Origin: Companilactobacillus formosensis
GTDB taxonomy: Bacteria > Bacillota > Bacilli > Lactobacillales > Lactobacillaceae
Length of the DNA stretch: 64,000 nucleotides
Assembly: GCF_005405305.1 (NCBI RefSeq)
Contig: NZ_BJDU01000003.1
Coordinates: 186,001-250,000 of the forward strand
Direction of reading: 5' to 3'
Made by a program: the position numbers and the translations under genes. Position 1 is the first letter of the stretch, and each line of letters opens with the position of its first letter. Shown one piece after another: positions 1 through 64,000 of the stretch. The notes below the pieces were generated by a model that worked only from the letters and a program-made list of their open reading frames with translations, had not been told where the DNA came from and made no database searches.

Positions 1-38
1 TAGAATCCCTCCCTTAGTTGATTATTATAGGATAAAAT

Positions 39-71
39 AAAAGAGACCAACAATAAATGTTAGTCTCTTTT
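39..71 (-). terminator. Intrinsic terminator of rpmB
   Basis: The arms at 39-52 and 58-71 pair over about 13 bp with one C/A mismatch around a 5-nt loop. On the minus strand the hairpin is followed by a T-rich run, as expected for an intrinsic terminator directly after the rpmB stop codon. The first 38 bases otherwise show no gene I can support. Confidence 0.8.
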
Positions 72-88
72 AAATCATTAAGTGATAA

Positions 89-274
89 TTATACACGAGT
101 AACTTTTCCTGATTTCAATGCTCTAGCTGAAACCCATACACGTTTTGGCTTACCATCAACCATGATACGAACTTTTTGCAAATTTGGCTTCCAAGAACGT
201 TTTGATTGGTTAAGAGCGTGTGAACGTTTGTTACCGAACACTGTTTTACGGCCTGTAATAATATCTTTTGCCAT
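89..274 (-). CDS. rpmB: 50S ribosomal protein L28
   Basis: A 61-residue protein of normal length for bacterial L28, a component of the large ribosomal subunit. It starts [10 protein letters not shown], followed by the basic segment [13 protein letters not shown] and a C-terminal [13 protein letters not shown], all typical of the family. An AAGGAG-like ribosome binding site lies about 8 bases upstream of the ATG on the minus strand. It is a monocistronic gene transcribed away from asp23-fakA; the same divergent arrangement is known next to yloU-yloV in Bacillus. No zinc-binding CXXC pairs are present. Confidence 0.97.
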
Positions 275-324
275 GGGACCGATCTCCTTTGGCTACATGT
301 TTTTCTTTAAAATATCACCTGACT

Positions 325-353
325 AATTTACCATATATAAAAGGTTAAAGCAA
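325..353 (-). promoter_or_regulatory. Promoter of rpmB
   Basis: On the minus strand a TTGCTT -35 (348-353) and a TAAATT -10 (325-330) are separated by 17 bases, about 50 bases upstream of the rpmB start. Read by eye only. Confidence 0.5.
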
Positions 354-409
354 TAGAGTAATTATGGAATAATCGACTTTTATCTAGTTTAATTCTTTAA
401 TTAGATTTG

Positions 410-439
410 TTGCTATGATAGAATTTTATTGTTTATGAT
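410..439 (+). promoter_or_regulatory. Promoter of asp23-fakA
   Basis: TTGCTA (410-415) and TATGAT (434-439) are spaced 18 bases apart, 31 bases upstream of the Asp23-family start. A second TATGAT lies 20 bases upstream (414-419), so an alternative start point is possible. Confidence 0.5.
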
Positions 440-470
440 AGATTTGGTCCATGAATAGGAGGATCCAGAG

Positions 471-839
471 ATGGCAGTTACAATTAAAACAAAACATGGT
501 GAAATTGAAGTTTCAACAAATACTGTTGCTACAATTGTCGGCGGTGCTGCTTCTGATATCTACGGTATCGTAGGTATGGCAAGCAAAAACCAACTACGTG
601 ACGGGATGAATACGATTTTGAACCGTGAGGACTTTTCTAGAGGTGTAGTTATTCATCAAGAAGATGGTAAACTGGCCGTTGATGTCTACATAATCGTTGG
701 ATATGGTATTAAAATATCCGAAGTAGCGAAAAATTTAAAAGAAAAAGTAAAATATAACCTAGAAACAATGCTTGGAACGCCAGCTGGCACTGTTAACGTT
801 TATGTTCAAGGAATTAAAGTTCTGGACGATATCGAATAG
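471..839 (+). CDS. Asp23/Gls24 family envelope stress protein (YloU type)
   Basis: A 122-residue protein of the Asp23/Gls24 (DUF322) family, whose members are cytoplasmic proteins tied to envelope and alkaline stress. The segment VATIVGGAASDIYGIVGM (about residues 19-36) and the central VDVYIIVGYG are hallmarks. It has no signal peptide or membrane segment, so it would act in the cytosol or be recruited by a partner. A GGAGG ribosome binding site precedes the ATG. It is followed after 25 bases by fakA, the same pairing as yloU-yloV in Bacillus; the functional link is not established. The exact role is uncertain. Confidence 0.93.
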   Translation: MAVTIKTKHGEIEVSTNTVATIVGGAASDIYGIVGMASKNQLRDGMNTILNREDFSRGVVIHQEDGKLAVDVYIIVGYGIKISEVAKNLKEKVKYNLETMLGTPAGTVNVYVQGIKVLDDIE

Positions 840-864
840 GTAAAGCTGGTTGGAGGGGAAACTT

Positions 865-2544
865 TTGAGCAAAGAACTAATTACAAAAAAAGAATTTTCA
901 GATATGGTGCGTGTTGCATCGCACAGACTTGAAAAGAATGCTAAGTTTGTAAACTCACTTAATGTCTTTCCGGTTCCTGATGGCGATACCGGAACCAATA
1001 TGAGCTTAACTATACAAAGCGGTTTTAAGGCCGTAAACGAATCAGAGAGTAATCACGTAGGGACACTTGGAAAGGCTCTTGCAAAAGGACTTTTGATGGG
1101 TGCTCGTGGAAACTCAGGTGTTATTACATCACAAATCTTCCGTGGCTTTTCAAAGAGTATTGAAGATAAGGAATCTTTGACAGCTATGGATTTAGCCAAA
1201 GCTTTTGACGACGGTGTAAAAACTGCTTATAAAGCCGTTATGAAACCTGTTGAAGGAACAATTTTGACAGTTGCTAGATTCGGTGCTGAGTCCGCTATGG
1301 AAAAAGTTAAGACAACTAATGATACAGTGGAAATTTTAAAAGCTGTTGTAGCTGGTGCCAAGGTAGGACTAGAAAAGACACCATCATTATTGCCAGTTCT
1401 AAAAGAAGTTGGCGTAGTTGATTCTGGTGGCCAAGGTTTAGTCTTTATTTATGAAGGCTTTTTAGAAGGTCTAAGTGGCGTTGCCAGTGACGAAGAAGAA
1501 TATGTTCCTGACGAAAGAGATATGGCTGAAATGGTCAATGCTAACCACCACCAATCTGTACAAGGTCAATTCAATACTGATGAGATCAAGAATGGTTACT
1601 GTACTGAAATGATGGTTGAATTGGGTAAGAATCCAACTTCTGATGAAAAATTTGAAAATGATAAATTACGTAGTTATTTAGATAAAATCGGTGACTCCTT
1701 AATTGTCGTTTCCGATGATGAAGTTGTTAAAGTTCACGTTCACACTAACTATCCTTACAAAGTTTGGGCAGCTGGTAGAAAATACGGTTCACTTTCAAAA
1801 ATCAAGATTGATAACATGCGTTTGCAACATGAAACAATCGTTGATGATGACGAACCAATGACACCAGAAACACAACCACAAGCAGCTATTGACTATGCGG
1901 TTATTGCTGTTTCTTCTGGTGATGGCTTGACAGAACTCTTCAAGAGTTTAGGTGTGACTCACGTGATTAGTGGTGGTCAAACAATGAATCCATCAACTAA
2001 CGATATTGTCGATGCTATTAATAAATCAAATGCTAAACGTGCTTTAGTATTGCCAAATAACGGTAATATCATCATGGCTGCAAAACAAGCAGTTGACCTA
2101 GTTGATATTCCGGTTGCAATTGTTGGCTCTAAGACTATTTCTCAAGGAATGACTGCTATGCTTTCCTTTAATCCTGATGCAGAACTTTCAGAAAATGAAG
2201 CAAATATGGAAGATTCTTTGGATACAGTTAAGAGTGGTCAAATTACTCAAGCAATTCGTGATACTGAAATTGATGGTCTCAAGATTACTAAAGGTCATTA
2301 CATGGGAATTGTTGATGGTAAAATCTTAGTTGATGATGAAGATATTATTTCTGGTACTGAAAAAATGCTAGATAAAATGATTGATGAAGATAGTGAAGTA
2401 ATCACTATTCTGATTGGTGAAGATGGTAACCAAGATGATGCTCAAAAGATTGCTGACTACTTAGATGATAAGTATGATGACTTAGAGACAGAAATCCATC
2501 AAGGTGATCAACCAGTTTATCCTTATTTGATTTCGGTTGAATAA
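865..2544 (+). CDS. fakA: Fatty acid kinase catalytic subunit FakA (DAK2 domain)
   Basis: FakA phosphorylates exogenous fatty acids held by a FakB protein so they can enter phospholipid synthesis through PlsX/PlsY. The N-terminal DAK2 (dihydroxyacetone kinase L-like) domain has the nucleotide site FPVPDGDTGTNMSLT near residues 34-48 and ARGNSGVI further on; the C-terminal half matches the DegV-related FakA extension. The reading frame is open from a TTG at 850, but the GGAGGGG at 852-858 sits 6 bases before the TTG at 865, so I place the start there (MSKELITKK). No FakB gene is in the window. plsX lies two genes downstream, consistent with a shared lipid role. Confidence 0.93.
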   Translation: MSKELITKKEFSDMVRVASHRLEKNAKFVNSLNVFPVPDGDTGTNMSLTIQSGFKAVNESESNHVGTLGKALAKGLLMGARGNSGVITSQIFRGFSKSIEDKESLTAMDLAKAFDDGVKTAYKAVMKPVEGTILTVARFGAESAMEKVKTTNDTVEILKAVVAGAKVGLEKTPSLLPVLKEVGVVDSGGQGLVFIYEGFLEGLSGVASDEEEYVPDERDMAEMVNANHHQSVQGQFNTDEIKNGYCTEMMVELGKNPTSDEKFENDKLRSYLDKIGDSLIVVSDDEVVKVHVHTNYPYKVWAAGRKYGSLSKIKIDNMRLQHETIVDDDEPMTPETQPQAAIDYAVIAVSSGDGLTELFKSLGVTHVISGGQTMNPSTNDIVDAINKSNAKRALVLPNNGNIIMAAKQAVDLVDIPVAIVGSKTISQGMTAMLSFNPDAELSENEANMEDSLDTVKSGQITQAIRDTEIDGLKITKGHYMGIVDGKILVDDEDIISGTEKMLDKMIDEDSEVITILIGEDGNQDDAQKIADYLDDKYDDLETEIHQGDQPVYPYLISVE

Positions 2545-2550
2545 TTTTTT

Positions 2551-2594
2551 AAAGGAGGCAATGATGAAACGTTTGTTTTGTCACGCCTTTTTTT
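2551..2594 (+). terminator. Intrinsic terminator after fakA
   Basis: GGC (2557-2559) and TGATGAAAC (2562-2570) pair with GTTTTGTCA (2575-2583) and GCC (2585-2587) around a GTTT loop, followed by seven T. The left arm contains AAAGGAGG and mimics a ribosome binding site. recG starts only 26 bases later, so some read-through or a compact promoter must serve it. Confidence 0.7.
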
Positions 2595-2619
2595 AATCTC
2601 ATAGGAAAGGGGAATGTAA

Positions 2620-4653
2620 ATGGATTTAAGAAAAGTGTCGTTAGCGCAATTGCCTAGTGTTGGACCAAAACGATTAGAGGCATTGCAATCATTAGGAATC
2701 AACAACGTTTATGACTTGCTGTTTTATTTCCCTTTTCGCTATGAGGATATGCAAGCTAAGTCTTTAGATGATGCTGTTGACCAAGAAAAAATCCTGGTTA
2801 AAGGCGTAGTTGCTAGTGAACCGGTTGTATCACGCTTTGGGTACAAAAAAACACGTCTAAATGTTCGTTTGATGACGGATAATGAATCAATCATGGTAAC
2901 CTTTTTTAATCAGCCATGGTTAAAAGACAAATTTGAAACGGGTAATGATGCCGCTGTTTATGGTAAGTGGAATGCTAATCGTCGTTCATTGATGGGCATG
3001 AAAGTGATTGGCGTCAATGATAATTCGGTCGACTCAGTTTATTCAGTCAATAAAAATATTCATCAGAAAACTTTAATCAATTTAATTAAAATTGCTTTTG
3101 AGAAATATCACGATCAAATTGATACGGTCGTTCCTAGCTATTTGCGTTTGAAATATAAACTATTGAATGACGAACAAATAGTTTCGGGAATACATTTTCC
3201 AAAAAATGAAGAGCAAAGTGAAGAAGCAAGAAGAAGTGCCAAATTTCGAGAATTTTTCTTGTTTCAATGTGGTTTGCAAAGCATTAAGCGAAATGATGAA
3301 AATAAAAATATCGGTATCGTTGAAAAGTATGATCAAAAGTTCTTGGATGACTTTATCAAGAGTTTGCCATTTAAGTTGACTGATGCCCAAAATCGAGTCG
3401 TACGCGAAATTTTGCAAGATATGGCTTCTGATCACCATATGAACCGTTTGTTGCAAGGGGATGTCGGTTCTGGTAAGACGATTGTCTCAGTAATTGCTAT
3501 GCTGGCTTCAGTGACAGCAGGTTATCAAGCAGCCATTATGGCGCCAACTGAAATTTTAGCTCAACAGCATTTTGATAAAATCAGTAAACTGTTAACGCCT
3601 TTAAAGATAAGAACAGCTTTGTTGACTGGTTCTTTGACAAAAAAAGAGCACGATTTTATCGCTGGCGATATTTTAAACGGAAAGACTAACATTGTAGTCG
3701 GAACTCATGCTTTGATACAAGATAGCGTTGAGTTTAAAGATTTAGGCTTTATCGTGATCGATGAACAGCATCGTTTCGGTGTTAATCAGAGAAAAGCACT
3801 ACGTCAAAAAGGCGATAATCCGGACGTCTTAGCAATGACCGCAACGCCAATTCCTAGGACTTTAGCAATTACGACTTATGGAGATATGGATGTTTCCAGA
3901 ATCGATCAATTGCCTGCTGGCCGTAAAAAAATTGAAACTTACTGGATTCGTAGTCAAAAGATTGAACAAATGTATCAATTTGTAGCTAAGGAATTGCAGA
4001 CGGGTTCACAAGTTTATGTCGTTACACCATTGATCTCCGAATCGGAAACGATGGATTTAAAAAACGCTGAATTGATTTTTGATAAGTTTACCGAACTATT
4101 TGGTAAAAAGTATAAAATAGGTTTGTTACATGGCCAAATGCCAAATGATCAAAAAGAAGCTGTCATGAATGATTTCAGTGATAAAAAAATCGATGTCTTA
4201 GTATCGACGACTGTTATTGAAGTTGGGGTCGATGTTCCGAATGCTTCAGTAATGGTAATCTATGATGCTAATCGTTTTGGATTATCACAATTGCACCAAT
4301 TACGTGGACGTGTTGGCCGTGGCGATAAGCAATCATATTGTATTTTGATTGCTGACCCCAAAAATGAATCGGCAGCCGAACGAATGAAAATTTTGACCTC
4401 GACTAACGATGGTTTTGTTCTAGCTGAAGAAGATTTGAAGATGCGTGGTGCTGGTGATTTATTGGGAAATCGTCAATCCGGTTTGCCTGAATTTAAAATT
4501 GGTAACCCAATCAATGACATCAATATTTTGGAAGTGGCTCAAGAAGAAGCTAGTCGTTTGTTCGATAATGAGAAATTGTTCAATAGTCCAGAGACTAAAA
4601 ATTTGAAGTCATTTATTAATGAAGAATATGATCAACTAAATAATTTTGATTAG
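2620..4653 (+). CDS. recG: ATP-dependent DNA helicase RecG
   Basis: RecG remodels stalled replication forks and branch-migrates recombination intermediates. The 677-residue length is normal. An N-terminal OB-fold wedge region (about 60-150) precedes the helicase domain with Walker A GDVGSGKT (near residue 285), PTEILAQQH, the DEQH motif II, TATPIPRT (motif III), and C-terminal motifs including QLRGRVGRG. Its start has a GAAAGGGG ribosome binding site. It lies between the fakA terminator and plsX (12-base gap), the conserved lactobacillus order. Nothing appears broken. Confidence 0.97.
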   Translation: MDLRKVSLAQLPSVGPKRLEALQSLGINNVYDLLFYFPFRYEDMQAKSLDDAVDQEKILVKGVVASEPVVSRFGYKKTRLNVRLMTDNESIMVTFFNQPWLKDKFETGNDAAVYGKWNANRRSLMGMKVIGVNDNSVDSVYSVNKNIHQKTLINLIKIAFEKYHDQIDTVVPSYLRLKYKLLNDEQIVSGIHFPKNEEQSEEARRSAKFREFFLFQCGLQSIKRNDENKNIGIVEKYDQKFLDDFIKSLPFKLTDAQNRVVREILQDMASDHHMNRLLQGDVGSGKTIVSVIAMLASVTAGYQAAIMAPTEILAQQHFDKISKLLTPLKIRTALLTGSLTKKEHDFIAGDILNGKTNIVVGTHALIQDSVEFKDLGFIVIDEQHRFGVNQRKALRQKGDNPDVLAMTATPIPRTLAITTYGDMDVSRIDQLPAGRKKIETYWIRSQKIEQMYQFVAKELQTGSQVYVVTPLISESETMDLKNAELIFDKFTELFGKKYKIGLLHGQMPNDQKEAVMNDFSDKKIDVLVSTTVIEVGVDVPNASVMVIYDANRFGLSQLHQLRGRVGRGDKQSYCILIADPKNESAAERMKILTSTNDGFVLAEEDLKMRGAGDLLGNRQSGLPEFKIGNPINDINILEVAQEEASRLFDNEKLFNSPETKNLKSFINEEYDQLNNFD

Positions 4654-4665
4654 TGAGGAAAAGAT

Positions 4666-5670
4666 ATGAAAATAGCTGTTGATGCTATGGGTGGCGACAA
4701 TGCGCCTAAAGTAATTGTTGAGGGAATCGAAAAAGCTCGTGATGAGTGGAAAGATTTAGAATTCGTTCTCTATGGGAAAGAATCAGAAATTAAGAAATAT
4801 TTACAAAATGATGAAAGAATCAAAATCGTACACACTGATGAAGAAATTTTAGGTACTGATGAGCCAGTTAGAGCCATTAGAACTAAGAAAAACGCTTCGA
4901 TGGTCTTGGCTGTTAAATCAGTCAAGGATGGCGAAAATGATGCCTTGTTCTCATTAGGTAATACTGGAGCTTTGTTAGCCAGTGGAATTTTTATCGTCGG
5001 TCGTATCAAACAAGTAGCTCGTCCAGCTTTGATGCCAACGTTACCAGTTACTAATTCAACTAACGGAGTTAATATGCTCGATGTTGGTGCTAATGCTGAA
5101 GCCAAGGCAAGCTATTTACAACAGTGGGCCATTATGGGTTCAATCTATGCACATGATGTTAAAAAAATCGATCAGCCAAGAATCGCCTTGTTGAACAACG
5201 GAACTGAATACGACAAGGGTGATACCTTGCATAAGGAAGCCTATCAACTTCTAAAGGAAACAGAAGGTATCAATTTTATCGGTAACGTAGAATCTGGTGA
5301 TATTCTAGCTGGTGTAGCCGATGTCATCGTAACAGACGGATTCACTGGAAACGCTGCTTTGAAGGCTACTGAAGGAACAGCAACGATATTGTTGAAGCAG
5401 TTAAAAGACGCCTTGCTAAATAATGGTATCTTTACTAAAATGGGTGCAGCTATTGTTAGTCCATCACTAAAGGGTATGCGTAAGATGTTTGATACTTCTC
5501 AAGCAGGTGGGGCCGTATTGTTAGGTTTGAAGTCTCCAGTGATCAAAGCTCACGGTGCAGCCGACAGTAAGACGGTCTATTATACTGTTAAACAAATTTA
5601 TGATATGTTAACTAACGATACAATTAACAAAGCTAATAAATATTTCGAAAAAATGAACGCCGAAAAATAG
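4666..5670 (+). CDS. plsX: Phosphate acyltransferase PlsX
   Basis: PlsX converts acyl-ACP and phosphate to acyl-phosphate, the acyl donor for PlsY in phosphatidic acid synthesis. The protein has 334 residues, the family length, and opens with the signature MKIAVDAMGGDNAPK; ALFSLGNTGALLASG and VTDGFTGNAALK are further conserved segments. It is a soluble, peripheral membrane enzyme. It is translated 12 bases after recG and 11 bases before acpP, so acyl donor (acyl-ACP) and acceptor enzyme are co-expressed. In many bacilli this operon also holds fapR and fabDG; these are absent here. Confidence 0.97.
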   Translation: MKIAVDAMGGDNAPKVIVEGIEKARDEWKDLEFVLYGKESEIKKYLQNDERIKIVHTDEEILGTDEPVRAIRTKKNASMVLAVKSVKDGENDALFSLGNTGALLASGIFIVGRIKQVARPALMPTLPVTNSTNGVNMLDVGANAEAKASYLQQWAIMGSIYAHDVKKIDQPRIALLNNGTEYDKGDTLHKEAYQLLKETEGINFIGNVESGDILAGVADVIVTDGFTGNAALKATEGTATILLKQLKDALLNNGIFTKMGAAIVSPSLKGMRKMFDTSQAGGAVLLGLKSPVIKAHGAADSKTVYYTVKQIYDMLTNDTINKANKYFEKMNAEK

Positions 5671-5681
5671 GGAGAGTTTTT

Positions 5682-5924
5682 ATGACAGAACAAGCTGTAT
5701 TTGACAAAATCAAAGCATTGATTGCTGACAAGTTTGAAGTAGATGCATCAACAATTACTAAAGAAACATCATTTACAAAGGATTTGGATGCAGATTCTAT
5801 CGACCTTGTAGAATTTGTACTCGAACTTGAAGATGAGTTCGGTTCAGAAATTCCTGATGATGACGCTGAAAAGATCACTACTGTTGGTGAAGCAGTTAGC
5901 TATATTTCTTCACACCAAGGATAG
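5682..5924 (+). CDS. acpP: Acyl carrier protein
   Basis: An 80-residue, strongly acidic acyl carrier protein. The phosphopantetheine attachment serine is Ser39 in LDADSIDLVEF; the usual DSL is DSI here, a conservative change. It carries acyl chains for fatty-acid synthesis and for PlsX. It sits between plsX and rnc as in many Firmicutes, and lactobacilli often carry a second ACP in a fab cluster, which is not visible here. GGGAGAG precedes the start. A terminator follows at 6041-6065. Confidence 0.97.
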   Translation: MTEQAVFDKIKALIADKFEVDASTITKETSFTKDLDADSIDLVEFVLELEDEFGSEIPDDDAEKITTVGEAVSYISSHQG

Positions 5925-5939
5925 GGGTTTTATTTGAAA

Positions 5940-6023
5940 TTTGAGTGGGAATAAGAATTCCGTCGCCCGTTCCAGCCAATCGCAGGGCTTGTGTGGAAGA
6001 CGGCAGTATAACTCACATTCAAA
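5940..6023 (+). repeat. Structured intergenic element A
   Basis: The 204-base gap between acpP and rnc holds a nested hairpin. CCGTC (5960-5964) pairs with GACGG (5999-6003), TTCC (5970-5973) with GGAA (5995-5998) and GCC (5975-5977) with GGC (5986-5988); an outer TGAGT/ACTCA pair (5942-5946, 6011-6015) encloses it. Read on the minus strand it contains GGCTGGAAC, also found in elements near 44.03 and 56.48 kb. It has no coding potential. Membership in the same repeat family is tentative. Confidence 0.4.
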
Positions 6024-6040
6024 ATTTTAATATCGAAATT

Positions 6041-6065
6041 TAAGGCCAAGTGGTCTTATTTTTTT
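6041..6065 (+). terminator. Intrinsic terminator after acpP
   Basis: TAAGGCC (6041-6047), loop AAGT and GGTCTTA (6052-6058), followed by seven T. It separates plsX-acpP from the rnc-smc-ftsY operon. Confidence 0.8.
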
Positions 6066-6096
6066 ATCCAGCTAATTATTTAATAGAAAAGTTTAG

Positions 6097-6102
6097 TATA
6101 AT
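6097..6102 (+). promoter_or_regulatory. Candidate -10 of the rnc-smc operon
   Basis: A perfect TATAAT 27 bases before the rnc start and just after the acpP terminator. No good -35 is visible at 16-18 bases, so this is partial evidence. Confidence 0.45.
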
Positions 6103-6128
6103 TAATATTATCGGAAAGGGGACACGTT

Positions 6129-6818
6129 ATGTTAGATCCAAAATTTTTAGAATTTTTAGATAAAAAGTATGGAATCAAGTTTAACAATAAAAAATTAGTT
6201 CAAAGAGCTATGACACATTCCTCATTTGATAACGAGCATAAGGGGCTTGGTATTGGGGATTACGAACGTCTAGAATTTTTGGGGGATGCGGTCTTGGAAA
6301 TCAATATCTCTCGCTATCTCTTTGAAAAGTACCCAGAATTGCCAGAAGGTAAATTAACACGTTTAAGATCAGATATTGTCAGAACAGATAGTTTTGCCCG
6401 TTTTGCCAAAGAAATTCAAATCGATAAGTATTTATTGATCGGTAAAGGCGAAGAAAAACAAGGTGCTCGTCAAAGACATACTTTACTAGAGGATATTTTT
6501 GAAGCCTTTAATGGAGCTTTGTACTTGGATCAAGGCAATGAAGTTGTTAATGACTTTTTGAAAAAAGTAGTTTATCCACACATTGATTCAGGTGAGTTTT
6601 CTGAAGATACTGATTTTAAGACACATCTTCAAGAAAAATTACAACAGTCAGGTGAAGTCGAAATTGATTACAAGGTGATTGATGAAGAAGGTCCTGATCA
6701 CGATAAGAAATTTAAAGTTGAACTAATTGCTAACGGTAAGATTTTGTCCAAGGGACTTGGATACAGCAAGAAACACGCTGAACAAATGGCAGCCAAAAGA
6801 GCATTAGATGAATTATAG
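6129..6818 (+). CDS. rnc: Ribonuclease III
   Basis: RNase III cleaves double-stranded RNA, processing rRNA precursors and some mRNAs. The 229 residues contain the catalytic signature ERLEFLGDAVLE (46-57), the second acidic cluster LLEDIFEAFNGALYLD, and a C-terminal double-stranded RNA-binding domain from about residue 155, ending in the conserved KKHAEQMAAKRAL. A GGAAAGGGG ribosome binding site precedes the ATG. It leads an operon with smc, ftsY, ylxM and ffh, spaced by 10 bases or less, as in Bacillus. Confidence 0.97.
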   Translation: MLDPKFLEFLDKKYGIKFNNKKLVQRAMTHSSFDNEHKGLGIGDYERLEFLGDAVLEINISRYLFEKYPELPEGKLTRLRSDIVRTDSFARFAKEIQIDKYLLIGKGEEKQGARQRHTLLEDIFEAFNGALYLDQGNEVVNDFLKKVVYPHIDSGEFSEDTDFKTHLQEKLQQSGEVEIDYKVIDEEGPDHDKKFKVELIANGKILSKGLGYSKKHAEQMAAKRALDEL

Positions 6819-6828
6819 GAGTTAAGTT

Positions 6829-9800
6829 ATGCCATTAAAATCATTAACGATCAATGGGTTTAAATCATTTGCTGACAAGACGAAGATTGATTTCACAAGT
6901 GGAATCACCGGTATCGTTGGACCCAACGGGAGTGGAAAATCAAATATTACTGAAGCCATACGTTGGGTAATGGGTGAACAATCGGCAAAGAGTTTACGTG
7001 GAGACAAAATGGTCGATGTGATTTTTGCTGGAAGTGCGACTCGTCCCCAAATGAATCGTGCGGAAGTAATTTTGGAATTTGATAATCGCAATAAAGAATT
7101 AAAGACAACTCAAGATGAAGTTGTAATTTGTCGTCGTCTCTTTAGAAATGGCGATACAGAATTTTTGATCAATAATAAGAATTGTCGTTTACGTGACATT
7201 ACTGAATTGTTCATGGATTCTGGAATGGGTAAACAATCATTTTCAATTATTTCTCAAGGTCGAGTTGAGGCAATCTTTAACAGCAAACCAGTGGAAAGAC
7301 GCAGTATCATTGAAGAATCAGCCGGTGTATCTTTGTTTAAGCAAAAAAAGCAACAGGCTGAGAATAAACTATCCGATACAACTGACAATTTACATCGTGT
7401 TTCTGATATTGTTTCAGAATTGTCAAAACAAGTTGAACCACTAAAGAAACAAGCTAGTATTGCTCGTGATTACAAAGAACAAAAGACCAAGTATGATGAT
7501 ATTTATCAAAAAATCTTAACGATTGAAATTAGAGATTTATCGAATCAAAAACGTCAAATTGATAAAGAATTGCGTGAAGTTAAGGCTAGCTTGCAAAATA
7601 TCTCGCAACAAGTAACAAAAGCTAATCAGCAAGTTGAAGATAATAATCAGGCTGTTAGAACTTTGACGAATCAACTAGATGAAAAACAAGCTAAATTAGT
7701 TGAAGTAACGAAGACTTTAGAAATTTACAATAGCAAAATTGCTGTTGCCGACGAGAGAACTGGCTTTAATTCAACGACTAAATTGACTTTAACGAATCAA
7801 TTGAAATCAGTCGAAGAACAAAAAGTAAAAAATGATGCCAAGTTGGTTGAATCAAATCAAAAATTAGCTCAATGTCTAGAAAAAATTACGGACTTTGAAA
7901 ATAAATTAAAAGATTTACAACAATTGAAGCAAAAAACGCCAGCTGATATTAAGGATAATATTGCGCAATTAAGAACAGATTACGTCAATCTTCTCCAAGA
8001 CCAAGTGACGAATAACAATGAACAAAAATTTTCACAAAGACAATTAGAACGAGTCAATGCGGGAATCTCTGAACAGAATTCGCAACTTGAAGAAGTAACG
8101 ACTAATTTGGAAAGCTATAAAGAAGATCATCAAAAAATTGATGCTGAGATCAAAAAATTAGTCGATGACAATCAAGCACTTTTGACACGTAATCAAGAAT
8201 TAGAAAAATCGATTCAAGAAATTACTGAAACAGGTAAGAGTGAAAACAACAATTATTTGAAGATTTTAGAAAACCTTCAAGAAATCAAAGCACGTAAAAA
8301 AGTTCTCGAAAATATGGAACAAGAACATGCCGGCTTCTTTGAGGGTGCTAAAAATATTTTAAATAATAAAGCACGGCTTTCTGGAATCGTGGGTGCTGTT
8401 GCAGAACTCATTTCGGTACCACAAGATTATCAATTAGCTATTCAAACAGTTGTCAGCAATCAATTGCAATCGATCGTAACTGAAGATGAAGCGGCAGCTA
8501 AGCATGCCATTGCTTATTTACGTCAAAATCGTGGTGGGCGTGCTACTTTCTTGCCACTAAATATTATTCAAGCTCGTACTATCAACACTAATGATTTGAA
8601 CAAAGCTAAAAGGGTCACAGGTTTTGTTGGAGTCGCTAGTGATTTAGTGACCTATGATGAAAAAGTAAAAAATATTGTTAAGAACATTTTGGGTAATTTA
8701 TTAGTTGCCAAAAATATCGATGATGCTACAAGCATTTCAGCAGCGGTTAATCGCAAGTTCCGCGTAGTTACTTTGGATGGAAATATTGTTAATGCTGGTG
8801 GATCTTTAACTGGTGGACAACAACGCCGTGTCAACTCCAGTATTTTGAGTCGAAAAGATGAATTAGCAGATTTAACTAAACAACTTTCTAAACAAGAATT
8901 ATTGATGGATCAAAAACAAGCACTAGTTCAAGATTTGAGAAATCAATTAGTACAATACAATGCTGAAAAGAAACGTATTGATGCAAAACTTGCTAATTTC
9001 AATCAATCTAAGAGTAAATTTGAAAATGAAATTTCTACTTCTCAAAGTGAAGAAAAACATTTTAGTGAACGTTTAGACGTTATCAAATATAATTTAAGCA
9101 AGAATCAAGAAGAGCAAACACAGATCAATCAGGATTTGGCTACGCAAAAAGCCACAGCTGAGAAGATTCAAAAAGAAATTACTGCTACGCAACAAGAAAT
9201 CGATCAAAAGCAAAAATTATTGACGGATTTTGATACGCAACTCAATAAAATTAATCATCAAGAACAAGAATTGCAAACTAAATTAGCTGTCATTAAGAAT
9301 AATCATGCTAATGAGTCCGATCAAAATAGCTATTTGAAGGAATCGATCTCTCAAGCAAATAAACAAATCTCTGAATTACAAGGTAAGTTAAACGATTTGG
9401 ATTCCGAAAAGAGTCAATTAGATTTGAGCAACACTGAAGTTAAAAACCGTATTAAAGAAAGTCAAGCTGAAATTAATGATTTGCAGGATGTTGTAGCTAA
9501 ACTTAAGGCTGAACGCGAAAAGCAACAAGCTTTGTCCACTGAGCTGAATTCTAAAGCACAACGTAATTTTGATTTACAAAAAGCCGCTGCTGATCAACAA
9601 GAATCATTGGCTATTCAAAATACGAAATTATCTAATCAAATCGACAGTCGTTTAGATACTTTGTCGCAAGATTATCAATTGACTTATGAAGCTTCACTCC
9701 AAGATTTAAAACGTGGGGACTATGATCCCGAAGCTTTGAAGAAAGAAGCTCGATTGCTCAAGATGGGGATTGAAGAGTTGGGAACAGTCAATTTATCAGC

Positions 9801-10374
9801 TATTGATGATTATGACAAAGTCAAAGACCGTTATGAATTTTTGACGCAACAACAAAATGATCTCTTACAAGCTAGAAGTCAGTTGCTAGATACGATGTCT
9901 GAAATGGATAAAGAAGTAACGACGAGATTCAAAAAGACATTCGATGAAGTATCAGAAGCCTTTGAAGAGATTTTTCCAGAAATGTTTGCTGGAGGTCGTG
10001 CCAAATTAGTTCTGACCGAACCAGATAACTTATTGGAATCAGGAATCGAAATTATTGCACAACCACCAGGGAAGAAATTCCAACGTTTAAGTCTATTGTC
10101 TGGTGGGGAAAAAGCTTTGACAGCGATTACTTTGCTCTTTGCGATTATCAAAGCTAAACCAGTTCCATTTTGTATCTTGGATGAGGTTGAAGCGTCACTT
10201 GATGATGCTAATGTTTATCGTTTTGCTAATTATTTAAATCAATATGATGATAATACTGAATTCATTGTTATTACTCACCGTAAAGGGACTATGATGAACG
10301 TAAATCGTTTGTATGGTGTAACCATGGAAGAATCTGGTGTTTCCAGAATATTGTCAGTTAAAGTCAAAGAATAG
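6829..10374 (+). CDS. smc: Chromosome partition protein SMC
   Basis: SMC is the ATPase core of bacterial condensin and acts with ScpA and ScpB, which are not in this window. The 1181-residue length is typical. Walker A GPNGSGKS lies at 31-38. Long coiled coils rich in Gln, Lys and Glu flank a hinge at about 505-665 (ending in the glycine-rich AGGSLTGG). The C-terminal head has the LSGGEKAL signature and Walker B FCILDEVEASLDD at about 1090-1125. It is translated 10 bases after rnc and 9 bases before ftsY. No frame breaks are visible. Confidence 0.98.
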   Translation: MPLKSLTINGFKSFADKTKIDFTSGITGIVGPNGSGKSNITEAIRWVMGEQSAKSLRGDKMVDVIFAGSATRPQMNRAEVILEFDNRNKELKTTQDEVVICRRLFRNGDTEFLINNKNCRLRDITELFMDSGMGKQSFSIISQGRVEAIFNSKPVERRSIIEESAGVSLFKQKKQQAENKLSDTTDNLHRVSDIVSELSKQVEPLKKQASIARDYKEQKTKYDDIYQKILTIEIRDLSNQKRQIDKELREVKASLQNISQQVTKANQQVEDNNQAVRTLTNQLDEKQAKLVEVTKTLEIYNSKIAVADERTGFNSTTKLTLTNQLKSVEEQKVKNDAKLVESNQKLAQCLEKITDFENKLKDLQQLKQKTPADIKDNIAQLRTDYVNLLQDQVTNNNEQKFSQRQLERVNAGISEQNSQLEEVTTNLESYKEDHQKIDAEIKKLVDDNQALLTRNQELEKSIQEITETGKSENNNYLKILENLQEIKARKKVLENMEQEHAGFFEGAKNILNNKARLSGIVGAVAELISVPQDYQLAIQTVVSNQLQSIVTEDEAAAKHAIAYLRQNRGGRATFLPLNIIQARTINTNDLNKAKRVTGFVGVASDLVTYDEKVKNIVKNILGNLLVAKNIDDATSISAAVNRKFRVVTLDGNIVNAGGSLTGGQQRRVNSSILSRKDELADLTKQLSKQELLMDQKQALVQDLRNQLVQYNAEKKRIDAKLANFNQSKSKFENEISTSQSEEKHFSERLDVIKYNLSKNQEEQTQINQDLATQKATAEKIQKEITATQQEIDQKQKLLTDFDTQLNKINHQEQELQTKLAVIKNNHANESDQNSYLKESISQANKQISELQGKLNDLDSEKSQLDLSNTEVKNRIKESQAEINDLQDVVAKLKAEREKQQALSTELNSKAQRNFDLQKAAADQQESLAIQNTKLSNQIDSRLDTLSQDYQLTYEASLQDLKRGDYDPEALKKEARLLKMGIEELGTVNLSAIDDYDKVKDRYEFLTQQQNDLLQARSQLLDTMSEMDKEVTTRFKKTFDEVSEAFEEIFPEMFAGGRAKLVLTEPDNLLESGIEIIAQPPGKKFQRLSLLSGGEKALTAITLLFAIIKAKPVPFCILDEVEASLDDANVYRFANYLNQYDDNTEFIVITHRKGTMMNVNRLYGVTMEESGVSRILSVKVKE

Positions 10375-10383
10375 GAGAAAATA

Positions 10384-11805
10384 ATGGGATTATTTGATCG
10401 AATTAAAAAAGCTTTTACCGGTAAATCTGATTCTGAAGAAAAAGAATTAGAGAAAAAATCTTCAGAACAAGCCCCTGAATCTGACCAAAATTCAAAACCA
10501 GAATCAGCTTCTCCTGAAGAGGAAAAAGAGTCTGCAACAGAAGCTCAACCAAAAGAAACTGCTGATGAATCAACAGTCAAAGGAAAAACTGAGCAACCAG
10601 TTGAAACTACTGCTGAAGAACCAGAATCAGAGCAAAAACCAAAATCAGAACCAGTAGAACCACAATCTGATCAGACTTCTGAAGAATCAACAAAAGAAGA
10701 AACTGTCGAACCTCAAGAAAAATCAGAAAGTACTTCTGAAGAACCTGTTCAAGAAGCTCATGAATCAGACAAAGATACTGGGGAAGAAACTACTGAACCA
10801 GTTGCTGAGGAAAATAAAGAGTCTGAAGAGCCTAAAGAATCCGAAGAACCAAAGGATGACGTTAAAGAATACGATGAAGGTTTAAAGAAGAGTCGTAATT
10901 CCTTTAGTTCTCGCTTGAATCATTTCCTAGCTAACTTTAGAAGTGTTGATGAAGATTTCTTTGATGATTTGGAAGAATTGTTGATTGAATCTGATGTTGG
11001 CTATGAAACAGCTATGCGTATTTCTGATGAATTGCGTGAAGAAGTTAAGTTAGAAAATGCCAAGAAAAAATCTGACGTTTCTAATGTTATCGTGCGTAAA
11101 TTAGTTGATATGTACGGTGAAGAAGGTAAGGATGAAGATAACGATTTGAAGTTCAGTACTGATAAGACACCAACTATCTTCTTGTTCGTCGGTGTTAATG
11201 GTGCTGGTAAAACTACTACTATCGGAAAACTAGCTCATCGCTATCAATCAGAAGGCAAGAAAGTCTTATTAGCTGCTGGCGATACCTTTAGAGCTGGTGC
11301 TATTGAACAATTGCAAGAATGGGGCAAACGTGTAAATGTTCCTGTTCAAGCAAGTAAAGCTCATACTGACCCTGCCTCTGTGGTTTATGATGCCGTTCAA
11401 CGAGCAGTTAATGAAGATTTCGATATCTTGTTAGTTGATACTGCTGGACGTTTGCAAAATAAAGAAGGCTTGATGCGTGAACTAGAAAAAATTAAACGTG
11501 TCATTACCCGTGAATTGCCAGATGCACCACAAGAAGTATTGTTAGTTCTTGATGGTTCAACGGGACAAAATGCTTTGAGTCAAGCTAAACAATTTAATGA
11601 AACAACTGATGTTTCCGGAATTGTTTTGACTAAATTGGATGGAAGTTCTCAAGGTGGGGTCGTCTTGGCAATCAGAAATGAATTGCATATTCCAGTTAAA
11701 TTGGTTGGTCTTGGTGAACAAATGGATGATTTACGTGACTTTGACCCAGAGAAATTCATTTATGGTTTATTCAAGGACTTGATTGTTGGAGCTCCTGATA
11801 AATAA
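10384..11805 (+). CDS. ftsY: Signal recognition particle receptor FtsY
   Basis: FtsY is the membrane receptor that docks ribosome-SRP complexes at the Sec translocon. It has 473 residues: a short basic N-terminus (MGLFDRIKKAFTGK) suited to lipid contact, an extremely acidic, repetitive A domain up to about residue 165 (many EES, EEP and KESEEP units), then the N and G domains. G motifs are GVNGAGKTTT (about 270), DTAGR and TKLDGSSQGG. Its partner Ffh is two genes downstream. The acidic linker is longer than in E. coli relatives of the same core size; such linkers are known to vary. Confidence 0.97.
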   Translation: MGLFDRIKKAFTGKSDSEEKELEKKSSEQAPESDQNSKPESASPEEEKESATEAQPKETADESTVKGKTEQPVETTAEEPESEQKPKSEPVEPQSDQTSEESTKEETVEPQEKSESTSEEPVQEAHESDKDTGEETTEPVAEENKESEEPKESEEPKDDVKEYDEGLKKSRNSFSSRLNHFLANFRSVDEDFFDDLEELLIESDVGYETAMRISDELREEVKLENAKKKSDVSNVIVRKLVDMYGEEGKDEDNDLKFSTDKTPTIFLFVGVNGAGKTTTIGKLAHRYQSEGKKVLLAAGDTFRAGAIEQLQEWGKRVNVPVQASKAHTDPASVVYDAVQRAVNEDFDILLVDTAGRLQNKEGLMRELEKIKRVITRELPDAPQEVLLVLDGSTGQNALSQAKQFNETTDVSGIVLTKLDGSSQGGVVLAIRNELHIPVKLVGLGEQMDDLRDFDPEKFIYGLFKDLIVGAPDK

Positions 11806-12146
11806 TGGATATTGATGAAACGACCCGGATCAATCTGTTGTATAATTTTTATCATTCATTATTGACGAAAAAGCAAAGCCGCTATATGGATCTCTATTAC
11901 GTAGAGGATTTTTCACTCAGTGAGATTTCTGAACAATTAGATGTTTCCAGACAAGCGGTATTAGATAATTTGCATCGTTCTGTCAATTTGTTAGAATCAT
12001 TTGAGAAAGAGCTCGGTTTAGTTGAGAAAACTCAAGAAATTGATGATATTTCAAAGAATCTCAGTCAATTGGTTCAAACTAAATATGCTGGTGATAAAGA
12101 ATTATTAGCATTAGTACAAAGAATTTCTAAAATAAATGAAATGTAG
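11805..12146 (+). CDS. ylxM: YlxM family DNA-binding protein, putative SRP-operon helix-turn-helix protein
   Basis: A 113-residue protein of the UPF0122/YlxM family, always found beside ffh in Firmicutes and related to sigma-70 region 4. The helix-turn-helix is at about residues 35-60 (SLSEISEQLDVSRQAVLDNL). In streptococci YlxM modulates SRP GTPase activity. The ATG overlaps the ftsY stop by one base and ffh follows after 9 bases, so translation is coupled to the SRP pathway genes. DNA binding is inferred from the fold only. Confidence 0.92.
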   Translation: MDIDETTRINLLYNFYHSLLTKKQSRYMDLYYVEDFSLSEISEQLDVSRQAVLDNLHRSVNLLESFEKELGLVEKTQEIDDISKNLSQLVQTKYAGDKELLALVQRISKINEM

Positions 12147-12155
12147 GAGTAGAGT

Positions 12156-13592
12156 ATGGCTTTTGAAGGATTAAGCGAACGTTTACAAAAAGTTTTTTCT
12201 TCCTTAAAGGGAAAAGGTAAGCTTTCTGACGAAGATGTTCGTAAAGTAATGCGTGAAGTTCGAATGGCCTTATTGGAAGCCGATGTTAATTTTGATGTCG
12301 TTAAGACTTTCGTTAAGACTGTACGTGAACGTGCCTTAGGCGCAGAAGTAATGGAAAGTTTGACTCCTTCACAACAAGTTATCAAGATTGTTGATGAAGA
12401 GTTAACTAAATTGATGGGACAAGAAGCGGTTCCATTGAATAAAGCACCACACATTCCAACGATTATTATGATGGTTGGTCTTCAAGGTGCTGGTAAAACT
12501 ACTACAGCTGGTAAATTAGCTAATCGTTTGAAGACAAATGATAAAGCTCGTCCATTGTTCATTGCCGGAGATGTTTATCGTCCTGCTGCTATCGAACAAT
12601 TGAAGACTATCGGTCAACAACTTGACGTACCAGTTTATGACGAGGGAACTGACAATGATCCAGTAGAAATCGTTAAAAATGGTTTGGCAGTAGCGAAAGA
12701 AAATAAGAATGACTATGTAATTATTGATACGGCTGGTCGTTTGGAAATCGATGAACAATTGATGGAAGAACTTCAAAAGATCAAAGATTTGGCACACCCA
12801 AATGAAATTTTATTCGTTGCCGATTCAATGACTGGTCAAGTAGCTGCTAAAGTTGCCCATGGTTTCGATGAACAATTAGATATCACTGGTGTTGTTTTGA
12901 CGAAGTTGGATGGTGACACTCGTGGTGGTGCTGCACTTTCAATTCGTTCTGTTACTGGTAAGCCAATCAAGTTCATTGGACAAGGTGAAAAACTCGACCA
13001 ATTAGATGTTTTCCATCCTGACCGTATGGCTAACCGTATCCTTGGTATGGGTGACATGTTGACCTTGATTGAAAAGGCCCAAACAGATTACGATGAAAAG
13101 CAAGCTAAAGAAGTAGCCGAAAAAATTCGTGAAAATAGTTTTGATTTCAATGATTTTATTGATCAAATGGATCAAATTCAAAAAATGGGTCCTTTGGATG
13201 AGTTGATGAAGATGATTCCCGGAATGGCCAATAATCCTGCTTTGGCTAATATCAATATTGGTGAAAAAGATATCGCTCACTTGAAGGCTATCGTTTATTC
13301 TATGACACCTAAAGAACGTGAAGATCCAGATCTTTTGAACCCTTCACGTCGTCGTAGAATTGCAGCTGGTTCTGGTCAAAGCGTCCAAAATGTTAACCGT
13401 ATGATCAAGCAATTCAAGCAATCCCGTGACATGATGAATAAAATGAGTAAAGGTAACATGGCCGGGATGGAACAATTGATGGGCAATGGCGTTCAAGGTC
13501 GATTAGGTAAAATGGCAATGAAGTCAATGGTTCGTCGTAATAAAAAGAAAAAGAAGAAGCGTTTAAAGAAGATTAAACGTTTTAAATCATAA
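12156..13592 (+). CDS. ffh: Signal recognition particle protein Ffh (SRP54)
   Basis: Ffh binds signal sequences and the 4.5S/6S scRNA and delivers nascent chains to FtsY. The 478-residue protein has an N domain, a G domain with GLQGAGKTTT (about residue 108), DTAGR and TKLDGDTRGG, and a Met-rich M domain (about 300-440) containing the RNA-binding SRRRRIAAGSG segment. The C-terminus is very lysine-rich. The scRNA gene itself is not in the window. A strong terminator follows immediately. Confidence 0.98.
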   Translation: MAFEGLSERLQKVFSSLKGKGKLSDEDVRKVMREVRMALLEADVNFDVVKTFVKTVRERALGAEVMESLTPSQQVIKIVDEELTKLMGQEAVPLNKAPHIPTIIMMVGLQGAGKTTTAGKLANRLKTNDKARPLFIAGDVYRPAAIEQLKTIGQQLDVPVYDEGTDNDPVEIVKNGLAVAKENKNDYVIIDTAGRLEIDEQLMEELQKIKDLAHPNEILFVADSMTGQVAAKVAHGFDEQLDITGVVLTKLDGDTRGGAALSIRSVTGKPIKFIGQGEKLDQLDVFHPDRMANRILGMGDMLTLIEKAQTDYDEKQAKEVAEKIRENSFDFNDFIDQMDQIQKMGPLDELMKMIPGMANNPALANINIGEKDIAHLKAIVYSMTPKEREDPDLLNPSRRRRIAAGSGQSVQNVNRMIKQFKQSRDMMNKMSKGNMAGMEQLMGNGVQGRLGKMAMKSMVRRNKKKKKKRLKKIKRFKS

Positions 13593-13594
13593 AA

Positions 13595-13640
13595 AAAATA
13601 GATGCTGTCAAGAAAAAAACTTTACAGCATCTATTTTTTT
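13595..13640 (+). terminator. Intrinsic terminator after ffh
   Basis: ATAGATGCTGT (13598-13608) pairs perfectly with ACAGCATCTAT (13624-13634), flanked by A and T runs. It ends the rnc-smc-ftsY-ylxM-ffh operon. The right arm also holds the -35 of the next promoter. Confidence 0.9.
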
Positions 13641-13649
13641 GTGTATACT
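13621..13649 (+). promoter_or_regulatory. Promoter of rpsP-rimM-trmD
   Basis: TTTACA (13621-13626) and TATACT (13644-13649) are spaced exactly 17 bases apart, 34 bases before the rpsP ATG. The -35 lies inside the 3' arm of the ffh terminator, so the two signals are physically merged. Confidence 0.7.
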
Positions 13650-13682
13650 AACAAAGTTAAGTATTTAGGAGGAAACAAACAT

Positions 13683-13955
13683 ATGTCAGTTAAAATCAGA
13701 ATGAAACGTATGGGTAGTAAGTTAAGACCATTTTACAGATTGGTAGTTGCAGATTCACGTTCACCACGTGATGGTCGCTTTATCGAACAAGTTGGTTACT
13801 ACAACCCAATTTCACAACCAGAAGAAATCAAGTTGGATGATGACAAGATCGTTGAATGGTTAAACAAAGGTGCACAACCTTCAGATACTGTTCGTCACTT
13901 GTTGAAACAACACGGAATTATGCAAAAGTTCCACGAAAGCAAATTTACAAAATAG
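13683..13955 (+). CDS. rpsP: 30S ribosomal protein S16
   Basis: S16 is a small-subunit assembly protein. The frame is open upstream to 13602, but that part overlaps the ffh terminator; the ATG at 13683 has AGGAGG 9 bases upstream and yields the standard 90-residue protein [26 protein letters not shown] (first part only conserved block named: [16 protein letters not shown]). It leads the rpsP-rimM-trmD group. The C-terminal extension is short and lysine-poor compared with other S16 proteins. Confidence 0.97.
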
Positions 13956-13963
13956 TAATTTTT

Positions 13964-13999
13964 AATGGGACCAGACAATTGTCGTGGTTCCATTTTTAT
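13964..13999 (+). terminator. Hairpin with U-run between rpsP and rimM
   Basis: AATGGGACCA (13964-13973) pairs with TGGTTCCATT (13985-13994) through 10 bp with one G-U; a GACA/TGTC inner stem tops it. Five T follow. It probably acts as a partial terminator that keeps rimM-trmD mRNA below rpsP mRNA. Confidence 0.65.
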
Positions 14000-14012
14000 T
14001 CACGGAGGAAAA

Positions 14013-14519
14013 ATGACTGAAAAATTATATCGTGTTGGTACTATCGTAAATACTCATGGTATTAAAGGCGAATTGCGAGTAATCCCAATTACCGATTTTC
14101 CTAAAGACCGTTTTAAGTCGGGTGCAAAATTGTTCTTGAAAGATAATACTGAATTTGTCGTTGAATCATCACGTCCACACAAAAATTTTGTCTTAGTCAA
14201 ATTAAAGGGCTATGACAATATTAATGACGTCGAAAAATTTGTTAAATCAGAATTATTTGCTAATGGTGAAGAAGTTAATGATTTAAACGATGGAGAATTT
14301 TTGTACAGCCAAATTATCGGTTTAAATGTAATCGATAAAGATTTGGGTGAGGTCGGCAAAATTACTGAAATCATGGAACTAGGTTCTAATGATGTTTGGG
14401 TCGTCAAGAGTCCAAAGTATAAGGAAATTTTGTTGCCTTACATTGATGATGTAATTAAAGAAGTTGACCTTGAAAATAAAGAGGTCAAAGTTGAAATACC
14501 GGATGGGTTGATAGATTAA
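14013..14519 (+). CDS. rimM: 16S rRNA processing protein RimM
   Basis: RimM assists maturation of the 30S head domain and binds S19. An upstream ATG at 13965 lies inside the rpsP-rimM hairpin; the ATG at 14013 follows GGAGG by 6 bases and gives 168 residues, the normal size. The N-terminal [18 protein letters not shown] block is the family signature, and a C-terminal PRC-barrel domain (about 95-165) contains GEVGKI-like and NDVWVV segments. Its last base overlaps the trmD start. Confidence 0.96.
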
Positions 14520-15247
14520 TGGATATTACAATTTTAAGTATTTTTCCAAAAATGTTTCAAGCGCTAAATGAGTCATTGATTGGAAAAGCACAGGAAAAAG
14601 AACTCGTAAATATTGATGTCGTTGATTTTCGTGACTTTACTACTAATAAGCAAAATCACGTTGACGATGCACCATATGGTGGTGGAGCCGGGATGTTATT
14701 GCAAGCTCAACCAATTTACGACGCAATGGATTATGTTGAAAAGAAAAAGCCGGGTAAAAAGAGAGTTGTTTTGTTAGACCCAGCTGGTAAAACTTTCAAC
14801 ACTAAGATGGCCAAGGATTTTGCTAAAGAAGATCAATTGGTATTCATCTGTGGACATTACGAAGGTTTTGATGAACGTGTCAAAGATTTGGTGACTGATG
14901 AAGTGTCGATCGGTGATTATATTTTGACGGGTGGCGAATTGCCAACGATGAGTATGATCGATGCGACGTTACGTTTCGTGCCAGGCGTGTTGGGAAACTC
15001 ATTTTCAGCTGAAGAGGAATCTTTCTCCAATAACTTGTTAGAGTATCCTCAATATTCCCGTCCGGCCGATTTTCGCGGCAAAAAGGTTCCTGACGTGTTA
15101 ATTAGTGGAGACCATGAAAAAATCCGTCTCTGGCGTTTAGAACAAGCTCTGAAGAAGACTTTGGAACGTCGTCCTGATTTATTGGAGCATGCTTCATTGA
15201 CTGACGAAGAAAAGAAGCTTTTACGCAAAATTCGTCAAAATAACTAG
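14519..15247 (+). CDS. trmD: tRNA (guanine37-N1)-methyltransferase TrmD
   Basis: TrmD methylates G37 next to the anticodon, preventing +1 frameshifts. The 242-residue SPOUT enzyme shows [10 protein letters not shown] at the start, [14 protein letters not shown] (about residues 50-63), [12 protein letters not shown], and the knot segment [13 protein letters not shown]. Its ATG overlaps the rimM stop by one base (TAATG), a sign of coupled translation. rplS follows with its own promoter rather than by simple read-through. Confidence 0.97.
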
Positions 15248-15276
15248 TTTACAATTAAGTTCAAATAAAGTATCAT
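15248..15276 (+). promoter_or_regulatory. Promoter of rplS
   Basis: TTTACA (15248-15253) and TATCAT (15271-15276) are spaced 17 bases apart, immediately after the trmD stop. Transcription would begin near 15283, leaving a leader of about 75 bases. Confidence 0.65.
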
Positions 15277-15282
15277 ATTAAG

Positions 15283-15345
15283 AGTGTTTGAACGCACATA
15301 TTAACGATATTCCGCTGTATGTCCGAGATATATAAGAGTGTCGGT
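15283..15345 (+). ncRNA. Candidate L19 leader (autoregulatory mRNA leader)
   Basis: The untranslated region between the rplS promoter and its ribosome binding site contains short GC-bearing blocks (ATTCCGCTGTATGTCCGAGATAT at 15309-15331 in pieces) and possible pairings of GCACATA (15294-15300) with TATGTCC and of GATAT with ATATC-like segments. An L19 leader family is known upstream of rplS in Firmicutes. I infer membership from position and general look; no covariance check was possible. Confidence 0.45.
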
Positions 15346-15360
15346 AGGGAGAAATTATTT

Positions 15361-15714
15361 ATGAATAAATTAATTCAAGATATTACTAAAGAACAATTAC
15401 GTTCTGATATTCCTGACTTCCGTAGTGGTGACACTATTCGTGTACATGCTAAGGTTGTTGAAGGTTCACGTGAACGTATTCAATTATTCGAAGGTGTCGT
15501 AATCAAGAGACATGGTTCAGGAATTAGTGCCACATACACTGTTCGTAAGGTAAGTAACGGTGTTGGTGTTGAAAGAACATTCCCATTGAACACACCTCGT
15601 GTTGATCAAATCGAAGTTATCAGACATGGTCGTGTACGTCGTAGCAAGCTTTACTACCTACGTGCTCGTACAGGTAAGGCTGCTCGTATTAAAGAACGTC
15701 GTCGTGACATCTAA
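15361..15714 (+). CDS. rplS: 50S ribosomal protein L19
   Basis: L19 lies at the 30S-50S interface. The ATG at 15361 ([14 protein letters not shown]) gives 117 residues; an in-frame ATG at 15319 would add 14 unconserved residues and lies within the leader. AGGGAG is 8-9 bases upstream. The conserved core [19 protein letters not shown] and the C-terminal [18 protein letters not shown] are present. Followed by a bidirectional terminator shared with the convergent RpiR gene. Confidence 0.97.
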
Positions 15715-15743
15715 TTTAATGCAAACAGTGAAGTTAAACTTCT

Positions 15744-15782
15744 AAAAAAATAAACCATCTATAAAAGGTGGTTTATTTTTTT
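15744..15782. terminator. Bidirectional terminator between rplS and rpiR-type gene
   Basis: AATAAACCATCT (15749-15760) pairs with 15766-15777 over 12 bp including a T-G pair, loop ATAAA, with A and T runs on the two sides. It serves rplS on the plus strand and the RpiR regulator on the minus strand, overlapping the last codons of the latter. Confidence 0.85.
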
Positions 15783-16642
15783 TGCTCTGAAAATCTAGAA
15801 TCGGAGAATAATTTTTCAGATGCCAAACGGTGTCGTTGATTATTGTCATAATTGGCTACGAACAATCCAGAATACAGCGTGTTTAAAACGTAATCAATAG
15901 CGACACTTGAAGCAAAAGAAGAAATTTTTTCGGTGGAATTTTCTGAATCATTGACCGGGATGACTAGATCACTGAGTTGAGCAATTTTGGAATTTTCGTC
16001 AGCTGTGATGGCAATGATACAACAGCCATTGAGCCTTAGAATCTTTGTCATCTGATAAGTACTCTTTGTTTGGCCACTGTAGGAAATTACTAGGGCACAG
16101 TCATCTTTTTGAAAATTAGCTGCTAAGAAGTTACTTTCTTCAACCAAAGTTGGCAATTGTGCGTGAAAATTGATTTTCATTAATTTATTTTGAAAACTTA
16201 ATGCTGAAATATAAGTATCGCCGTATGCAAAAATACCTAAATGTTTAGCTTTTAAAATTAAGCGAATAGCTTTTTCCAAGGTAGAATTATCTAAGAGTTC
16301 ACTCGTCTGTTTGATTGATGTTTCCATGACGTTGGCGATTTTTTGAGCAATTTCTTTATTAGAGTCATCTTCAGTAAAAGGAAAGTCGGGATCAATCGTT
16401 GATATATCGTCGTAATGCTTTTGCAGTTCAGCTGACAGTTTGATCTTGAAATCTTTGAAACCCTTCAATCCAATTTTTCGACATAGTCTGACAACTGTAG
16501 AAGTTGAACTGAAAGTGTTGGTAGCCAATTTTTGAATCGATAAATTTAAAACGTCTTCCTTATTTTTTAAAATGTAATTGGCCAAATCTTTTTCGGACCC
16601 GTTGAAGTTATCTTGAGCCTTTAATTGATTAATAATTGTCAT
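15773..16642 (-). CDS. MurR/RpiR family transcriptional regulator
   Basis: A 289-residue regulator. An N-terminal HTH_6 domain (about 1-77) includes LSIQKLATNTFSSTSTVVRL as recognition region; a SIS (sugar isomerase) domain (about 125-255) contains LGIFAYGDTY and CALVISYSGQT, which binds phosphosugars in this family. It is divergent from the Gfo/Idh/MocA oxidoreductase gene with 127 bases between the starts, so control of that gene by a sugar phosphate is a reasonable inference. The physiological ligand is unknown. AGGTG precedes the start. Confidence 0.92.
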   Translation of the reverse strand: MTIINQLKAQDNFNGSEKDLANYILKNKEDVLNLSIQKLATNTFSSTSTVVRLCRKIGLKGFKDFKIKLSAELQKHYDDISTIDPDFPFTEDDSNKEIAQKIANVMETSIKQTSELLDNSTLEKAIRLILKAKHLGIFAYGDTYISALSFQNKLMKINFHAQLPTLVEESNFLAANFQKDDCALVISYSGQTKSTYQMTKILRLNGCCIIAITADENSKIAQLSDLVIPVNDSENSTEKISSFASSVAIDYVLNTLYSGLFVANYDNNQRHRLASEKLFSDSRFSEQKK

Positions 16643-16678
16643 AATGTTTCACCTAATTTGTTTTTAATATAAAAATAA

Positions 16679-16708
16679 TTGGAACATTTTTACCGTTTTG
16701 TATATATT
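16679..16708 (+). promoter_or_regulatory. Promoter of the Gfo/Idh/MocA oxidoreductase gene
   Basis: TTGGAA (16679-16684) and TATATT (16703-16708) are spaced 18 bases apart, 62 bases before the start codon in the divergent intergenic region. No clear palindromic operator for the RpiR protein is evident by eye. Confidence 0.5.
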
Positions 16709-16769
16709 ACGTTATTACTTAATAAGTCGTGGTTCAATGGAGATGATAAAAGATTTGGAGGTATGAAAA

Positions 16770-17753
16770 ATGAAATTAGCAATTATTGGTTCAGGTAATA
16801 TCGTACATGACTTTTTGACGATTACTAAGGATCTAAAAGAAACCCAACTGACAGCCATCATTGGGACAAACAGAAGTATTGATATTTTGAAGCAATTACA
16901 AAGCAAATATCATATTGGACAAGTATTTACCGATTTTGATGAGGCTTTAAAGAAGAGCGATTTTGATACTGTCTACGTGGCAGTTCCTAATTTCTTACAC
17001 TATCAATTTGCTAAAAAAGCTTTGGAAAATGGTAAGAATGTCATTTCTGAGAAACCTTTCACGGTCAAGTATGAAGAATTTGAAGATCTGAAGAAAATTG
17101 CTCTAGAAAAACATCTCGTCTTGCTAGAAGCAATTACAACTCAATATTTGCAAAACTTTCTTGATTTAAAAAAGAAGTTGCCTGAATTGGGTGATTTAAA
17201 AATTATTGAAAGTAATTATTCACAATATTCATCTCGATACGATGCCTTTAAAGCCGGAAAAATTTTACCAGCATTTGATCCTAAAAAGGGTGGCGGAGCC
17301 TTGATGGATCTTAATATTTATAATATTCATTTTATCGTTGGTTTGTTGGGTCGTCCTAAGATGATAACGTATTTGCCAAATATCGAGCGAGACATTGATA
17401 CGTCGGGTATTTTGACTTTGGACTATGGCTCAATCAAAGCCGTAGCTATTGGCGCAAAAGATTCAGTCATTCCATTTAGAAGTAGCGTTGTTCAAGGTAA
17501 TCACGGCTCAATTGTAGTCAATGGTCCAACTAATGAGATGAAATCATTTGATATTTATGACAATGATAAAGAATTAGTTGAAAAAATCGATCACAATGTT
17601 TATCCACATCGGATGTATCAGGAATTTGTTGAATTTGAAAAGATTATTCGAACTCACGATTTATCAGCGGTACAACAACACTTGCAACATAGTGAGGATG
17701 TCATGTGGGTCGTGAAAAAAGCCTTAGAATCAGCCAATTTAAAATTAGACTAA
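16770..17753 (+). CDS. Gfo/Idh/MocA family NAD(P)-dependent oxidoreductase
   Basis: A 327-residue dehydrogenase of the Gfo/Idh/MocA superfamily, which act on sugars, inositols or related polyols. The N-terminal Rossmann fold opens MKLAIIGSGNI; the family's EKP motif is at SEKPFTV (about residues 93-99); the C-terminal domain carries GGALMDLNIYNIHF, containing the likely catalytic Asp and His pair. The ATG has GGAGG about 10 bases upstream. The substrate cannot be told from sequence. Single gene, ended by a bidirectional terminator, and probably governed by the divergent RpiR protein. Confidence 0.92.
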   Translation: MKLAIIGSGNIVHDFLTITKDLKETQLTAIIGTNRSIDILKQLQSKYHIGQVFTDFDEALKKSDFDTVYVAVPNFLHYQFAKKALENGKNVISEKPFTVKYEEFEDLKKIALEKHLVLLEAITTQYLQNFLDLKKKLPELGDLKIIESNYSQYSSRYDAFKAGKILPAFDPKKGGGALMDLNIYNIHFIVGLLGRPKMITYLPNIERDIDTSGILTLDYGSIKAVAIGAKDSVIPFRSSVVQGNHGSIVVNGPTNEMKSFDIYDNDKELVEKIDHNVYPHRMYQEFVEFEKIIRTHDLSAVQQHLQHSEDVMWVVKKALESANLKLD

Positions 17754-17786
17754 AAAAATCCGTTATCGTTTGATAGCGGATTTTTA
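17754..17786. terminator. Bidirectional terminator
   Basis: AATCCGTTATC (17757-17767) pairs with GATAGCGGATT (17772-17782) around GTTT, with A and T runs outside. It separates the oxidoreductase gene from the convergent hypothetical gene. Confidence 0.85.
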
Positions 17787-18338
17787 GATACTCTTTTTAA
17801 CCATTCGTTCAATCCCATAATTGGATAGGGTGTACAAAGAGTCGAATAAGGCTTGTCCTAAAGTAGAATTACGTTTGATTTTACTGTTATTGTTATTTGG
17901 AATATTTTTTAATAATGAATCGAGCTTTTCGATATCGCGGTCAGAATAAAAATGACTGTTTTTGAGATGATGAGTCAGAGCAACTAAAAAGGAATATTTC
18001 GGATTGATTTTTTTCAATTGCTTCAATTGTTCACTTGCGGATTTATCCAGACCATTTGGAAAGATGATTTCCGAATATCGTTCACGCAAATTAGCATAAA
18101 CATCACCAAAATGTAAAATCCAGACGATAAAATCATCAGAATTAACGTATTGTAGACTTAAGTTGACTTCTGAGTAATTATTAACTTTTTCTAGAATTTT
18201 ATTTTCAATCAGCCAATCCATAAAACCATAAAAGTATTCTTCAATATCACTATTTCTAACGCTTGCTAAACCACTTAAACCGGTAAAATTTGTAATTTTT
18301 TGCTTGATAATTTCATTTTCTAATTGTTGAATTGTCAC
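17784..18338 (-). CDS. Hypothetical protein
   Basis: I do not recognise this 184-residue protein. It has no signal peptide, membrane segment or known catalytic motif. It is acidic to neutral with predicted mostly helical content, including LDSLLKNIPNNNNSKIKR, a poly-Asn turn near residue 150. It follows the histidine-phosphatase gene on the minus strand with a 19-base gap, so the two form a likely operon. Codon usage resembles neighbours. The start is supported by a GAGATGAAAAA-like region only; the ribosome binding site is poor, suggesting translational coupling. Confidence 0.75.
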   Translation of the reverse strand: MTIQQLENEIIKQKITNFTGLSGLASVRNSDIEEYFYGFMDWLIENKILEKVNNYSEVNLSLQYVNSDDFIVWILHFGDVYANLRERYSEIIFPNGLDKSASEQLKQLKKINPKYSFLVALTHHLKNSHFYSDRDIEKLDSLLKNIPNNNNSKIKRNSTLGQALFDSLYTLSNYGIERMVKKSI

Positions 18339-18357
18339 ATTTTTTCATCTCGAAATT

Positions 18358-18975
18358 TTAATTAAAGACTTGATTATAATACTCTAAATAAAACTCTTTA
18401 TCACTAACACTAGTTATTTTTGTAACACTAGTGTTTCTTGGTTCTGGTAAGCTCATTAGATCTTGAGGCTTTAGAACATCCAGAGCACTAGCTTTGATGG
18501 TGAAACCATGCGTTACACAGATAATTTTGTCGTTAGGATATTTATTAGTAGTTTCAATCATGAAATCATGTACACGATTGATCACATCATCAAAAGTTTC
18601 ACCATCTGGAGCGTATTTAACGTACATTGGTAAAACATCGTCCCAATAGTCATTATAAGCGTCTGGATGTCTTTTTCTCAAGTCAGCATTCTTTTGACCG
18701 TCCCACTGGCCATACGAAATTTCTAATAATCGCTTGTCAAAACTGACTGGTAACTGGGCACTTTGGTTCAAAATTTCAGTTGTTTGTTTGGTACGGTTTA
18801 AAGGACTAGAAATAATTCTATCTGCAAAGCTGATATCAAAGTGATCACGCAAAGTCTTAGCTTGTTCTTGACCATTATTATTGAGGTAAGTGATTTCTGA
18901 ATTAATTGTACCTTGTTTCATTTTTAAAACATTAGCTTTCGTTTGACCGTGACGAATAAAGTAAAATTGAGTCAT
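18358..18975 (-). CDS. Histidine phosphatase family protein (phosphoglycerate mutase-like)
   Basis: A 205-residue member of the dPGM-like branch of the histidine phosphatase superfamily. The phosphohistidine motif FIRHGQT is at residues 6-12 (His9), an acidic ISYGQWDG block lies near 86-93, and the second catalytic histidine is in ICVTHGF near residue 156. Too short for glycolytic GpmA and lacking its full signature, so a phosphatase is more likely than a mutase. It has AGGAGG before the ATG. It is divergent from serC-serA, and no serB is present here, so a phosphoserine phosphatase role is possible but unproven. Confidence 0.9.
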   Translation of the reverse strand: MTQFYFIRHGQTKANVLKMKQGTINSEITYLNNNGQEQAKTLRDHFDISFADRIISSPLNRTKQTTEILNQSAQLPVSFDKRLLEISYGQWDGQKNADLRKRHPDAYNDYWDDVLPMYVKYAPDGETFDDVINRVHDFMIETTNKYPNDKIICVTHGFTIKASALDVLKPQDLMSLPEPRNTSVTKITSVSDKEFYLEYYNQVFN

Positions 18976-19034
18976 AACTCCTCCTAGATGATTGTCATAG
19001 TTTAATTATATTCATAATAATTAAAGATTACTAG

Positions 19035-19062
19035 TTGACAATTATTAAAAGAATGTTAAAGT
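19035..19062 (+). promoter_or_regulatory. Promoter of the serCA leader
   Basis: A perfect TTGACA (19035-19040) and TAAAGT (19057-19062) are 16 bases apart. Transcription would start near 19069, just before the leader-peptide ribosome binding site, leaving a leader of about 220 bases before serC. Confidence 0.6.
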
Positions 19063-19091
19063 TTATTTAAGTTAATTGGAGGTTATTTAAT

Positions 19092-19157
19092 ATGAAAAAT
19101 ATCAAAAATACATTAAACCTTACAGTCTCCTCCAAGTCTACACGTATATACATGTAG
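19092..19157 (+). CDS. Putative serine leader peptide of serCA
   Basis: A 21-codon reading frame, MKNIKNTLNLTVSSKSTRIYM when read in full, preceded by GGAGG (19078-19082) 9 bases upstream of the ATG. Three serine codons (TCC, TCC, TCT) occupy positions 13, 14 and 16. It lies between a promoter and an intrinsic terminator that stands before serC, the classic arrangement of a ribosome-mediated attenuator sensing charged seryl-tRNA. The coding of a functional peptide is not expected; its translation is the signal. Inferred from architecture, not from homology. Confidence 0.7.
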   Translation: MKNIKNTLNLTVSSKSTRIYM

Positions 19158-19262
19158 GCTTATTAACTAAACCTCATGTATGAAGTCAAATTCATAACTG
19201 TGGGGTTAATAAATTTAGTCAACTAGTTTCCTCACAGAGATTTTATCTGTGGGGATTTTTTT
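19116..19262 (+). promoter_or_regulatory. Candidate serine attenuator with alternative pairings
   Basis: Segment 1, AACCTTACAGT (19116-19126), just before the Ser codons, can pair over 11 bp (two G-U) with segment 2, ACTGTGGGGTT (19197-19207). Segment 2 can instead pair through CTGTGGGG (19198-19205) with segment 3, CCTCACAG (19230-19237), forming an antiterminator. Segment 3 pairs with segment 4 (19246-19254) in the terminator. Extra hairpins are at 19134-19142/19153-19161 and 19179-19184/19191-19196; AACCTCA (19170-19176) also complements segment 2. A ribosome stalled on Ser codons would mask segment 1 and favour antitermination. Confidence 0.7.
19230..19262 (+). terminator. Attenuator terminator upstream of serC
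   Basis: CCTCACAGA (19230-19238) pairs with TCTGTGGGG (19246-19254) across nine pairs with one T-G, loop GATTTTA, then seven T after one A. It stands between the leader peptide and serC, so it must be conditional for serCA to be expressed. Confidence 0.85.
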
Positions 19263-19289
19263 ATCTAATTTTTTAAAGGAGTGGAATTC

Positions 19290-20375
19290 ATGGTAGTTTA
19301 TAATTTTTCAGCTGGTCCAGCTGTTTTGCCAACTGAGGTCGTTAAAAAAGTGAAGGAAGATTTACCATCCTTTGATAATTCGGGAATGAGCGTAATGGAA
19401 ATATCTCACCGGTCGAATTTGTTTGATAAAGTCATCAATCAAGCACAACGAGATTTAAAAGAACTATTACAAGTGCCGGATAATTATCACGTACTCTTCT
19501 TCCAAGGAGGTTGTACTCTACAGTTTAGTGCAGCTCCCTTGAATCTAGCAACTGAATACAAAAAGATTGCCCTATTAGATAGTGGTCACTGGGCCGATCG
19601 GGCTAGAGATGAAGCTAGTCGTTTAGGTATAGGAGTAGACGTTTTAGATTCAACGAAGAATCTTCATTACACTCAATTGCCTGTGTTAAAAAACTTACCA
19701 CAGAATACTTACGATTATTTACATATTACGACTAATAATACGATTGAAGGAACGGCCTATAATCTTTTGCCAAAGACTGGGAATACTCCGCTAGTAGCCG
19801 ACTTGTCATCCAATTTCTTAGCACAAAATTACGATTTTTCTAAATTCGATTTGATGATGGTTGGAGCGCAAAAGAATGTTGGAATCGCTGGATTAACTAT
19901 CGTTGTAGTCAAAGATGATTTAATTGGTAAAGCTAAAAATCTTCCCAGCATGATCGATTATGAACTGTTTGCCAAAAAGAACTCGATGTTCAACACGCCA
20001 CCTGTTTTTGCCATTTATGTGGCTGGATTAGTTTTGAAATGGGTAAAAGAACAAGGTGGAGTTGAAGAAATGGATCGTCGCAATCGTAAGAAAGCTGATT
20101 TATTGTACGATTTCTTAGATGATTCTAAATTATTTACGGCACCAGTTATAAAAGAAGACCGTTCCTTAACAAATGTACCTTTTGTAACAGGTAAGCAAGA
20201 ATTAGATCAAGAATTGATTCAACAAGCTAGTGAAATCGGTTTGTTGAATATTAAAGGCCATCGTTCCGTCGGTGGAATGCGGGCTAGTTTGTACAACGCA
20301 ATGCCTTATAGCGGCGTTGAAAAGCTAGTCGACTTCTTAAATAAATTTGAAAAAGATTACTGGGGGAAACACTAA
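19290..20375 (+). CDS. serC: Phosphoserine aminotransferase SerC
   Basis: SerC makes 3-phosphoserine from 3-phosphohydroxypyruvate and glutamate with PLP. The frame opens with a GTG at 19281, but AAAGGAG at 19276-19282 places the start at the ATG 19290 (MVVYNFSAGPAVLP), giving 361 residues as expected. The PLP lysine is in GAQKNVGIAGLT near residue 196. SerC can also act in pyridoxine synthesis in some bacteria; the serA neighbour favours serine synthesis. serA starts at the last base of its stop codon. Confidence 0.97.
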   Translation: MVVYNFSAGPAVLPTEVVKKVKEDLPSFDNSGMSVMEISHRSNLFDKVINQAQRDLKELLQVPDNYHVLFFQGGCTLQFSAAPLNLATEYKKIALLDSGHWADRARDEASRLGIGVDVLDSTKNLHYTQLPVLKNLPQNTYDYLHITTNNTIEGTAYNLLPKTGNTPLVADLSSNFLAQNYDFSKFDLMMVGAQKNVGIAGLTIVVVKDDLIGKAKNLPSMIDYELFAKKNSMFNTPPVFAIYVAGLVLKWVKEQGGVEEMDRRNRKKADLLYDFLDDSKLFTAPVIKEDRSLTNVPFVTGKQELDQELIQQASEIGLLNIKGHRSVGGMRASLYNAMPYSGVEKLVDFLNKFEKDYWGKH

Positions 20376-21544
20376 TGTATGATGTAAAAACTTTTAATGC
20401 GATTGCCCAAAGCGGCTTAGATACTTTTAGAAATGATTTTGAAATTAACAAGACTGATAATCCAGATGCCTATTTGATTAGATCAGTTAACTTGTTGGAA
20501 GCTGATTTTCCACAAAGTTTAAAAACAATTGTCAGAGCTGGTGCTGGTGTTAACAATATTCCGTTAGATCGTGTGACAAAAAAGGGAATTGCAGTCTTTA
20601 ATACTCCTGGTAGTAATGCCAATGCTGTCAAAGAATTGATCGTTGCTTTAATGATTGCTACGAAGAGAAATCTCTTTGCAGCACACCAATATTCAGATGA
20701 ACATACAGAAGCCGATGTTTCTCAACGAACTGAAAAAGATAAGACTAAATTCAACGGAACCGAGCTATTTGGTAAAAAGGTTGCTGTAATTGGGTTAGGT
20801 CATGTTGGTTCTCTAGTTGCCAATGCTGCGTTAGGATTAGGGATGAAGGTAATTGGTTATGATCCTTATTTATCAGCTAATGCCGCCTGGAGAATCAATA
20901 ATAAAGTTAAACGAGTGGATACGATCAAGAAGGCGGTAAAAAATGCAGACTTTGTTACCGTTCACGTACCCAAAAATGAAGAAACAATCGGTTTGATCAG
21001 TACCCCAGAAATCAATGAAATGAAAGACGGAGTGGTTTTGTTTAATTATTCAAGAATAGGCATCGTCAATAACAAAGCTGCTGTTAAGGCTATTCGTAAC
21101 CAAAAAATCAATCATTACTGTACTGACTTTGGCGAACCGGTTATTGCTGAAAATTCGCAAATTACCATTACACCACACATCGGGGGTTCAACTTTAGAAG
21201 CCGAATCAAATGGAGCTATTCAAGGAGCAAATACCGTCATGGATTATTTGCAAAATGGTGATACGACTAATTGCGTCAATTTACCGAACATGCAAGTGGC
21301 GTTTGAAACAGCTTTTCGAATTACCGTAATTCACCAGAATGTTCCTAACATGGTGGGACAGATCAGTACGCAACTAGCCAATCGTCAAATCAATATTGAA
21401 AACATGGCCAATGCAGCTAAAGATAAAGTGGCTTATACGATTGTTGATGTTAATGATTTAAACCAAGATGATGCTGAAGATTTGATTCATCACTTGAATG
21501 CCATTTCTGAAGTTTATCGTGTTCGTTTGATCAAACACCAATAA
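20375..21544 (+). CDS. serA: D-3-phosphoglycerate dehydrogenase SerA with ACT domain
   Basis: SerA oxidises 3-phosphoglycerate, the first committed step of serine synthesis. The 389 residues contain an NAD-binding fold with GLGHVGSLVANAALG (about 135-149), the catalytic His in TPHIGGST (about 266-273), and a C-terminal ACT domain (about 315-389) that in relatives binds serine for feedback inhibition. The usual N-A-[SR]-RG region reads NYSRIGIVNN, with the Arg kept. The ATG overlaps the serC stop (TAATG). No plus-strand U-run terminator is seen after it. Confidence 0.95.
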   Translation: MYDVKTFNAIAQSGLDTFRNDFEINKTDNPDAYLIRSVNLLEADFPQSLKTIVRAGAGVNNIPLDRVTKKGIAVFNTPGSNANAVKELIVALMIATKRNLFAAHQYSDEHTEADVSQRTEKDKTKFNGTELFGKKVAVIGLGHVGSLVANAALGLGMKVIGYDPYLSANAAWRINNKVKRVDTIKKAVKNADFVTVHVPKNEETIGLISTPEINEMKDGVVLFNYSRIGIVNNKAAVKAIRNQKINHYCTDFGEPVIAENSQITITPHIGGSTLEAESNGAIQGANTVMDYLQNGDTTNCVNLPNMQVAFETAFRITVIHQNVPNMVGQISTQLANRQINIENMANAAKDKVAYTIVDVNDLNQDDAEDLIHHLNAISEVYRVRLIKHQ

Positions 21545-21570
21545 AAAAACCACTCAACTAAATGAGTGGC
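21543..21570 (-). terminator. Terminator of lexA
   Basis: CCACTCA (21550-21556) pairs with TGAGTGG (21563-21569); on the minus strand the stem is followed by seven T (21543-21549). On the plus strand no U-run follows, so it serves lexA rather than serA. Confidence 0.8.
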
Positions 21571-22194
21571 TTAGAATATTTGTGAACGATATAGTCCAAC
21601 GACTTTTCCTAAAATCTCAACATTGTCTAAGATGATAGGGTCCATTGTATCGTTTTCTGGTTGTAGGCGGTAATGTCCATTTTCTTGATAAAATCTCTTG
21701 CAAGTAGCTTCGATATCTTCAGTCATCGCAATAATAATTTCACCGTTGTTAGCAAAGTTTTGTTCGTGAACGATAACGTGGTCTCCATCGTAAATTCCCG
21801 CATTGATCATACTTTCGCCATGAATTTCTAGCATGAATAATTCACCAGATTCACGATTCAAATCAGGTGGAAGTGGGAAATAACCATCTGGATTTCTTTC
21901 AGCTGTAATTGGTTGGCCAGCCGCAACAGTACCTAAGATAGGAATTTGTTTTGACTTGATACCAATTGAGCTAAGTCCAATGGTCGTTAACTCGATTGCA
22001 CGTGGTTTTGTAGGGTCACGTTGGATGTAGCCTTTCTTTTCAAGACGAGATAGATGACCGTGGACCGTTGATGTTGAAGATAAATCTACAGCTTCGCAGA
22101 TTTCTCTGACAGTGGGCGGATATCCATGTTCATCTAAGTAATCATAAATGCATTGTAAAATTTGTGACTGTTTAGAGCCTTCAGCTTTTGACAT
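21571..22194 (-). CDS. lexA: LexA repressor, SOS regulator
   Basis: LexA represses SOS genes and self-cleaves when RecA is activated. The 207-residue protein has an N-terminal winged helix (about 1-65, with [20 protein letters not shown]), the Ala92-Gly93 cleavage site in TVAAGQPI, and the catalytic pair Ser128 (GESMI) and Lys166 (ATCKRF). It is divergent from a DUF896 gene, with two LexA-box-like sites between them, so it is likely autoregulated. Ribosome binding site AGGTG. Confidence 0.97.
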
Positions 22195-22225
22195 TAGAAC
22201 ACCTCATTGTTAATATCTTAAATAG

Positions 22226-22254
22226 ATTGTATCAAAATTTGAATACAAGTTCAA
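22226..22254 (-). promoter_or_regulatory. lexA promoter
   Basis: On the minus strand TTGAAC (22249-22254) and TACAAT (22226-22231) are spaced 17 bases apart. The -35 overlaps the first LexA-box-like palindrome, which suits autorepression. Confidence 0.65.
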
Positions 22255-22265
22255 ACAAGTGTTCG
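22241..22265. promoter_or_regulatory. Tandem LexA boxes
   Basis: Box 1 is GAATACAAGTTC (22241-22252) and box 2 is CAAACAAGTGTTCG (22252-22265); each differs at one position from the Firmicute consensus GAAC-N4-GTTC or CGAAC-N4-GTTCG. They lie between lexA and the DUF896 gene and could repress both. Confidence 0.65.
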
Positions 22266-22288
22266 ATTGTATTAGGGAGATTTGAGAA

Positions 22289-22531
22289 ATGAACGAACAA
22301 GACGAATTACTTAAGAAAATTAATGAATTAGCACACAAAGCGAAAGCCGGCACAATTACTAAAGAAGAAGAAGATCAACAAGCGGAACTTAGAAAAGAGT
22401 ACTTGAAGAATTTCCGTGCTAGTTTCAAATCACAAATTGAAATGTTACGTGTTTTTGATAAGCAAGGAAACGAAGTCACTCCTGAAAAAGTTAGAGAAAT
22501 TCAACGCAAAAAGGGATTACGTGACGATTAG
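22289..22531 (+). CDS. DUF896 family protein (YnzC-like)
   Basis: An 80-residue, highly charged helical protein of the DUF896 family. The core INELAHKAKAGTITKEEEDQQ and LRKEYLKNFRASFKSQIEMLRVFD are the signature. In Bacillus, ynzC follows yneA and yneB divergent from lexA and belongs to the SOS regulon; here the DUF896 gene is directly divergent from lexA, without a LysM-domain YneA in between. LexA-box-like sites upstream suggest SOS control. Function unknown. AGGGAG precedes the ATG. Confidence 0.9.
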   Translation: MNEQDELLKKINELAHKAKAGTITKEEEDQQAELRKEYLKNFRASFKSQIEMLRVFDKQGNEVTPEKVREIQRKKGLRDD

Positions 22532-22592
22532 ACTTTCATTTATTGAATTTTTTTTGTAATATTAATAAGTATATGGAAAGGGTGAAACATAA

Positions 22593-22814
22593 ATGGGAAC
22601 AACAATAGTCGTTGGTATTTTAGCTTTGTTGGTTGGCCTAGTTGGTGGTTTCTTTGCAGCTAGATGGTATATGAAGAAATATTTCCAAGACAATCCACCA
22701 ATCAGTGCTGATATGATTAAGCAAATGATGGCTCAAATGGGACAAAAGCCTTCACAAAAGAAACTTAATCAATTAATGAATACTATGAAGAATTCACAAA
22801 AGAACAACAAATAG
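22593..22814 (+). CDS. YneF family (UPF0154) membrane protein
   Basis: A 73-residue protein with one N-terminal membrane segment (about residues 4-24, IVVGILALLVGLVGGFFAA) followed by a basic ARWYMKKYF stretch and a Met/Gln-rich cytoplasmic tail containing ISADMIKQMMAQMGQKPSQKKLNQ. This is the UPF0154/YneF family. The function is unknown. GGAAAGGG precedes the ATG. It stands 61 bases after the DUF896 gene and is ended by a strong terminator. Confidence 0.9.
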   Translation: MGTTIVVGILALLVGLVGGFFAARWYMKKYFQDNPPISADMIKQMMAQMGQKPSQKKLNQLMNTMKNSQKNNK

Positions 22815-22821
22815 TTAAAGC

Positions 22822-22868
22822 AAAATAAGCGGTATGCATATTTTTATATGTGTATCGCTTATTTTTTT
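22822..22868 (+). terminator. Intrinsic terminator after the YneF-like gene
   Basis: A long stem pairs 22822-22840 with 22847-22865 (perfect AAAATAAGCG/CGCTTATTTT base plus nine further pairs including G-U), followed by T. Confidence 0.88.
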
Positions 22869-22894
22869 ATGCAAAAAATTAATCAATCACTAAA

Positions 22895-22954
22895 TTACGA
22901 ACTAAATATATTTGTATAATTATAAATGGCAAAATTTAAACGATAAACACGAAT
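22895..22954 (+). promoter_or_regulatory. purE operon promoter and possible PurR boxes
   Basis: A perfect TATAAT at 22915-22920 lacks a good -35. AATTACGAACTAA (22893-22905) matches 11 of 13 positions of a lactococcal-type PurBox, and CGAAT recurs at 22950-22954 on the same strand. These may be PurR sites. The leader to 23055 also holds two small hairpins (for example CTTTGG/CCAAAG at about 23018-23032). No purine riboswitch motif is visible. Confidence 0.4.
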
Positions 22955-23055
22955 AATAAATGAAAAATAATGCATAAAATACGCTTTTAGCGTTGAAAAT
23001 GAATGGAAATCTTGATAAACTTTGGATACCAAAGCAAGAAAGGTGGAAATTTTTA

Positions 23056-23538
23056 ATGTCTGATGTAGCGATAGTTATGGGCTCCATTTCTGATTTAAAA
23101 GTTGTGCAAGCAACGATAGATGTCTTGCAAGAGCTTGGTGTCAGTTATGAAGCTAAAGTGATTTCAGCGCACCGCACGCCTCAAGAAATGCTCGATTTTG
23201 CTAGAGGTGCTAAGGATACTTTCAAAGTGATCATTGCTGGAGCAGGGGGAGCTGCTCATTTACCTGGCATGATTGCTTCATCAACAATTTTACCGGTGAT
23301 TGGGGTGCCGGTTCCATCGAGATATCTCAAAGGGATGGACTCATTGCTTTCAATAGTACAAATGCCAGCAGGAGTTCCAGTCGCAACTGTTTCCATTGGT
23401 GAAGCTGGAGCAAAGAATGCCGCAATTTTAGCCACTAAGATTTGTGCACTACAAAATGAAAATTATCAAGAATCATTAAAGAAATATGTTCAAGCGATGC
23501 ACGACAAATCGCTAGAAAGTGGGAAAGACCTTGGATAA
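23056..23538 (+). CDS. purE: N5-carboxyaminoimidazole ribonucleotide mutase PurE
   Basis: PurE isomerises N5-CAIR to CAIR. The frame is open from 22993, but the ATG at 23056 has AAAGGTGG upstream and matches the family start ([13 protein letters not shown]). At 160 residues it is the normal class I length, with SAHRTP and [10 protein letters not shown]. Class I PurE works with PurK, encoded next and overlapping by a few bases. First gene of the eleven-gene purine operon. Confidence 0.97.
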
Positions 23539-24661
23539 GACAATTTTACCGGGCTCAACAATTGGTATTATCGGTGGCGGTCAATTAGGCCAGATGATGT
23601 CCTTTTGCGCCAAAGAAATGGGTTATAAAGTAATTATTTTAGATCCGCAAGAGAATTGTTCAGCCGCACAAGTGTCTGACGACCAAATCGTAGCTGAATA
23701 TTCAGATGTCGATCAATTAGTCGAATTAGCCAAGCGATGCGATGTTTTAACTTATGAATTTGAAAATGTCGATGCGGAAGCTATCAATGAAGTTAAGAAG
23801 TACACTCAAGTGCCTCAAGGTACTAAAGCTTTAAAAGTTACTCAAAATCGAATTTCTGAAAAGGACTTCATCGATGCCAGTGGCTTCTCAACTGTGCCAC
23901 ATGTGGTGATTGAAAATATTTTTGAATACCACCGTGGTGTAGAGAAATTAGGTGCACCAGTAATTCTGAAGACGATTCGTGGTGGCTATGACGGTAAAGG
24001 TCAAATTTTGATCACAGATCCTGAAAATGTTTGTTTTGCTGATATTGAACATTTATTGATGCAAGGGCCTTGTATGTTAGAAAAGAAAATTGACTTGGAA
24101 AAAGAAGTTTCCGTCGTTGTTTCCGCTAATAGTAAAGGTGAAAAATCAATTTTTCCAATCATCGAAAATGTCCATCGTCACAACATCTTACATTTGAGTA
24201 CTTGCCCAGCTCAAATCAGTGAAAAAAGCGCTCAACACATTTATCAAGTTGCTGAAACCTTAGCTGAAAAACTCGAATTGGTTGGCACAATGTGTATTGA
24301 ATTTTTTATATCCGATAAAGACGAAGTTTTTGTTAATGAAATTGCACCAAGACCTCATAATTCTGGTCATCTAACAATTGAAGCATGCAATATTTCTCAA
24401 TTCGATGCTCATATCCGTGGAATTTGTAATTTGGCAATGCCAAAAATCGAACTGTTAAAACCAGCCGCTATGGTTAACCTTTTGGGACAGCATTTGGAGC
24501 CAGCTAAAAAGGAATTGGTTCAACATCCAGAATGGCATTTCCACGACTATGGCAAGGATGCTATTAAAGAAAACCGTAAGATGGGTCATATCACAATTTT
24601 GAGTGATGATCTTGAAAAAACTAAACAAGCTATTGAAAATAATTCAATTTGGGACGTGTAA
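23531..24661 (+). CDS. purK: N5-carboxyaminoimidazole ribonucleotide synthase PurK
   Basis: PurK is the ATP-grasp enzyme that carboxylates AIR with bicarbonate. I favour the TTG at 23531 (about 376 residues) because AAAGTGGG sits 7 bases upstream; a GTG at 23519 in frame would add four residues. Both overlap the end of pur[13 protein letters not shown] is the N-terminal signature; RGGYDGKGQ and [14 protein letters not shown] are ATP-grasp motifs. The stop lies two bases before the purC ATG. Confidence 0.95.
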
Positions 24662-24663
24662 AA

Positions 24664-25371
24664 ATGACAAACGAAAAGTTACTTTACGAAGGAAAAGCTA
24701 AGAATGTGTATCAAGCTGAAAATGAAGACGAAGTTTTGATGGTTTATAAAGACCAAGCGACTGCCTTCAATGGAAAGAAAAAAGAAATCCTACCCGGAAA
24801 GGGTGTTTTGAACTGTCAAATCTCAATGTTAGTTTTTGATTACTTAATTAAGAATGGCATTAAAACACATTTGGTTAAAAATCTCTCGGACCATGAGCAA
24901 CTAGTTAAAAAAACAAATGTCTTTCCCTTAGAAGTAGTTTTAAGAAATATCACTTCCGGTTCTTTAGTCAGAAAATTCCAAATTGAAGAAGGTCAAAAAT
25001 TATCGACTCCAATTATCGAATTTTATTATAAGAGCGATGCATTAGATGATCCTTTTATCAATGAATCACAGATTCATGCTTTAGGGATTGCCGACAATGC
25101 AGAAATCGAAGTTATTAAAGAACAAGCTTTAAAAATTAATCAATTATTGATTCCTTTCTTTGCTAAAGCTGACTTTGATTTAGTTGATTTCAAACTTGAA
25201 TTTGGTAAATACAATGGTCAAATCATTTTGGTAGATGAATTTTCACCTGATAATTGCCGTCTATGGGATAAAACTAGTCACCATTCAATGGACAAAGATG
25301 TCTTTCGTAAGCACGAAGGCGATTTAGTTGAAACATATCACGACGTCTTGCAACGACTACAAGATAAATAG
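24664..25371 (+). CDS. purC: SAICAR synthetase PurC
   Basis: PurC joins CAIR and aspartate with ATP to give SAICAR. The 235-residue protein begins MTNEKLLYEGKAKNVY with the conserved LLYEGKAK motif, and holds RNITSGSLVRK and ILVDEFSPDNCRLWD. The in-frame GTG-like upstream extension overlaps purK and is not conserved. The ribosome binding site is weak, so coupling to purK translation is likely. Confidence 0.96.
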   Translation: MTNEKLLYEGKAKNVYQAENEDEVLMVYKDQATAFNGKKKEILPGKGVLNCQISMLVFDYLIKNGIKTHLVKNLSDHEQLVKKTNVFPLEVVLRNITSGSLVRKFQIEEGQKLSTPIIEFYYKSDALDDPFINESQIHALGIADNAEIEVIKEQALKINQLLIPFFAKADFDLVDFKLEFGKYNGQIILVDEFSPDNCRLWDKTSHHSMDKDVFRKHEGDLVETYHDVLQRLQDK

Positions 25372-25381
25372 GAGAGAAACC

Positions 25382-25630
25382 ATGAAATTAGTTAAAGTTT
25401 ACGTTACTTTGAAAGATTCCGTTTTAGATGCACAAGGAGAAGCTATCAAGTCCGCTATTAATACGATGGGTTATGACAAAATATCTGACGTTCACATGGG
25501 TAAATACTTTGAATTGAAATTTGCCAATGATTATCAAGAATTAGAAAACGATGTCGACAAAATTTGTGATGATCTTTTAGCAAATCCTAATATTGAAACT
25601 TACCGTTATGAAATTACGGAGGCTGAATAA
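25382..25630 (+). CDS. purS: FGAM synthase subunit PurS
   Basis: PurS bridges PurL and PurQ in the three-part FGAM synthase of Gram-positives. The ATG at 25382 follows GGAGAG; upstream in-frame codons lie inside purC. The 82 residues show VKVYVTLKDSVLDAQGEAI and the central GKYFELKF, typical of the family. It is immediately followed by purQ with no gap. Confidence 0.95.
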   Translation: MKLVKVYVTLKDSVLDAQGEAIKSAINTMGYDKISDVHMGKYFELKFANDYQELENDVDKICDDLLANPNIETYRYEITEAE

Positions 25631-26305
25631 ATGAAATTTGCAGTGGTGAATTTCCCTGGTTCCAATTGTGATATGGATCTCTTCTATGCAATCCGTGATG
25701 GCATCAAGCAAACAGTCGAATTAGTCGATTATCGAGCTACATCCTTGAATGGATTTGATGGTGTTTTGATTCCTGGTGGTTTTTCATACGGCGACTATTT
25801 ACGCAGTGGAGCCATTGCTGTGCACGCACCAATTGTTAAGGAAATTATTCGTTTTGCTAATGAAGGTAAAATCGTTTTGGGAATTTGCAATGGCTTTCAA
25901 ATTTTAACCGAATTAGGTTTGTTGCCGGGAGCCTTGATTCAAAATGAGAAGAGTCGTTTTATTTGTGAGACCGTCGATCTTGAAGTTGAGAATAATCAGA
26001 CCATTTTCACAAGTCACTATCAACGAAAAGAAGTGATCAAAGTTCCAGTTGCCCACGGTGAGGGACGTTATTACTGTGATGAAGCAACCTTGCAAGAATT
26101 AAAAGAGAACCATCAAATCATTTTTAAGTATAAAGAAAATATCAATGGCAGCGTGGATCAAATTGCTGGTATTGCCAACAAAGAAAAGAATGTATTGGGA
26201 ATGATGCCTCATCCAGAAAGAGCAATTGAAGAAATCCTTGGTTCTGATGATGGTTTGAAATTGTTCCAATCGTTAATCAATCCAGAAGTAAAGGTGAATG
26301 ACTAA
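25631..26305 (+). CDS. purQ: FGAM synthase glutaminase subunit PurQ
   Basis: PurQ is the class I glutamine amidotransferase that feeds ammonia to PurL. In its 224 residues, the catalytic cysteine lies in [11 protein letters not shown] (about 80-90), and the His/Glu pair in MMPHPERA (about 195-202). [12 protein letters not shown] is also diagnostic. The start follows the purS stop directly and the gene overlaps purL by one base. Confidence 0.97.
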
Positions 26306-28515
26306 TGACTGAACCTACTGCAAAACAAATTAAAGATGAAAAGATTTATCAACAATGGGGATTAACTGACGAAGAGTATAACTTGATCAGTGAAAAGATT
26401 TTACATCGTCTGCCTAATTACACAGAAGCAGGACTTTATTCCGTAATGTGGAGTGAACATTGTTCCTACAAAAATTCCAAAAAAGTTCTTCGTAAAATGC
26501 CTAATCACAGTGATCGTGTTTTGGCAGGTCCAGGTGAAGATGCCGGTATTTTAGATATTGGTGATAATCAAGCTGTAGTTTTCAAAGCTGAAAGTCACAA
26601 TCATCCGTCAGCAGTTGAACCTTATCAAGGTGCTGCGACCGGTGTTGGTGGAATCATTAGAGATATTTTCTCAATGGGTGCTCAACCAATTGCTTTGATG
26701 AATAGTTTGAAATTTGGACCATTAAAAGATGGCAAAACTAAGCATTTAGTAAACGAAGTTGTTGCTGGTATTGGTGGTTACGGAAATTGTATTGGTTTGC
26801 CAACTATTGGTGGGGAAATTTCTTTTGAATACTGTTACGAACACAATCCATTGGTTAATGCAATGTGTATCGGTTTGTTGAATAACACTGATTTTAAGCA
26901 TGGTACTGCTAGTGGCGATAAGAATTTGATCGTTTATGTTGGTGCTAAGACTGGTCGTGACGGAATTCACGGGGCAACTTTTGCTTCAGATGAATTTACC
27001 GATACGAAGAACAAGCAACGTTCAGCTGTTCAAGTCGGTAATCCTTTTATTGAGAAGCTATTGATGGATGCTTGTGTTGAAATTATCGAACAACATTCCA
27101 ATTGGATTTTAGGTATTCAAGATATGGGTGCGGCTGGATTAGTTTCTTCAACTGCTGAAATGGCTTCTAAGGCAGGATCTGGTTTGAAATTGAATCTAGA
27201 TCGTGTGCCTCAACGAGAAACTGGTATGACAGCTTACGAAATGATGCTATCAGAATCTCAAGAACGAATGGTTTTGTGCGTAAAGCCGGAATTCATCGAC
27301 GACGTATTGATGTTCTTTAGACATTTTGAGTTGGATGCAGTTGTTATTGGTGAAGTAACTAATGATAAGCAATATCGTATTTATCATCACGATGAATTGG
27401 TAACTGATATTCCTGTTGATAGTTTGACTGAAGATGTACCAGAATATGATCGAGTTGAAAAGCAACCACAAAGAATGGTCGATGATAAAGATTTCCATTT
27501 TGAACCAACGATTTCTTCATTGAAAGAAACTTGGTTGGATATGTTACAACGACCTAATATTGCTAGCAAAAAATATTTCTATCAAACTTATGATTCTCAA
27601 GTTAAGGCTAATACTTTGGTACGTCCGGGTAGTGATGCTGGTGTAGTTAGAATTCGAGGAACAAAAAAAGCCATCGCAGTAACGAACGATAGCAATTCAA
27701 AATATGTTTACTTAAATCCTTTTGTTGGTGGACAAATAGCTGTCATGGAAGCAGCTAGAAATATCGTCGCTAGCGGTGGTCTACCAATCGGTATTACTGA
27801 CTGTTTGAATTACGGTAATCCCGAAGATCCAGAAGCTTTTTATGAACTGGATAAGAGTGTTGAAGGAATTGCCAGTGCCTGTGAGATTGTTGATACACCA
27901 GTTATTTCTGGTAATGTTTCACTTTATAACGAATATAACGAAGTAGCCATTTATCCTAGCCCAATGGTAGGGATGGTTGGTTTGATCGATGATGTTAAAA
28001 AGGTCACTACGAGTGATTTCAAGCACAGCCAGGATTTAATTTATGTGTTGGGTCAAACTAAAGATGACTTCAATGGTTCAGAAATTCAAATGGCACAGAT
28101 GAAGCAACTAAAAGGTGACTTAAGACCATTAGATTTAAACCAAGAAAAATTGCATCAAGATTTGATCAGACAAGCTATCAATCAAGGGTTATTAAAGAGT
28201 TGTCATGACCTTTCAGAAGGTGGTTTGGCAGTTGCCTTATCAGAATCAGCCTTTCAAAATGATCTTGGTTTTGAAATTGAAACTAAATCAACTTCTCAAC
28301 AAATGTTCTCAGAAACTCAATCACGATTTTTAGTGACGGTAGCACCAAAGGATCAAAGAGCTTTCGAAAATCTTGTACAAAGAGATTTTGAATTATTAGG
28401 TTTTGTTAGTTCCCAAAATATTTTCAAAATTACTACAGCTGATGAAACAATCCAAATTGATGGACAAACAGCTAAGAGTAGTTGGAAAGAGGCGATTGCG
28501 TGCTTAATGAAGTAA
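26305..28515 (+). CDS. purL: FGAM synthase large subunit PurL (small-type)
   Basis: PurL converts FGAR to FGAM using ammonia from PurQ. At 736 residues it is the small-type PurL that needs PurS and PurQ, both encoded just upstream. Motifs include YSVMWSEHCSYKNSK, FKAESHNHPSAVEPYQGAATG and DMGAAGL, and the C-terminal HDLSEGGL. The purF start lies inside its last codons (16-base overlap). Confidence 0.98.
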   Translation: MTEPTAKQIKDEKIYQQWGLTDEEYNLISEKILHRLPNYTEAGLYSVMWSEHCSYKNSKKVLRKMPNHSDRVLAGPGEDAGILDIGDNQAVVFKAESHNHPSAVEPYQGAATGVGGIIRDIFSMGAQPIALMNSLKFGPLKDGKTKHLVNEVVAGIGGYGNCIGLPTIGGEISFEYCYEHNPLVNAMCIGLLNNTDFKHGTASGDKNLIVYVGAKTGRDGIHGATFASDEFTDTKNKQRSAVQVGNPFIEKLLMDACVEIIEQHSNWILGIQDMGAAGLVSSTAEMASKAGSGLKLNLDRVPQRETGMTAYEMMLSESQERMVLCVKPEFIDDVLMFFRHFELDAVVIGEVTNDKQYRIYHHDELVTDIPVDSLTEDVPEYDRVEKQPQRMVDDKDFHFEPTISSLKETWLDMLQRPNIASKKYFYQTYDSQVKANTLVRPGSDAGVVRIRGTKKAIAVTNDSNSKYVYLNPFVGGQIAVMEAARNIVASGGLPIGITDCLNYGNPEDPEAFYELDKSVEGIASACEIVDTPVISGNVSLYNEYNEVAIYPSPMVGMVGLIDDVKKVTTSDFKHSQDLIYVLGQTKDDFNGSEIQMAQMKQLKGDLRPLDLNQEKLHQDLIRQAINQGLLKSCHDLSEGGLAVALSESAFQNDLGFEIETKSTSQQMFSETQSRFLVTVAPKDQRAFENLVQRDFELLGFVSSQNIFKITTADETIQIDGQTAKSSWKEAIACLMK

Positions 28516-29906
28516 AGAGTTTGAATGAAGAATGTGGTGTATTTGGCGTCTGGGGTGCTGAAAATGCTAACTATCTAACTTATTTAGGATTACACAGTCT
28601 TCAACACCGTGGTCAAGAAGGTGCCGGAATCGTTGCCAACGACGGTAAAAGATTACGAACTTATCGTAATTTAGGATTGTTGACACAAGTTTTCTCTAAG
28701 CCAGAATTTCTCAACAGTTTAGTTGGTAATTCCGCAATCGGTCACGTTCGTTATTCAACAGCTGGTGAGAACAAAATTGAAAACGTTCAACCACTACTGT
28801 TTGATTTTACTGATAGCCAAATTGCCTTAGCACATAACGGTAACTTGACGAATGCCATCACATTGAAGAAAGAATTAGAAGCAAAAGGTCATATTTTCAA
28901 ATCTAGTTCTGATTCAGAAGTTTTGGTACATCTGATCAAAGTGTCTAATGCACCAACTTTACACGAAAAAATTATTGAAGCACTCAACAAGATTCAAGGT
29001 GGATTTGCTTATCTGTTATTGACGAAAGATTCTTTGATCGTAGCTCTTGATTCACATGGATTTAGACCTTTGTCGATTGGTAAATTACCTAATGGAGGTT
29101 TTGTAGTAGCCAGTGAAACTTGTGCTTTGGATGCTGTTGGCGCAACTTTAGTACGTGACGTTAAGCCAGGGGAATTGATTACTATCTCAGATTCTGGTAT
29201 GGAAATTGATCAATGGACTAAAAAGACTCAATTAGCTATTTGTTCGATGGAATTCATCTATTTTGCTCGACCAGACTCAGATATTTTAGGAATCAACGTT
29301 CATTCAGCCAGAAAACGTATGGGTGCTAATCTTGCCAAAGAAGCTCCTGCTGACGGCGATATCGTCGTGGGTGTTCCTAATTCTTCTTTATCCGCAGCAA
29401 GTGGCTATGCTGAAGAAATCGGCTTGCCATACGAAATGGGCTTGATCAAGAACCAATATATGGGCCGTGAGTTTATTCAACCAACGAAAGAATTGCGTGA
29501 AAAGAGTGTTCGCCAAAAATTGGCTGCTGTCAAAGGAGTTGTTCGTGGCAAACGGGTGATTTTAGTCGATGATTCAATCGTTCGGGGAACTACTTGTGCT
29601 TATATCGTGCAATTGTTACGTGATGCTGGTGCAGTTGAAGTCCATCTAAGAATTGCATCACCACGTTTCATGCATCCTTGTTTTTATGGTATCGACATTC
29701 AAGAAAAGAGCGAGTTGATCGCTGCTCACAAGTCGATTCCTGAAATGAACCAAATGTTTGGTTCCGATTCATTGAAATTTCTCAGTGAAGATGGCTTGAT
29801 CAAAGCAATTGGCTTAAATGCAGATGCACCATATTCTGGTTTGGATATGTCATATTTTAATGGTGATTATCCAACATATCTCTACGATTACGAATCCAAA
29901 AAATAA
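28500..29906 (+). CDS. purF: Amidophosphoribosyltransferase PurF
   Basis: PurF makes phosphoribosylamine from PRPP and glutamine, the first step of purine synthesis. The GTG at 28500 with GGAAAGAGG 7 bases upstream gives an 11-residue propeptide before the catalytic Cys12 (NEECGVFG), as in Bacillus PurF. An earlier TTG at 28482 is possible but less likely. LVDDSIVRGTT is the PRPP loop. The C-terminal segment lacks the CXXC pair that helps hold the [4Fe-4S] cluster in the Bacillus enzyme. Overlaps purL by 16 bases. Confidence 0.96.
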   Translation: MLNEVKSLNEECGVFGVWGAENANYLTYLGLHSLQHRGQEGAGIVANDGKRLRTYRNLGLLTQVFSKPEFLNSLVGNSAIGHVRYSTAGENKIENVQPLLFDFTDSQIALAHNGNLTNAITLKKELEAKGHIFKSSSDSEVLVHLIKVSNAPTLHEKIIEALNKIQGGFAYLLLTKDSLIVALDSHGFRPLSIGKLPNGGFVVASETCALDAVGATLVRDVKPGELITISDSGMEIDQWTKKTQLAICSMEFIYFARPDSDILGINVHSARKRMGANLAKEAPADGDIVVGVPNSSLSAASGYAEEIGLPYEMGLIKNQYMGREFIQPTKELREKSVRQKLAAVKGVVRGKRVILVDDSIVRGTTCAYIVQLLRDAGAVEVHLRIASPRFMHPCFYGIDIQEKSELIAAHKSIPEMNQMFGSDSLKFLSEDGLIKAIGLNADAPYSGLDMSYFNGDYPTYLYDYESKK

Positions 29907-29918
29907 GGAGGCATCAAG

Positions 29919-30944
29919 ATGTCTAATCCCTATCAAGATGCGGGTGTTGATATTCAATCAGGCTATAAGATTTCTAAGTTTGTTAAACAAAACACTCACA
30001 ATAAAAATATCGGCAATTTTGGCGGTGTTTACGAGATTCCAGAAGGCTTTAAGCATCCAGTATTGGTTTCTAGCGATGATGGTGTTGGGACTAAATTGTT
30101 ATTGACGAATGAAGCCAAGAAGTGGGATACGATCGGTATTGATTTAGTGGCAATGTGTGTCAACGATATTTTGTCACAAGGCGCCATTCCTCAGTATTTC
30201 TTAGATTATATTTCAACTGGCAAAATTGATCACAAAGTCGAAGAAATCCTTAAAGGAGTAATTGACGGCTGTAACCAAGCAAATGCTGCTTTGATCGGTG
30301 GCGAAACGGCTGAAATGCCAGGTGTTTATAGCGAAAAAGATTATGACTTAGCGGGATTTTCAGTCGGTATCTGTGAAAAAGACGATTTGTTGCAAAAAGA
30401 AAATCTAAAAGCTGGCGATGTTTTGATTGGTATTACTTCTAGCGGTATTCATTCCAATGGCTATTCGCTCGTTCGAAAGATTTTCTTCCAAGATCACAAT
30501 TTTTCAATCGATGATGTGTTGCCAGAAGCTTCTGGAAAGACCCTAGGAGAATTGTTATTAACACCAACGAAGATTTATGTTGAAGATGTTGTTCCACTAT
30601 TAGAAGAACGTCTGATTAAAGGTATCAGTCATATTACTGGCGGCGGATTTTTTGAAAATATTCCGCGAATGTTGCCCGATGACTTAGCAGCGTCGATCAA
30701 TGTCGATATTTGGCCAAAATTGCCTATTTTTGATATTTTGCAAAAGTATGGACAGCTAGGATTAAATGATATGTATAACATTTTCAATATGGGCATTGGG
30801 ATGGTCATTGCTGTCAATCCGGCTCGAGAAATCGAAGTGTTGGAATTATTGAATGAAACTAAAACTAATGCTTATACAATTGGTGAATTAATTCCAAGAG
30901 AATCCCAAAGTCTGATTTTGAAAGGAGATAAGCTATGCGAGTAG
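29919..30944 (+). CDS. purM: AIR synthetase PurM
   Basis: PurM (phosphoribosylformylglycinamidine cyclo-ligase) makes AIR from FGAM with ATP. Length 341 residues. Signature stretches are YQDAGVDIQSGY at the start, VSSDDGVGTKLLL, GIDLVAMCVNDIL, GGETAEMPG and HITGGGFFENIPRM. AAGGAGG precedes the ATG. It overlaps purN by 10 bases. Confidence 0.97.
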   Translation: MSNPYQDAGVDIQSGYKISKFVKQNTHNKNIGNFGGVYEIPEGFKHPVLVSSDDGVGTKLLLTNEAKKWDTIGIDLVAMCVNDILSQGAIPQYFLDYISTGKIDHKVEEILKGVIDGCNQANAALIGGETAEMPGVYSEKDYDLAGFSVGICEKDDLLQKENLKAGDVLIGITSSGIHSNGYSLVRKIFFQDHNFSIDDVLPEASGKTLGELLLTPTKIYVEDVVPLLEERLIKGISHITGGGFFENIPRMLPDDLAASINVDIWPKLPIFDILQKYGQLGLNDMYNIFNMGIGMVIAVNPAREIEVLELLNETKTNAYTIGELIPRESQSLILKGDKLCE

Positions 30945-31516
30945 CCGTCTTTGCCTCCGGTAGTGGTAGCAATTTTGAGGCCATTGCCAAATCGGATGAG
31001 TTAAAGAATTTAGGTTTAGAAATTGAAATCTTAGTTTGCGATCAACCAAAAGCTCACGTTTTAAAGCGAGCAAAGAAGTATCACATTCCTGTGTTCGTTA
31101 ATCAATTGGCTGATTATCCTGATCGTAGTACTTATGAACAAGCAATTATCGATAAATTAAAACCATTGAAAATCGAATACATCTTATTAGCGGGCTATAT
31201 GAAAGTTGTGACACCAACTTTATTAGCAGCTTATCCTAATCACATTATCAACATTCATCCATCATTGTTACCGAAGTTTTCAGGACTCGAAGCAATTGAA
31301 AGAGCCTATCAATCAGGAGATGAGGTAACTGGTGTAACGATTCATTATATTGATGAAGGGGTCGATACGGGACCAGTCATCAAGCAGTGCAAAGTTGTTC
31401 GTTTAAGAAATGATACTGAAGCCAGTTTAGAAGCAAGAATTCATCAAACTGAGCATCAGATGTATCGCCAAGTAATTCTTGATTTATTAAATAAAAATAA
31501 TGAGGTGGCCAAATAA
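30935..31516 (+). CDS. purN: Phosphoribosylglycinamide formyltransferase PurN
   Basis: PurN transfers a formyl group from 10-formyl-THF to GAR. The 193 residues begin [17 protein letters not shown]; the active-site block is [16 protein letters not shown] (about 106-121) with [12 protein letters not shown] after it. AAAGGAG precedes the ATG inside purM. It overlaps the purH start by one base. Confidence 0.97.
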
Positions 31517-33057
31517 TGAAGAGAGCTTTAATCAGTGTTTCAGATAAAACAGGTGTTGTTGAATTTGCTAAAGGTTTAATCGCTAATGATTTTGAAATTA
31601 TTTCTACTGGTGGTACATACAAGAAACTCCAAGAAGCCGGCGTTAAAGTAACTGAAATTGATGAGGTAACTAAATTTCCAGAAATTCTTGATGGTCGTGT
31701 GAAGACATTGCATCCAGTCGTTCATGCCGGATTATTAGCTAAACGTGATAATCCTGAACATATGAAGACGCTCGAAAAGCTCAATATTAATACAATTGAT
31801 TTAGTTTGTGTCAATCTTTATCCATTTAAAGAAACTATCTCAAAGGCTGATGTTACTCCAGCCCAAGCTATTGAACAGATCGATATCGGTGGTCCTTCAA
31901 TGATTCGTTCTGCTTCTAAAAATTTCAAGAGCGTTTACGTAGTTATTGACAATAAGGATTATGAAACTGTTCTTGAAAGCATTAAATCAGACGAAGATGA
32001 TACTATTTTACGTCGCCGTTTAGCTGCTAAAGCTTTCCGCCATACAGCTCAATACGATAGTATTATTGCTCATTATTTGACTGATCTAAATAAGGATGAA
32101 TTTCCAGATGTCGAAGTTCTAGGATACGATTATCACCAAGAATTAAGATATGGTGAAAATTCTCATCAAAAGGCTGCTTTTTATCAAAGCGCTATGCCAA
32201 GTGAATATTCAATCGCTTCTGCAAAACAGCTTCATGGTAAGGAATTATCATTCAACAATATTAAGGATGCTGATGCTGCTTTAAGAATCGTAGCTGATTT
32301 TGACCAACCTTGTGTTGCTGCATTAAAGCACATGAATCCTTGTGGTGTTGGAGTTGATGATGAATCAATTTACAAAGCATGGAGAAAAGCTTATACAGCA
32401 GATACAATGTCAATTTTCGGTGGTATCGTAGCGGTCAACCGCGAAGTTACGAAAGAAATTGCTGAAGAAATGCACAAGATTTTCTTGGAAATCGTAATTG
32501 CCCCTAGTTTCACACCAGAAGCCCTAGAAATTCTAGAAGCTAAGAAGAACATTCGTCTCTTGACACTTGATTTTTCTAAGTCAAAAGCTGCTGACAAATA
32601 TGACTACGTGTCTGTCATGGGTGGATTACTAGTTCAAGAACGTGATAGTACGGTTGATCAAATGGACGAATTTAAAGTCGTTACTAAGAAAGCCCCAACT
32701 GATGAAGAAATGAAGGCTTTACTGTTTGGTCAACAAATTGTTAAACATGTTAAGAGTAATGCTATCGTTATCTCAACAACTGATAAGACACTTGGAATTG
32801 GTGCCGGTCAAATGAATCGTATTGGTTCAGTTAAGATTGCGGTTGAACAAGAGGAACAAGCTGATACACACACACCTTTAGTTATGGCTTCTGATGCTTT
32901 CTTCCCAATGGATGACTGTGTTCAATATGCGGCAGAACATAATATTACAGCTATCGTTCAACCAGGTGGTTCAATCAAAGATCAAGATTCAATCGACATG
33001 GCAAATGAACATGGTATTGCAATGGTCTTCACAGGTAGAAGACACTTCAAACACTAG
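31516..33057 (+). CDS. purH: Bifunctional AICAR transformylase/IMP cyclohydrolase PurH
   Basis: PurH carries out the last two steps to IMP. The 513-residue protein has an N-terminal cyclohydrolase domain (MGS-like, [32 protein letters not shown]) and a C-terminal AICAR transformylase domain ([33 protein letters not shown]). Length is normal. Its ATG overlaps the purN stop. Confidence 0.98.
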
Positions 33058-33069
33058 AGAGGTTTTTTA

Positions 33070-34326
33070 ATGAAAATACTTGTTGTTGGTTCTGGTGCCA
33101 GAGAAGATGCTATTTGTAAGGCATTATTGAAAAACGATAATAATACTGTTTTCTGCGCACCCGGAAATGATGGAATGAAATTATCAGGTATCAAAACAAT
33201 TTCGATCAATGAAGATGAGTTTGATCATTTAACTAATTTTGTTCAAACCAATGGTATCGACTATACGGTCGTTGGTCCGGAAGAACCTTTGGTAAATGGA
33301 ATTGTTGATTTCTTTAAGGAACGTAAATTAAAAATTTTTGGACCTAACAAATTAGCTGCGCAAGTGGAAGGTTCCAAAACTTTCACTAAAAAAGTAATGG
33401 CTGATATTAATATTCCAACAGCTAAATATCGTGAATTTGCTGATTTAGAAAGTGCCGTGGAATATTTGACAGTTGAAGCAAGTTTTCCAACAGTTATCAA
33501 GGCTGATGGTTTAGCTGCTGGTAAAGGTGTTTATATTGTTCAGAGTTTAGACGATGCTTTGGAAGTAGTAAGTGAGTTATTAGATGGACATAAGTTCAAT
33601 ACTAAGCGAATAGTGATTGAAGAATACCTAGAAGGTGAAGAATTTTCATTGATGGCATTTGTTGATCACAAGCGCTTTTATCCAATGCCTTTAGCTCAAG
33701 ACTATAAGAAGATCTTTGAAGATGACAAGGGTCCTAATACTGGCGGTATGGGTGCTGTTTGTCCCGTAAGTAATATCTCCGATGGCATCAAACAAGCAGC
33801 AATTGAACAAATCTTGAAGCCATTTATCCATCAATTGTATCAAGAAGGTATCAAATACACTGGTATTTTATATGCTGGATTGATTTTGACTAAAGATGGT
33901 ATCAAGGTAATTGAATTCAATGCTCGCTTTGGTGATCCGGAAACGGAAGTGGTTTTGCCACGATTGAAGTCTGATTTATCGGATATTTTTGTAAAGATTT
34001 TGGATCATAAAAAAATTACTGAAATAAATTGGGAAACTAAGGGTCTTAATCTAGGTGTTTTTGCAGTCAGCCAAGGTTACCCACAAAAACCAATTTTTGG
34101 CAGTCTAGGCAAGATCGATGATTTCAAAAATTGTCCTTTGACAATCAATTATGCCGCTGTTCGCAAGCAAGATAATGAATTAATCAGTAATGGTGGACGT
34201 TTGTATTTAATGCAGACCCAAGCTGATTCATTGAGTCACGCCCAAGCCGATGTTTATCAGCATTTGCAACGTATGAATCAAGAAAATATTTTTTATCGCC
34301 GTGATATAGGTAAAAACTCCATATAA
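33070..34326 (+). CDS. purD: Phosphoribosylamine-glycine ligase PurD
   Basis: PurD is the ATP-grasp ligase that makes GAR. The 418 residues start MKILVVGSGAREDAI; the family usually has GGREHA, here GAREDA. VGPEEPLVNGIVD, IKADGLAAGKGV and EFNARFGDPETEVVLPR are preserved. It is the last gene of the operon and is followed by a strong terminator. purA and purB, needed for AMP, are not encoded here. Confidence 0.97.
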   Translation: MKILVVGSGAREDAICKALLKNDNNTVFCAPGNDGMKLSGIKTISINEDEFDHLTNFVQTNGIDYTVVGPEEPLVNGIVDFFKERKLKIFGPNKLAAQVEGSKTFTKKVMADINIPTAKYREFADLESAVEYLTVEASFPTVIKADGLAAGKGVYIVQSLDDALEVVSELLDGHKFNTKRIVIEEYLEGEEFSLMAFVDHKRFYPMPLAQDYKKIFEDDKGPNTGGMGAVCPVSNISDGIKQAAIEQILKPFIHQLYQEGIKYTGILYAGLILTKDGIKVIEFNARFGDPETEVVLPRLKSDLSDIFVKILDHKKITEINWETKGLNLGVFAVSQGYPQKPIFGSLGKIDDFKNCPLTINYAAVRKQDNELISNGGRLYLMQTQADSLSHAQADVYQHLQRMNQENIFYRRDIGKNSI

Positions 34327-34329
34327 ACG

Positions 34330-34372
34330 AAAAAGACGACAATTTCAATTTGAAATGTCGTCTTTTTTATTT
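34330..34372. terminator. Bidirectional terminator after purD
   Basis: AAAAGACGACA (34331-34341) pairs with 34356-34366 and TTTCA (34343-34347) with TGAAA (34351-34355), one A bulged, followed by T on the plus strand and A-rich sequence on the other. It also serves the convergent plsC-like gene. Confidence 0.87.
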
Positions 34373-34378
34373 ATATAA

Positions 34379-35008
34379 TTATTTGTGTTTCTTTTTTGGT
34401 GGGATATATTCAAAACTAGGATCGATTTCATTATCGATTTTATCCCAAGCTTTTTCCATGTCTTCATTAACTTGTTTAGTTTGTTTCTCATCTAATTTGG
34501 CTTTGAAGTCAAAGTCGATTTCCGGACCAACTCCAATGGTGATTCGTTGATGTTTCAAAAGTCCACCAAATGTTAATGGTCCTTGATAAACAAAGGGTAC
34601 TAGTGGAGCTTTGGATAACTTGGCTATCAAAGAGGCACCACCTTTTAAGTCTTCCGAGTAACGAGTTCCAGAAGGAAACATTATCAAGACTTTGCCTTCT
34701 TTTTTCAAAGCTTTGACAGGTGTTTTGATAACTGAGGGTCCGGGATGTTCTCGATCAACTGGAAAGGCGTGAGCATGGACTAGAATGAATCTTAAAATAG
34801 GATTCTTGAAGAGTTCTTTTTTTGCCATAAAAGTTGCATCACGTGGCGAAATAACCAAAGCAAAGAAGATCGGTTCCCACCAAGTTCGATGCGGTGCTAC
34901 TAGAATGTAGGGCTTATCAGGCAAGTTTTCTTTGCCAATAACGTGGTAACGCCCATTTAAGAGGAAGACTAGTCCTCTCACTAAAACACGAATTACTTTA
35001 TAAAACAT
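34379..35008 (-). CDS. plsC: 1-acyl-sn-glycerol-3-phosphate acyltransferase family protein
   Basis: A 209-residue PlsC-like acyltransferase that would add the second acyl chain in phosphatidic acid synthesis. Block I reads APHRTWWEP (about residues 38-46), an H-X4-E in place of the usual H-X4-D; block III is FPSGTRYS (about 118-125). An N-terminal hydrophobic stretch (VIRVLVRGLVFLLNG) may contact the membrane. It is transcribed toward purD. Function as the housekeeping PlsC is likely but not certain given the altered block I. Confidence 0.85.
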   Translation of the reverse strand: MFYKVIRVLVRGLVFLLNGRYHVIGKENLPDKPYILVAPHRTWWEPIFFALVISPRDATFMAKKELFKNPILRFILVHAHAFPVDREHPGPSVIKTPVKALKKEGKVLIMFPSGTRYSEDLKGGASLIAKLSKAPLVPFVYQGPLTFGGLLKHQRITIGVGPEIDFDFKAKLDEKQTKQVNEDMEKAWDKIDNEIDPSFEYIPPKKKHK

Positions 35009-35070
35009 AAAAATATCATTCTCCCAAAAATAATTTTCACTTATTTAAAATACCATAAAGCAGGTGTAAC

Positions 35071-35799
35071 ATGTCGATTAATTCTCAAGATACGATTGCA
35101 AATAGTGGAGTTAAGATCAATCAAGATAAAGAACTCTACTCATTCAATCTTGATACTATTTTACTCTATAATTTCGCAAATCCCGCAAAAAAAGGCAAAG
35201 TTGTCGATTTATGTGCAGGAAATGGAGCGATTGGTTTGTCTTTAACTAGTAAGACGTCCGCTAAAATTTATTTAGTCGAAATTCAAAAACAACTCGCGGA
35301 TTTGGCTCAACAAAGCATTATAGATAACCACTTATCCAATCAAGTGACCTTAGTTAATGATGACTTGAAAAATGTTCAACAGTATATTGTCCATGATACG
35401 GTTGATACGGTCGTTTGCAATCCGCCATATTTTAAGGTGACAGATCAAACTGCAATCAAGGACAATTCAGTTTTAGCTGTTGCGCGTCACGAGTTAAAAG
35501 CTGATTTAAAAGACATTTTGTCGGCTATTAAGATTTTGCTCAAAGAAAATTCTCATGCTTTTTTAGTCTATCGTCCACAACGACTCAGTGATTTATTAGT
35601 AACGATGAATGAAGAAAAGCTGCAGGCTAAGCGTCTAAGATTTGTCAGAACGACTTCTAAAAAAGATGCCAATTTAGTCTTAGTTGATGCTATCAAAACT
35701 GTAAAGACTGCATCCTTGAAAGTGGAACCAGACTTAGTTATTTATGACGAAAATCATCAATTGAGTGAAGAGGCCAATTTAATAATCAATGGAAAGTAA
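35071..35799 (+). CDS. tRNA1(Val) (adenine37-N6)-methyltransferase-like protein
   Basis: A 242-residue class I SAM methyltransferase of the TrmN6/YabB (YfiC) type. The SAM-binding motif VVDLCAGNGAIGLSL is at about residues 46-60 and the N6-adenine motif NPPYF at about 119-123. Such enzymes methylate A37 of tRNA or related N-heterocycles; substrate assignment is inferred. The next gene, a GIY-YIG protein, overlaps it by 11 bases; the same yabB-yazA pairing occurs in Bacillus. Start supported by CAGGTG upstream. Confidence 0.9.
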   Translation: MSINSQDTIANSGVKINQDKELYSFNLDTILLYNFANPAKKGKVVDLCAGNGAIGLSLTSKTSAKIYLVEIQKQLADLAQQSIIDNHLSNQVTLVNDDLKNVQQYIVHDTVDTVVCNPPYFKVTDQTAIKDNSVLAVARHELKADLKDILSAIKILLKENSHAFLVYRPQRLSDLLVTMNEEKLQAKRLRFVRTTSKKDANLVLVDAIKTVKTASLKVEPDLVIYDENHQLSEEANLIINGK

Positions 35800-36070
35800 A
35801 TACTATGTTTACATGTTATTGTGTAGCGACAAGACTTTTTATACAGGAACTAGTAATAATGTAGAAAAACGAGTAAAGACGCATAATGCCGGCAAAGGTG
35901 CCAAGTACACGAAAGTCAGACGTCCAGTGCAACTCATGTATACCGAAGAATTAGCTAATAAATCTGCAGCTTTGAAACGAGAAATTGCGATTAAAAAGCT
36001 GACACGTCAACAAAAAGAACAACTTTTAAAAAGTCACGGAATAAATTGGCACGACTACTTGATTAAATAG
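35789..36070 (+). CDS. GIY-YIG nuclease family protein (YazA type)
   Basis: A 93-residue single-domain GIY-YIG protein (UPF0213/YazA). The motif reads YYVYMLLCSDKTFYTG (GIY equivalent YVY, YIG equivalent FYTG), followed by an Arg in NNVEKRVKTHN and KGAKYT. The catalytic glutamate candidate is in MYTEEL. Whether it has nuclease activity is untested for this small subfamily. It is translationally coupled to the upstream methyltransferase gene. Confidence 0.9.
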   Translation: MESKYYVYMLLCSDKTFYTGTSNNVEKRVKTHNAGKGAKYTKVRRPVQLMYTEELANKSAALKREIAIKKLTRQQKEQLLKSHGINWHDYLIK

Positions 36071-36087
36071 TGGTCTTCATTTATAAT
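36059..36087 (+). promoter_or_regulatory. Promoter of rpsB-tsf
   Basis: TTGATT (36059-36064) and TATAAT (36082-36087) are 17 bases apart. The -35 lies in the last codons of the GIY-YIG gene. Transcription would start near 36094, giving a leader of about 100 bases. Confidence 0.7.
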
Positions 36088-36108
36088 ATTAAACCGTATT
36101 GAATACAC

Positions 36109-36168
36109 ACACTTAACGATTCAGTTGATGGTGCGCGAGTCGCGTTTCAATTGAATAAGACTTAAGTG
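36109..36168 (+). ncRNA. Structured rpsB leader (candidate S2 autoregulatory element)
   Basis: CACTTA (36110-36115) pairs with TAAGTG (36163-36168), and ATTCAGTTGA (36119-36128) with TCAATTGAAT (36147-36156) over 10 bp with one G-U. The apical part is GC-rich (GTGCGCGAGTCGCG) in otherwise AT-rich DNA. A ribosomal-protein leader of this kind is expected to allow feedback by S2. No family match could be tested. Confidence 0.55.
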
Positions 36169-36194
36169 GAGGTAAAAACCAGGAGGAACTTTTT

Positions 36195-37001
36195 ATGTCA
36201 GTTATTTCTATGAAACAACTTCTTGAAGCCGGTGTACATTTCGGTCACCAAACAAGAAGATGGAACCCTAAGATGAAGCCATTTATCTTTACACAAAGAA
36301 ATGGTATTTACATCATTGATTTACAAAAAACAGTACGCATGATCGACGATGCATACAACTATATGAAGGCTGTTGCCGGTGATGATGGAATTTTCCTATT
36401 CGTTGGTACAAAGAAACAAGCCCAAGACGCTGTTGCTGAAGAAGCTACACGTGCCGGTCAATACTACGTTAACCACCGTTGGTTAGGTGGAACTTTGACT
36501 AACTGGAACACAATCCAAAAACGTATCAAGAGATTAAAGGACATCAAGGCAATGGCTGAAGATGGTACTTTTGATCGTCTACCTAAGAAAGAAGTTGCTT
36601 TACTACAAAAGCAACAAGCTAAGCTAGAAAGATTCCTTGGTGGTATCGAAGATATGCCAAGAATCCCAGATGTTATGTTCATTGTTGATCCTCACAAGGA
36701 AAACATTGCTGTTAACGAAGCTAAGAAACTTAACATTCCTATCGTAGCTATGGTTGATACAAACACAGATCCAGATCCTATCGATGTTATCATTCCTTCA
36801 AATGATGATGCTATCCGTGCCGTTAGATTAATCACATCTAAGATGGCTGATGCTATCGTTGAAGGTAAACAAGGTGAAGAAGCTGTTACAGATGCAGACT
36901 TTGCTAAGGATGACAACAACGACGAAAATTCTGATGCTGCTGATGCAAAATCTATCGAAGATTTAGCACAAGCTAAGAACACAAGCGAAGATAACAAATA
37001 A
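36195..37001 (+). CDS. rpsB: 30S ribosomal protein S2
   Basis: S2 sits at the 30S neck near S1. It has 268 residues, with [25 protein letters not shown] at the N-terminus in pieces, [11 protein letters not shown], and [13 protein letters not shown] 30-residue acidic tail ([12 protein letters not shown] and following) extends beyond the core, as seen in several lactobacilli. AGGAGG precedes the ATG. It is cotranscribed with tsf across a weak hairpin. Confidence 0.97.
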
Positions 37002-37018
37002 TTAAAATAATAAACGTA

Positions 37019-37051
37019 AAATAGAGTCATCTGAGTAAGATGGCTTTATTT
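37019..37051 (+). terminator. Hairpin between rpsB and tsf
   Basis: AATAGAGTCATCT region (37019-37032) pairs with 37038-37051 over 14 pairs including G-U. The short downstream T content makes it a weak or partial terminator or a processing/stability hairpin between S2 and EF-Ts genes. Confidence 0.5.
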
Positions 37052-37071
37052 ATACGACTGGAGGATTACTA

Positions 37072-37947
37072 ATGGCTAAAATTACTGCTGCTCAAGTTAA
37101 AGAATTACGTGATAAGACAAGCGTTGGTATGATGGATGCTAAGAAGGCATTGGTTGCTGCTGACGGTAATATGCAAGAAGCTATCGACAAACTTCGTGAA
37201 AAGGGTATTGCTAAGGCTGCCAAGAAGAGTGGTAACGTTGCTGCTGAAGGTTTGACACATATCGAAATTTCAGGTAACAAAGCTGCTATCATCGAAGTTA
37301 ACTCAGAAACTGACTTTGTTTCATCAAATGATAAGTTTATCAATTTAGTAAATAGTATTGGTAAGGCAATCGTTGAAAATGAACCAAAGACAATGGACGA
37401 AGCTTTGCAACTTAAGATGGGTGACCAAACAATCAACGAAGCTATCACTGGCTTAACAGCTGTTATCGGTGAAAAGATTTCATTGAGACGTTTCGAAGTT
37501 CTTGACAAGACTGACTCACAAGTATTCGGTTCATACCTACACAATGGTGGTTTGATCGGTGCTATTGTTACTCTTGAAGGTGCTGATGAAGATACTGCTA
37601 AGGACGTTGCTATGCACGTTGCAGCTATCAACCCTGAATTCATGGACCGTGATCAAGTTCCTGCTGATCGTCTAGAACATGAAAAAGCTATCTTCACTGA
37701 AGAAACAAAGGCTGAAGGTAAACCTGAAAAAATCATTCCTAGAATCGTTGAAGGTCGTCTAAACAAGTTCTTGTCAGAAATTAGTTTGGCTGATCAAGAA
37801 TTCGTTAAGGATTCAGACATGACAGTTCAACAATTTGTTGAATCAAAGAATGGTAAGTTAGTTTCATTCGTTCGTTACGAAGTTGGCGAAGGTATCGAAA
37901 AGAAACAAGAAGACTTTGCTGAAGAAGTAAAGAACCAAATGAAGTAA
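37072..37947 (+). CDS. tsf: Elongation factor Ts
   Basis: EF-Ts recycles EF-Tu by exchanging GDP for GTP. The 291 residues start with the UBA-like domain [19 protein letters not shown]; the EF-Tu contact motif TDFV is at residues 80-83 (usual TDFVARN becomes TDFVSSN). GGAGGA precedes the ATG. The pair rpsB-tsf is universally conserved. A strong terminator follows. Confidence 0.97.
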
Positions 37948-37963
37948 TTTTTTAACAATTTCG

Positions 37964-38007
37964 AGAAAGGTCGCTTAATTCAATTTGAATTAAACGACCT
38001 TTTCTTT
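37964..38007 (+). terminator. Intrinsic terminator after tsf
   Basis: AAAGGTCG (37966-37973) pairs with CGACCTTT (37995-38002) and TTAATTC (37975-37981) with GAATTAA (37987-37993), followed by T-rich sequence. Confidence 0.88.
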
Positions 38008-38076
38008 GTATAAAGGGTTGTATCCTTGCAATTTTTATTTAAAAATAGTGTTTAGATAAATTTAGTGTTTCTAATA

Positions 38077-38085
38077 TGTTAAAAT
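38077..38085 (+). promoter_or_regulatory. Extended -10 promoter of pyrH
   Basis: TGTTAAAAT is a TGn extended -10 with TAAAAT, 31 bases before the pyrH start and after the tsf terminator. No good -35 is seen. Confidence 0.45.
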
Positions 38086-38115
38086 GTTTAATAGCAAAAT
38101 TAAAGGAGAGTACTT

Positions 38116-38850
38116 ATGCCTAATATCAAGTATAAAAGAATTATTTTAAAAGTTTCTGGTGAAGCTTTAGCTGGAGAAAAAGGATTTGGCATTAATCCCC
38201 CAGTTATCAAAAAAATCGCTGAACAAATCAAAAGTGTTCACGATTTAGGTGTTGAAGTTGCCATTGTTTGTGGTGGTGGAAACATCTGGCGTGGCGAAAC
38301 TGGTGCTGAAATGGGTATGGATCGTGCTCAAGCAGATTACATGGGTATGATGGCTACAGTTATGAACGGTCTAGCATTACAAGATGGTTTGGAAAATATC
38401 GGTGTCCCAACTCGTGTGCAAACTTCAATTGAAATGCGCCAAGTTGCAGAACCATATATCAGAAGAAGAGCCGTTAGACATCTAGAAAAGGGCCGTGTAG
38501 TTATTTTTGCCGGTGGAACTGGTAATCCATACTTCTCAACTGATACTACTTCAGTATTACGTGCTGCTGAAATCGAAGCCGATGTTATTTTGATGGCCAA
38601 GAATGATGTTGATGGAGTTTATTCAGCTGATCCTAAGAAGGATCCAAATGCTAAGAAGTATTCAGAATTGTCACAACTTGATATTATTAATAAGAATCTC
38701 GGTGTTATGGATACAACAGCTTCTTCATTGTCAATGGATAACGATATTCCATTGATTGTCTTCAACTTGAATAAACCTGAAAATATCAAGAAGGTTGTTC
38801 AAGGTGAAAATATTGGAACAATTATAAAGGGTGGTAATGATGACAAATAA
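38116..38850 (+). CDS. pyrH: UMP kinase PyrH
   Basis: PyrH is the hexameric bacterial UMP kinase of the amino-acid kinase fold. The 244 residues show [36 protein letters not shown] and [21 protein letters not shown] precedes the start. The last codons overlap the frr start, so nucleotide supply and ribosome recycling genes are cotranscribed, as in most Firmicutes. Confidence 0.97.
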
Positions 38851-39397
38851 AGCTATTACAAAAGCAAAAGAGAATATGTCTAAGTCAGTTGACGTTTTAA
38901 GCCGTGAACTAGCTAATATTCGTGCCGGTAAGGCTAATGCTTCAATTTTGAGTAACGTTAGAGTTATGTATTACGGTACAGAAGTACCATTGAATCAAGT
39001 TGCTTCTATCAACATTCCTGAAGCACGTGTTTTAATGATCACGCCTTATGATAAATCATCACTAGATGACATTGAACATGCTATTAACTCATCAGATTTG
39101 GGCTTAAACCCTGCTAATGACGGTAGTGTCATTCGTTTGGTTATCCCACAACTTACTGGTGAACGTAGACAAGAAATTGCTAAGCAAGTAGGTAAAGAAG
39201 CCGAAAGCGGACGTATTGCTGTTAGAAACGTTCGTCGTGAAGCTATGGATGATTTGAAGAAACAAGAAAAGGATAATGACATTACAGAAGATGAATTGCA
39301 TGTTTTGGAAAAAGATGTTCAAAAAGTTACTGATGATGCCATTGCCCAAATGGATAAACTAGCTGCAGATAAGGAAAAGGAAATTACTGAAGGCTAA
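38840..39397 (+). CDS. frr: Ribosome recycling factor
   Basis: RRF splits post-termination ribosomes with EF-G. Starts at 38831 (GTG), 38837 and 38840 are in frame; AAAGGGTGG at 38826-38834 best fits the ATG at 38840 ([17 protein letters not shown]), giving 185 residues. [27 protein letters not shown] and [14 protein letters not shown] are family blocks. It overlaps pyrH by 11 bases. Confidence 0.95.
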
Positions 39398-39402
39398 TTT
39401 AT

Positions 39403-40146
39403 ATGACAGAAGATATTAGGAAGAGATTAGATCCAGAGGCTTCGATTCCAAAGCATGTAGCAATTATTATGGACGGTAATGGTCGTTGGGCTAAGAGGTT
39501 GGGTCAACCAAGAATTGCTGGACATAAAGAAGGTATGAATAATGTCAAAACGATTGCGACTGCTGCCAGTCACTTAGGTGTTAAAGTCTTGAGCCTTTAT
39601 GCCTTTTCAACTGAAAATTGGAGTCGTCCTAGCAAAGAGGTCAACTTTTTGATGCGCTTACCGGTTGACTTCTTTGGAACATTTATGCCCGATTTAATCA
39701 AAGAAAATATTAAAGTATTGGTAACCGGATTTACGGACCATTTGCCTGATAGAACGAGAAAAGTAGTTATGAAAGCAGTTGAGGATACGAAGGATAATAC
39801 CGGTATGATCCTCAACTTTGCTTTTAATTATGGTGGTCGTGCCGAAATTGTCCATGCAGCAAAAGGGTTGGCAATCAAGGCTCAGGATGGTTCAATAGAT
39901 CCAGAAGATATTGACGATGAATTGTTTTCTAGTCAATTATTAACTAGTCAATTGGGTGAGTTAGCTGACCCAGACTTGTTGATCAGAACTAGTGGCGAAG
40001 AGCGAATTTCTAATTTCATGTTATGGCAATTAGCCTATTCGGAAATGGTCTTTGATAAAACTCTTTGGCCTGATTATTCGGTTGATAATTTGATTGAGGA
40101 TATTCAAGAATTCGATAGAAGAGATCGTCGTTTTGGTTCGGTCTAG
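39403..40146 (+). CDS. uppS: Undecaprenyl diphosphate synthase (isoprenyl transferase) UppS
   Basis: UppS builds the C55 lipid carrier for peptidoglycan and teichoic acids. The 247-residue cis-prenyltransferase has HVAIIMDGNGRWAKR (catalytic Asp24), GHKEGMNNV, LYAFSTENWSRP and a C-terminal DLLIRTSGEERISNFMLWQ. It is the start of the lipid/envelope part of the operon, 5 bases after frr. Confidence 0.97.
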   Translation: MTEDIRKRLDPEASIPKHVAIIMDGNGRWAKRLGQPRIAGHKEGMNNVKTIATAASHLGVKVLSLYAFSTENWSRPSKEVNFLMRLPVDFFGTFMPDLIKENIKVLVTGFTDHLPDRTRKVVMKAVEDTKDNTGMILNFAFNYGGRAEIVHAAKGLAIKAQDGSIDPEDIDDELFSSQLLTSQLGELADPDLLIRTSGEERISNFMLWQLAYSEMVFDKTLWPDYSVDNLIEDIQEFDRRDRRFGSV

Positions 40147-40164
40147 TTAGTTTGGGGGAAAATT

Positions 40165-40959
40165 ATGAAACAACGTGTAATTACTGCCGTTATTGCATTA
40201 GCAATTTTTATTCCCATATTGCTTGCAGGTGGAATTTGGCTAGAAGTTGCAGCAGCAGCGCTAGCAGCAGTCGGTGTATTTGAAGTTTATATCATGCGTA
40301 AGAGAATCATCGTTTCGGTTGACTTTTTAGTGACGATTTTAGGAACGTTGGCTCTGGTAGTACCAAATGGGTTTTATAGTGGCTGGTTACCAAAGAGTTT
40401 CTCACGTCTTGATTTGTTTTATGTCTTCGCAATTATCTTGTTAGTCATTACAGTTTTGACTAAGAATAAGTTTAATTTTGAAGATGCTGGTGTTTCAGTG
40501 GTTTCAATGCTTTATATCGGAACAGGATTCCATTATTTAGCAGCTGTTAGAAATTCACAGCCAGGACTAGGTTTGTTGATGTATGCTTTGATCGTTGTTT
40601 GGTCAACTGATATTTTTGCTTATACATTTGGTAGAAAAATCGGTAAGCATAAATTATGGCCTGCTATCAGTCCTAATAAGACATGGGAAGGAACAATTGC
40701 TGGAATTATTATGGCTTTAGTTCTTTCTGGTGTTTATATGATTTTTGTCCCACAAGAATATTCCATCACTTCAATGTTGATGATTGCTTTTGTCTTGTCA
40801 ATTATGGGACAAATGGGCGATTTGATTGAATCCGCCTATAAGAGATTTTACAAAGTTAAAGATTCAGGAAATATTTTACCAGGACATGGTGGAATCTTGG
40901 ATCGTTTCGATAGTATGTTGATCGTACTACCATTGCTACACATTTTTGGTTTAGTTTAA
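40165..40959 (+). CDS. cdsA: Phosphatidate cytidylyltransferase CdsA
   Basis: CdsA activates phosphatidic acid to CDP-diacylglycerol. The 264-residue protein is mostly membrane segments (at least seven hydrophobic stretches). The C-terminal signature SAYKRFYKVKDSGN followed by LPGHGGILDRFDS is complete. GGGGGA-like ribosome binding site precedes the ATG. It lies between uppS and rseP as in other Firmicutes. Confidence 0.97.
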   Translation: MKQRVITAVIALAIFIPILLAGGIWLEVAAAALAAVGVFEVYIMRKRIIVSVDFLVTILGTLALVVPNGFYSGWLPKSFSRLDLFYVFAIILLVITVLTKNKFNFEDAGVSVVSMLYIGTGFHYLAAVRNSQPGLGLLMYALIVVWSTDIFAYTFGRKIGKHKLWPAISPNKTWEGTIAGIIMALVLSGVYMIFVPQEYSITSMLMIAFVLSIMGQMGDLIESAYKRFYKVKDSGNILPGHGGILDRFDSMLIVLPLLHIFGLV

Positions 40960-40979
40960 ATTAGCTCGTGGAGGTTAAA

Positions 40980-42248
40980 ATGACCGCGATAATTACATTT
41001 ATAATCGTTTTTGGAATTTTAGTAATTGTTCATGAATTTGGACACTATTACGCTGCAAAGAAATCAGGAATCTTAGTTCGTGAGTTTTCTGTTGGTATGG
41101 GGCCGAAAATCGTCGCTTACCGCAAAAATCATACGACCTATACTTTGAGACTGCTGCCTTTGGGTGGTTATGTCCGCATGGCTGGTGCACAAGAAGATGA
41201 TTCTGAAATTCAACCAGGAACGATGGCATCGTTAGTAATTAATGATGACGATAAAGTAACAAAAATTATAACTTCAAGTAAGGTTTATGATGCAAACGCG
41301 GTTCCAGTTCAAATCTCTAAAGCTGATCTTGTTGATGATTTAGTAATCGAAGGATACGAGAATGGTGATGAAACTGTCACTAAGAAGTATTCGGTTGATC
41401 ATGATGCAACGATTGTTGAAGAGGATGGTACGGAAGTGCAAATTGCTCCTCGTGACGTTCAATTGCAATCAGTTTCTGTTTGGAAACGAATGATCACAAA
41501 CTTTGCTGGTCCATTTAACAATTTTGTTTTAGCAATCGTGGCTGCAATTATTGCTGCCTTTATGATGGGATCAGTTGGGACTGGCTCTAATCAATTAGGT
41601 AGTATTCAAAAAGATTCAGTAGCTCAAAAAGCTGGTCTAAAGGCCAACGATAAAATTTTAAGTATTAACGGGAAGAAAACTGCTTCTTGGACAGATTTAT
41701 CAGAGAATATTCAAAATAATCCTGGTAAAAAATTAACGATGAAAGTTCAATCAGGTAAAAAGGTTGAAACAATCAAAGTAACGCCTAAAACAGTTAAATC
41801 TTCAGGTCAAAGTTATGGTTTGATCGGTATTATGCAAAAGACCGACTCTTCTGCCATGGCTAAGATCAAATATGGTTTCATTTATAGCTGGAGCACTTCT
41901 TTAACAATTTTCCACGCTTTAGGAAAGATGGTTTCAGGTGGGTTTAGCATTAATCAATTATCTGGTCCGGTAGGAATTTATTCAATGACTTCTAAAGTCG
42001 CCTCAACCGGTTTGATCAACATTATTTTCTTTACATCAATGCTGTCAATGAATTTAGGAATCGTCAATTTGATTCCAATTCCAGCTTTGGATGGTGGGAA
42101 AATTTTGTTAAATATTGTTGAAGCAATTAGAAGAAAACCAATTCCAGAACAATATGAAAATGTGATTACCTTAATTGGGGTCGGAATCTTAGTTCTATTA
42201 ATGATTGCCGTAACCTGGAATGATATCCAGCGCTTCTTTATAAAATAG
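40980..42248 (+). CDS. rseP: Site-2 intramembrane zinc metalloprotease RseP
   Basis: A 422-residue M50 protease that cleaves membrane-bound anti-sigma factors or signal peptides. The in-frame GTG at 40968 overlaps the GGAGG; the ATG at 40980 is 5 bases after it. The zinc motif HEFGH lies in the first membrane segment (residues 18-22), a PDZ domain spans about 205-285, and the LDG motif is in NLIPIPALDGGKI near residue 365. Four membrane segments are expected. The related pheromone-processing Eep of enterococci is of this family. proS follows after 14 bases. Confidence 0.96.
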   Translation: MTAIITFIIVFGILVIVHEFGHYYAAKKSGILVREFSVGMGPKIVAYRKNHTTYTLRLLPLGGYVRMAGAQEDDSEIQPGTMASLVINDDDKVTKIITSSKVYDANAVPVQISKADLVDDLVIEGYENGDETVTKKYSVDHDATIVEEDGTEVQIAPRDVQLQSVSVWKRMITNFAGPFNNFVLAIVAAIIAAFMMGSVGTGSNQLGSIQKDSVAQKAGLKANDKILSINGKKTASWTDLSENIQNNPGKKLTMKVQSGKKVETIKVTPKTVKSSGQSYGLIGIMQKTDSSAMAKIKYGFIYSWSTSLTIFHALGKMVSGGFSINQLSGPVGIYSMTSKVASTGLINIIFFTSMLSMNLGIVNLIPIPALDGGKILLNIVEAIRRKPIPEQYENVITLIGVGILVLLMIAVTWNDIQRFFIK

Positions 42249-42262
42249 GGGGATAAAAGAAC

Positions 42263-43972
42263 TTGAAACAGTCAAAATTATATATTCCAACATTAAAGCA
42301 AACTCCTTCAGATGCTGAAGCAATCAGTCATCAGTTGATGTTGCGTGCCGGTTATATCAGACAAGTCTCTGCCGGTGTTTATGCTTACTTGCCATTAGCT
42401 TGGTCAGTAATTCAAAAAATCGAGGGACTTATCAGAAAACAAATGAAGGACATCGATGCTGCTGAAATGCGTATGCCAGCTATTTTGCCAGCCGATCTTT
42501 GGAAAGAAAGTGGTCGTTACGCAACTTATGGTGACAATCTTTTCAAATTCAAAGACCGTCATGATCGTGATTTCATTCTTGGACCTACGCACGAAGAAAC
42601 TTTCACAAGCATCGTCAAAGAAGGTTTGAATAGTTACAAGAAGTTGCCAATTGCTATGTATCAAATTCAAATGAAGTATCGTGATGAAGACCGTCCTCGT
42701 AATGGTTTGTTGCGTGGCCGTGAATTTATCATGCAAGATGCTTATTCATTTACTTCTAACAAAGAACAACTCGATGTTCTTTTCAATCAAATGGAACAAG
42801 CTTACCGCAATATCTTTGACGCATGCGGCTTGAACTACCGTGTTATTATCGGTGATGCTGGTGCCATGGGTGGTACTGATTCTAAAGAATTTTCTGCCAT
42901 TGCTGATATCGGTGAAGATACTATTGCCTATTCAGATGATTCCGATTACTCAGCTAACCTAGAAATGGCTGCAAGTAAGATGGAAGAAAATCCAGTTGAA
43001 GATAAGAAAGAAATGGAAGAAGTTGACACACCAAACGTTCATACAATCGATGCTTTGGCTCAACTTCTTAAAGTCGACGCTTCAAGAATCATGAAAGCAG
43101 TAGCTTACATTGCTGATGAAAAACCAGTTATGGTTATGATTCGTGGTGACTATGACGTCAATGATGTTAAATTGAAGAATTATTTGGGTGCTGATTTCTT
43201 ACGTGAAGCAACTAATGAAGAAGTAGCTGACGTATTCGGCAGTGTTCCTGGATTTATCGGACCTAAAGGTATCAAAGAAGATGTTAAAGTCTTATATGAT
43301 AGCTCATTAGTTGGTTTGACAAATTTTGTCGTTGGACCTAACAAAGAGGATCGTCACTTTATTAATGCTAACTTTGAAGACATCACTGATGAAATGCCAG
43401 AATTTAGAGATTTCCGTGTGATCAAAGAGGGCGAAACTTCACCAGATGGTCACGGTAAGATTCAATTTACTCGTGGTATTGAAATTGGTCACATCTTTAA
43501 ACTTGGTACTAAATTCTCTAAAGCATTAGGTGCTAACTTCTTAGATGAAAATGGTAAATCAAATCCTATCATCATGGGTAGTTACGGTATCGGTGTTTCA
43601 AGATTATTGACAGCTATCGTTGAACAACACAGCGATGAAAATGGTATTGTTTGGCCTGTAAGTTTGGCACCATACCAAGTTCACGTTGTTCCTATCAAGT
43701 ACAACAATGACGTTCAAGGCAAATTAAGTGACGAAATTGTTGAATTGTTGGAAAATGAAGGCTATGATGTCTTACTTGATGATCGTAAAGAACGTCCTGG
43801 TGTTAAGTTTGCTGACTCTGATTTGATTGGTACACCAATCAGAATTACAGTTGGTAAAAAGGCAGCCGACGAGATTGTTGAACTAAAGCTTAGAAGCACT
43901 GGTGAAACAATCGAAGTAAGTAAGGATGAATTAGTAAATTCAGTAAAAATATTGCTTAAGAATCAGAAATAG
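42263..43972 (+). CDS. proS: Prolyl-tRNA synthetase ProS (bacterial type)
   Basis: A 569-residue class II aminoacyl-tRNA synthetase with the bacterial insertion (editing, YbaK-like) domain between motifs 2 and 3 (about 220-400). Motif 2 is [19 protein letters not shown]; motif 3 is [14 protein letters not shown]; a C-terminal anticodon-binding domain follows. It starts with TTG at 42263, preceded by GGGGGA. The cluster uppS-cdsA-rseP-proS-polC is a conserved Firmicute order. Confidence 0.96.
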
Positions 43973-44002
43973 ATTTTTTTAGTTAAGTTTGATTAGTGTA
44001 AT

Positions 44003-44183
44003 ATTCCGTCCTTCATAGCAAAGAAAATTTGGCTGGAACAATGTGGGCACGACTTGGAGCCTTTGCTAAGCCCAAATACGGGCAAAGTCTTCAAGCTCGA
44101 CCTTTCACTAGGCAATAAATTGCCAAGAGAAATTTCACATTTGAGCCAATTTTCTTTGCTATTCCGGACTGGATAGTGGTTCT
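44003..44183 (+). repeat. Structured intergenic element B
   Basis: The 330-base gap between proS and polC is mostly one foldable element. AGCAAAGAAAATTTGGCT (44017-44034) pairs with 44144-44160 with a single bulge, GTCC (44008-44011) with GGAC (44166-44169) and AATGTG (44040-44045) with CACATT (44136-44141). Inside are two more arms, one topped by GCCC/GGGC (about 44070-44083) and one by GGCAAT/ATTGCC (44111-44124). Its 3' end, CCGGACTGGATAGTGGTTCT, matches element C in 18 of 20 bases. No reading frame. Confidence 0.6.
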
Positions 44184-44260
44184 ATTTTTAGCTTCTTAAT
44201 TATTTGAAACAAAAGATGAACGACGGCATAGTTCAGTAACTTAACTTAAGAAAAATCATA

Positions 44261-44290
44261 AAATGAGGCTTAGGCCTTTTTTTATTTTTT
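44261..44290 (+). terminator. Terminator before polC
   Basis: A short AGGC/GCCT stem with a TTAG loop (44266-44277), extended by A-T and G-U pairs, is followed by seven T. It sits only 15 bases upstream of the polC start, so it may be an attenuator rather than a simple operon end. No strong polC promoter is visible after it. Confidence 0.55.
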
Positions 44291-44302
44291 GAAGGGTAGA
44301 AT

Positions 44303-47300
44303 ATGGCAGATACAAAACAACTTTTTGAAATACTAGTTAAGCAAATTAAATTGGATCAATTGTTAGAATCTAATGATTCATTTGCCGATGGTAAATTGAA
44401 CAAATTGGAAGTTCATAAAAATAGTAAACGTTGGACCTTTTATTTTGAGTTCAAAGATGTTTTGCCATTTAAAGAATTTCTGACCTTTGTTAAAGCATTG
44501 AAGGCTAGTTTTGAAGGTATTGCACAGGTAAATTTTGAAATCAAGACTACCCAAGCACAATTGAGACAAAAAGATATAACTGATTATTGGAACTACGTGC
44601 TGAACGATTGCAGCGTTGAGTCACCAATGGTTTTGGACAAAATTGGTCAAACACCGCCACATATGGAAAATGGTCAAGTCTTTTTAGATGTATCAAACAG
44701 TTTCATGGCTGATATTGTGGATGGCAAATTGGTCAACGGCTTGCAGTCCGAATATAGTAGTTTAGGTTTTCCTGACTTTCGAATCAGAGCTAATATCGAT
44801 GAATCGAAGAACCAGGAAAAAGAAGCTGCGATGAAAGCTATGAATGTGGAAAAGAACAAGCAATTCCAAGCTAAGGCTAAAGAAGTCAGTGAGAAAAAGG
44901 CTGCTAAACCGGCCAATGTTTCTAAAGTTGGACGTAAGATTCCTGATGATCAAGAAATTACACAAATGGTTGATATCGTTGAAGAAGAAAGAAACAAAGT
45001 CGTCGAAGGCTATGTTTTTGATATTGATGTTAGAAAATTAAAATCAGGACGTTCATTGTTAATTTTGAAAGTTACTGACTACACATCATCGTTTAGTATC
45101 AAGAAATTCTCAAATGGCGAAGATGACGAAAACTTCTTTAATTCCTTAGATAAGGGTGCTTGGATCAGAGTTCGTGGTAGCGTTCAAGAGGATAATTTCT
45201 CACGTGAACTAGTTATCATGGCTAATGATATTAATGTTATCAAACACCAACCAAGACAAGATACTGCTGAAGATGACAACAAACGAATTGAATTGCATGC
45301 TCACACTAATATGAGTCAAATGGATGCCATTCCTAGTGCAACTGATTTGATCAAACGTGCTAGTGACTGGGGGCAAACAGGAATCGCTATAACGGACCAT
45401 CATGCTCTACAAGCGTTCCCTGAAGCTTTTAATGCTGGTAAAAAATTTGGTGTCAAAATAGCCTATGGTGTTGAAATTGATTTAGTTGATGAAGGTAACC
45501 CCATTGCTTATAATCTCCGTGATCAAAAATTAGCAGGTTCTGAATACGTGATTTTTGATACCGAAACAACCGGTTTGTCAGCAGTATATGATTCCATCAT
45601 CGAAATTGGTGCTACTAAGATGAAAGATGGTGAAGTAATTGATCGTTTTGATAAATTTATCAATCCCGGTCATCCATTGTCTGAAGTAACAACCAATTTG
45701 ACTAGTATCACAACTGAAATGGTTGAAAATGAACCTGATGAGTCTGTAGTTGTCGGTGAATTTATGGACTTTATCGGTGATGATATTTTAGTTGGTCACA
45801 ATGTAACCTTTGATATGGGCTTTATGAATGCCGCTTTGACAAGAATGGGTCGAGATCGCTTGTCGATGCCAGTTATTGATACTTTGGAAATGTCACGAAC
45901 ATTGCATTCAGAGTATCGTAACCATAAATTGGATTCATTGGCTAAACGTTACAATATTGTTTTGGAACACCACCATAGAGCGGATTCCGATGCTGAAACA
46001 ACCGGTTATTTGATGTACAAGTTATTTGAAGAATTGGAAGACAAATTCGGAACTAATAATGTTGAACAGCTAAATGACCATATCGGTGGCGATGAAGCGT
46101 ATAAGCAAGCTCGTCCAAGTCATGCAATCTTGTTGGCCAAGACTCAAGCTGGTTTAAAGAACATGTTTAAGATTGTTTCTTATTCAATGACGCAATATTA
46201 TTATCGAACAGCTCGTGTACCTAGAAGATTATTGAACAAATATCGTGAAGGTATTATCGTAGGTTCTGCTTGTGAAAATGGTGAAGTTTTTACTAGCATG
46301 ATGCAAAAAGGTTATGACGATACTAGAGAAATCGCTCAGTATTACGATTATTTGGAAGTCATGCCGAAGACTTTGTATCAACATTTGATTGATATTAAAA
46401 TTATCAAAGATGAATCAGCGCTAGAAGAGATTTTGAAGAATATTGTTAAGTTGGGTAAAGAGCTCAATAAACCTGTTGTTGCAACGGGAGATGTTCATTA
46501 TTTAGATCCACATGATAAAGTTTATCGAGATATTGTTATCAAAGCTGTTAAGAGTAATGCTCTAGCTCGTCGACCAGAGTTGCCTGATGTACAATTTAGA
46601 ACTACTAATGAGATGTTTGATGAATTTAGTTATATGGATCCACAAGTTCAACAAGAGATTATCGTTGATAATCCTAAGAAAATCATGGATTCAATTGACG
46701 AAATATCACCGGTCAAAGATAAACTTTATACGCCAAAGATGGATGGTGCTGAAGATGAAATTCGTAATTTAACCTTGAACAAAGCCCACGAATTGTATGG
46801 CGATCCTTTACCAGAAATTGTTCAAGAACGGATGGACAAGGAATTGAAGAGTATCATCGGTAATGGTTTCTCAGTTATTTATTTGATTTCGCAACGATTG
46901 GTTTACAAATCGAATAAAGATGGATATTTGGTAGGTTCCCGTGGTTCTGTTGGATCAAGTTTCGTTGCTACGATGACGGGTATTACGGAAGTTAATCCTT
47001 TGCCACCACATTATCGTTGTCCCAAATGTAAATATTCCGAATTCTTCACTAAAGGTGAAGTTGGTTCTGGATATGATTTGCCAGATAAAAAATGTCCTAA
47101 ATGTGGAACTGATCTTAAAAAAGATGGTCAAGATATTCCTTTTGAAACTTTCTTAGGATTTAAGGGTGACAAGGTTCCGGATATTGATTTGAACTTCTCT
47201 GGTGATTATCAACCTGTAGCTCACAATTATACGAAAGTACTATTTGGTGAAGATCACGTATTTAGAGCCGGAACTATTGGTACGATTGCTGATCGAACTG

Positions 47301-48601
47301 CGTTTGGTTACGTTAAAAATTATGAAGAACTAACTGGTCAAAATCTTCGCAATGCAGAAGAAGAACGTTTGGCAATGGGATCAACTGGTGTCAAAAGAAC
47401 GACTGGTCAACATCCAGCTGGTATCATTGTTGTGCCGGATTACATGGATATTTTTGATTTTACGCCGATCCAGTATCCCGCTGACGACCAAAATGCTGCT
47501 TGGAAGACGACTCACTTTGATTTCCATTCAATTCACGATAATATTTTGAAATTGGATATCCTGGGACATGATGATCCGACGATGATTCGTATGCTCCAAG
47601 ATTTGTCAGGAATTGATCCTAAGACTTTACCAGTTAAAGATCCTGGGGTCATGGAATTGTTCAGTGGAACTAAATCTTTAGGTGTTACTCCTGAACAAAT
47701 CTTCTCGAAGACTGGAACGCTAGGGGTACCAGAATTCGGTACTCGTTTTGTTCGTGGAATGCTTGAGAAGACTCATCCAACGACCTTTGCAGAATTGCTA
47801 CAAATTTCTGGGTTGTCACACGGGACTGATGTTTGGTTAGGTAATGCTGAAGAGTTGATTGACAAAGGTATTGTTACTTTGAAGGAAGTTATTGGTTGTC
47901 GTGATAATATCATGATGGATTTGATTCACTATGGTATGGATTCACAAATGGCTTTCCAAATTATGGAACATGTTCGTAAAGGACGTGGAATTCCTGATGA
48001 TTGGAAACAAGCTATGAAAGATGCGGATGTGCCAGATTGGTATATCGATTCTTGTTTGAAGATCAAGTACATGTTCCCTAGAGCCCATGCTACGGCTTAC
48101 ATTATTATGGCTTTACGAATTGCCTACTTTAAGGTACACTATCCACTTTATTACTACAGTGCCTACTTTACAGTTCGTGCTGATGACTTTGACTTAGTCG
48201 CAATGACAACGGGAAAAGATGCTGTCAAAGCTTCAATGAAAGCCATCAATGATAAAGGAATGGATGCTTCTACTAAAGAGAAGAATCTATTGACCGTTTT
48301 GGAATTAGCTAATGAATGTTTGGAACGTGGTTTTAAGATTAAAATGGTCGATATTGAAAAGTCAGATGCTTTTGAATTTAAGATCATTGATGATAAGACA
48401 CTTCTGGCACCATTTAATGCAATTCCGGGACTAGGTGACAACGTTGCTAAGCAAATCATTGCTGCACGTGAAGAACAGCCTTTCTTATCTAAACAAGATT
48501 TAGGTACTCGTGGTAAAGTTTCAAAGACTGTTATCGAATATATGACAGAAAATCATGTTTTAGATGGCATGCCTGATGAAAATCAGTTATCATTATTTTA
48601 G
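44303..48601 (+). CDS. polC: DNA polymerase III alpha subunit PolC
   Basis: PolC is the replicative polymerase of low-GC Gram-positives. The 1432 residues contain an N-terminal domain and OB fold, a split PHP domain beginning [13 protein letters not shown] (about 330), the inserted DEDD 3'-5' exonuclease with FDTETTG (about 417), a zinc finger with two CPKC pairs (about 905-935), and the polymerase core including [10 protein letters not shown] and PDIDLNF (about 958). The C-terminus ends ENQLSLF, a possible beta-clamp contact. The ribosome binding site is GAAGGG. No damage is seen. Confidence 0.98.
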
Positions 48602-48617
48602 GTATGGTTGTTATAAG

Positions 48618-48646
48618 TTGATTTAATAACAAATATATGTTAAATT
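48618..48646 (+). promoter_or_regulatory. Promoter of the rimP-nusA-infB operon
   Basis: TTGATT (48618-48623) and TAAATT (48641-48646) are separated by 17 bases, immediately after polC. Transcription from about 48653 would traverse the terminator at 48672-48698. Confidence 0.55.
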
Positions 48647-48671
48647 AACTACTAGTTAATTATTGATTAAT

Positions 48672-48698
48672 GAGTGAGCAGAAATGCTCACTCTTTTT
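48672..48698 (+). terminator. Leader terminator upstream of rimP-nusA (attenuator candidate)
   Basis: A perfect 9-bp stem GAGTGAGCA/TGCTCACTC with a GAAA tetraloop, followed by five T. It lies between the operon promoter and rimP. In Bacillus the nusA operon is autoregulated by NusA-dependent termination in its leader, and this hairpin is in the corresponding place. Confidence 0.85.
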
Positions 48699-48725
48699 AT
48701 TGCCGATTACTTTGGAGGAATGTCC

Positions 48726-49193
48726 TTGGATACAAAAGTTGAAGAATTAAAAGCCATTTTACAACCCATTTTGGAACAACACGATTTCTTTTTAGTTGAT
48801 TTAGAACTCGTGCACGAACATGGGGATTGGTATTTGAGAGTTTATGCAGATAAAAAAGGTGGAATCAGTATTGATGATTGTGCCGTTATTAGTGAGGAAT
48901 ATGGAGAAAAGCTAGATGAACTAGATCCAATTGAACCAGCTTATTATCTAGAAGTTTCATCTCCTGGTGCAGAACGTCCATTAAAGAACGATGAAAGTCT
49001 AACTAATTACGTTGACGACTACGTTCATGTTTCTTTATATCAAAAAGTAAATGGTGAAAAAGCTTTTGAAGGAACACTTACAGAAGTAACAGATACAGAG
49101 ATAACTTTGATCGTAAAAGTTAAGAATTTAAAGAAGCAAGTAGAAATTAGCCGCAAAAATATCGCTAAGATTCGTCTTGCAATCGAATTCTAA
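48726..49193 (+). CDS. rimP: Ribosome maturation factor RimP
   Basis: RimP promotes 30S assembly. The frame runs upstream to 48684 but through the leader terminator; GGAGG at 48714-48718 is 7 bases before a TTG at 48726 and only 1 base before the ATG at 48720, so TTG is preferred (155 residues). ISIDDCAVISEEYGEKLDELDPI and YLEVSSPGAERPL are conserved. First gene of rimP-nusA-ylxR-ylxQ-infB. Confidence 0.93.
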   Translation: MDTKVEELKAILQPILEQHDFFLVDLELVHEHGDWYLRVYADKKGGISIDDCAVISEEYGEKLDELDPIEPAYYLEVSSPGAERPLKNDESLTNYVDDYVHVSLYQKVNGEKAFEGTLTEVTDTEITLIVKVKNLKKQVEISRKNIAKIRLAIEF

Positions 49194-49203
49194 GGAGAAA
49201 ATC

Positions 49204-50421
49204 ATGAGTAAAGAAATGGTTGAAGCCCTCGATGCGCTTGAACGCGAAAAGGGTATCAAAAAAGAATACGTTATTGAATCATTAGAAGCTGCTTTAGTTG
49301 CGGCTTATAAGAGAAATTACAACCAAGCCCAAAACGTTGATGTTGAATTTGACGCTAAAAAGGGTAATATACATGTTTATGCGGTTAAAGAAGTTGTCGA
49401 AGACGTTGTTGATGATCGTCTTGAAGTAAGTCTTGAAGATGCTCAACAAAAGAGTAAAGGTTATGAAATTGGCGATCATATCAAAGAAGAAGTAACGCCT
49501 AAGGACTTTGGTAGAATTGCAGCACAAACTGCCAAGCAAGTGATCATGCAACGTGTTCGTGAGGCTGAGCGTGACATCATTTATAATGAATATAGCCAGT
49601 ATGAACATGAGATCATCCAAGGAACCGTTGAACGTAGCGATAGTAGATATGTTTATATTACTTATGGACGTATCGAAACAGTTATGCCTAAGGCGGATCA
49701 AATGCCTGGCGAAACATACAATTCTCGTGATAGAATTCGTGTTTACGTAACTAAGGTCGAAAATGCTACTAAAGGACCTCAAGTGTTTGTTTCCAGAACT
49801 GATCCAGGTTTGGTCAAAAGATTATTTGAACAAGAAGTTCCTGAAATTTATGATGGAACTGTTGAAATTGTCTCAATTGCTCGTGAAGCTGGAGATAGAA
49901 CTAAGATTGCTGTTAAGTCAGATAATCCAGATGTTGATCCTGTTGGTACTTGCGTAGGACCAAAAGGCTCACGTGTACAAGCAGTTGTTGATGAATTGAA
50001 TGGTGAAAATATTGATGTTGTGCCATATGTTGATGATCCAGTTGATTTCATCGCTAACGCTTTGAATCCAGCTGAAGTTATTGCGGTTCAATTTGATGAA
50101 ACTGATAAGAAACAATGTATCGTAATCGTTCCTGATTACCACTTGTCATTAGCAATTGGTAAGAAGGGTCAAAATGCTCGTTTAGCTGCTAAGTTAACTG
50201 GATATAAGATTGATATTAAACCAGAATCACAAGTTGAATTCGTTGATGATAACGACGAAGATGTTGATTTAGACGACATTGAGAGTGGTAAAATTGACAT
50301 AGAAAAGACTCGTCAAAATGCTGCTAATGCAGATGATGCAAAGAATCCTGCTGTACAAGATGATGATGATAATGACTCAGATTCAGATGATGTAGATAGC
50401 GATTCTGATTCAGAAAAATAA
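49204..50421 (+). CDS. nusA: Transcription termination/antitermination factor NusA
   Basis: NusA binds RNA polymerase and affects pausing and termination. With the ATG at 49204 (after AAGGAG) it has 405 residues: an N-terminal polymerase-binding domain, an S1 domain (about 130-200) and two KH domains (about 225-345, with GPKGSRVQAVVDEL and IGKKGQNARLAAKLTG). It lacks the acidic repeats of E. coli NusA but ends in an Asp/Ser tail (DDDDNDSDSDD and following). Probable target of its own regulation through the leader terminator. Confidence 0.97.
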   Translation: MSKEMVEALDALEREKGIKKEYVIESLEAALVAAYKRNYNQAQNVDVEFDAKKGNIHVYAVKEVVEDVVDDRLEVSLEDAQQKSKGYEIGDHIKEEVTPKDFGRIAAQTAKQVIMQRVREAERDIIYNEYSQYEHEIIQGTVERSDSRYVYITYGRIETVMPKADQMPGETYNSRDRIRVYVTKVENATKGPQVFVSRTDPGLVKRLFEQEVPEIYDGTVEIVSIAREAGDRTKIAVKSDNPDVDPVGTCVGPKGSRVQAVVDELNGENIDVVPYVDDPVDFIANALNPAEVIAVQFDETDKKQCIVIVPDYHLSLAIGKKGQNARLAAKLTGYKIDIKPESQVEFVDDNDEDVDLDDIESGKIDIEKTRQNAANADDAKNPAVQDDDDNDSDSDDVDSDSDSEK

Positions 50422-50436
50422 AAAGGGGTGATGGAT

Positions 50437-50745
50437 TTGGCAACTCGTAAGATACCTATGCGTAAAGATGTTTTGACAAACAAGATGTATCCAAAAAGAG
50501 AAATGGTAAGAATTGTCAAAGATAAAGAAGGCAATATTTCAATTGATCCTACTGGAAAGAAACCTGGCCGTGGGGCTTATGTAGGTCTAGATCCAGAAGC
50601 CGTTAAAAATGCTAAATCAGCAAAAATTCTGGAAAAAGTATTTTCACATGCGGTTCCAGAAAATTTTTATGATGAACTATTTGATTTCGTTGATCACCAA
50701 AAGGCCCGTATGGATCTTTTTGGAGATTTAGGTAAAAAACATTAA
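50437..50745 (+). CDS. ylxR: YlxR family RNA/DNA-binding protein (RnpM-like)
   Basis: A small basic protein of the DUF448/YlxR family. The sequence AAGGGGTGAT (50423-50432) is a near-complete ribosome binding site and overlaps GTG and ATG codons at 50428 and 50431, so I take the TTG at 50437 (ATRKIPMRKDV), giving about 102 residues. The signature is PGRGAYVGLDPE (near residue 46). Bacillus YlxR/RnpM binds RNase P RNA and affects gene expression. Overlaps ylxQ by one base. Confidence 0.9.
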   Translation: MATRKIPMRKDVLTNKMYPKREMVRIVKDKEGNISIDPTGKKPGRGAYVGLDPEAVKNAKSAKILEKVFSHAVPENFYDELFDFVDHQKARMDLFGDLGKKH

Positions 50746-51041
50746 TGAAGAATTTTTTAAATTTCTTAGGTATTGCAGTTAGAGCTCGAAAATTTATTAG
50801 TGGAACTGAACTGACTATTAATGGAATGCGCAGTGGTGAGGTAAAACTCGTTATCATGGCGCAAGATTGTAGTGCTCGAACAAAAAAAGATTTGCACAAT
50901 AAGGCAAGTTATTATAATGTACCTGTGATAGATACGATAAGTAGTGAAGATTTAAAAACGGCTATTGGAAAAGACAGAAAAGTTATGGGAATAACAGATT
51001 TTGGATTTGCTAAAAGGTTAAAAGAACTTATGGACAATTAA
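50745..51041 (+). CDS. ylxQ: L7Ae-family ribosomal protein YlxQ
   Basis: A 98-residue protein of the L7Ae/L30e superfamily that binds kink-turn RNAs in its relatives. [16 protein letters not shown] and [18 protein letters not shown] are the recognisable RNA-binding region. It lies between ylxR and infB as in Bacillus, and its stop is 13 bases before infB. The role in Firmicutes remains undefined. Confidence 0.92.
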
Positions 51042-51054
51042 GGAGAGTGATAGG

Positions 51055-53907
51055 ATGGTCAAAAAAAGAATTTATACTATTGCAAAAGAAAATAGTGTTG
51101 AGAATCAAGTAGTACTAGATGCCGCTGCAAAATTGGGCATTAATGTGAAAAACCATATGTCATCAGTAGATGAAAGTGTAGAAAAGAAAATAGTTGGTAG
51201 CTTAAAGGGTGGTAAAAAACCAGTTAAGTCTCAATCAAAGAATCAAGCCAATGCACAACCTAAGACTGATGAAAAGCACGAAGGTAGTAATCACAATTCA
51301 GGTGATCACAAAACTAAGATCAAGATTACTGCTGTAAGAAGAGATACTAATAAGGGTAAGGGTCATTTTGACCATCGTAACAATAATCACAACTCCAACA
51401 GTAATCGTCCAAACAGCAATAATAATAACTATCATCGTCCAAACAATGGTAACAATTCTCACAATTCAAACAATGTTAATAATGGCAATAGAAACGATAA
51501 TCGCAATTCACAAAATCGTGATAACCGTAATCGTAACAATGAAACACGTAACAACCGCAATGGCGAGAATCGTAACAATAATCGCAATCGCAACAATAAC
51601 AACCGACGTGATCGTTCAAGTGTGCAAGGACAAGCTCCACGTCCAAGACAAAGTGCCGGTAACAAGTATCTAGAACAATTTAAGACCAACATCGCTGATG
51701 CTAGTCATATTCCTAGTCATCCAACTAGAAACCACAACAATCGTTCTAATAACAACCGCACTAACAATAGTGATAATGCTCATAGAAACAATCACCGTCC
51801 TAACAATAATAACGAGAACAATAATCGTTATAACAAGAACAACAACCATAATGTAAATAACCGTAACAACAATAATAATCGCAACAACCAAAATCAAAAT
51901 AGAAGACCTAATAACAATAACGTAGCTGCTAAGGCTAAGGAAACTCCTAAGTCAACTGTAGCAAACGTTAATATTCCAAAGCCAGAATACAAGAAGCCAA
52001 AGCCAACTAACAATAACCGTGACTTTGGTCATAAACAAAATCTTGCTAATCCATTTGGTAGTCGTAAGAAGAAGAAGGAACGTAAACGTCAACAACGTCA
52101 ACGTACTGAACCTAAGAAGCCAATGCCACAAAGAAAGGAACGTCCATTACCAGAAACACTTGTTTATACAGTGGGTATGAACGCTCAAGATATTGGTAAG
52201 TTGATTCACAGAGAACCAGCTGAAATTGTTAAGAAACTCTTTATGCTTGGTATTATGATCAACCAAAACAAGTCATTGGATAAGGATACCATTGAATTGT
52301 TGGCTGAAGATTACGGTATTAAATCACAAGAAAAGGTTGAAGAAGATGTTGCCGATATCGACAAGTACTTTGATGCTGAAGTTAATACAACAGAAAACCT
52401 TGTTACACGCCCACCAGTAGTTACAATCATGGGTCACGTTGATCATGGTAAGACAACCTTGCTTGATCACTTAAGACATACACATGTTACTGCCGGTGAA
52501 GCTGGTGGTATCACTCAACATATCGGTGCTTACCAAGTTCGTCTAAAAGACAGATTGATTACCTTCTTGGATACTCCAGGACACGCTGCCTTTACTAATA
52601 TGCGTGCTCGTGGTGCTGATATTACTGATATCGTTATCTTAGTTGTTGCTGCTGATGATGGTGTCATGCCACAGACAGTTGAAGCTATCAACCATGCCAA
52701 GGCTGCAAATGATCCAATTATCGTAGCTATCAATAAGATCGATAAGCCAGGTGCAAATCCACAACACGTAATCGAAGAATTAATGCAATATGACTTAGTT
52801 CCTGAAGATTATGGTGGGGATACTATCTTTGTTAATATTTCTGCTAAGATGGGTACAAATATTGACGAATTGCTAGAAATGGTTCTTCTAGAATCTGATG
52901 TTCTAGAATTAAAGGCTAACCCTAAGCAAAAAGCTATCGGTACTGTTATCGAAGCTAAGTTGGATAAGGGTCGTGGACCAGTTGCTACATTGCTAGTTCA
53001 ACAAGGTACATTACACGTTGGTGATCCAATTGTTGTTGGTAATACCTTTGGTCGTGTCAGAACTATGACTAACTATAATGGTAAAGAAATCAAGAATGCT
53101 AAACCATCAGAACCAGTTGAGATCACAGGTCTTAATGAAGTTCCCGAATCAGCTGACAAGTTTGTTGTCTTCGATGATGAGAAGACAGCTCGTGCTGCTG
53201 GTGAAGAACGTGCTAGTCGTGCTCTTCAAAAGGAACGTCAAAATACTAACCCTGTAACACTTGATAACTTGTTCGAAACAATGAAAGAAGGAGAACTTAA
53301 ACAAGTCGACGTTATTATCAAAGCCGATGTTCAAGGTTCTGCTGAAGCCATTGCCGGAAGTTTGAAGAAGATCGAAGTTGAAGGCGTTCGTGTCAATATT
53401 ATTCACTCTGCCGTTGGTGCCATTACTGAAAGTGATGTTAACTTAGCTGCTGCAAGTAACGCTATCATCATTGGATTTAATGTTCGTCCAACTGCTCAAG
53501 CTAAGGTTCAAGCTAAGGATGAAAATGTTGATATTCGTCTACACAGAGTTATCTACAAGGCTATCGATGAAGTTGAAGCTGCTATGAAGGGTATGTTGGA
53601 ACCAGTTTACGAAGAAAAAGTTATCGGTAACTTGACTGTTCGTGAAACTTACAACGTATCTAAGATTGGTACTATCGCTGGTTGTTATGTCAATAGTGGT
53701 AAGATCCAACGTGATAGTGGCGTAAGACTTATCAGAGATGGTATCGTTATTACTGAAGGTAAACTAGCTTCTCTAAAACGTTTCAAAGATGACGTTAAGG
53801 AAGTTGGCTCAGGATTCGAATGTGGTATCACAATCGAAAACTATAACGATATTAAGATCGGTGACGAAATCGAAGTTTACGTTATGGAACAAGTTCCAGT
53901 TAAATAG
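51055..53907 (+). CDS. infB: Translation initiation factor IF-2
   Basis: IF-2 is the GTPase that brings initiator tRNA to the 30S. Of the 950 residues, 1-50 form an IF2 N-terminal domain; 104-290 is an Asn/Arg-rich low-complexity region with about 80 Asn in 190 residues; a basic segment follows; a second IF2_N domain is at about 360-415; the GTPase domain begins near residue 460 with GHVDHGKT, then DTPGH and NKID; and the C-terminal EF-Tu-like and fMet-tRNA domains complete it. Ribosome binding site AGGAGAG. The core is normal and only the linker is exceptional. Confidence 0.98.
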
Positions 53908-53916
53908 TTAATAATC

Positions 53917-53963
53917 TAAATAAAGCCAGAATGTTTTTTGAAACATTTTGACTTTATTTTTTT
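53917..53963 (+). terminator. Intrinsic terminator after infB
   Basis: AAATAAAG (53918-53925) pairs with CTTTATTT (53951-53958), and AATGTT (53930-53935) with AACATT (53941-53946), with some internal pairs including G-U; T-run follows. Confidence 0.85.
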
Positions 53964-53999
53964 GACAAATTATTAAGAGAAAAGAAATCTCGTAGTAAT

Positions 54000-54008
54000 G
54001 TGATATAA
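54000..54008 (+). promoter_or_regulatory. Extended -10 promoter of rbfA
   Basis: TGATATAAT is a TGn extended -10 with a perfect TATAAT at 54003-54008, about 70 bases upstream of rbfA. No -35 at the ideal distance; a TTGACA at 53961-53966 is too far upstream. Confidence 0.5.
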
Positions 54009-54076
54009 TCAAGCAGTGATGATTAAAAGATGACAAGTAAACTAGAGATAGTTTGAAAAATAATGGAGGTACAAGC

Positions 54077-54436
54077 ATGGTAAAACATCGTATTGGTCGT
54101 GTTGAACAAGAAATTCAAAAAGAAGTCAACGACATTCTTCTTAAACGTGTACGTGATCCTAGAGTTCAAGGCGTTACAGTTACAGGTGTCGAAATGACCG
54201 GTGATTTACAGCAAGCAACGATTTATTACAGCATTCTTTCTGAAAAAGCTAGTGATGTTGAAAAAACTCAAGCAGGACTAGATAAGGCTAAAGGTTTGAT
54301 TCGTCGTGAATTAGGTCAAAAATTGACCCTTTATAAAGTTCCAGAACTTGAATTCAAGCAAGATCAATCCGTTCGTTACGGAGAAAAGATTGATAAATTG
54401 ATTGCTAAGTTGCATCAAGACGAAGCTAATCGTTAA
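54077..54436 (+). CDS. rbfA: 30S ribosome-binding factor RbfA
   Basis: RbfA is a cold-shock 30S maturation factor binding 16S helix 1. The open frame starts at 54053, but GGAGG (54064-54068) precedes the ATG 54077 ([17 protein letters not shown]), giving 119 residues. [28 protein letters not shown] in parts is the type II KH core. It normally follows infB; here a terminator and new promoter separate them. Confidence 0.96.
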
Positions 54437-54440
54437 AACT

Positions 54441-54474
54441 AACAGGTAAGAATATTTTTCTTGCCTGTTTTTTT
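54441..54474 (+). terminator. Intrinsic terminator after rbfA
   Basis: AACAGGTAAGAA (54441-54452) pairs with 54458-54469 over 12 bp with one T-G, followed by T. Confidence 0.9.
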
Positions 54475-54546
54475 GTGGAAAACTTTCTATTGTTAATAAA
54501 GACTAGTAAAATTGTTAATGATATTACGAAAAAATGGAGATTGATT

Positions 54547-55461
54547 ATGGACGGAGTAATTCCATTAAATAAAGAAATCGGACAAACAAGTTCAGATTAC
54601 GTATATAAATTAAGAAAAATTTTGCATACAAGAAAGATTGGTCATACAGGGACTTTAGATCCTTTAGTTGATGGTGTTTTACCTATCTGTGTCGGTCAAG
54701 CAACTAAATTGGTCAATACTTTGACAGGTTCTCCTAAGGAATATGTTGGTGAAATTACTTTGGGACGTTCTACAACGACTGAAGATCGTGAAGGCGAAAC
54801 AGTTGAAGAAAAGAAATTATTAAAGCCATTTACTAATGAAGAATTGAAGACGATTTTTGAACAAATGACTGGTGATTTAAAGCAAATTCCACCAATGTTT
54901 TCAGCCGTTCGTGTGAATGGTAAGAAACTTTACGAATATGCTCGAGCTGGTATCGAAGTGGAACGACCAGTTCGCCAAATTCACATTTATAGTTTTTCAA
55001 TGACTTCAGAACCTAGTTTTGATGAAACGACTGGCTATCAAACGATCAAATTTCACGTTAAGTGTTCTAAGGGAACTTATGTTAGAACTTTGGCAGTAGA
55101 ATTTGGCAAATTATTAGGTTATCCTGCCTTTATGTCACAATTGACTCGTGTAAAGAGTGCGGGTTTTCCAATTGAAGAAACTTTTACTTTAGGCCAGATT
55201 GAGGAAATGATGGAAAAAAATGATTATCGTTTCTTGAAATCTATCGATGAAGTTTTAAAAGATGTGCCTAGTTTAGAACTGAATGATGAACAGTGGGATG
55301 TTCGTGTCAGTCATGGGGGATTCTTAGAAGAAAGTGATGTCGACTCAGACAAAACTAAACAATTACGAGTGCAAAGAAGCGGCATTACCAAAGCACTTTA
55401 CAAGTATGATAAAGTTAGAAATATGTGGATTCCAGATTTGATGTTATTGAACAACAAGTAA
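54547..55461 (+). CDS. truB: tRNA pseudouridine55 synthase TruB
   Basis: TruB makes pseudouridine 55 in the T loop of tRNAs. The upstream in-frame ATG at 54475 overlaps the rbfA terminator region; the ATG at 54547 has GGAG 7 bases upstream and yields 304 residues. The catalytic Asp38 is in GHTGTLDPLVDGVLP; GTYVRTLAVEFG and a C-terminal PUA-like part follow. ribF comes after 12 bases, the usual truB-ribF pair. Confidence 0.96.
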   Translation: MDGVIPLNKEIGQTSSDYVYKLRKILHTRKIGHTGTLDPLVDGVLPICVGQATKLVNTLTGSPKEYVGEITLGRSTTTEDREGETVEEKKLLKPFTNEELKTIFEQMTGDLKQIPPMFSAVRVNGKKLYEYARAGIEVERPVRQIHIYSFSMTSEPSFDETTGYQTIKFHVKCSKGTYVRTLAVEFGKLLGYPAFMSQLTRVKSAGFPIEETFTLGQIEEMMEKNDYRFLKSIDEVLKDVPSLELNDEQWDVRVSHGGFLEESDVDSDKTKQLRVQRSGITKALYKYDKVRNMWIPDLMLLNNK

Positions 55462-55473
55462 AAGAGGGTAATT

Positions 55474-56400
55474 ATGCAGATTATTAATGTTAAACATCCG
55501 CTAAAAAAGGAACAATTGCCAACTGAAGCAACAGTTTTGATTATGGGCTTTTTTGACGGGGTACATTTAGGACATCAAAAAGTTATTAAGACGGGTGTGA
55601 AATTAGCCAAAGAGCATAATTTGAAGTCTATTCTCTTAACTTTTGACCGTTCTCCTAGAACTGTTTACCAACATGAAACTAATTTTAAGTATCTTTCAAC
55701 TAGAAGTCGCAAAGCCCAATTGGTCGAAACATTAGGAGTGGACTATCTTTATTTCGTGAAATTCACACCTGAATTTGCGCATCTAAAACCACAGGAATTT
55801 GTGGATCAATATATGATCGACCTCAAAGCTAAATATGTTGTTGCAGGGTTTGACTATACCTATGGCAAAAAAGATGTTGCCAATATGGCTAATTTGCCTA
55901 ATTATTCTAAGGGTAATTTTGAGACCGTCATGGTGCCGGAACAATTGATTAATGATCAAAAAATTGGTTCAAGCGCTATTAAAGAATTCATTACGAGTGA
56001 CAGGATTAGTGAAGCTAATGAATTCTTAGGCTACAATTATCAAAATCAAGGCAAAGTCATTCATGGCTTACAAAGAGGTCGGACACTCGGTTATCCCACA
56101 GCCAATATAGCTGTTGATGGTGATCAAGTGATTCCTTCAATTGGTGTTTATGCTACTAAAATAAAAGTAGATGGGGTTTGGTATAATTCAATGACCTCAG
56201 TGGGGTATAACGTTACTTTCAAAGAAAACACTGGTATTACGATTGAATCTAATATTTTTGATTTTGATCGAGATATTTATGGCGAGCCAGTAGTGATCGA
56301 GTGGGTCAAATATTTACGTGGCGAAGTGAAGTTCGACGGTGCAGACGGTTTGATCAAGCAGTTAGAATTAGATAAGAATAATTCCTTAAAAGTATTGTAA
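55474..56400 (+). CDS. ribF: Bifunctional riboflavin kinase/FAD synthetase RibF
   Basis: RibF converts riboflavin to FMN and FAD. The 308 residues comprise an N-terminal FAD synthetase domain (nucleotidyl transferase motif GFFDGVHLGHQ, residues 25-35) and a C-terminal flavokinase domain (HGLQRGRTLGYPTANI, about 191-206, including the PTAN motif). Its start has AGAGGG. The organism appears to need riboflavin uptake or synthesis genes located elsewhere. Confidence 0.96.
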   Translation: MQIINVKHPLKKEQLPTEATVLIMGFFDGVHLGHQKVIKTGVKLAKEHNLKSILLTFDRSPRTVYQHETNFKYLSTRSRKAQLVETLGVDYLYFVKFTPEFAHLKPQEFVDQYMIDLKAKYVVAGFDYTYGKKDVANMANLPNYSKGNFETVMVPEQLINDQKIGSSAIKEFITSDRISEANEFLGYNYQNQGKVIHGLQRGRTLGYPTANIAVDGDQVIPSIGVYATKIKVDGVWYNSMTSVGYNVTFKENTGITIESNIFDFDRDIYGEPVVIEWVKYLRGEVKFDGADGLIKQLELDKNNSLKVL

Positions 56401-56455
56401 AAAGAGAACTTGAGATGCAAAAGGCTCTTTCTTAAGTTAGGTTATCGGTAGATGT

Positions 56456-56545
56456 CGTCCTTCGTTCTGCTTTGTGGACGCTGGAACGTACTGGACACAA
56501 CTGAGTATCCATAAAGCCGTCATTACCGGACTAGATAGTGCTTCT
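56456..56545 (+). repeat. Structured intergenic element C
   Basis: The 358-base gap between ribF and hrcA contains a shorter relative of element B. It has CGTCCTTC (56456-56463) at the left, GCTGGAAC (56480-56487) inside and CCGGACTAGATAGTGCTTCT (56526-56545) at the right, the last matching element B in 18 of 20 bases. GTCC and GGAC near the ends are complementary, as in B. It lacks B's extra arms. No coding frame. Confidence 0.55.
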
Positions 56546-56579
56546 TATCTTTTATTTCCTATAATTTAAGGTCAAAAAT

Positions 56580-56620
56580 AGCATTTATTCAGACTACGAT
56601 AATCTAAATAGATGCTTTTA
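56580..56620 (+). terminator. Terminator-like hairpin upstream of hrcA
   Basis: AGCATTTATTCAGA (56580-56593) pairs with TCTAAATAGATGCT (56603-56616) with one G-U and one mismatch, 9-base loop, followed by TTTTAG. It insulates the hrcA operon from ribF transcription. Confidence 0.7.
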
Positions 56621-56678
56621 GTTTGTTGATAATAATAAGAGCTTTTATGAAATAATTTTGAAAAATGAGCGTGCATAC

Positions 56679-56707
56679 TTGACACTATAAGGATAGATTG
56701 TTATATT
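56679..56707 (+). promoter_or_regulatory. Promoter of hrcA-grpE-dnaK
   Basis: A perfect TTGACA (56679-56684) and TATATT (56702-56707) are exactly 17 bases apart. The expected start point, near 56714, falls next to the CIRCE operator. Confidence 0.85.
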
Positions 56708-56715
56708 TTACATTG

Positions 56716-56742
56716 TTAGCACTCAGGTATGAATAGTGCTAA
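56716..56742 (+). promoter_or_regulatory. CIRCE operator (HrcA binding site)
   Basis: TTAGCACTC, nine bases, TAGTGCTAA: the CIRCE inverted repeat with a single mismatch in the right arm (consensus GAGTGCTAA). HrcA binding here represses the operon at normal temperature, and the site is transcribed with the mRNA. An ATG in the spacer is in frame with hrcA but is not the start. Confidence 0.95.
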
Positions 56743-56758
56743 AAAGGAGGACGGTATA

Positions 56759-57805
56759 ATGCTATCACAACGTCAAGATGCAATCTTGAGAGAAGTCGTG
56801 CGCATATTTACAGATACCGGCCAGCCGGTTGGGTCGAAGACATTGATGAATGAATTACCATTTCATGTAAGTTCTGCGACGATCAGAAACGAGATGGCTT
56901 TGCTTGAAGAGGTTGGGTATCTCGAGAAGACTCATCTTTCTTCAGGTCGAATTCCTTCAGCAATGGGATATCGCTATTATCTTGATCATCTGGTACAACC
57001 AACTAGTGTGCCACAAGATATTGCCCAAAGAATTGACGAAGATTTTGGTAAAACTTATCATCAGATCGGTGATATTATCGAACAATCCGCCAAGATCTTA
57101 TCTCATTTGACCAGCTACACCGCAATTACATTGGGACCAGAAAGTAGTTCGATCCGTTTGACTGGATTTAGAATTGTCCCTTTGAACGCACATCAGCTTA
57201 TGGCAATCATTGTCACAAGTGATAATAATGTAGAAAATAATATTTATACTGTCGATGATGATTTTGATACTTCATTAATTGAAAAAATCGTCAACATCGT
57301 AAATGATAAATTGGTAGGACAACCCCTTAATAAGGTTCTCCAAATGCTTCATAGCGATGTCCCAGCAATTCTTTCCGAATATATGTATTCAACAGATGGT
57401 TTGTTGGATATGATGGATTCACTCTTTAAGAAAGCTGAATCAGAGAAGTATTATGTCGACGGTCAATTGAATCTTTTGAATTATGCTAATAGCGACGATA
57501 TGTCGGAAGTTCAATCATTGTTCTCGATAATTAATCAGAGTAATGATTTGAGAAAATTATTAGATCCATCGATTTTAGATGATGGAATCAAGGTTCGCTT
57601 AGGAAGTGAATTAGGTAGTGATGCGTTGAAGAATTACAGTATCATTACTGCTAATTATGATGTTGGGCATCATGGTAAAGGTGTCATTGCCTTACTTGGT
57701 CCAACGACGATGCACTACTCGCAATTGATTGGTTTGTTAGGCGAATTTAGAGTTGAGTTAGCGAAAAGATTGATTGATTATTATTCAAGGTATGATGATT
57801 CTTGA
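56759..57805 (+). CDS. hrcA: Heat-inducible transcription repressor HrcA
   Basis: HrcA represses class I heat-shock genes by binding CIRCE. The ATG at 56759 follows AAGGAGG (56744-56750); the ATG at 56729 lies within CIRCE. The 348 residues start with a winged helix region (LSQRQDAILREVVRIFTDTGQPVGS in parts, and VSSATIRNEMALLEEVGYLEK), and end with the conserved GPTTMHYSQLIGLLGEF. First gene of hrcA-grpE-dnaK-dnaJ, so it is self-repressed. Confidence 0.97.
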   Translation: MLSQRQDAILREVVRIFTDTGQPVGSKTLMNELPFHVSSATIRNEMALLEEVGYLEKTHLSSGRIPSAMGYRYYLDHLVQPTSVPQDIAQRIDEDFGKTYHQIGDIIEQSAKILSHLTSYTAITLGPESSSIRLTGFRIVPLNAHQLMAIIVTSDNNVENNIYTVDDDFDTSLIEKIVNIVNDKLVGQPLNKVLQMLHSDVPAILSEYMYSTDGLLDMMDSLFKKAESEKYYVDGQLNLLNYANSDDMSEVQSLFSIINQSNDLRKLLDPSILDDGIKVRLGSELGSDALKNYSIITANYDVGHHGKGVIALLGPTTMHYSQLIGLLGEFRVELAKRLIDYYSRYDDS

Positions 57806-57821
57806 AATTTAGGAGGAAGTA

Positions 57822-58382
57822 ATGGCAGATAAACAAAAAGATCAAAATTTGAAGAATGCTAAAGAAGAAACTTCAAAGACTGATAAAAAAGCTGAAGAAA
57901 AAACAGCTAAAAAGAAAGTTGATCCCAAAGATGCAAAGATTAAGGATCTAACAGCCAAGAATGCGGATTTGGAAGATAAATTCTTAAGAAGCCAAGCTGA
58001 AATTCAAAATATGAATAATCGTCATAAAAAAGAAGTTGCTGGCATGCTTAAATATGACGGACAAAAGCTTGCTACTGAAATTCTTCCAGTTTTGGATAAC
58101 TTGGAACGTGCTTTGAATGTTGAAGCCACTGATGACTCAAGTAAGCAATTGAAAAAGGGTATTGAGATGGTTCAACAACACATGGTTAAAGCTTTGGAAG
58201 ACAATCATGTGAAAGCTATTGATAATGCAGGTGAGAAGTTTGATCCTGCAGTTGCTCAAGCTGTTCAAACTGTCCCCGCAGATGATGACCACAAGAAAGA
58301 TACTGTTGTTCAAGTCCTACAAAAAGGATACAAGCTTGAAGATCGTGTCTTGCGTCCAGCTATGGTTGTCGTTGCACAATAA
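57822..58382 (+). CDS. grpE: Nucleotide exchange factor GrpE
   Basis: GrpE releases ADP from DnaK. The 186-residue protein has a Lys/Glu-rich disordered N-terminus (1-45), a long coiled coil (about 45-90) and the C-terminal beta domain with GEKFDPAVAQAVQTVP and GYKLEDRVLRPAMVVVAQ. AGGAGG precedes the ATG. It lies between hrcA and dnaK (35-base gap to dnaK). Confidence 0.97.
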   Translation: MADKQKDQNLKNAKEETSKTDKKAEEKTAKKKVDPKDAKIKDLTAKNADLEDKFLRSQAEIQNMNNRHKKEVAGMLKYDGQKLATEILPVLDNLERALNVEATDDSSKQLKKGIEMVQQHMVKALEDNHVKAIDNAGEKFDPAVAQAVQTVPADDDHKKDTVVQVLQKGYKLEDRVLRPAMVVVAQ

Positions 58383-58417
58383 TAAGTAAATAAAAAATTA
58401 AAAAGAGGTTTAGGTTT

Positions 58418-60283
58418 ATGTCTAAAGTTATTGGTATTGATTTAGGTACTACAAACTCTGCTGTAGCCGTTTTGGAAGGCGGTTCTCCAAAGATTATTAC
58501 AAACCCAGAAGGTGCAAGAACAACTCCTTCAGTTGTTGCATTTAAAGATGGTGAAATTCAAGTTGGTGAAGTTGCCAAAAGACAAGCTATCACAAATCCT
58601 GATACAGTTTCATCAATCAAGCGTCACATGGGTGAAGCAGGTTACAAAGTTACTGTAGCCGGCAAATCATACACACCACAAGAAATTTCAGCTTTTATCT
58701 TGCAACACATCAAGAAGTTCTCAGAAGACTACTTGGGTGAAAAAGTTACAGATGCTGTTATCACAGTTCCTGCATACTTCAATGATTCACAAAGACAAGC
58801 TACTAAAGATGCTGGTAAGATTGCTGGATTAAATGTTCAACGTATCGTTAACGAACCAACAGCTTCAGCACTTGCTTATGGTCTAGATAATGACAAGGGT
58901 GACGAAAAGATTCTTGTTTATGACCTTGGTGGTGGTACATTTGATGTTTCTGTACTTCAATTAGGTGACGGTGTCTTCGAAGTACTTTCAACAAATGGTG
59001 ATACACACCTTGGTGGTGATGACTTTGACCAAAAGATCATCGACTGGTTAGTTGAACAATTCAAGGCTGAAAATGGCGTTGATTTGAGTCAAGACAAGAT
59101 GGCTCTTCAAAGATTAAAGGATGCTGCCGAAAAAGCTAAGAAAGACTTATCAGGTGTTGCTCAAACATCAATCAGTCTTCCATTTATTTCATCAGGTGCT
59201 AATGGCCCACTTCACTTGGAAGAAACATTGACACGTGCTAAGTTCGATGAATTGACTTCAGACTTAGTTGAAAGAACAAAGATCCCTGTTGACAATGCTT
59301 TGAAGGATGCTAACTTAACTACTTCAGACATCGACAAGGTTATCCTAAATGGTGGTTCAACTCGTATCCCTGCTGTTCAAGATGCTGTTGCTAAATGGAC
59401 TGGCAAGGCTCCAGACCACTCAATCAACCCTGACGAAGCTGTTGCTTTAGGTGCTGCTATCCAAGGTGGTGTTATCTCTGGTGATGTTAAAGACGTTGTT
59501 CTACTAGATGTTACTCCACTATCACTTGGTATTGAAACTATGGGTGGTGTCTTCACTAAGTTGATCGATAGAAATACAACTATCCCAACAAGCAAGTCAC
59601 AAGTATTCTCAACTGCTGCTGATAACCAAAGTGCTGTTGATATTCACGTTCTTCAAGGTGAACGTCCAATGGCTGCTGACAACAAGACTTTAGGTCGTTT
59701 CCAATTGACAGATATTCCTGCAGCACCTCGTGGTGTACCTCAAATCCAAGTTACATTCGATATTGATAAGAACGGTATCGTTAATGTATCTGCTAAGGAT
59801 ATGGGAACAAACAAGGAACAAAAGATTACTATCAAGAGTTCATCAGGTTTGAGCGATGAAGAAATCGACCAAATGATGAAAGAAGCTAAGGAACACGAAG
59901 AAGAAGATAACAAACGTAAGGAAGAAGTCGATGTTAAGAATGACGTTGAACAAACATTGTTCGCAACTGACAAGACTCTAAAAGACGTTAAGGGTAAAGT
60001 TTCTGACGATGAAATCAAGAAGGCCCAAGATGCTCGTGATGCTTTGAAAAAGGCTCAAGACTCAGGTGATCTTGAAGACATGAAGAAGAAACGTGACGAT
60101 TTGAACAAGATCGTTCAAGACTTGTCTGTAAAACTTTATCAACAAGCTCAACAAGCACAACAACAAGCCGGTGGCGATAATGGTGCTACTGGTACAGGTT
60201 CAACTGATGGTAAGAAGTCAGGCGACGACAATACAGTTGATGGCGACTTTTCCGAAGTAGATCCTGATAAAGATAAGAAATAA
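58418..60283 (+). CDS. dnaK: Molecular chaperone DnaK (Hsp70)
   Basis: DnaK folds and protects client proteins in an ATP cycle with DnaJ and GrpE. At 621 residues it is slightly shorter than E. coli DnaK, having the 24-residue deletion in the nucleotide-binding domain typical of Gram-positive Hsp70. [32 protein letters not shown] and [14 protein letters not shown] are the ATPase signatures. A Gln/Ala- and Gly-rich tail precedes the final [16 protein letters not shown] precedes the ATG. Confidence 0.98.
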
Positions 60284-60293
60284 TAATTGTGAT

Positions 60294-60355
60294 AAAGAGC
60301 AGTGGTTTAATTACTAAAACCAATTATGGTATAGTAAGAACAATAACTGCTCTTT
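60294..60355 (+). promoter_or_regulatory. Hairpin-enclosed promoter between dnaK and dnaJ
   Basis: AAAGAGCAGT (60294-60303) and ACTGCTCTTT (60346-60355) form a perfect 10-bp long-range stem followed by T. The enclosed loop holds a candidate promoter, TTAATT (60307-60312), 17 bases, and TATAGT (60330-60335) with a TGn extension. The hairpin may partly terminate hrcA-dnaK mRNA while the promoter starts dnaJ transcription independently of CIRCE. Confidence 0.55.
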
Positions 60356-60408
60356 TGAGCGTTAAAAAGGAATAGGACGTAAAAGTCCTGTCGCATAAAG
60401 GTGATTTA

Positions 60409-61548
60409 ATGGCAGATAAAAATCCATATGACGTACTAGGCGTTGATAAAAACGCTTCTGATGACGATATAAGAAAAGCATTTCGTAAACTTTCTAAAAA
60501 GTATCACCCTGATTTGAACAAGGCTCCTGATGCTGAAGAGAAGTTTAAGGAAGTTAATTCCGCTTATGAAATTCTAAAAGATCCTCAAAAACGTGCGCAA
60601 TATGATCAATATGGTTCTGCCGGCATGAATGGTGGCCAAGGAGGATTTGGTGGCTTCGGCGCTGGTGGTGCTGGAGATCAATTCGGTGGTTTTGAAGATA
60701 TCTTCAGTCAATTCTTCGGTGGCGGCGGTGCTGCTCGTCAAAATCCTAATGCCCCAAGACAAGGTTCCGATCTTCAATATCGCATGGACTTAACTTTTGA
60801 AGAAGGTGTCTTTGGTAAAAAGACTAATATTTCTTACAATCGTGAGGAAGAATGTTCTACTTGTGGTGGTTCTGGTGCAAAGCCGGGAACACATCCAGAG
60901 ACTTGTTCAAAATGTCATGGTTCAGGCTATGTTGAAGTTGATCGTCAAACTCCACTTGGTCGTATGCGTACACGTGTTGTTTGTGATGTCTGCAATGGTA
61001 CTGGTAAGGAAATCAAAGAAAAGTGTAACGTTTGCCAAGGCTCAGGTAAGGTAAATGAAAAGCATGAATTGAAGGTTACTGTACCAGCTGGTGTTGAAGA
61101 TGGACAACAAATGCGCTTAGAAGGCCAAGGTGAAGCCGGAACTAACGGTGGACCTTACGGTGATCTATACATTGTCTTCCACGTTGCTCCAAGTAAGGAA
61201 TTCAGACGTGATGGTTCAACTATCTATGCTTCAGTTAATATCAGTTTCCCACAAGCTACTTTGGGAGATGAAATCAAAGTCAATACAGTTCACGGTCCAG
61301 TTAACTTGAATATTCCTAGTGGAACTCAAACTGGTACAACGTTTAGATTGCGTGGCAAAGGTGCTCCAGTTCTTAACAGCAAGAGTATCGGTGATGAAAA
61401 GGTAACAGTTAATATTGTTACTCCACGTAAGTTGTCAGCTGAACAACGTAGTGCTTTGAAGAAATTCGCTGAAGCTGGTGGAGACAAAGTTAAAGAAAAA
61501 GATAGTAACTTTTTCAATAAAGTCAGAGATGCTTTTAAAGGTGAATAA
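60409..61548 (+). CDS. dnaJ: Chaperone protein DnaJ (Hsp40)
   Basis: DnaJ delivers clients to DnaK and stimulates its ATPase. The 379 residues show a J domain with HPD at 33-35, a Gly/Phe-rich linker (about 70-110), four CXXCXGXG zinc repeats ([32 protein letters not shown], about 148-218), and the C-terminal domains. AAAGGTG precedes the ATG. The gap from dnaK holds a promoter and small hairpins (AGGAC/GTCCT at 60374-60389). Confidence 0.98.
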
Positions 61549-61551
61549 TTT

Positions 61552-61582
61552 AAAAGAAGGGGTTTTGACCTCTTCTTTTTTG
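61552..61582 (+). terminator. Intrinsic terminator after dnaJ
   Basis: AAAAGAAGGGG (61552-61562) pairs with CCTCTTCTTTT (61569-61579) with one G-T, loop TTTTGA, ending the heat-shock operon. Confidence 0.88.
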
Positions 61583-61606
61583 TTGTCTAGAACATCGGTG
61601 TACAAT
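61578..61606 (+). promoter_or_regulatory. Candidate promoter of lepA
   Basis: TTTTGT and TACAAT (61601-61606) at 17 bases spacing; a TAAAAT at 61611-61616 is an alternative -10. Weak -35. Confidence 0.4.
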
Positions 61607-61654
61607 AGTGTAAAATAGAAAGAATGATAAATTTCTGATAGAAGGGAATAATTT

Positions 61655-63502
61655 ATGGATTTAGATCTCGATAAATTAAAAGAAAGACAAAAAAGAATTC
61701 GTAATTTTTCTATCGTAGCGCATATCGATCATGGTAAATCAACGATTGCCGATCGAATTTTGGAAAGAACTAAGACAGTTTCAAAACGTGAAATGAAAGC
61801 TCAGATCCTTGATGATATGGATTTGGAGCGTGAACGTGGAATTACTATCAAGTTGAATGCGGTCGAACTAGAATACGAAGCAAAAGATGGACAGACTTAC
61901 ATCTTCCATTTAATCGATACACCAGGACACGTGGATTTCTCATATGAGGTTTCACGTTCGCTTGCTGCCTGTGAGGGTGCTTTGTTGGTGGTTGATGCTG
62001 CTCAAGGTGTCGAAGCACAGACGTTAGCTAATGCTTATTTAGCGATTGATAATGACCTAGAAATAGTACCTGTTATCAATAAAATCGATTTACCTTCTGC
62101 TGAACCAGACAAGGTTAAAGAAGAAATTGAAGAGATGATTGGTATCGATGCTGAATCTTCAGTTTTAATGAGTGCCAAGACTGGTATTGGTGTTGATGAA
62201 CTGCTTGAAAGAATCGTTTCAGATGTTCCTGCACCAACAGGAGATTTGGATAAACCACTTAAAGCTTTGATCTTTGATTCTGTTTATGACAGTTATCGTG
62301 GCGTTGTCCTTGATGTACGTGTCCGTGAAGGCGTTGTTAAGGTCGGAGACACGATTGAATTGATGAGCAATAAGAAGACCTTTGAAGTTACAGAAGTCGG
62401 TGTGATGTCTCCTAAGGCTGTTAAACGTGATTACTTGATGGCAGGGGATGTTGGGTACATTACTGCCAGTATTAAAACAGTTAAGGATACTCAGGTTGGT
62501 GATACCGTTACTCTAGCTGACAATCCAACTGATGCACCTTTGACTGGTTACCGTAAGAGTACGCCAATGGTATACGCGGGACTTTATCCTGTTGATAATG
62601 CCAAATATGAAGATCTGCACGAAGCCTTGGATAAGTTGCAATTAAATGATGCTGCTTTGGAATACGAACCAGAAACTTCGCAGGCTTTAGGGTTTGGTTT
62701 CCGTGTTGGATTCTTAGGTTTGTTGCATATGGATGTTGTTCAAGAGCGTTTGGAACGTGATTTTGACCTTGATTTGATCACGACGTCGCCATCAGTTGAC
62801 TACCATGTTACGAAAACTGACGGCGAAGAGATTATAGTTGATAATCCGGCTGAATTGCCAGATGCTACTGATATTAAGGAAATCCGTGAACCATTTGTTC
62901 GAGCTGAAATAATGGTTCCAGAAGATTTTGTTGGTCCTGTTATGGAACTTTGCCAAAGAAAACGTGGTGAGTTCATTACAATGGACTACTTAGATAAGTA
63001 TCGTGTTAATGTAGTTTATAGATTACCATTGCTTGAAATTATTTTTGATTTCTTCGATGATTTGAAATCTAATACTAAAGGTTACGCATCGCTAGACTAT
63101 AGTGTTGATGAATATGAACCTAGTGAACTAGTTAAAATGGATATCTTATTGAATGGCGAACCAGTCGATGCTTTGAGTTTTATCGTTCACAAAGACTTTG
63201 CTCAAAAACGTGGTCGTGATATCGTAGCTCGCTTGAAGGAAGTAATTCCTAGACAAATGTTTGAAATTCCAATTCAAGCTGCTATCGGTAACAAGATTGT
63301 CGCTCGTGCAAATGTTAAAGCTTATCGTAAGGATGTTACTGCTAAACTTTATGGTGGTGATAGAACTCGTCGTGATAAGTTGTTGAACAAGCAAAAAGCC
63401 GGTAAGAAGCGTATGAAGGAAGTCGGAAAAGTTTCCGTACCACAAGAAGCCTTCATGTCGGTCTTGGATCTTAACCGAGGCAAAGATGACAATAAAAACT
63501 AA
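61655..63502 (+). CDS. lepA: Elongation factor 4 (LepA)
   Basis: LepA/EF-4 is a ribosomal GTPase that aids 30S biogenesis or back-translocation. The 615 residues carry [10 protein letters not shown] (21-30), [24 protein letters not shown], and the LepA-specific C-terminal domain ([17 protein letters not shown] near the end). GAAGGG precedes the ATG. It is a monocistronic unit between two strong terminators, next to dnaJ as in many Firmicutes. Confidence 0.97.
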
Positions 63503-63503
63503 G

Positions 63504-63548
63504 AAAACACTTATAATGTAACTATACGTTGCATTATAAGTGTTTTTT
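63504..63548 (+). terminator. Intrinsic terminator after lepA
   Basis: A nearly perfect 19-bp stem pairs 63504-63522 with 63528-63546 (one T-G), loop TATAC, followed by T. One of the strongest hairpins in the window. Confidence 0.93.
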
Positions 63549-63565
63549 ATTTGGAGGAGATTTGT

Positions 63566-64000
63566 ATGGAAAAATTCGATACGATTATTATCGGAGCAGG
63601 ACCTGCAGGCTTAGCTGCTGCTTATAATTTGAAAGGCAATGGTCAAAACGTTGCCGTGATTGAAAATAACCTCTGGGGTGGAACTTGTCCTAACCGTGGT
63701 TGTGATCCTAAAAAAGTCTTATTGAGCGGTGTCGAAGCAAGAGATAGAATGGCCCAACTTCAGGGTAAAGGTTTTGATGATGTGCCTTTCGTTAACTGGG
63801 AACAATTGGAGACTTTTAAAGAAAAATTTACAGCACCAGTTTCTACTGGGAGTCGTAAAGGAATTGTTGATGCGGGTATCACAGCAATTGATGGACAGCC
63901 AAAATTTACTTCTGAGAATGCTTTAACTGTCAATGGAACTGAGTATCAAGCTGATAAGTTTATTATCGCTACCGGTCAACGTCCTAGTTATTTAGATATC
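63566..64000 (+). CDS. Pyridine nucleotide-disulfide oxidoreductase (glutathione reductase-like), partial
   Basis: The first 145 codons of a flavoprotein disulfide reductase that continues past the window edge. The FAD-binding start is IIIGAGPAGLAAAYNL (residues 7-22) and the redox pair is in GGTCPNRGCDPKK (Cys-X4-Cys, about 38-50). The end visible here includes the second FAD motif IIATGQRPSYLDI (TGXXP-like). The family includes glutathione, mycothione and mercuric reductases and dihydrolipoamide dehydrogenase; the C-X4-C and GCDPKK look glutathione reductase-like, but the substrate cannot be set. GGAGGA precedes the ATG. Confidence 0.9.
   Translation, partial: MEKFDTIIIGAGPAGLAAAYNLKGNGQNVAVIENNLWGGTCPNRGCDPKKVLLSGVEARDRMAQLQGKGFDDVPFVNWEQLETFKEKFTAPVSTGSRKGIVDAGITAIDGQPKFTSENALTVNGTEYQADKFIIATGQRPSYLDI

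Follow-up and report, generated by a model that had tools for sequence, protein, structure and literature searches.

The window, that is, the whole stretch of 64,000 nucleotides of Companilactobacillus formosensis DNA analysed here, carries the genes serC and serA preceded by a promoter, a short leader ORF and an intrinsic terminator (Table 1). The C-terminus of the serA product contains an ACT-like stretch, for which the ACT match lies below cut-off. The terminator stem (19229-19255, followed by a T7 tail) is located upstream of serC (19290) and represents the single site found by the terminator scan, compared with 0.1 expected from shuffled sequences. The leader folds with a z-score of -4.36, equally good folds being found in 0 of 200 shuffles, and its ORF is the only one of 48 short ORFs preceded by a Shine-Dalgarno sequence in the whole window to combine a serine run with a downstream terminator. 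The promoter, the GGAGG sequence, the 21-codon ORF with Ser codons TCC, TCC and TCT at positions 13, 14 and 16, and the terminator before serC had all been described in a first-pass annotation made from the letters alone, and are found exactly where it placed them. In genus relatives an identical -35 element is accompanied by TGTTAAAGT/TGTTACAGT at an unchanged position.

Table 1. Features of the serC-serA leader region; positions are those of the window.
Feature	Position	Strand	Basis and remarks
Promoter	19035-19062	+	-35 TTGACA, 19035-19040; extended -10 TAAAGT, 19057-19062, with TG upstream; found by scan
5' arm of outer stem P0 (GUUAAU)	19071-19076	+	pairs with 19162-19167
Shine-Dalgarno GGAGG of leader ORF	19078-19082	+	sequence; CCUCC in the Ser codons (19129-19133) is a possible partner
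Leader ORF, 21 codons, MKNIKNTLNLTVSSKSTRIYM-stop	19092-19157	+	ATG 19092, TAG 19155-19157; in-frame Ser run
Control codons TCC TCC AAG TCT (Ser 13, 14, 16)	19128-19139	+	Ser kept with synonymous changes
Segment 1, 5' arm of hairpin 1:2	19134-19145	+	comparison across the genus and between genera
Segment 2, holds the UAG stop (19155)	19150-19161	+	partners: segment 1 or (from 19148) segment 3; covariation and coevolution
3' arm of outer stem P0 (AUUAAC)	19162-19167	+	68-sequence alignment
Segment 3	19170-19184	+	2:3 joins 19172-19181 to 19148-19158; in 3:4 the whole segment is paired with segment 4
Segment 4	19191-19207	+	pairs with segment 3, or 19198-19205 with 19230-19237 (antiterminator)
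Segment 5, terminator 5' arm	19229-19238	+	terminator scan, coevolution
Segment 6, terminator 3' arm and U tract	19246-19262	+	terminator scan, coevolution
serC, phosphoserine aminotransferase	19290-20375	+	NF003764 and TIGR01364, both above cut-off
serA, phosphoglycerate dehydrogenase-like	20375-21544	+	best NCBIfam match TIGR01327, below cut-off; Pfam 2-Hacid_dh_C above cut-off

The divergently oriented neighbour (18358-18975, minus strand) encodes a protein of the histidine phosphatase superfamily (PF00300), whose NCBIfam matches to phosphoserine phosphatase PspA and phosphoserine phosphatase 1 are below cut-off. This gene adjoins leader-serC-serA at all 27 genus loci and, beyond the genus, in many lactobacilli that carry the leader, and is a candidate gene for the missing SerB activity.

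Within the genus, serC is present in 27 of 36 Companilactobacillus genomes, and in all 27 the leader is situated directly 5' of serC-serA, with very high nucleotide conservation; in two of these leaders an insertion separates the terminator from serC. A tandem repeat resembling AACGTTTGGTAACAAAACAA was noted in the terminator-serC interval of two Companilactobacillus species (L017 and L018). Scanning of seven Companilactobacillus genomes without serC with the RNA model gave no match. A covariance model, R1, built on the 5' portion of the leader and blind to reading frame, matched in 61 of 398 Lactobacillaceae genomes, and every inspected match outside the genus, save one false match (L096), lies immediately 5' of serC-serA and contains an ORF with a serine run. 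With another 91 serC upstream regions, which brought the total compared to 156, the leader was recognised in 112 of these Lactobacillaceae regions, belonging to about 15 genera; the carriers include Companilactobacillus, Lactiplantibacillus, Lentilactobacillus, Secundilactobacillus, Apilactobacillus and Lactobacillus equicursoris, and an additional leader is found in Ligilactobacillus equi. None was seen at the compared serC loci of Liquorilactobacillus, Loigolactobacillus and Paucilactobacillus, the serC upstream regions of Enterococcus, Listeria, Bacillus and Lactococcus yielded no convincing leader, and a search of 295 genomes of the order with the RNA model gave no match outside the Lactobacillaceae.

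Several loci at the edge of this distribution are of a different appearance. In genus g2 the ORFs with adjacent Ser codons, and in genus g16 those first chosen, run antisense to a tRNA gene and were excluded. Two g16 species (L200 and L202) possess a shorter serC leader, MTEFKVNLASSSTQSLV, in which ACUCGUGU pairs with ACAUGAGU and which looks like a four-segment version of the attenuator discussed below. In genus g6 (L205 and L206) a leader ORF with SSSPV (TCC TCC TCC CCY) precedes serC, but no clear six-segment relay accompanies it.

Comparison of the serC upstream regions across lactobacilli finds the short ORF, its Ser codons and the covarying stems conserved, in line with the first-pass annotation, which had read the leader as a candidate serine-sensing attenuator. 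The ORF usually comprises 16-27 codons (112 leaders). Its serine run takes forms such as SSSWS, SSKS, SSLS, SSSRS and SSSQS, while the rest of the peptide is variable, which supports the proposed specificity for serine. Between the ATG and the run the sequence varies freely and its length changes in steps of three, the frame being kept. Relatives with serCA that keep the terminator and have lost the ORF or its Ser codons were sought, and within the element-bearing lineages 0 of 112 leaders lack the Ser-run ORF; one Ser is replaced by Phe in two leaders (L130 and L098). The Ser codons interchange synonymously among TCC, TCT and TCA, and 364 of the 385 Ser codons in the runs are UCN, the class at which ribosomes slow down in Bacillus subtilis under serine starvation (PMC3862929). 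TCC alone accounts for 51% of them versus 7% of Ser codons in the genes of the window, which served as the background of codon usage. The residue within the run (K, L, W, R or Q) tracks the pairing of helix 1:2, AAG occurring with ...GGCUU and UGG with ...GGCC. Tryptophan is found inside the run of 67 of 108 leaders, in most genera other than Companilactobacillus, and such leaders might also feel Trp limitation; helix 1:2 can alternatively account for the UGG codon.

The six segments listed in Table 1 form a relay, in which the pairings 1:2, 3:4 and 5:6 (the terminator) are exclusive of 2:3 and 4:5 (the antiterminator). In the genus alignment, columns 80, 85 and 131 show a triple covariation from U/A/U to G/C/G in eight sequences, both alternative partners of column 85 being compensated simultaneously. 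Between genera whole arms are swapped, as in the case of UACAUGUAGG:CCUCAUGUA in Companilactobacillus versus GAAGGCC:GGCCUUC in genus g5. A permutation test covering 13 genera gave better pairing within than between genera for each of the helices 1:2, 2:3, 3:4, 4:5 and 5:6 (p=0.0002, the floor of the test), whereas the control pairings 1:3, 1:4, 2:5 and 2:6 showed no coevolution; the value obtained for 3:6 (p=0.003) is expected by transitivity. In the 68-sequence alignment, which was itself fitted to the model, helix 3:4 covaries and six of six P0 pairs change on both sides. Since segment 3 is poorly aligned between genera, column-wise counts for 2:3 on this alignment were set aside and replaced by the energy-based coevolution test.

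Three mutually exclusive pairings had been drawn in the first-pass annotation, and all of them exist. Its antiterminator and terminator correspond to 4:5 and 5:6, which coevolve across the 13 genera, but its remaining pairing, of 19116-19126 with 19197-19207, is not conserved, and the conserved helices 1:2 and 2:3, both using 19148-19161, were absent from it. The circuit proposed there, in which 19116-19126 would sequester segment 4 directly until a stalled ribosome released it, draws on a pairing of -15.2 kcal/mol in this genome that is also strong in close relatives; however, in about half of the genus the same pairing reaches no more than -1.4 to -6.5 kcal/mol, and it is weak in other genera as well, while 2:3 and 4:5 persist, so that this version of the switch is scarcely credible. 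The general logic of a stalled ribosome is supported by the comparison, with the difference that the element masked would be segment 1 (19134-19145), whose covering would act via 2:3, the conserved switch, to free segment 4.

A metabolite riboswitch, responding to serine or a compound of the pathway and containing the ORF incidentally, would be in keeping with the very high nucleotide conservation within the genus and with a closed fold, a three-way junction formed with P0 and a GGAGG:CCUCC helix between the Shine-Dalgarno sequence and the Ser codons. Nevertheless, the stretch from the ATG to the serine run is freely variable though its frame is kept, the Ser codons change synonymously, and helix 1:2 is largely replaced in genera g5 and g37. 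The conserved core consists of Ser codons and mutually exclusive stems, without the constant loop expected of an aptamer, and this explanation is considered very improbable.

An attenuator that senses tRNA charging without a leader peptide, namely a T-box binding tRNA-Ser, also deserves attention, as T-boxes are the usual device in Firmicutes, 25 T-box matches were obtained in this very genome, and a Ser T-box 5' of serA controls that gene in Paenibacillus polymyxa, where serine synthesis is governed, as proposed for the leader here, by tRNA-Ser charging and a terminator (PMC8002221). That system nonetheless differs in binding the tRNA directly and in having no leader peptide, and its motifs are absent from the serC leader. 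The search that yielded the 25 matches gave none at serCA, none reaches the Rfam cut-off in the window, and the leader possesses neither a Stem I with specifier loop nor a T-box sequence or consensus, in agreement with the first-pass annotation; T-box identity is thereby refuted, leaving it practically no probability. Leader-less lactobacilli that were tested likewise showed no T-box 5' of serC.

The positions of codons and segments fit an attenuator read by a ribosome. There is an overlap between segment 1 and the last Ser codon, segment 1 beginning 4-8 nt before the end of that codon in most leaders; 78 of 108 leaders have their stop codon within or next to segment 2, 26 just after it and 4 before it. 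In an equilibrium folding calculation with an assumed ribosome footprint, masking by a ribosome on a Ser codon gave 2:3 in 106 of 108 leaders and 4:5 likewise in 106 of 108. When the ribosome was placed at the stop codon, segment 2 was hidden, 2:3 became impossible and 3:4 prevailed in most genera (weakly in g23), computed 4:5 being lowered yet present, with at least five pairs in 63 of 108 leaders. As long as segment 6 has not emerged, the equilibrium for a leader free of ribosomes already favours 2:3 and 4:5 in genera g13, g20 and g23; tight basal termination there would need kinetic folding of 1:2, and the computed preference points to kinetic control.

Every defining feature of an attenuator that can be tested by sequence is present in the leader: a short ORF that has a ribosome binding site and is flanked by a promoter 5' and a terminator 3'; codons for the pathway's amino acid, conserved as a run within an otherwise variable peptide; control codons overlapping segment 1 and a stop where the ribosome covers segment 2; and mutually exclusive terminator and antiterminator helices with covariation support. 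The serC-serA leader is hence very probably a ribosome-mediated transcription attenuator sensing charged tRNA-Ser. From the sequence comparison we infer that the ORF is translated, that ribosomes stall in it, and that serine is the signal, with control in the following direction. RNA polymerase would transcribe the leader while a ribosome reads the 21-codon ORF. With ample seryl-tRNA, the ribosome would reach and cover the UAG in segment 2, so that 3:4 pairs, the 5:6 terminator forms and transcription ends. When seryl-tRNA is scarce, the ribosome would halt at the Ser codons and cover segment 1; 2:3 would then pair, freeing segment 4 for the 4:5 antiterminator, and serCA would be transcribed. 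Without any ribosome, 1:2, 3:4 and 5:6 would form and lead to termination.

The outer stem P0 and the GGAGG:CCUCC helix suggest, in addition, that the leader without a ribosome takes up a closed form in which the start site of its ORF is hidden. The GGAGG:CCUCC pairing is kept in 27 of 27 genus members, but because it is nearly invariant and its coevolution weak (p=0.035), the closed form is offered as a hypothesis. A bolder version of it is rather doubtful: the Ser codons (CCUCC) would sequester the GGAGG of their own leader within the P0-closed three-way junction, leaving the ribosome-free leader shut for both translation and read-through, and a ribosome halted at Ser would expose the start site it had used to the following ribosome, making the switch self-priming; a slip of frame might even change the amino-acid specificity. 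Read one base out of frame, the C-U-C-C repeat gives Leu codons (CUC CUC), which may be compared with the Leu-rich leader peptides before a PTS_EIIC_2 gene. These peptides (MTNFNTNIINNALLLNLLLI and relatives; L326 1525-1587, L327-L346 and L348) were observed in several Lactobacillaceae genera 5' of a PTS_EIIC_2 membrane protein, with hairpins and a terminator 3' of them and a relay seemingly the same as that of the serC leader. This arrangement suggests that the transporter-like family responds to leucine.

The Rfam scan of the leader returned no family at cut-off. This includes the serC RNA motif RF00517, listed as predicted (PMC3766115) and likewise named for serC, for which cmscan gave no match. 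The trpB motif RF04312, similarly a Firmicute element of hairpin plus terminator (PMC11109978), scored 27.7 bits over 19145-19266, where the cut-off is 59, and was unseen in the leaders of five other genera, and is taken to be a chance likeness. Leader-peptide attenuators had been regarded as rare in Firmicutes, where T-boxes dominate, and leader peptides have been described there as newly found (PMC2965389). The specificities listed for attenuators are His, Leu, Thr, Trp, Ile/Val and Phe (PMC3766115). A full-text search of open-licence papers found no serine leader-peptide attenuator, though earlier work, or work behind a subscription, may have described one. The attenuator of the ilv-leu operon in Staphylococcus aureus, with its Leu-rich peptide, is likewise ribosome-mediated, belongs to a Firmicute and governs a biosynthetic operon through a terminator and antiterminator, but employs Leu codons and another operon (PMC5794164).

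The enterobacterial his operon leader (RF00514), like the one described here, encodes a peptide with a run of the amino acid of its pathway; it differs in sensing histidine and in its enterobacterial host, as opposed to serine and the Lactobacillaceae, and the serC leader has no sequence match to the Rfam His_leader family. The his attenuator consists of six segments, A to F, with AB, CD and EF set against BC and DE, which is the same relay topology as in the serC leader. The serine leader would therefore be a new specificity of a known kind of switch, added in about 15 genera of lactobacilli, several of them of food use. As a regulator of serine synthesis it would lend itself to easy testing, and it would provide a natural test of which serine isoacceptor, that for UCN or that for AGY codons, is discharged first.
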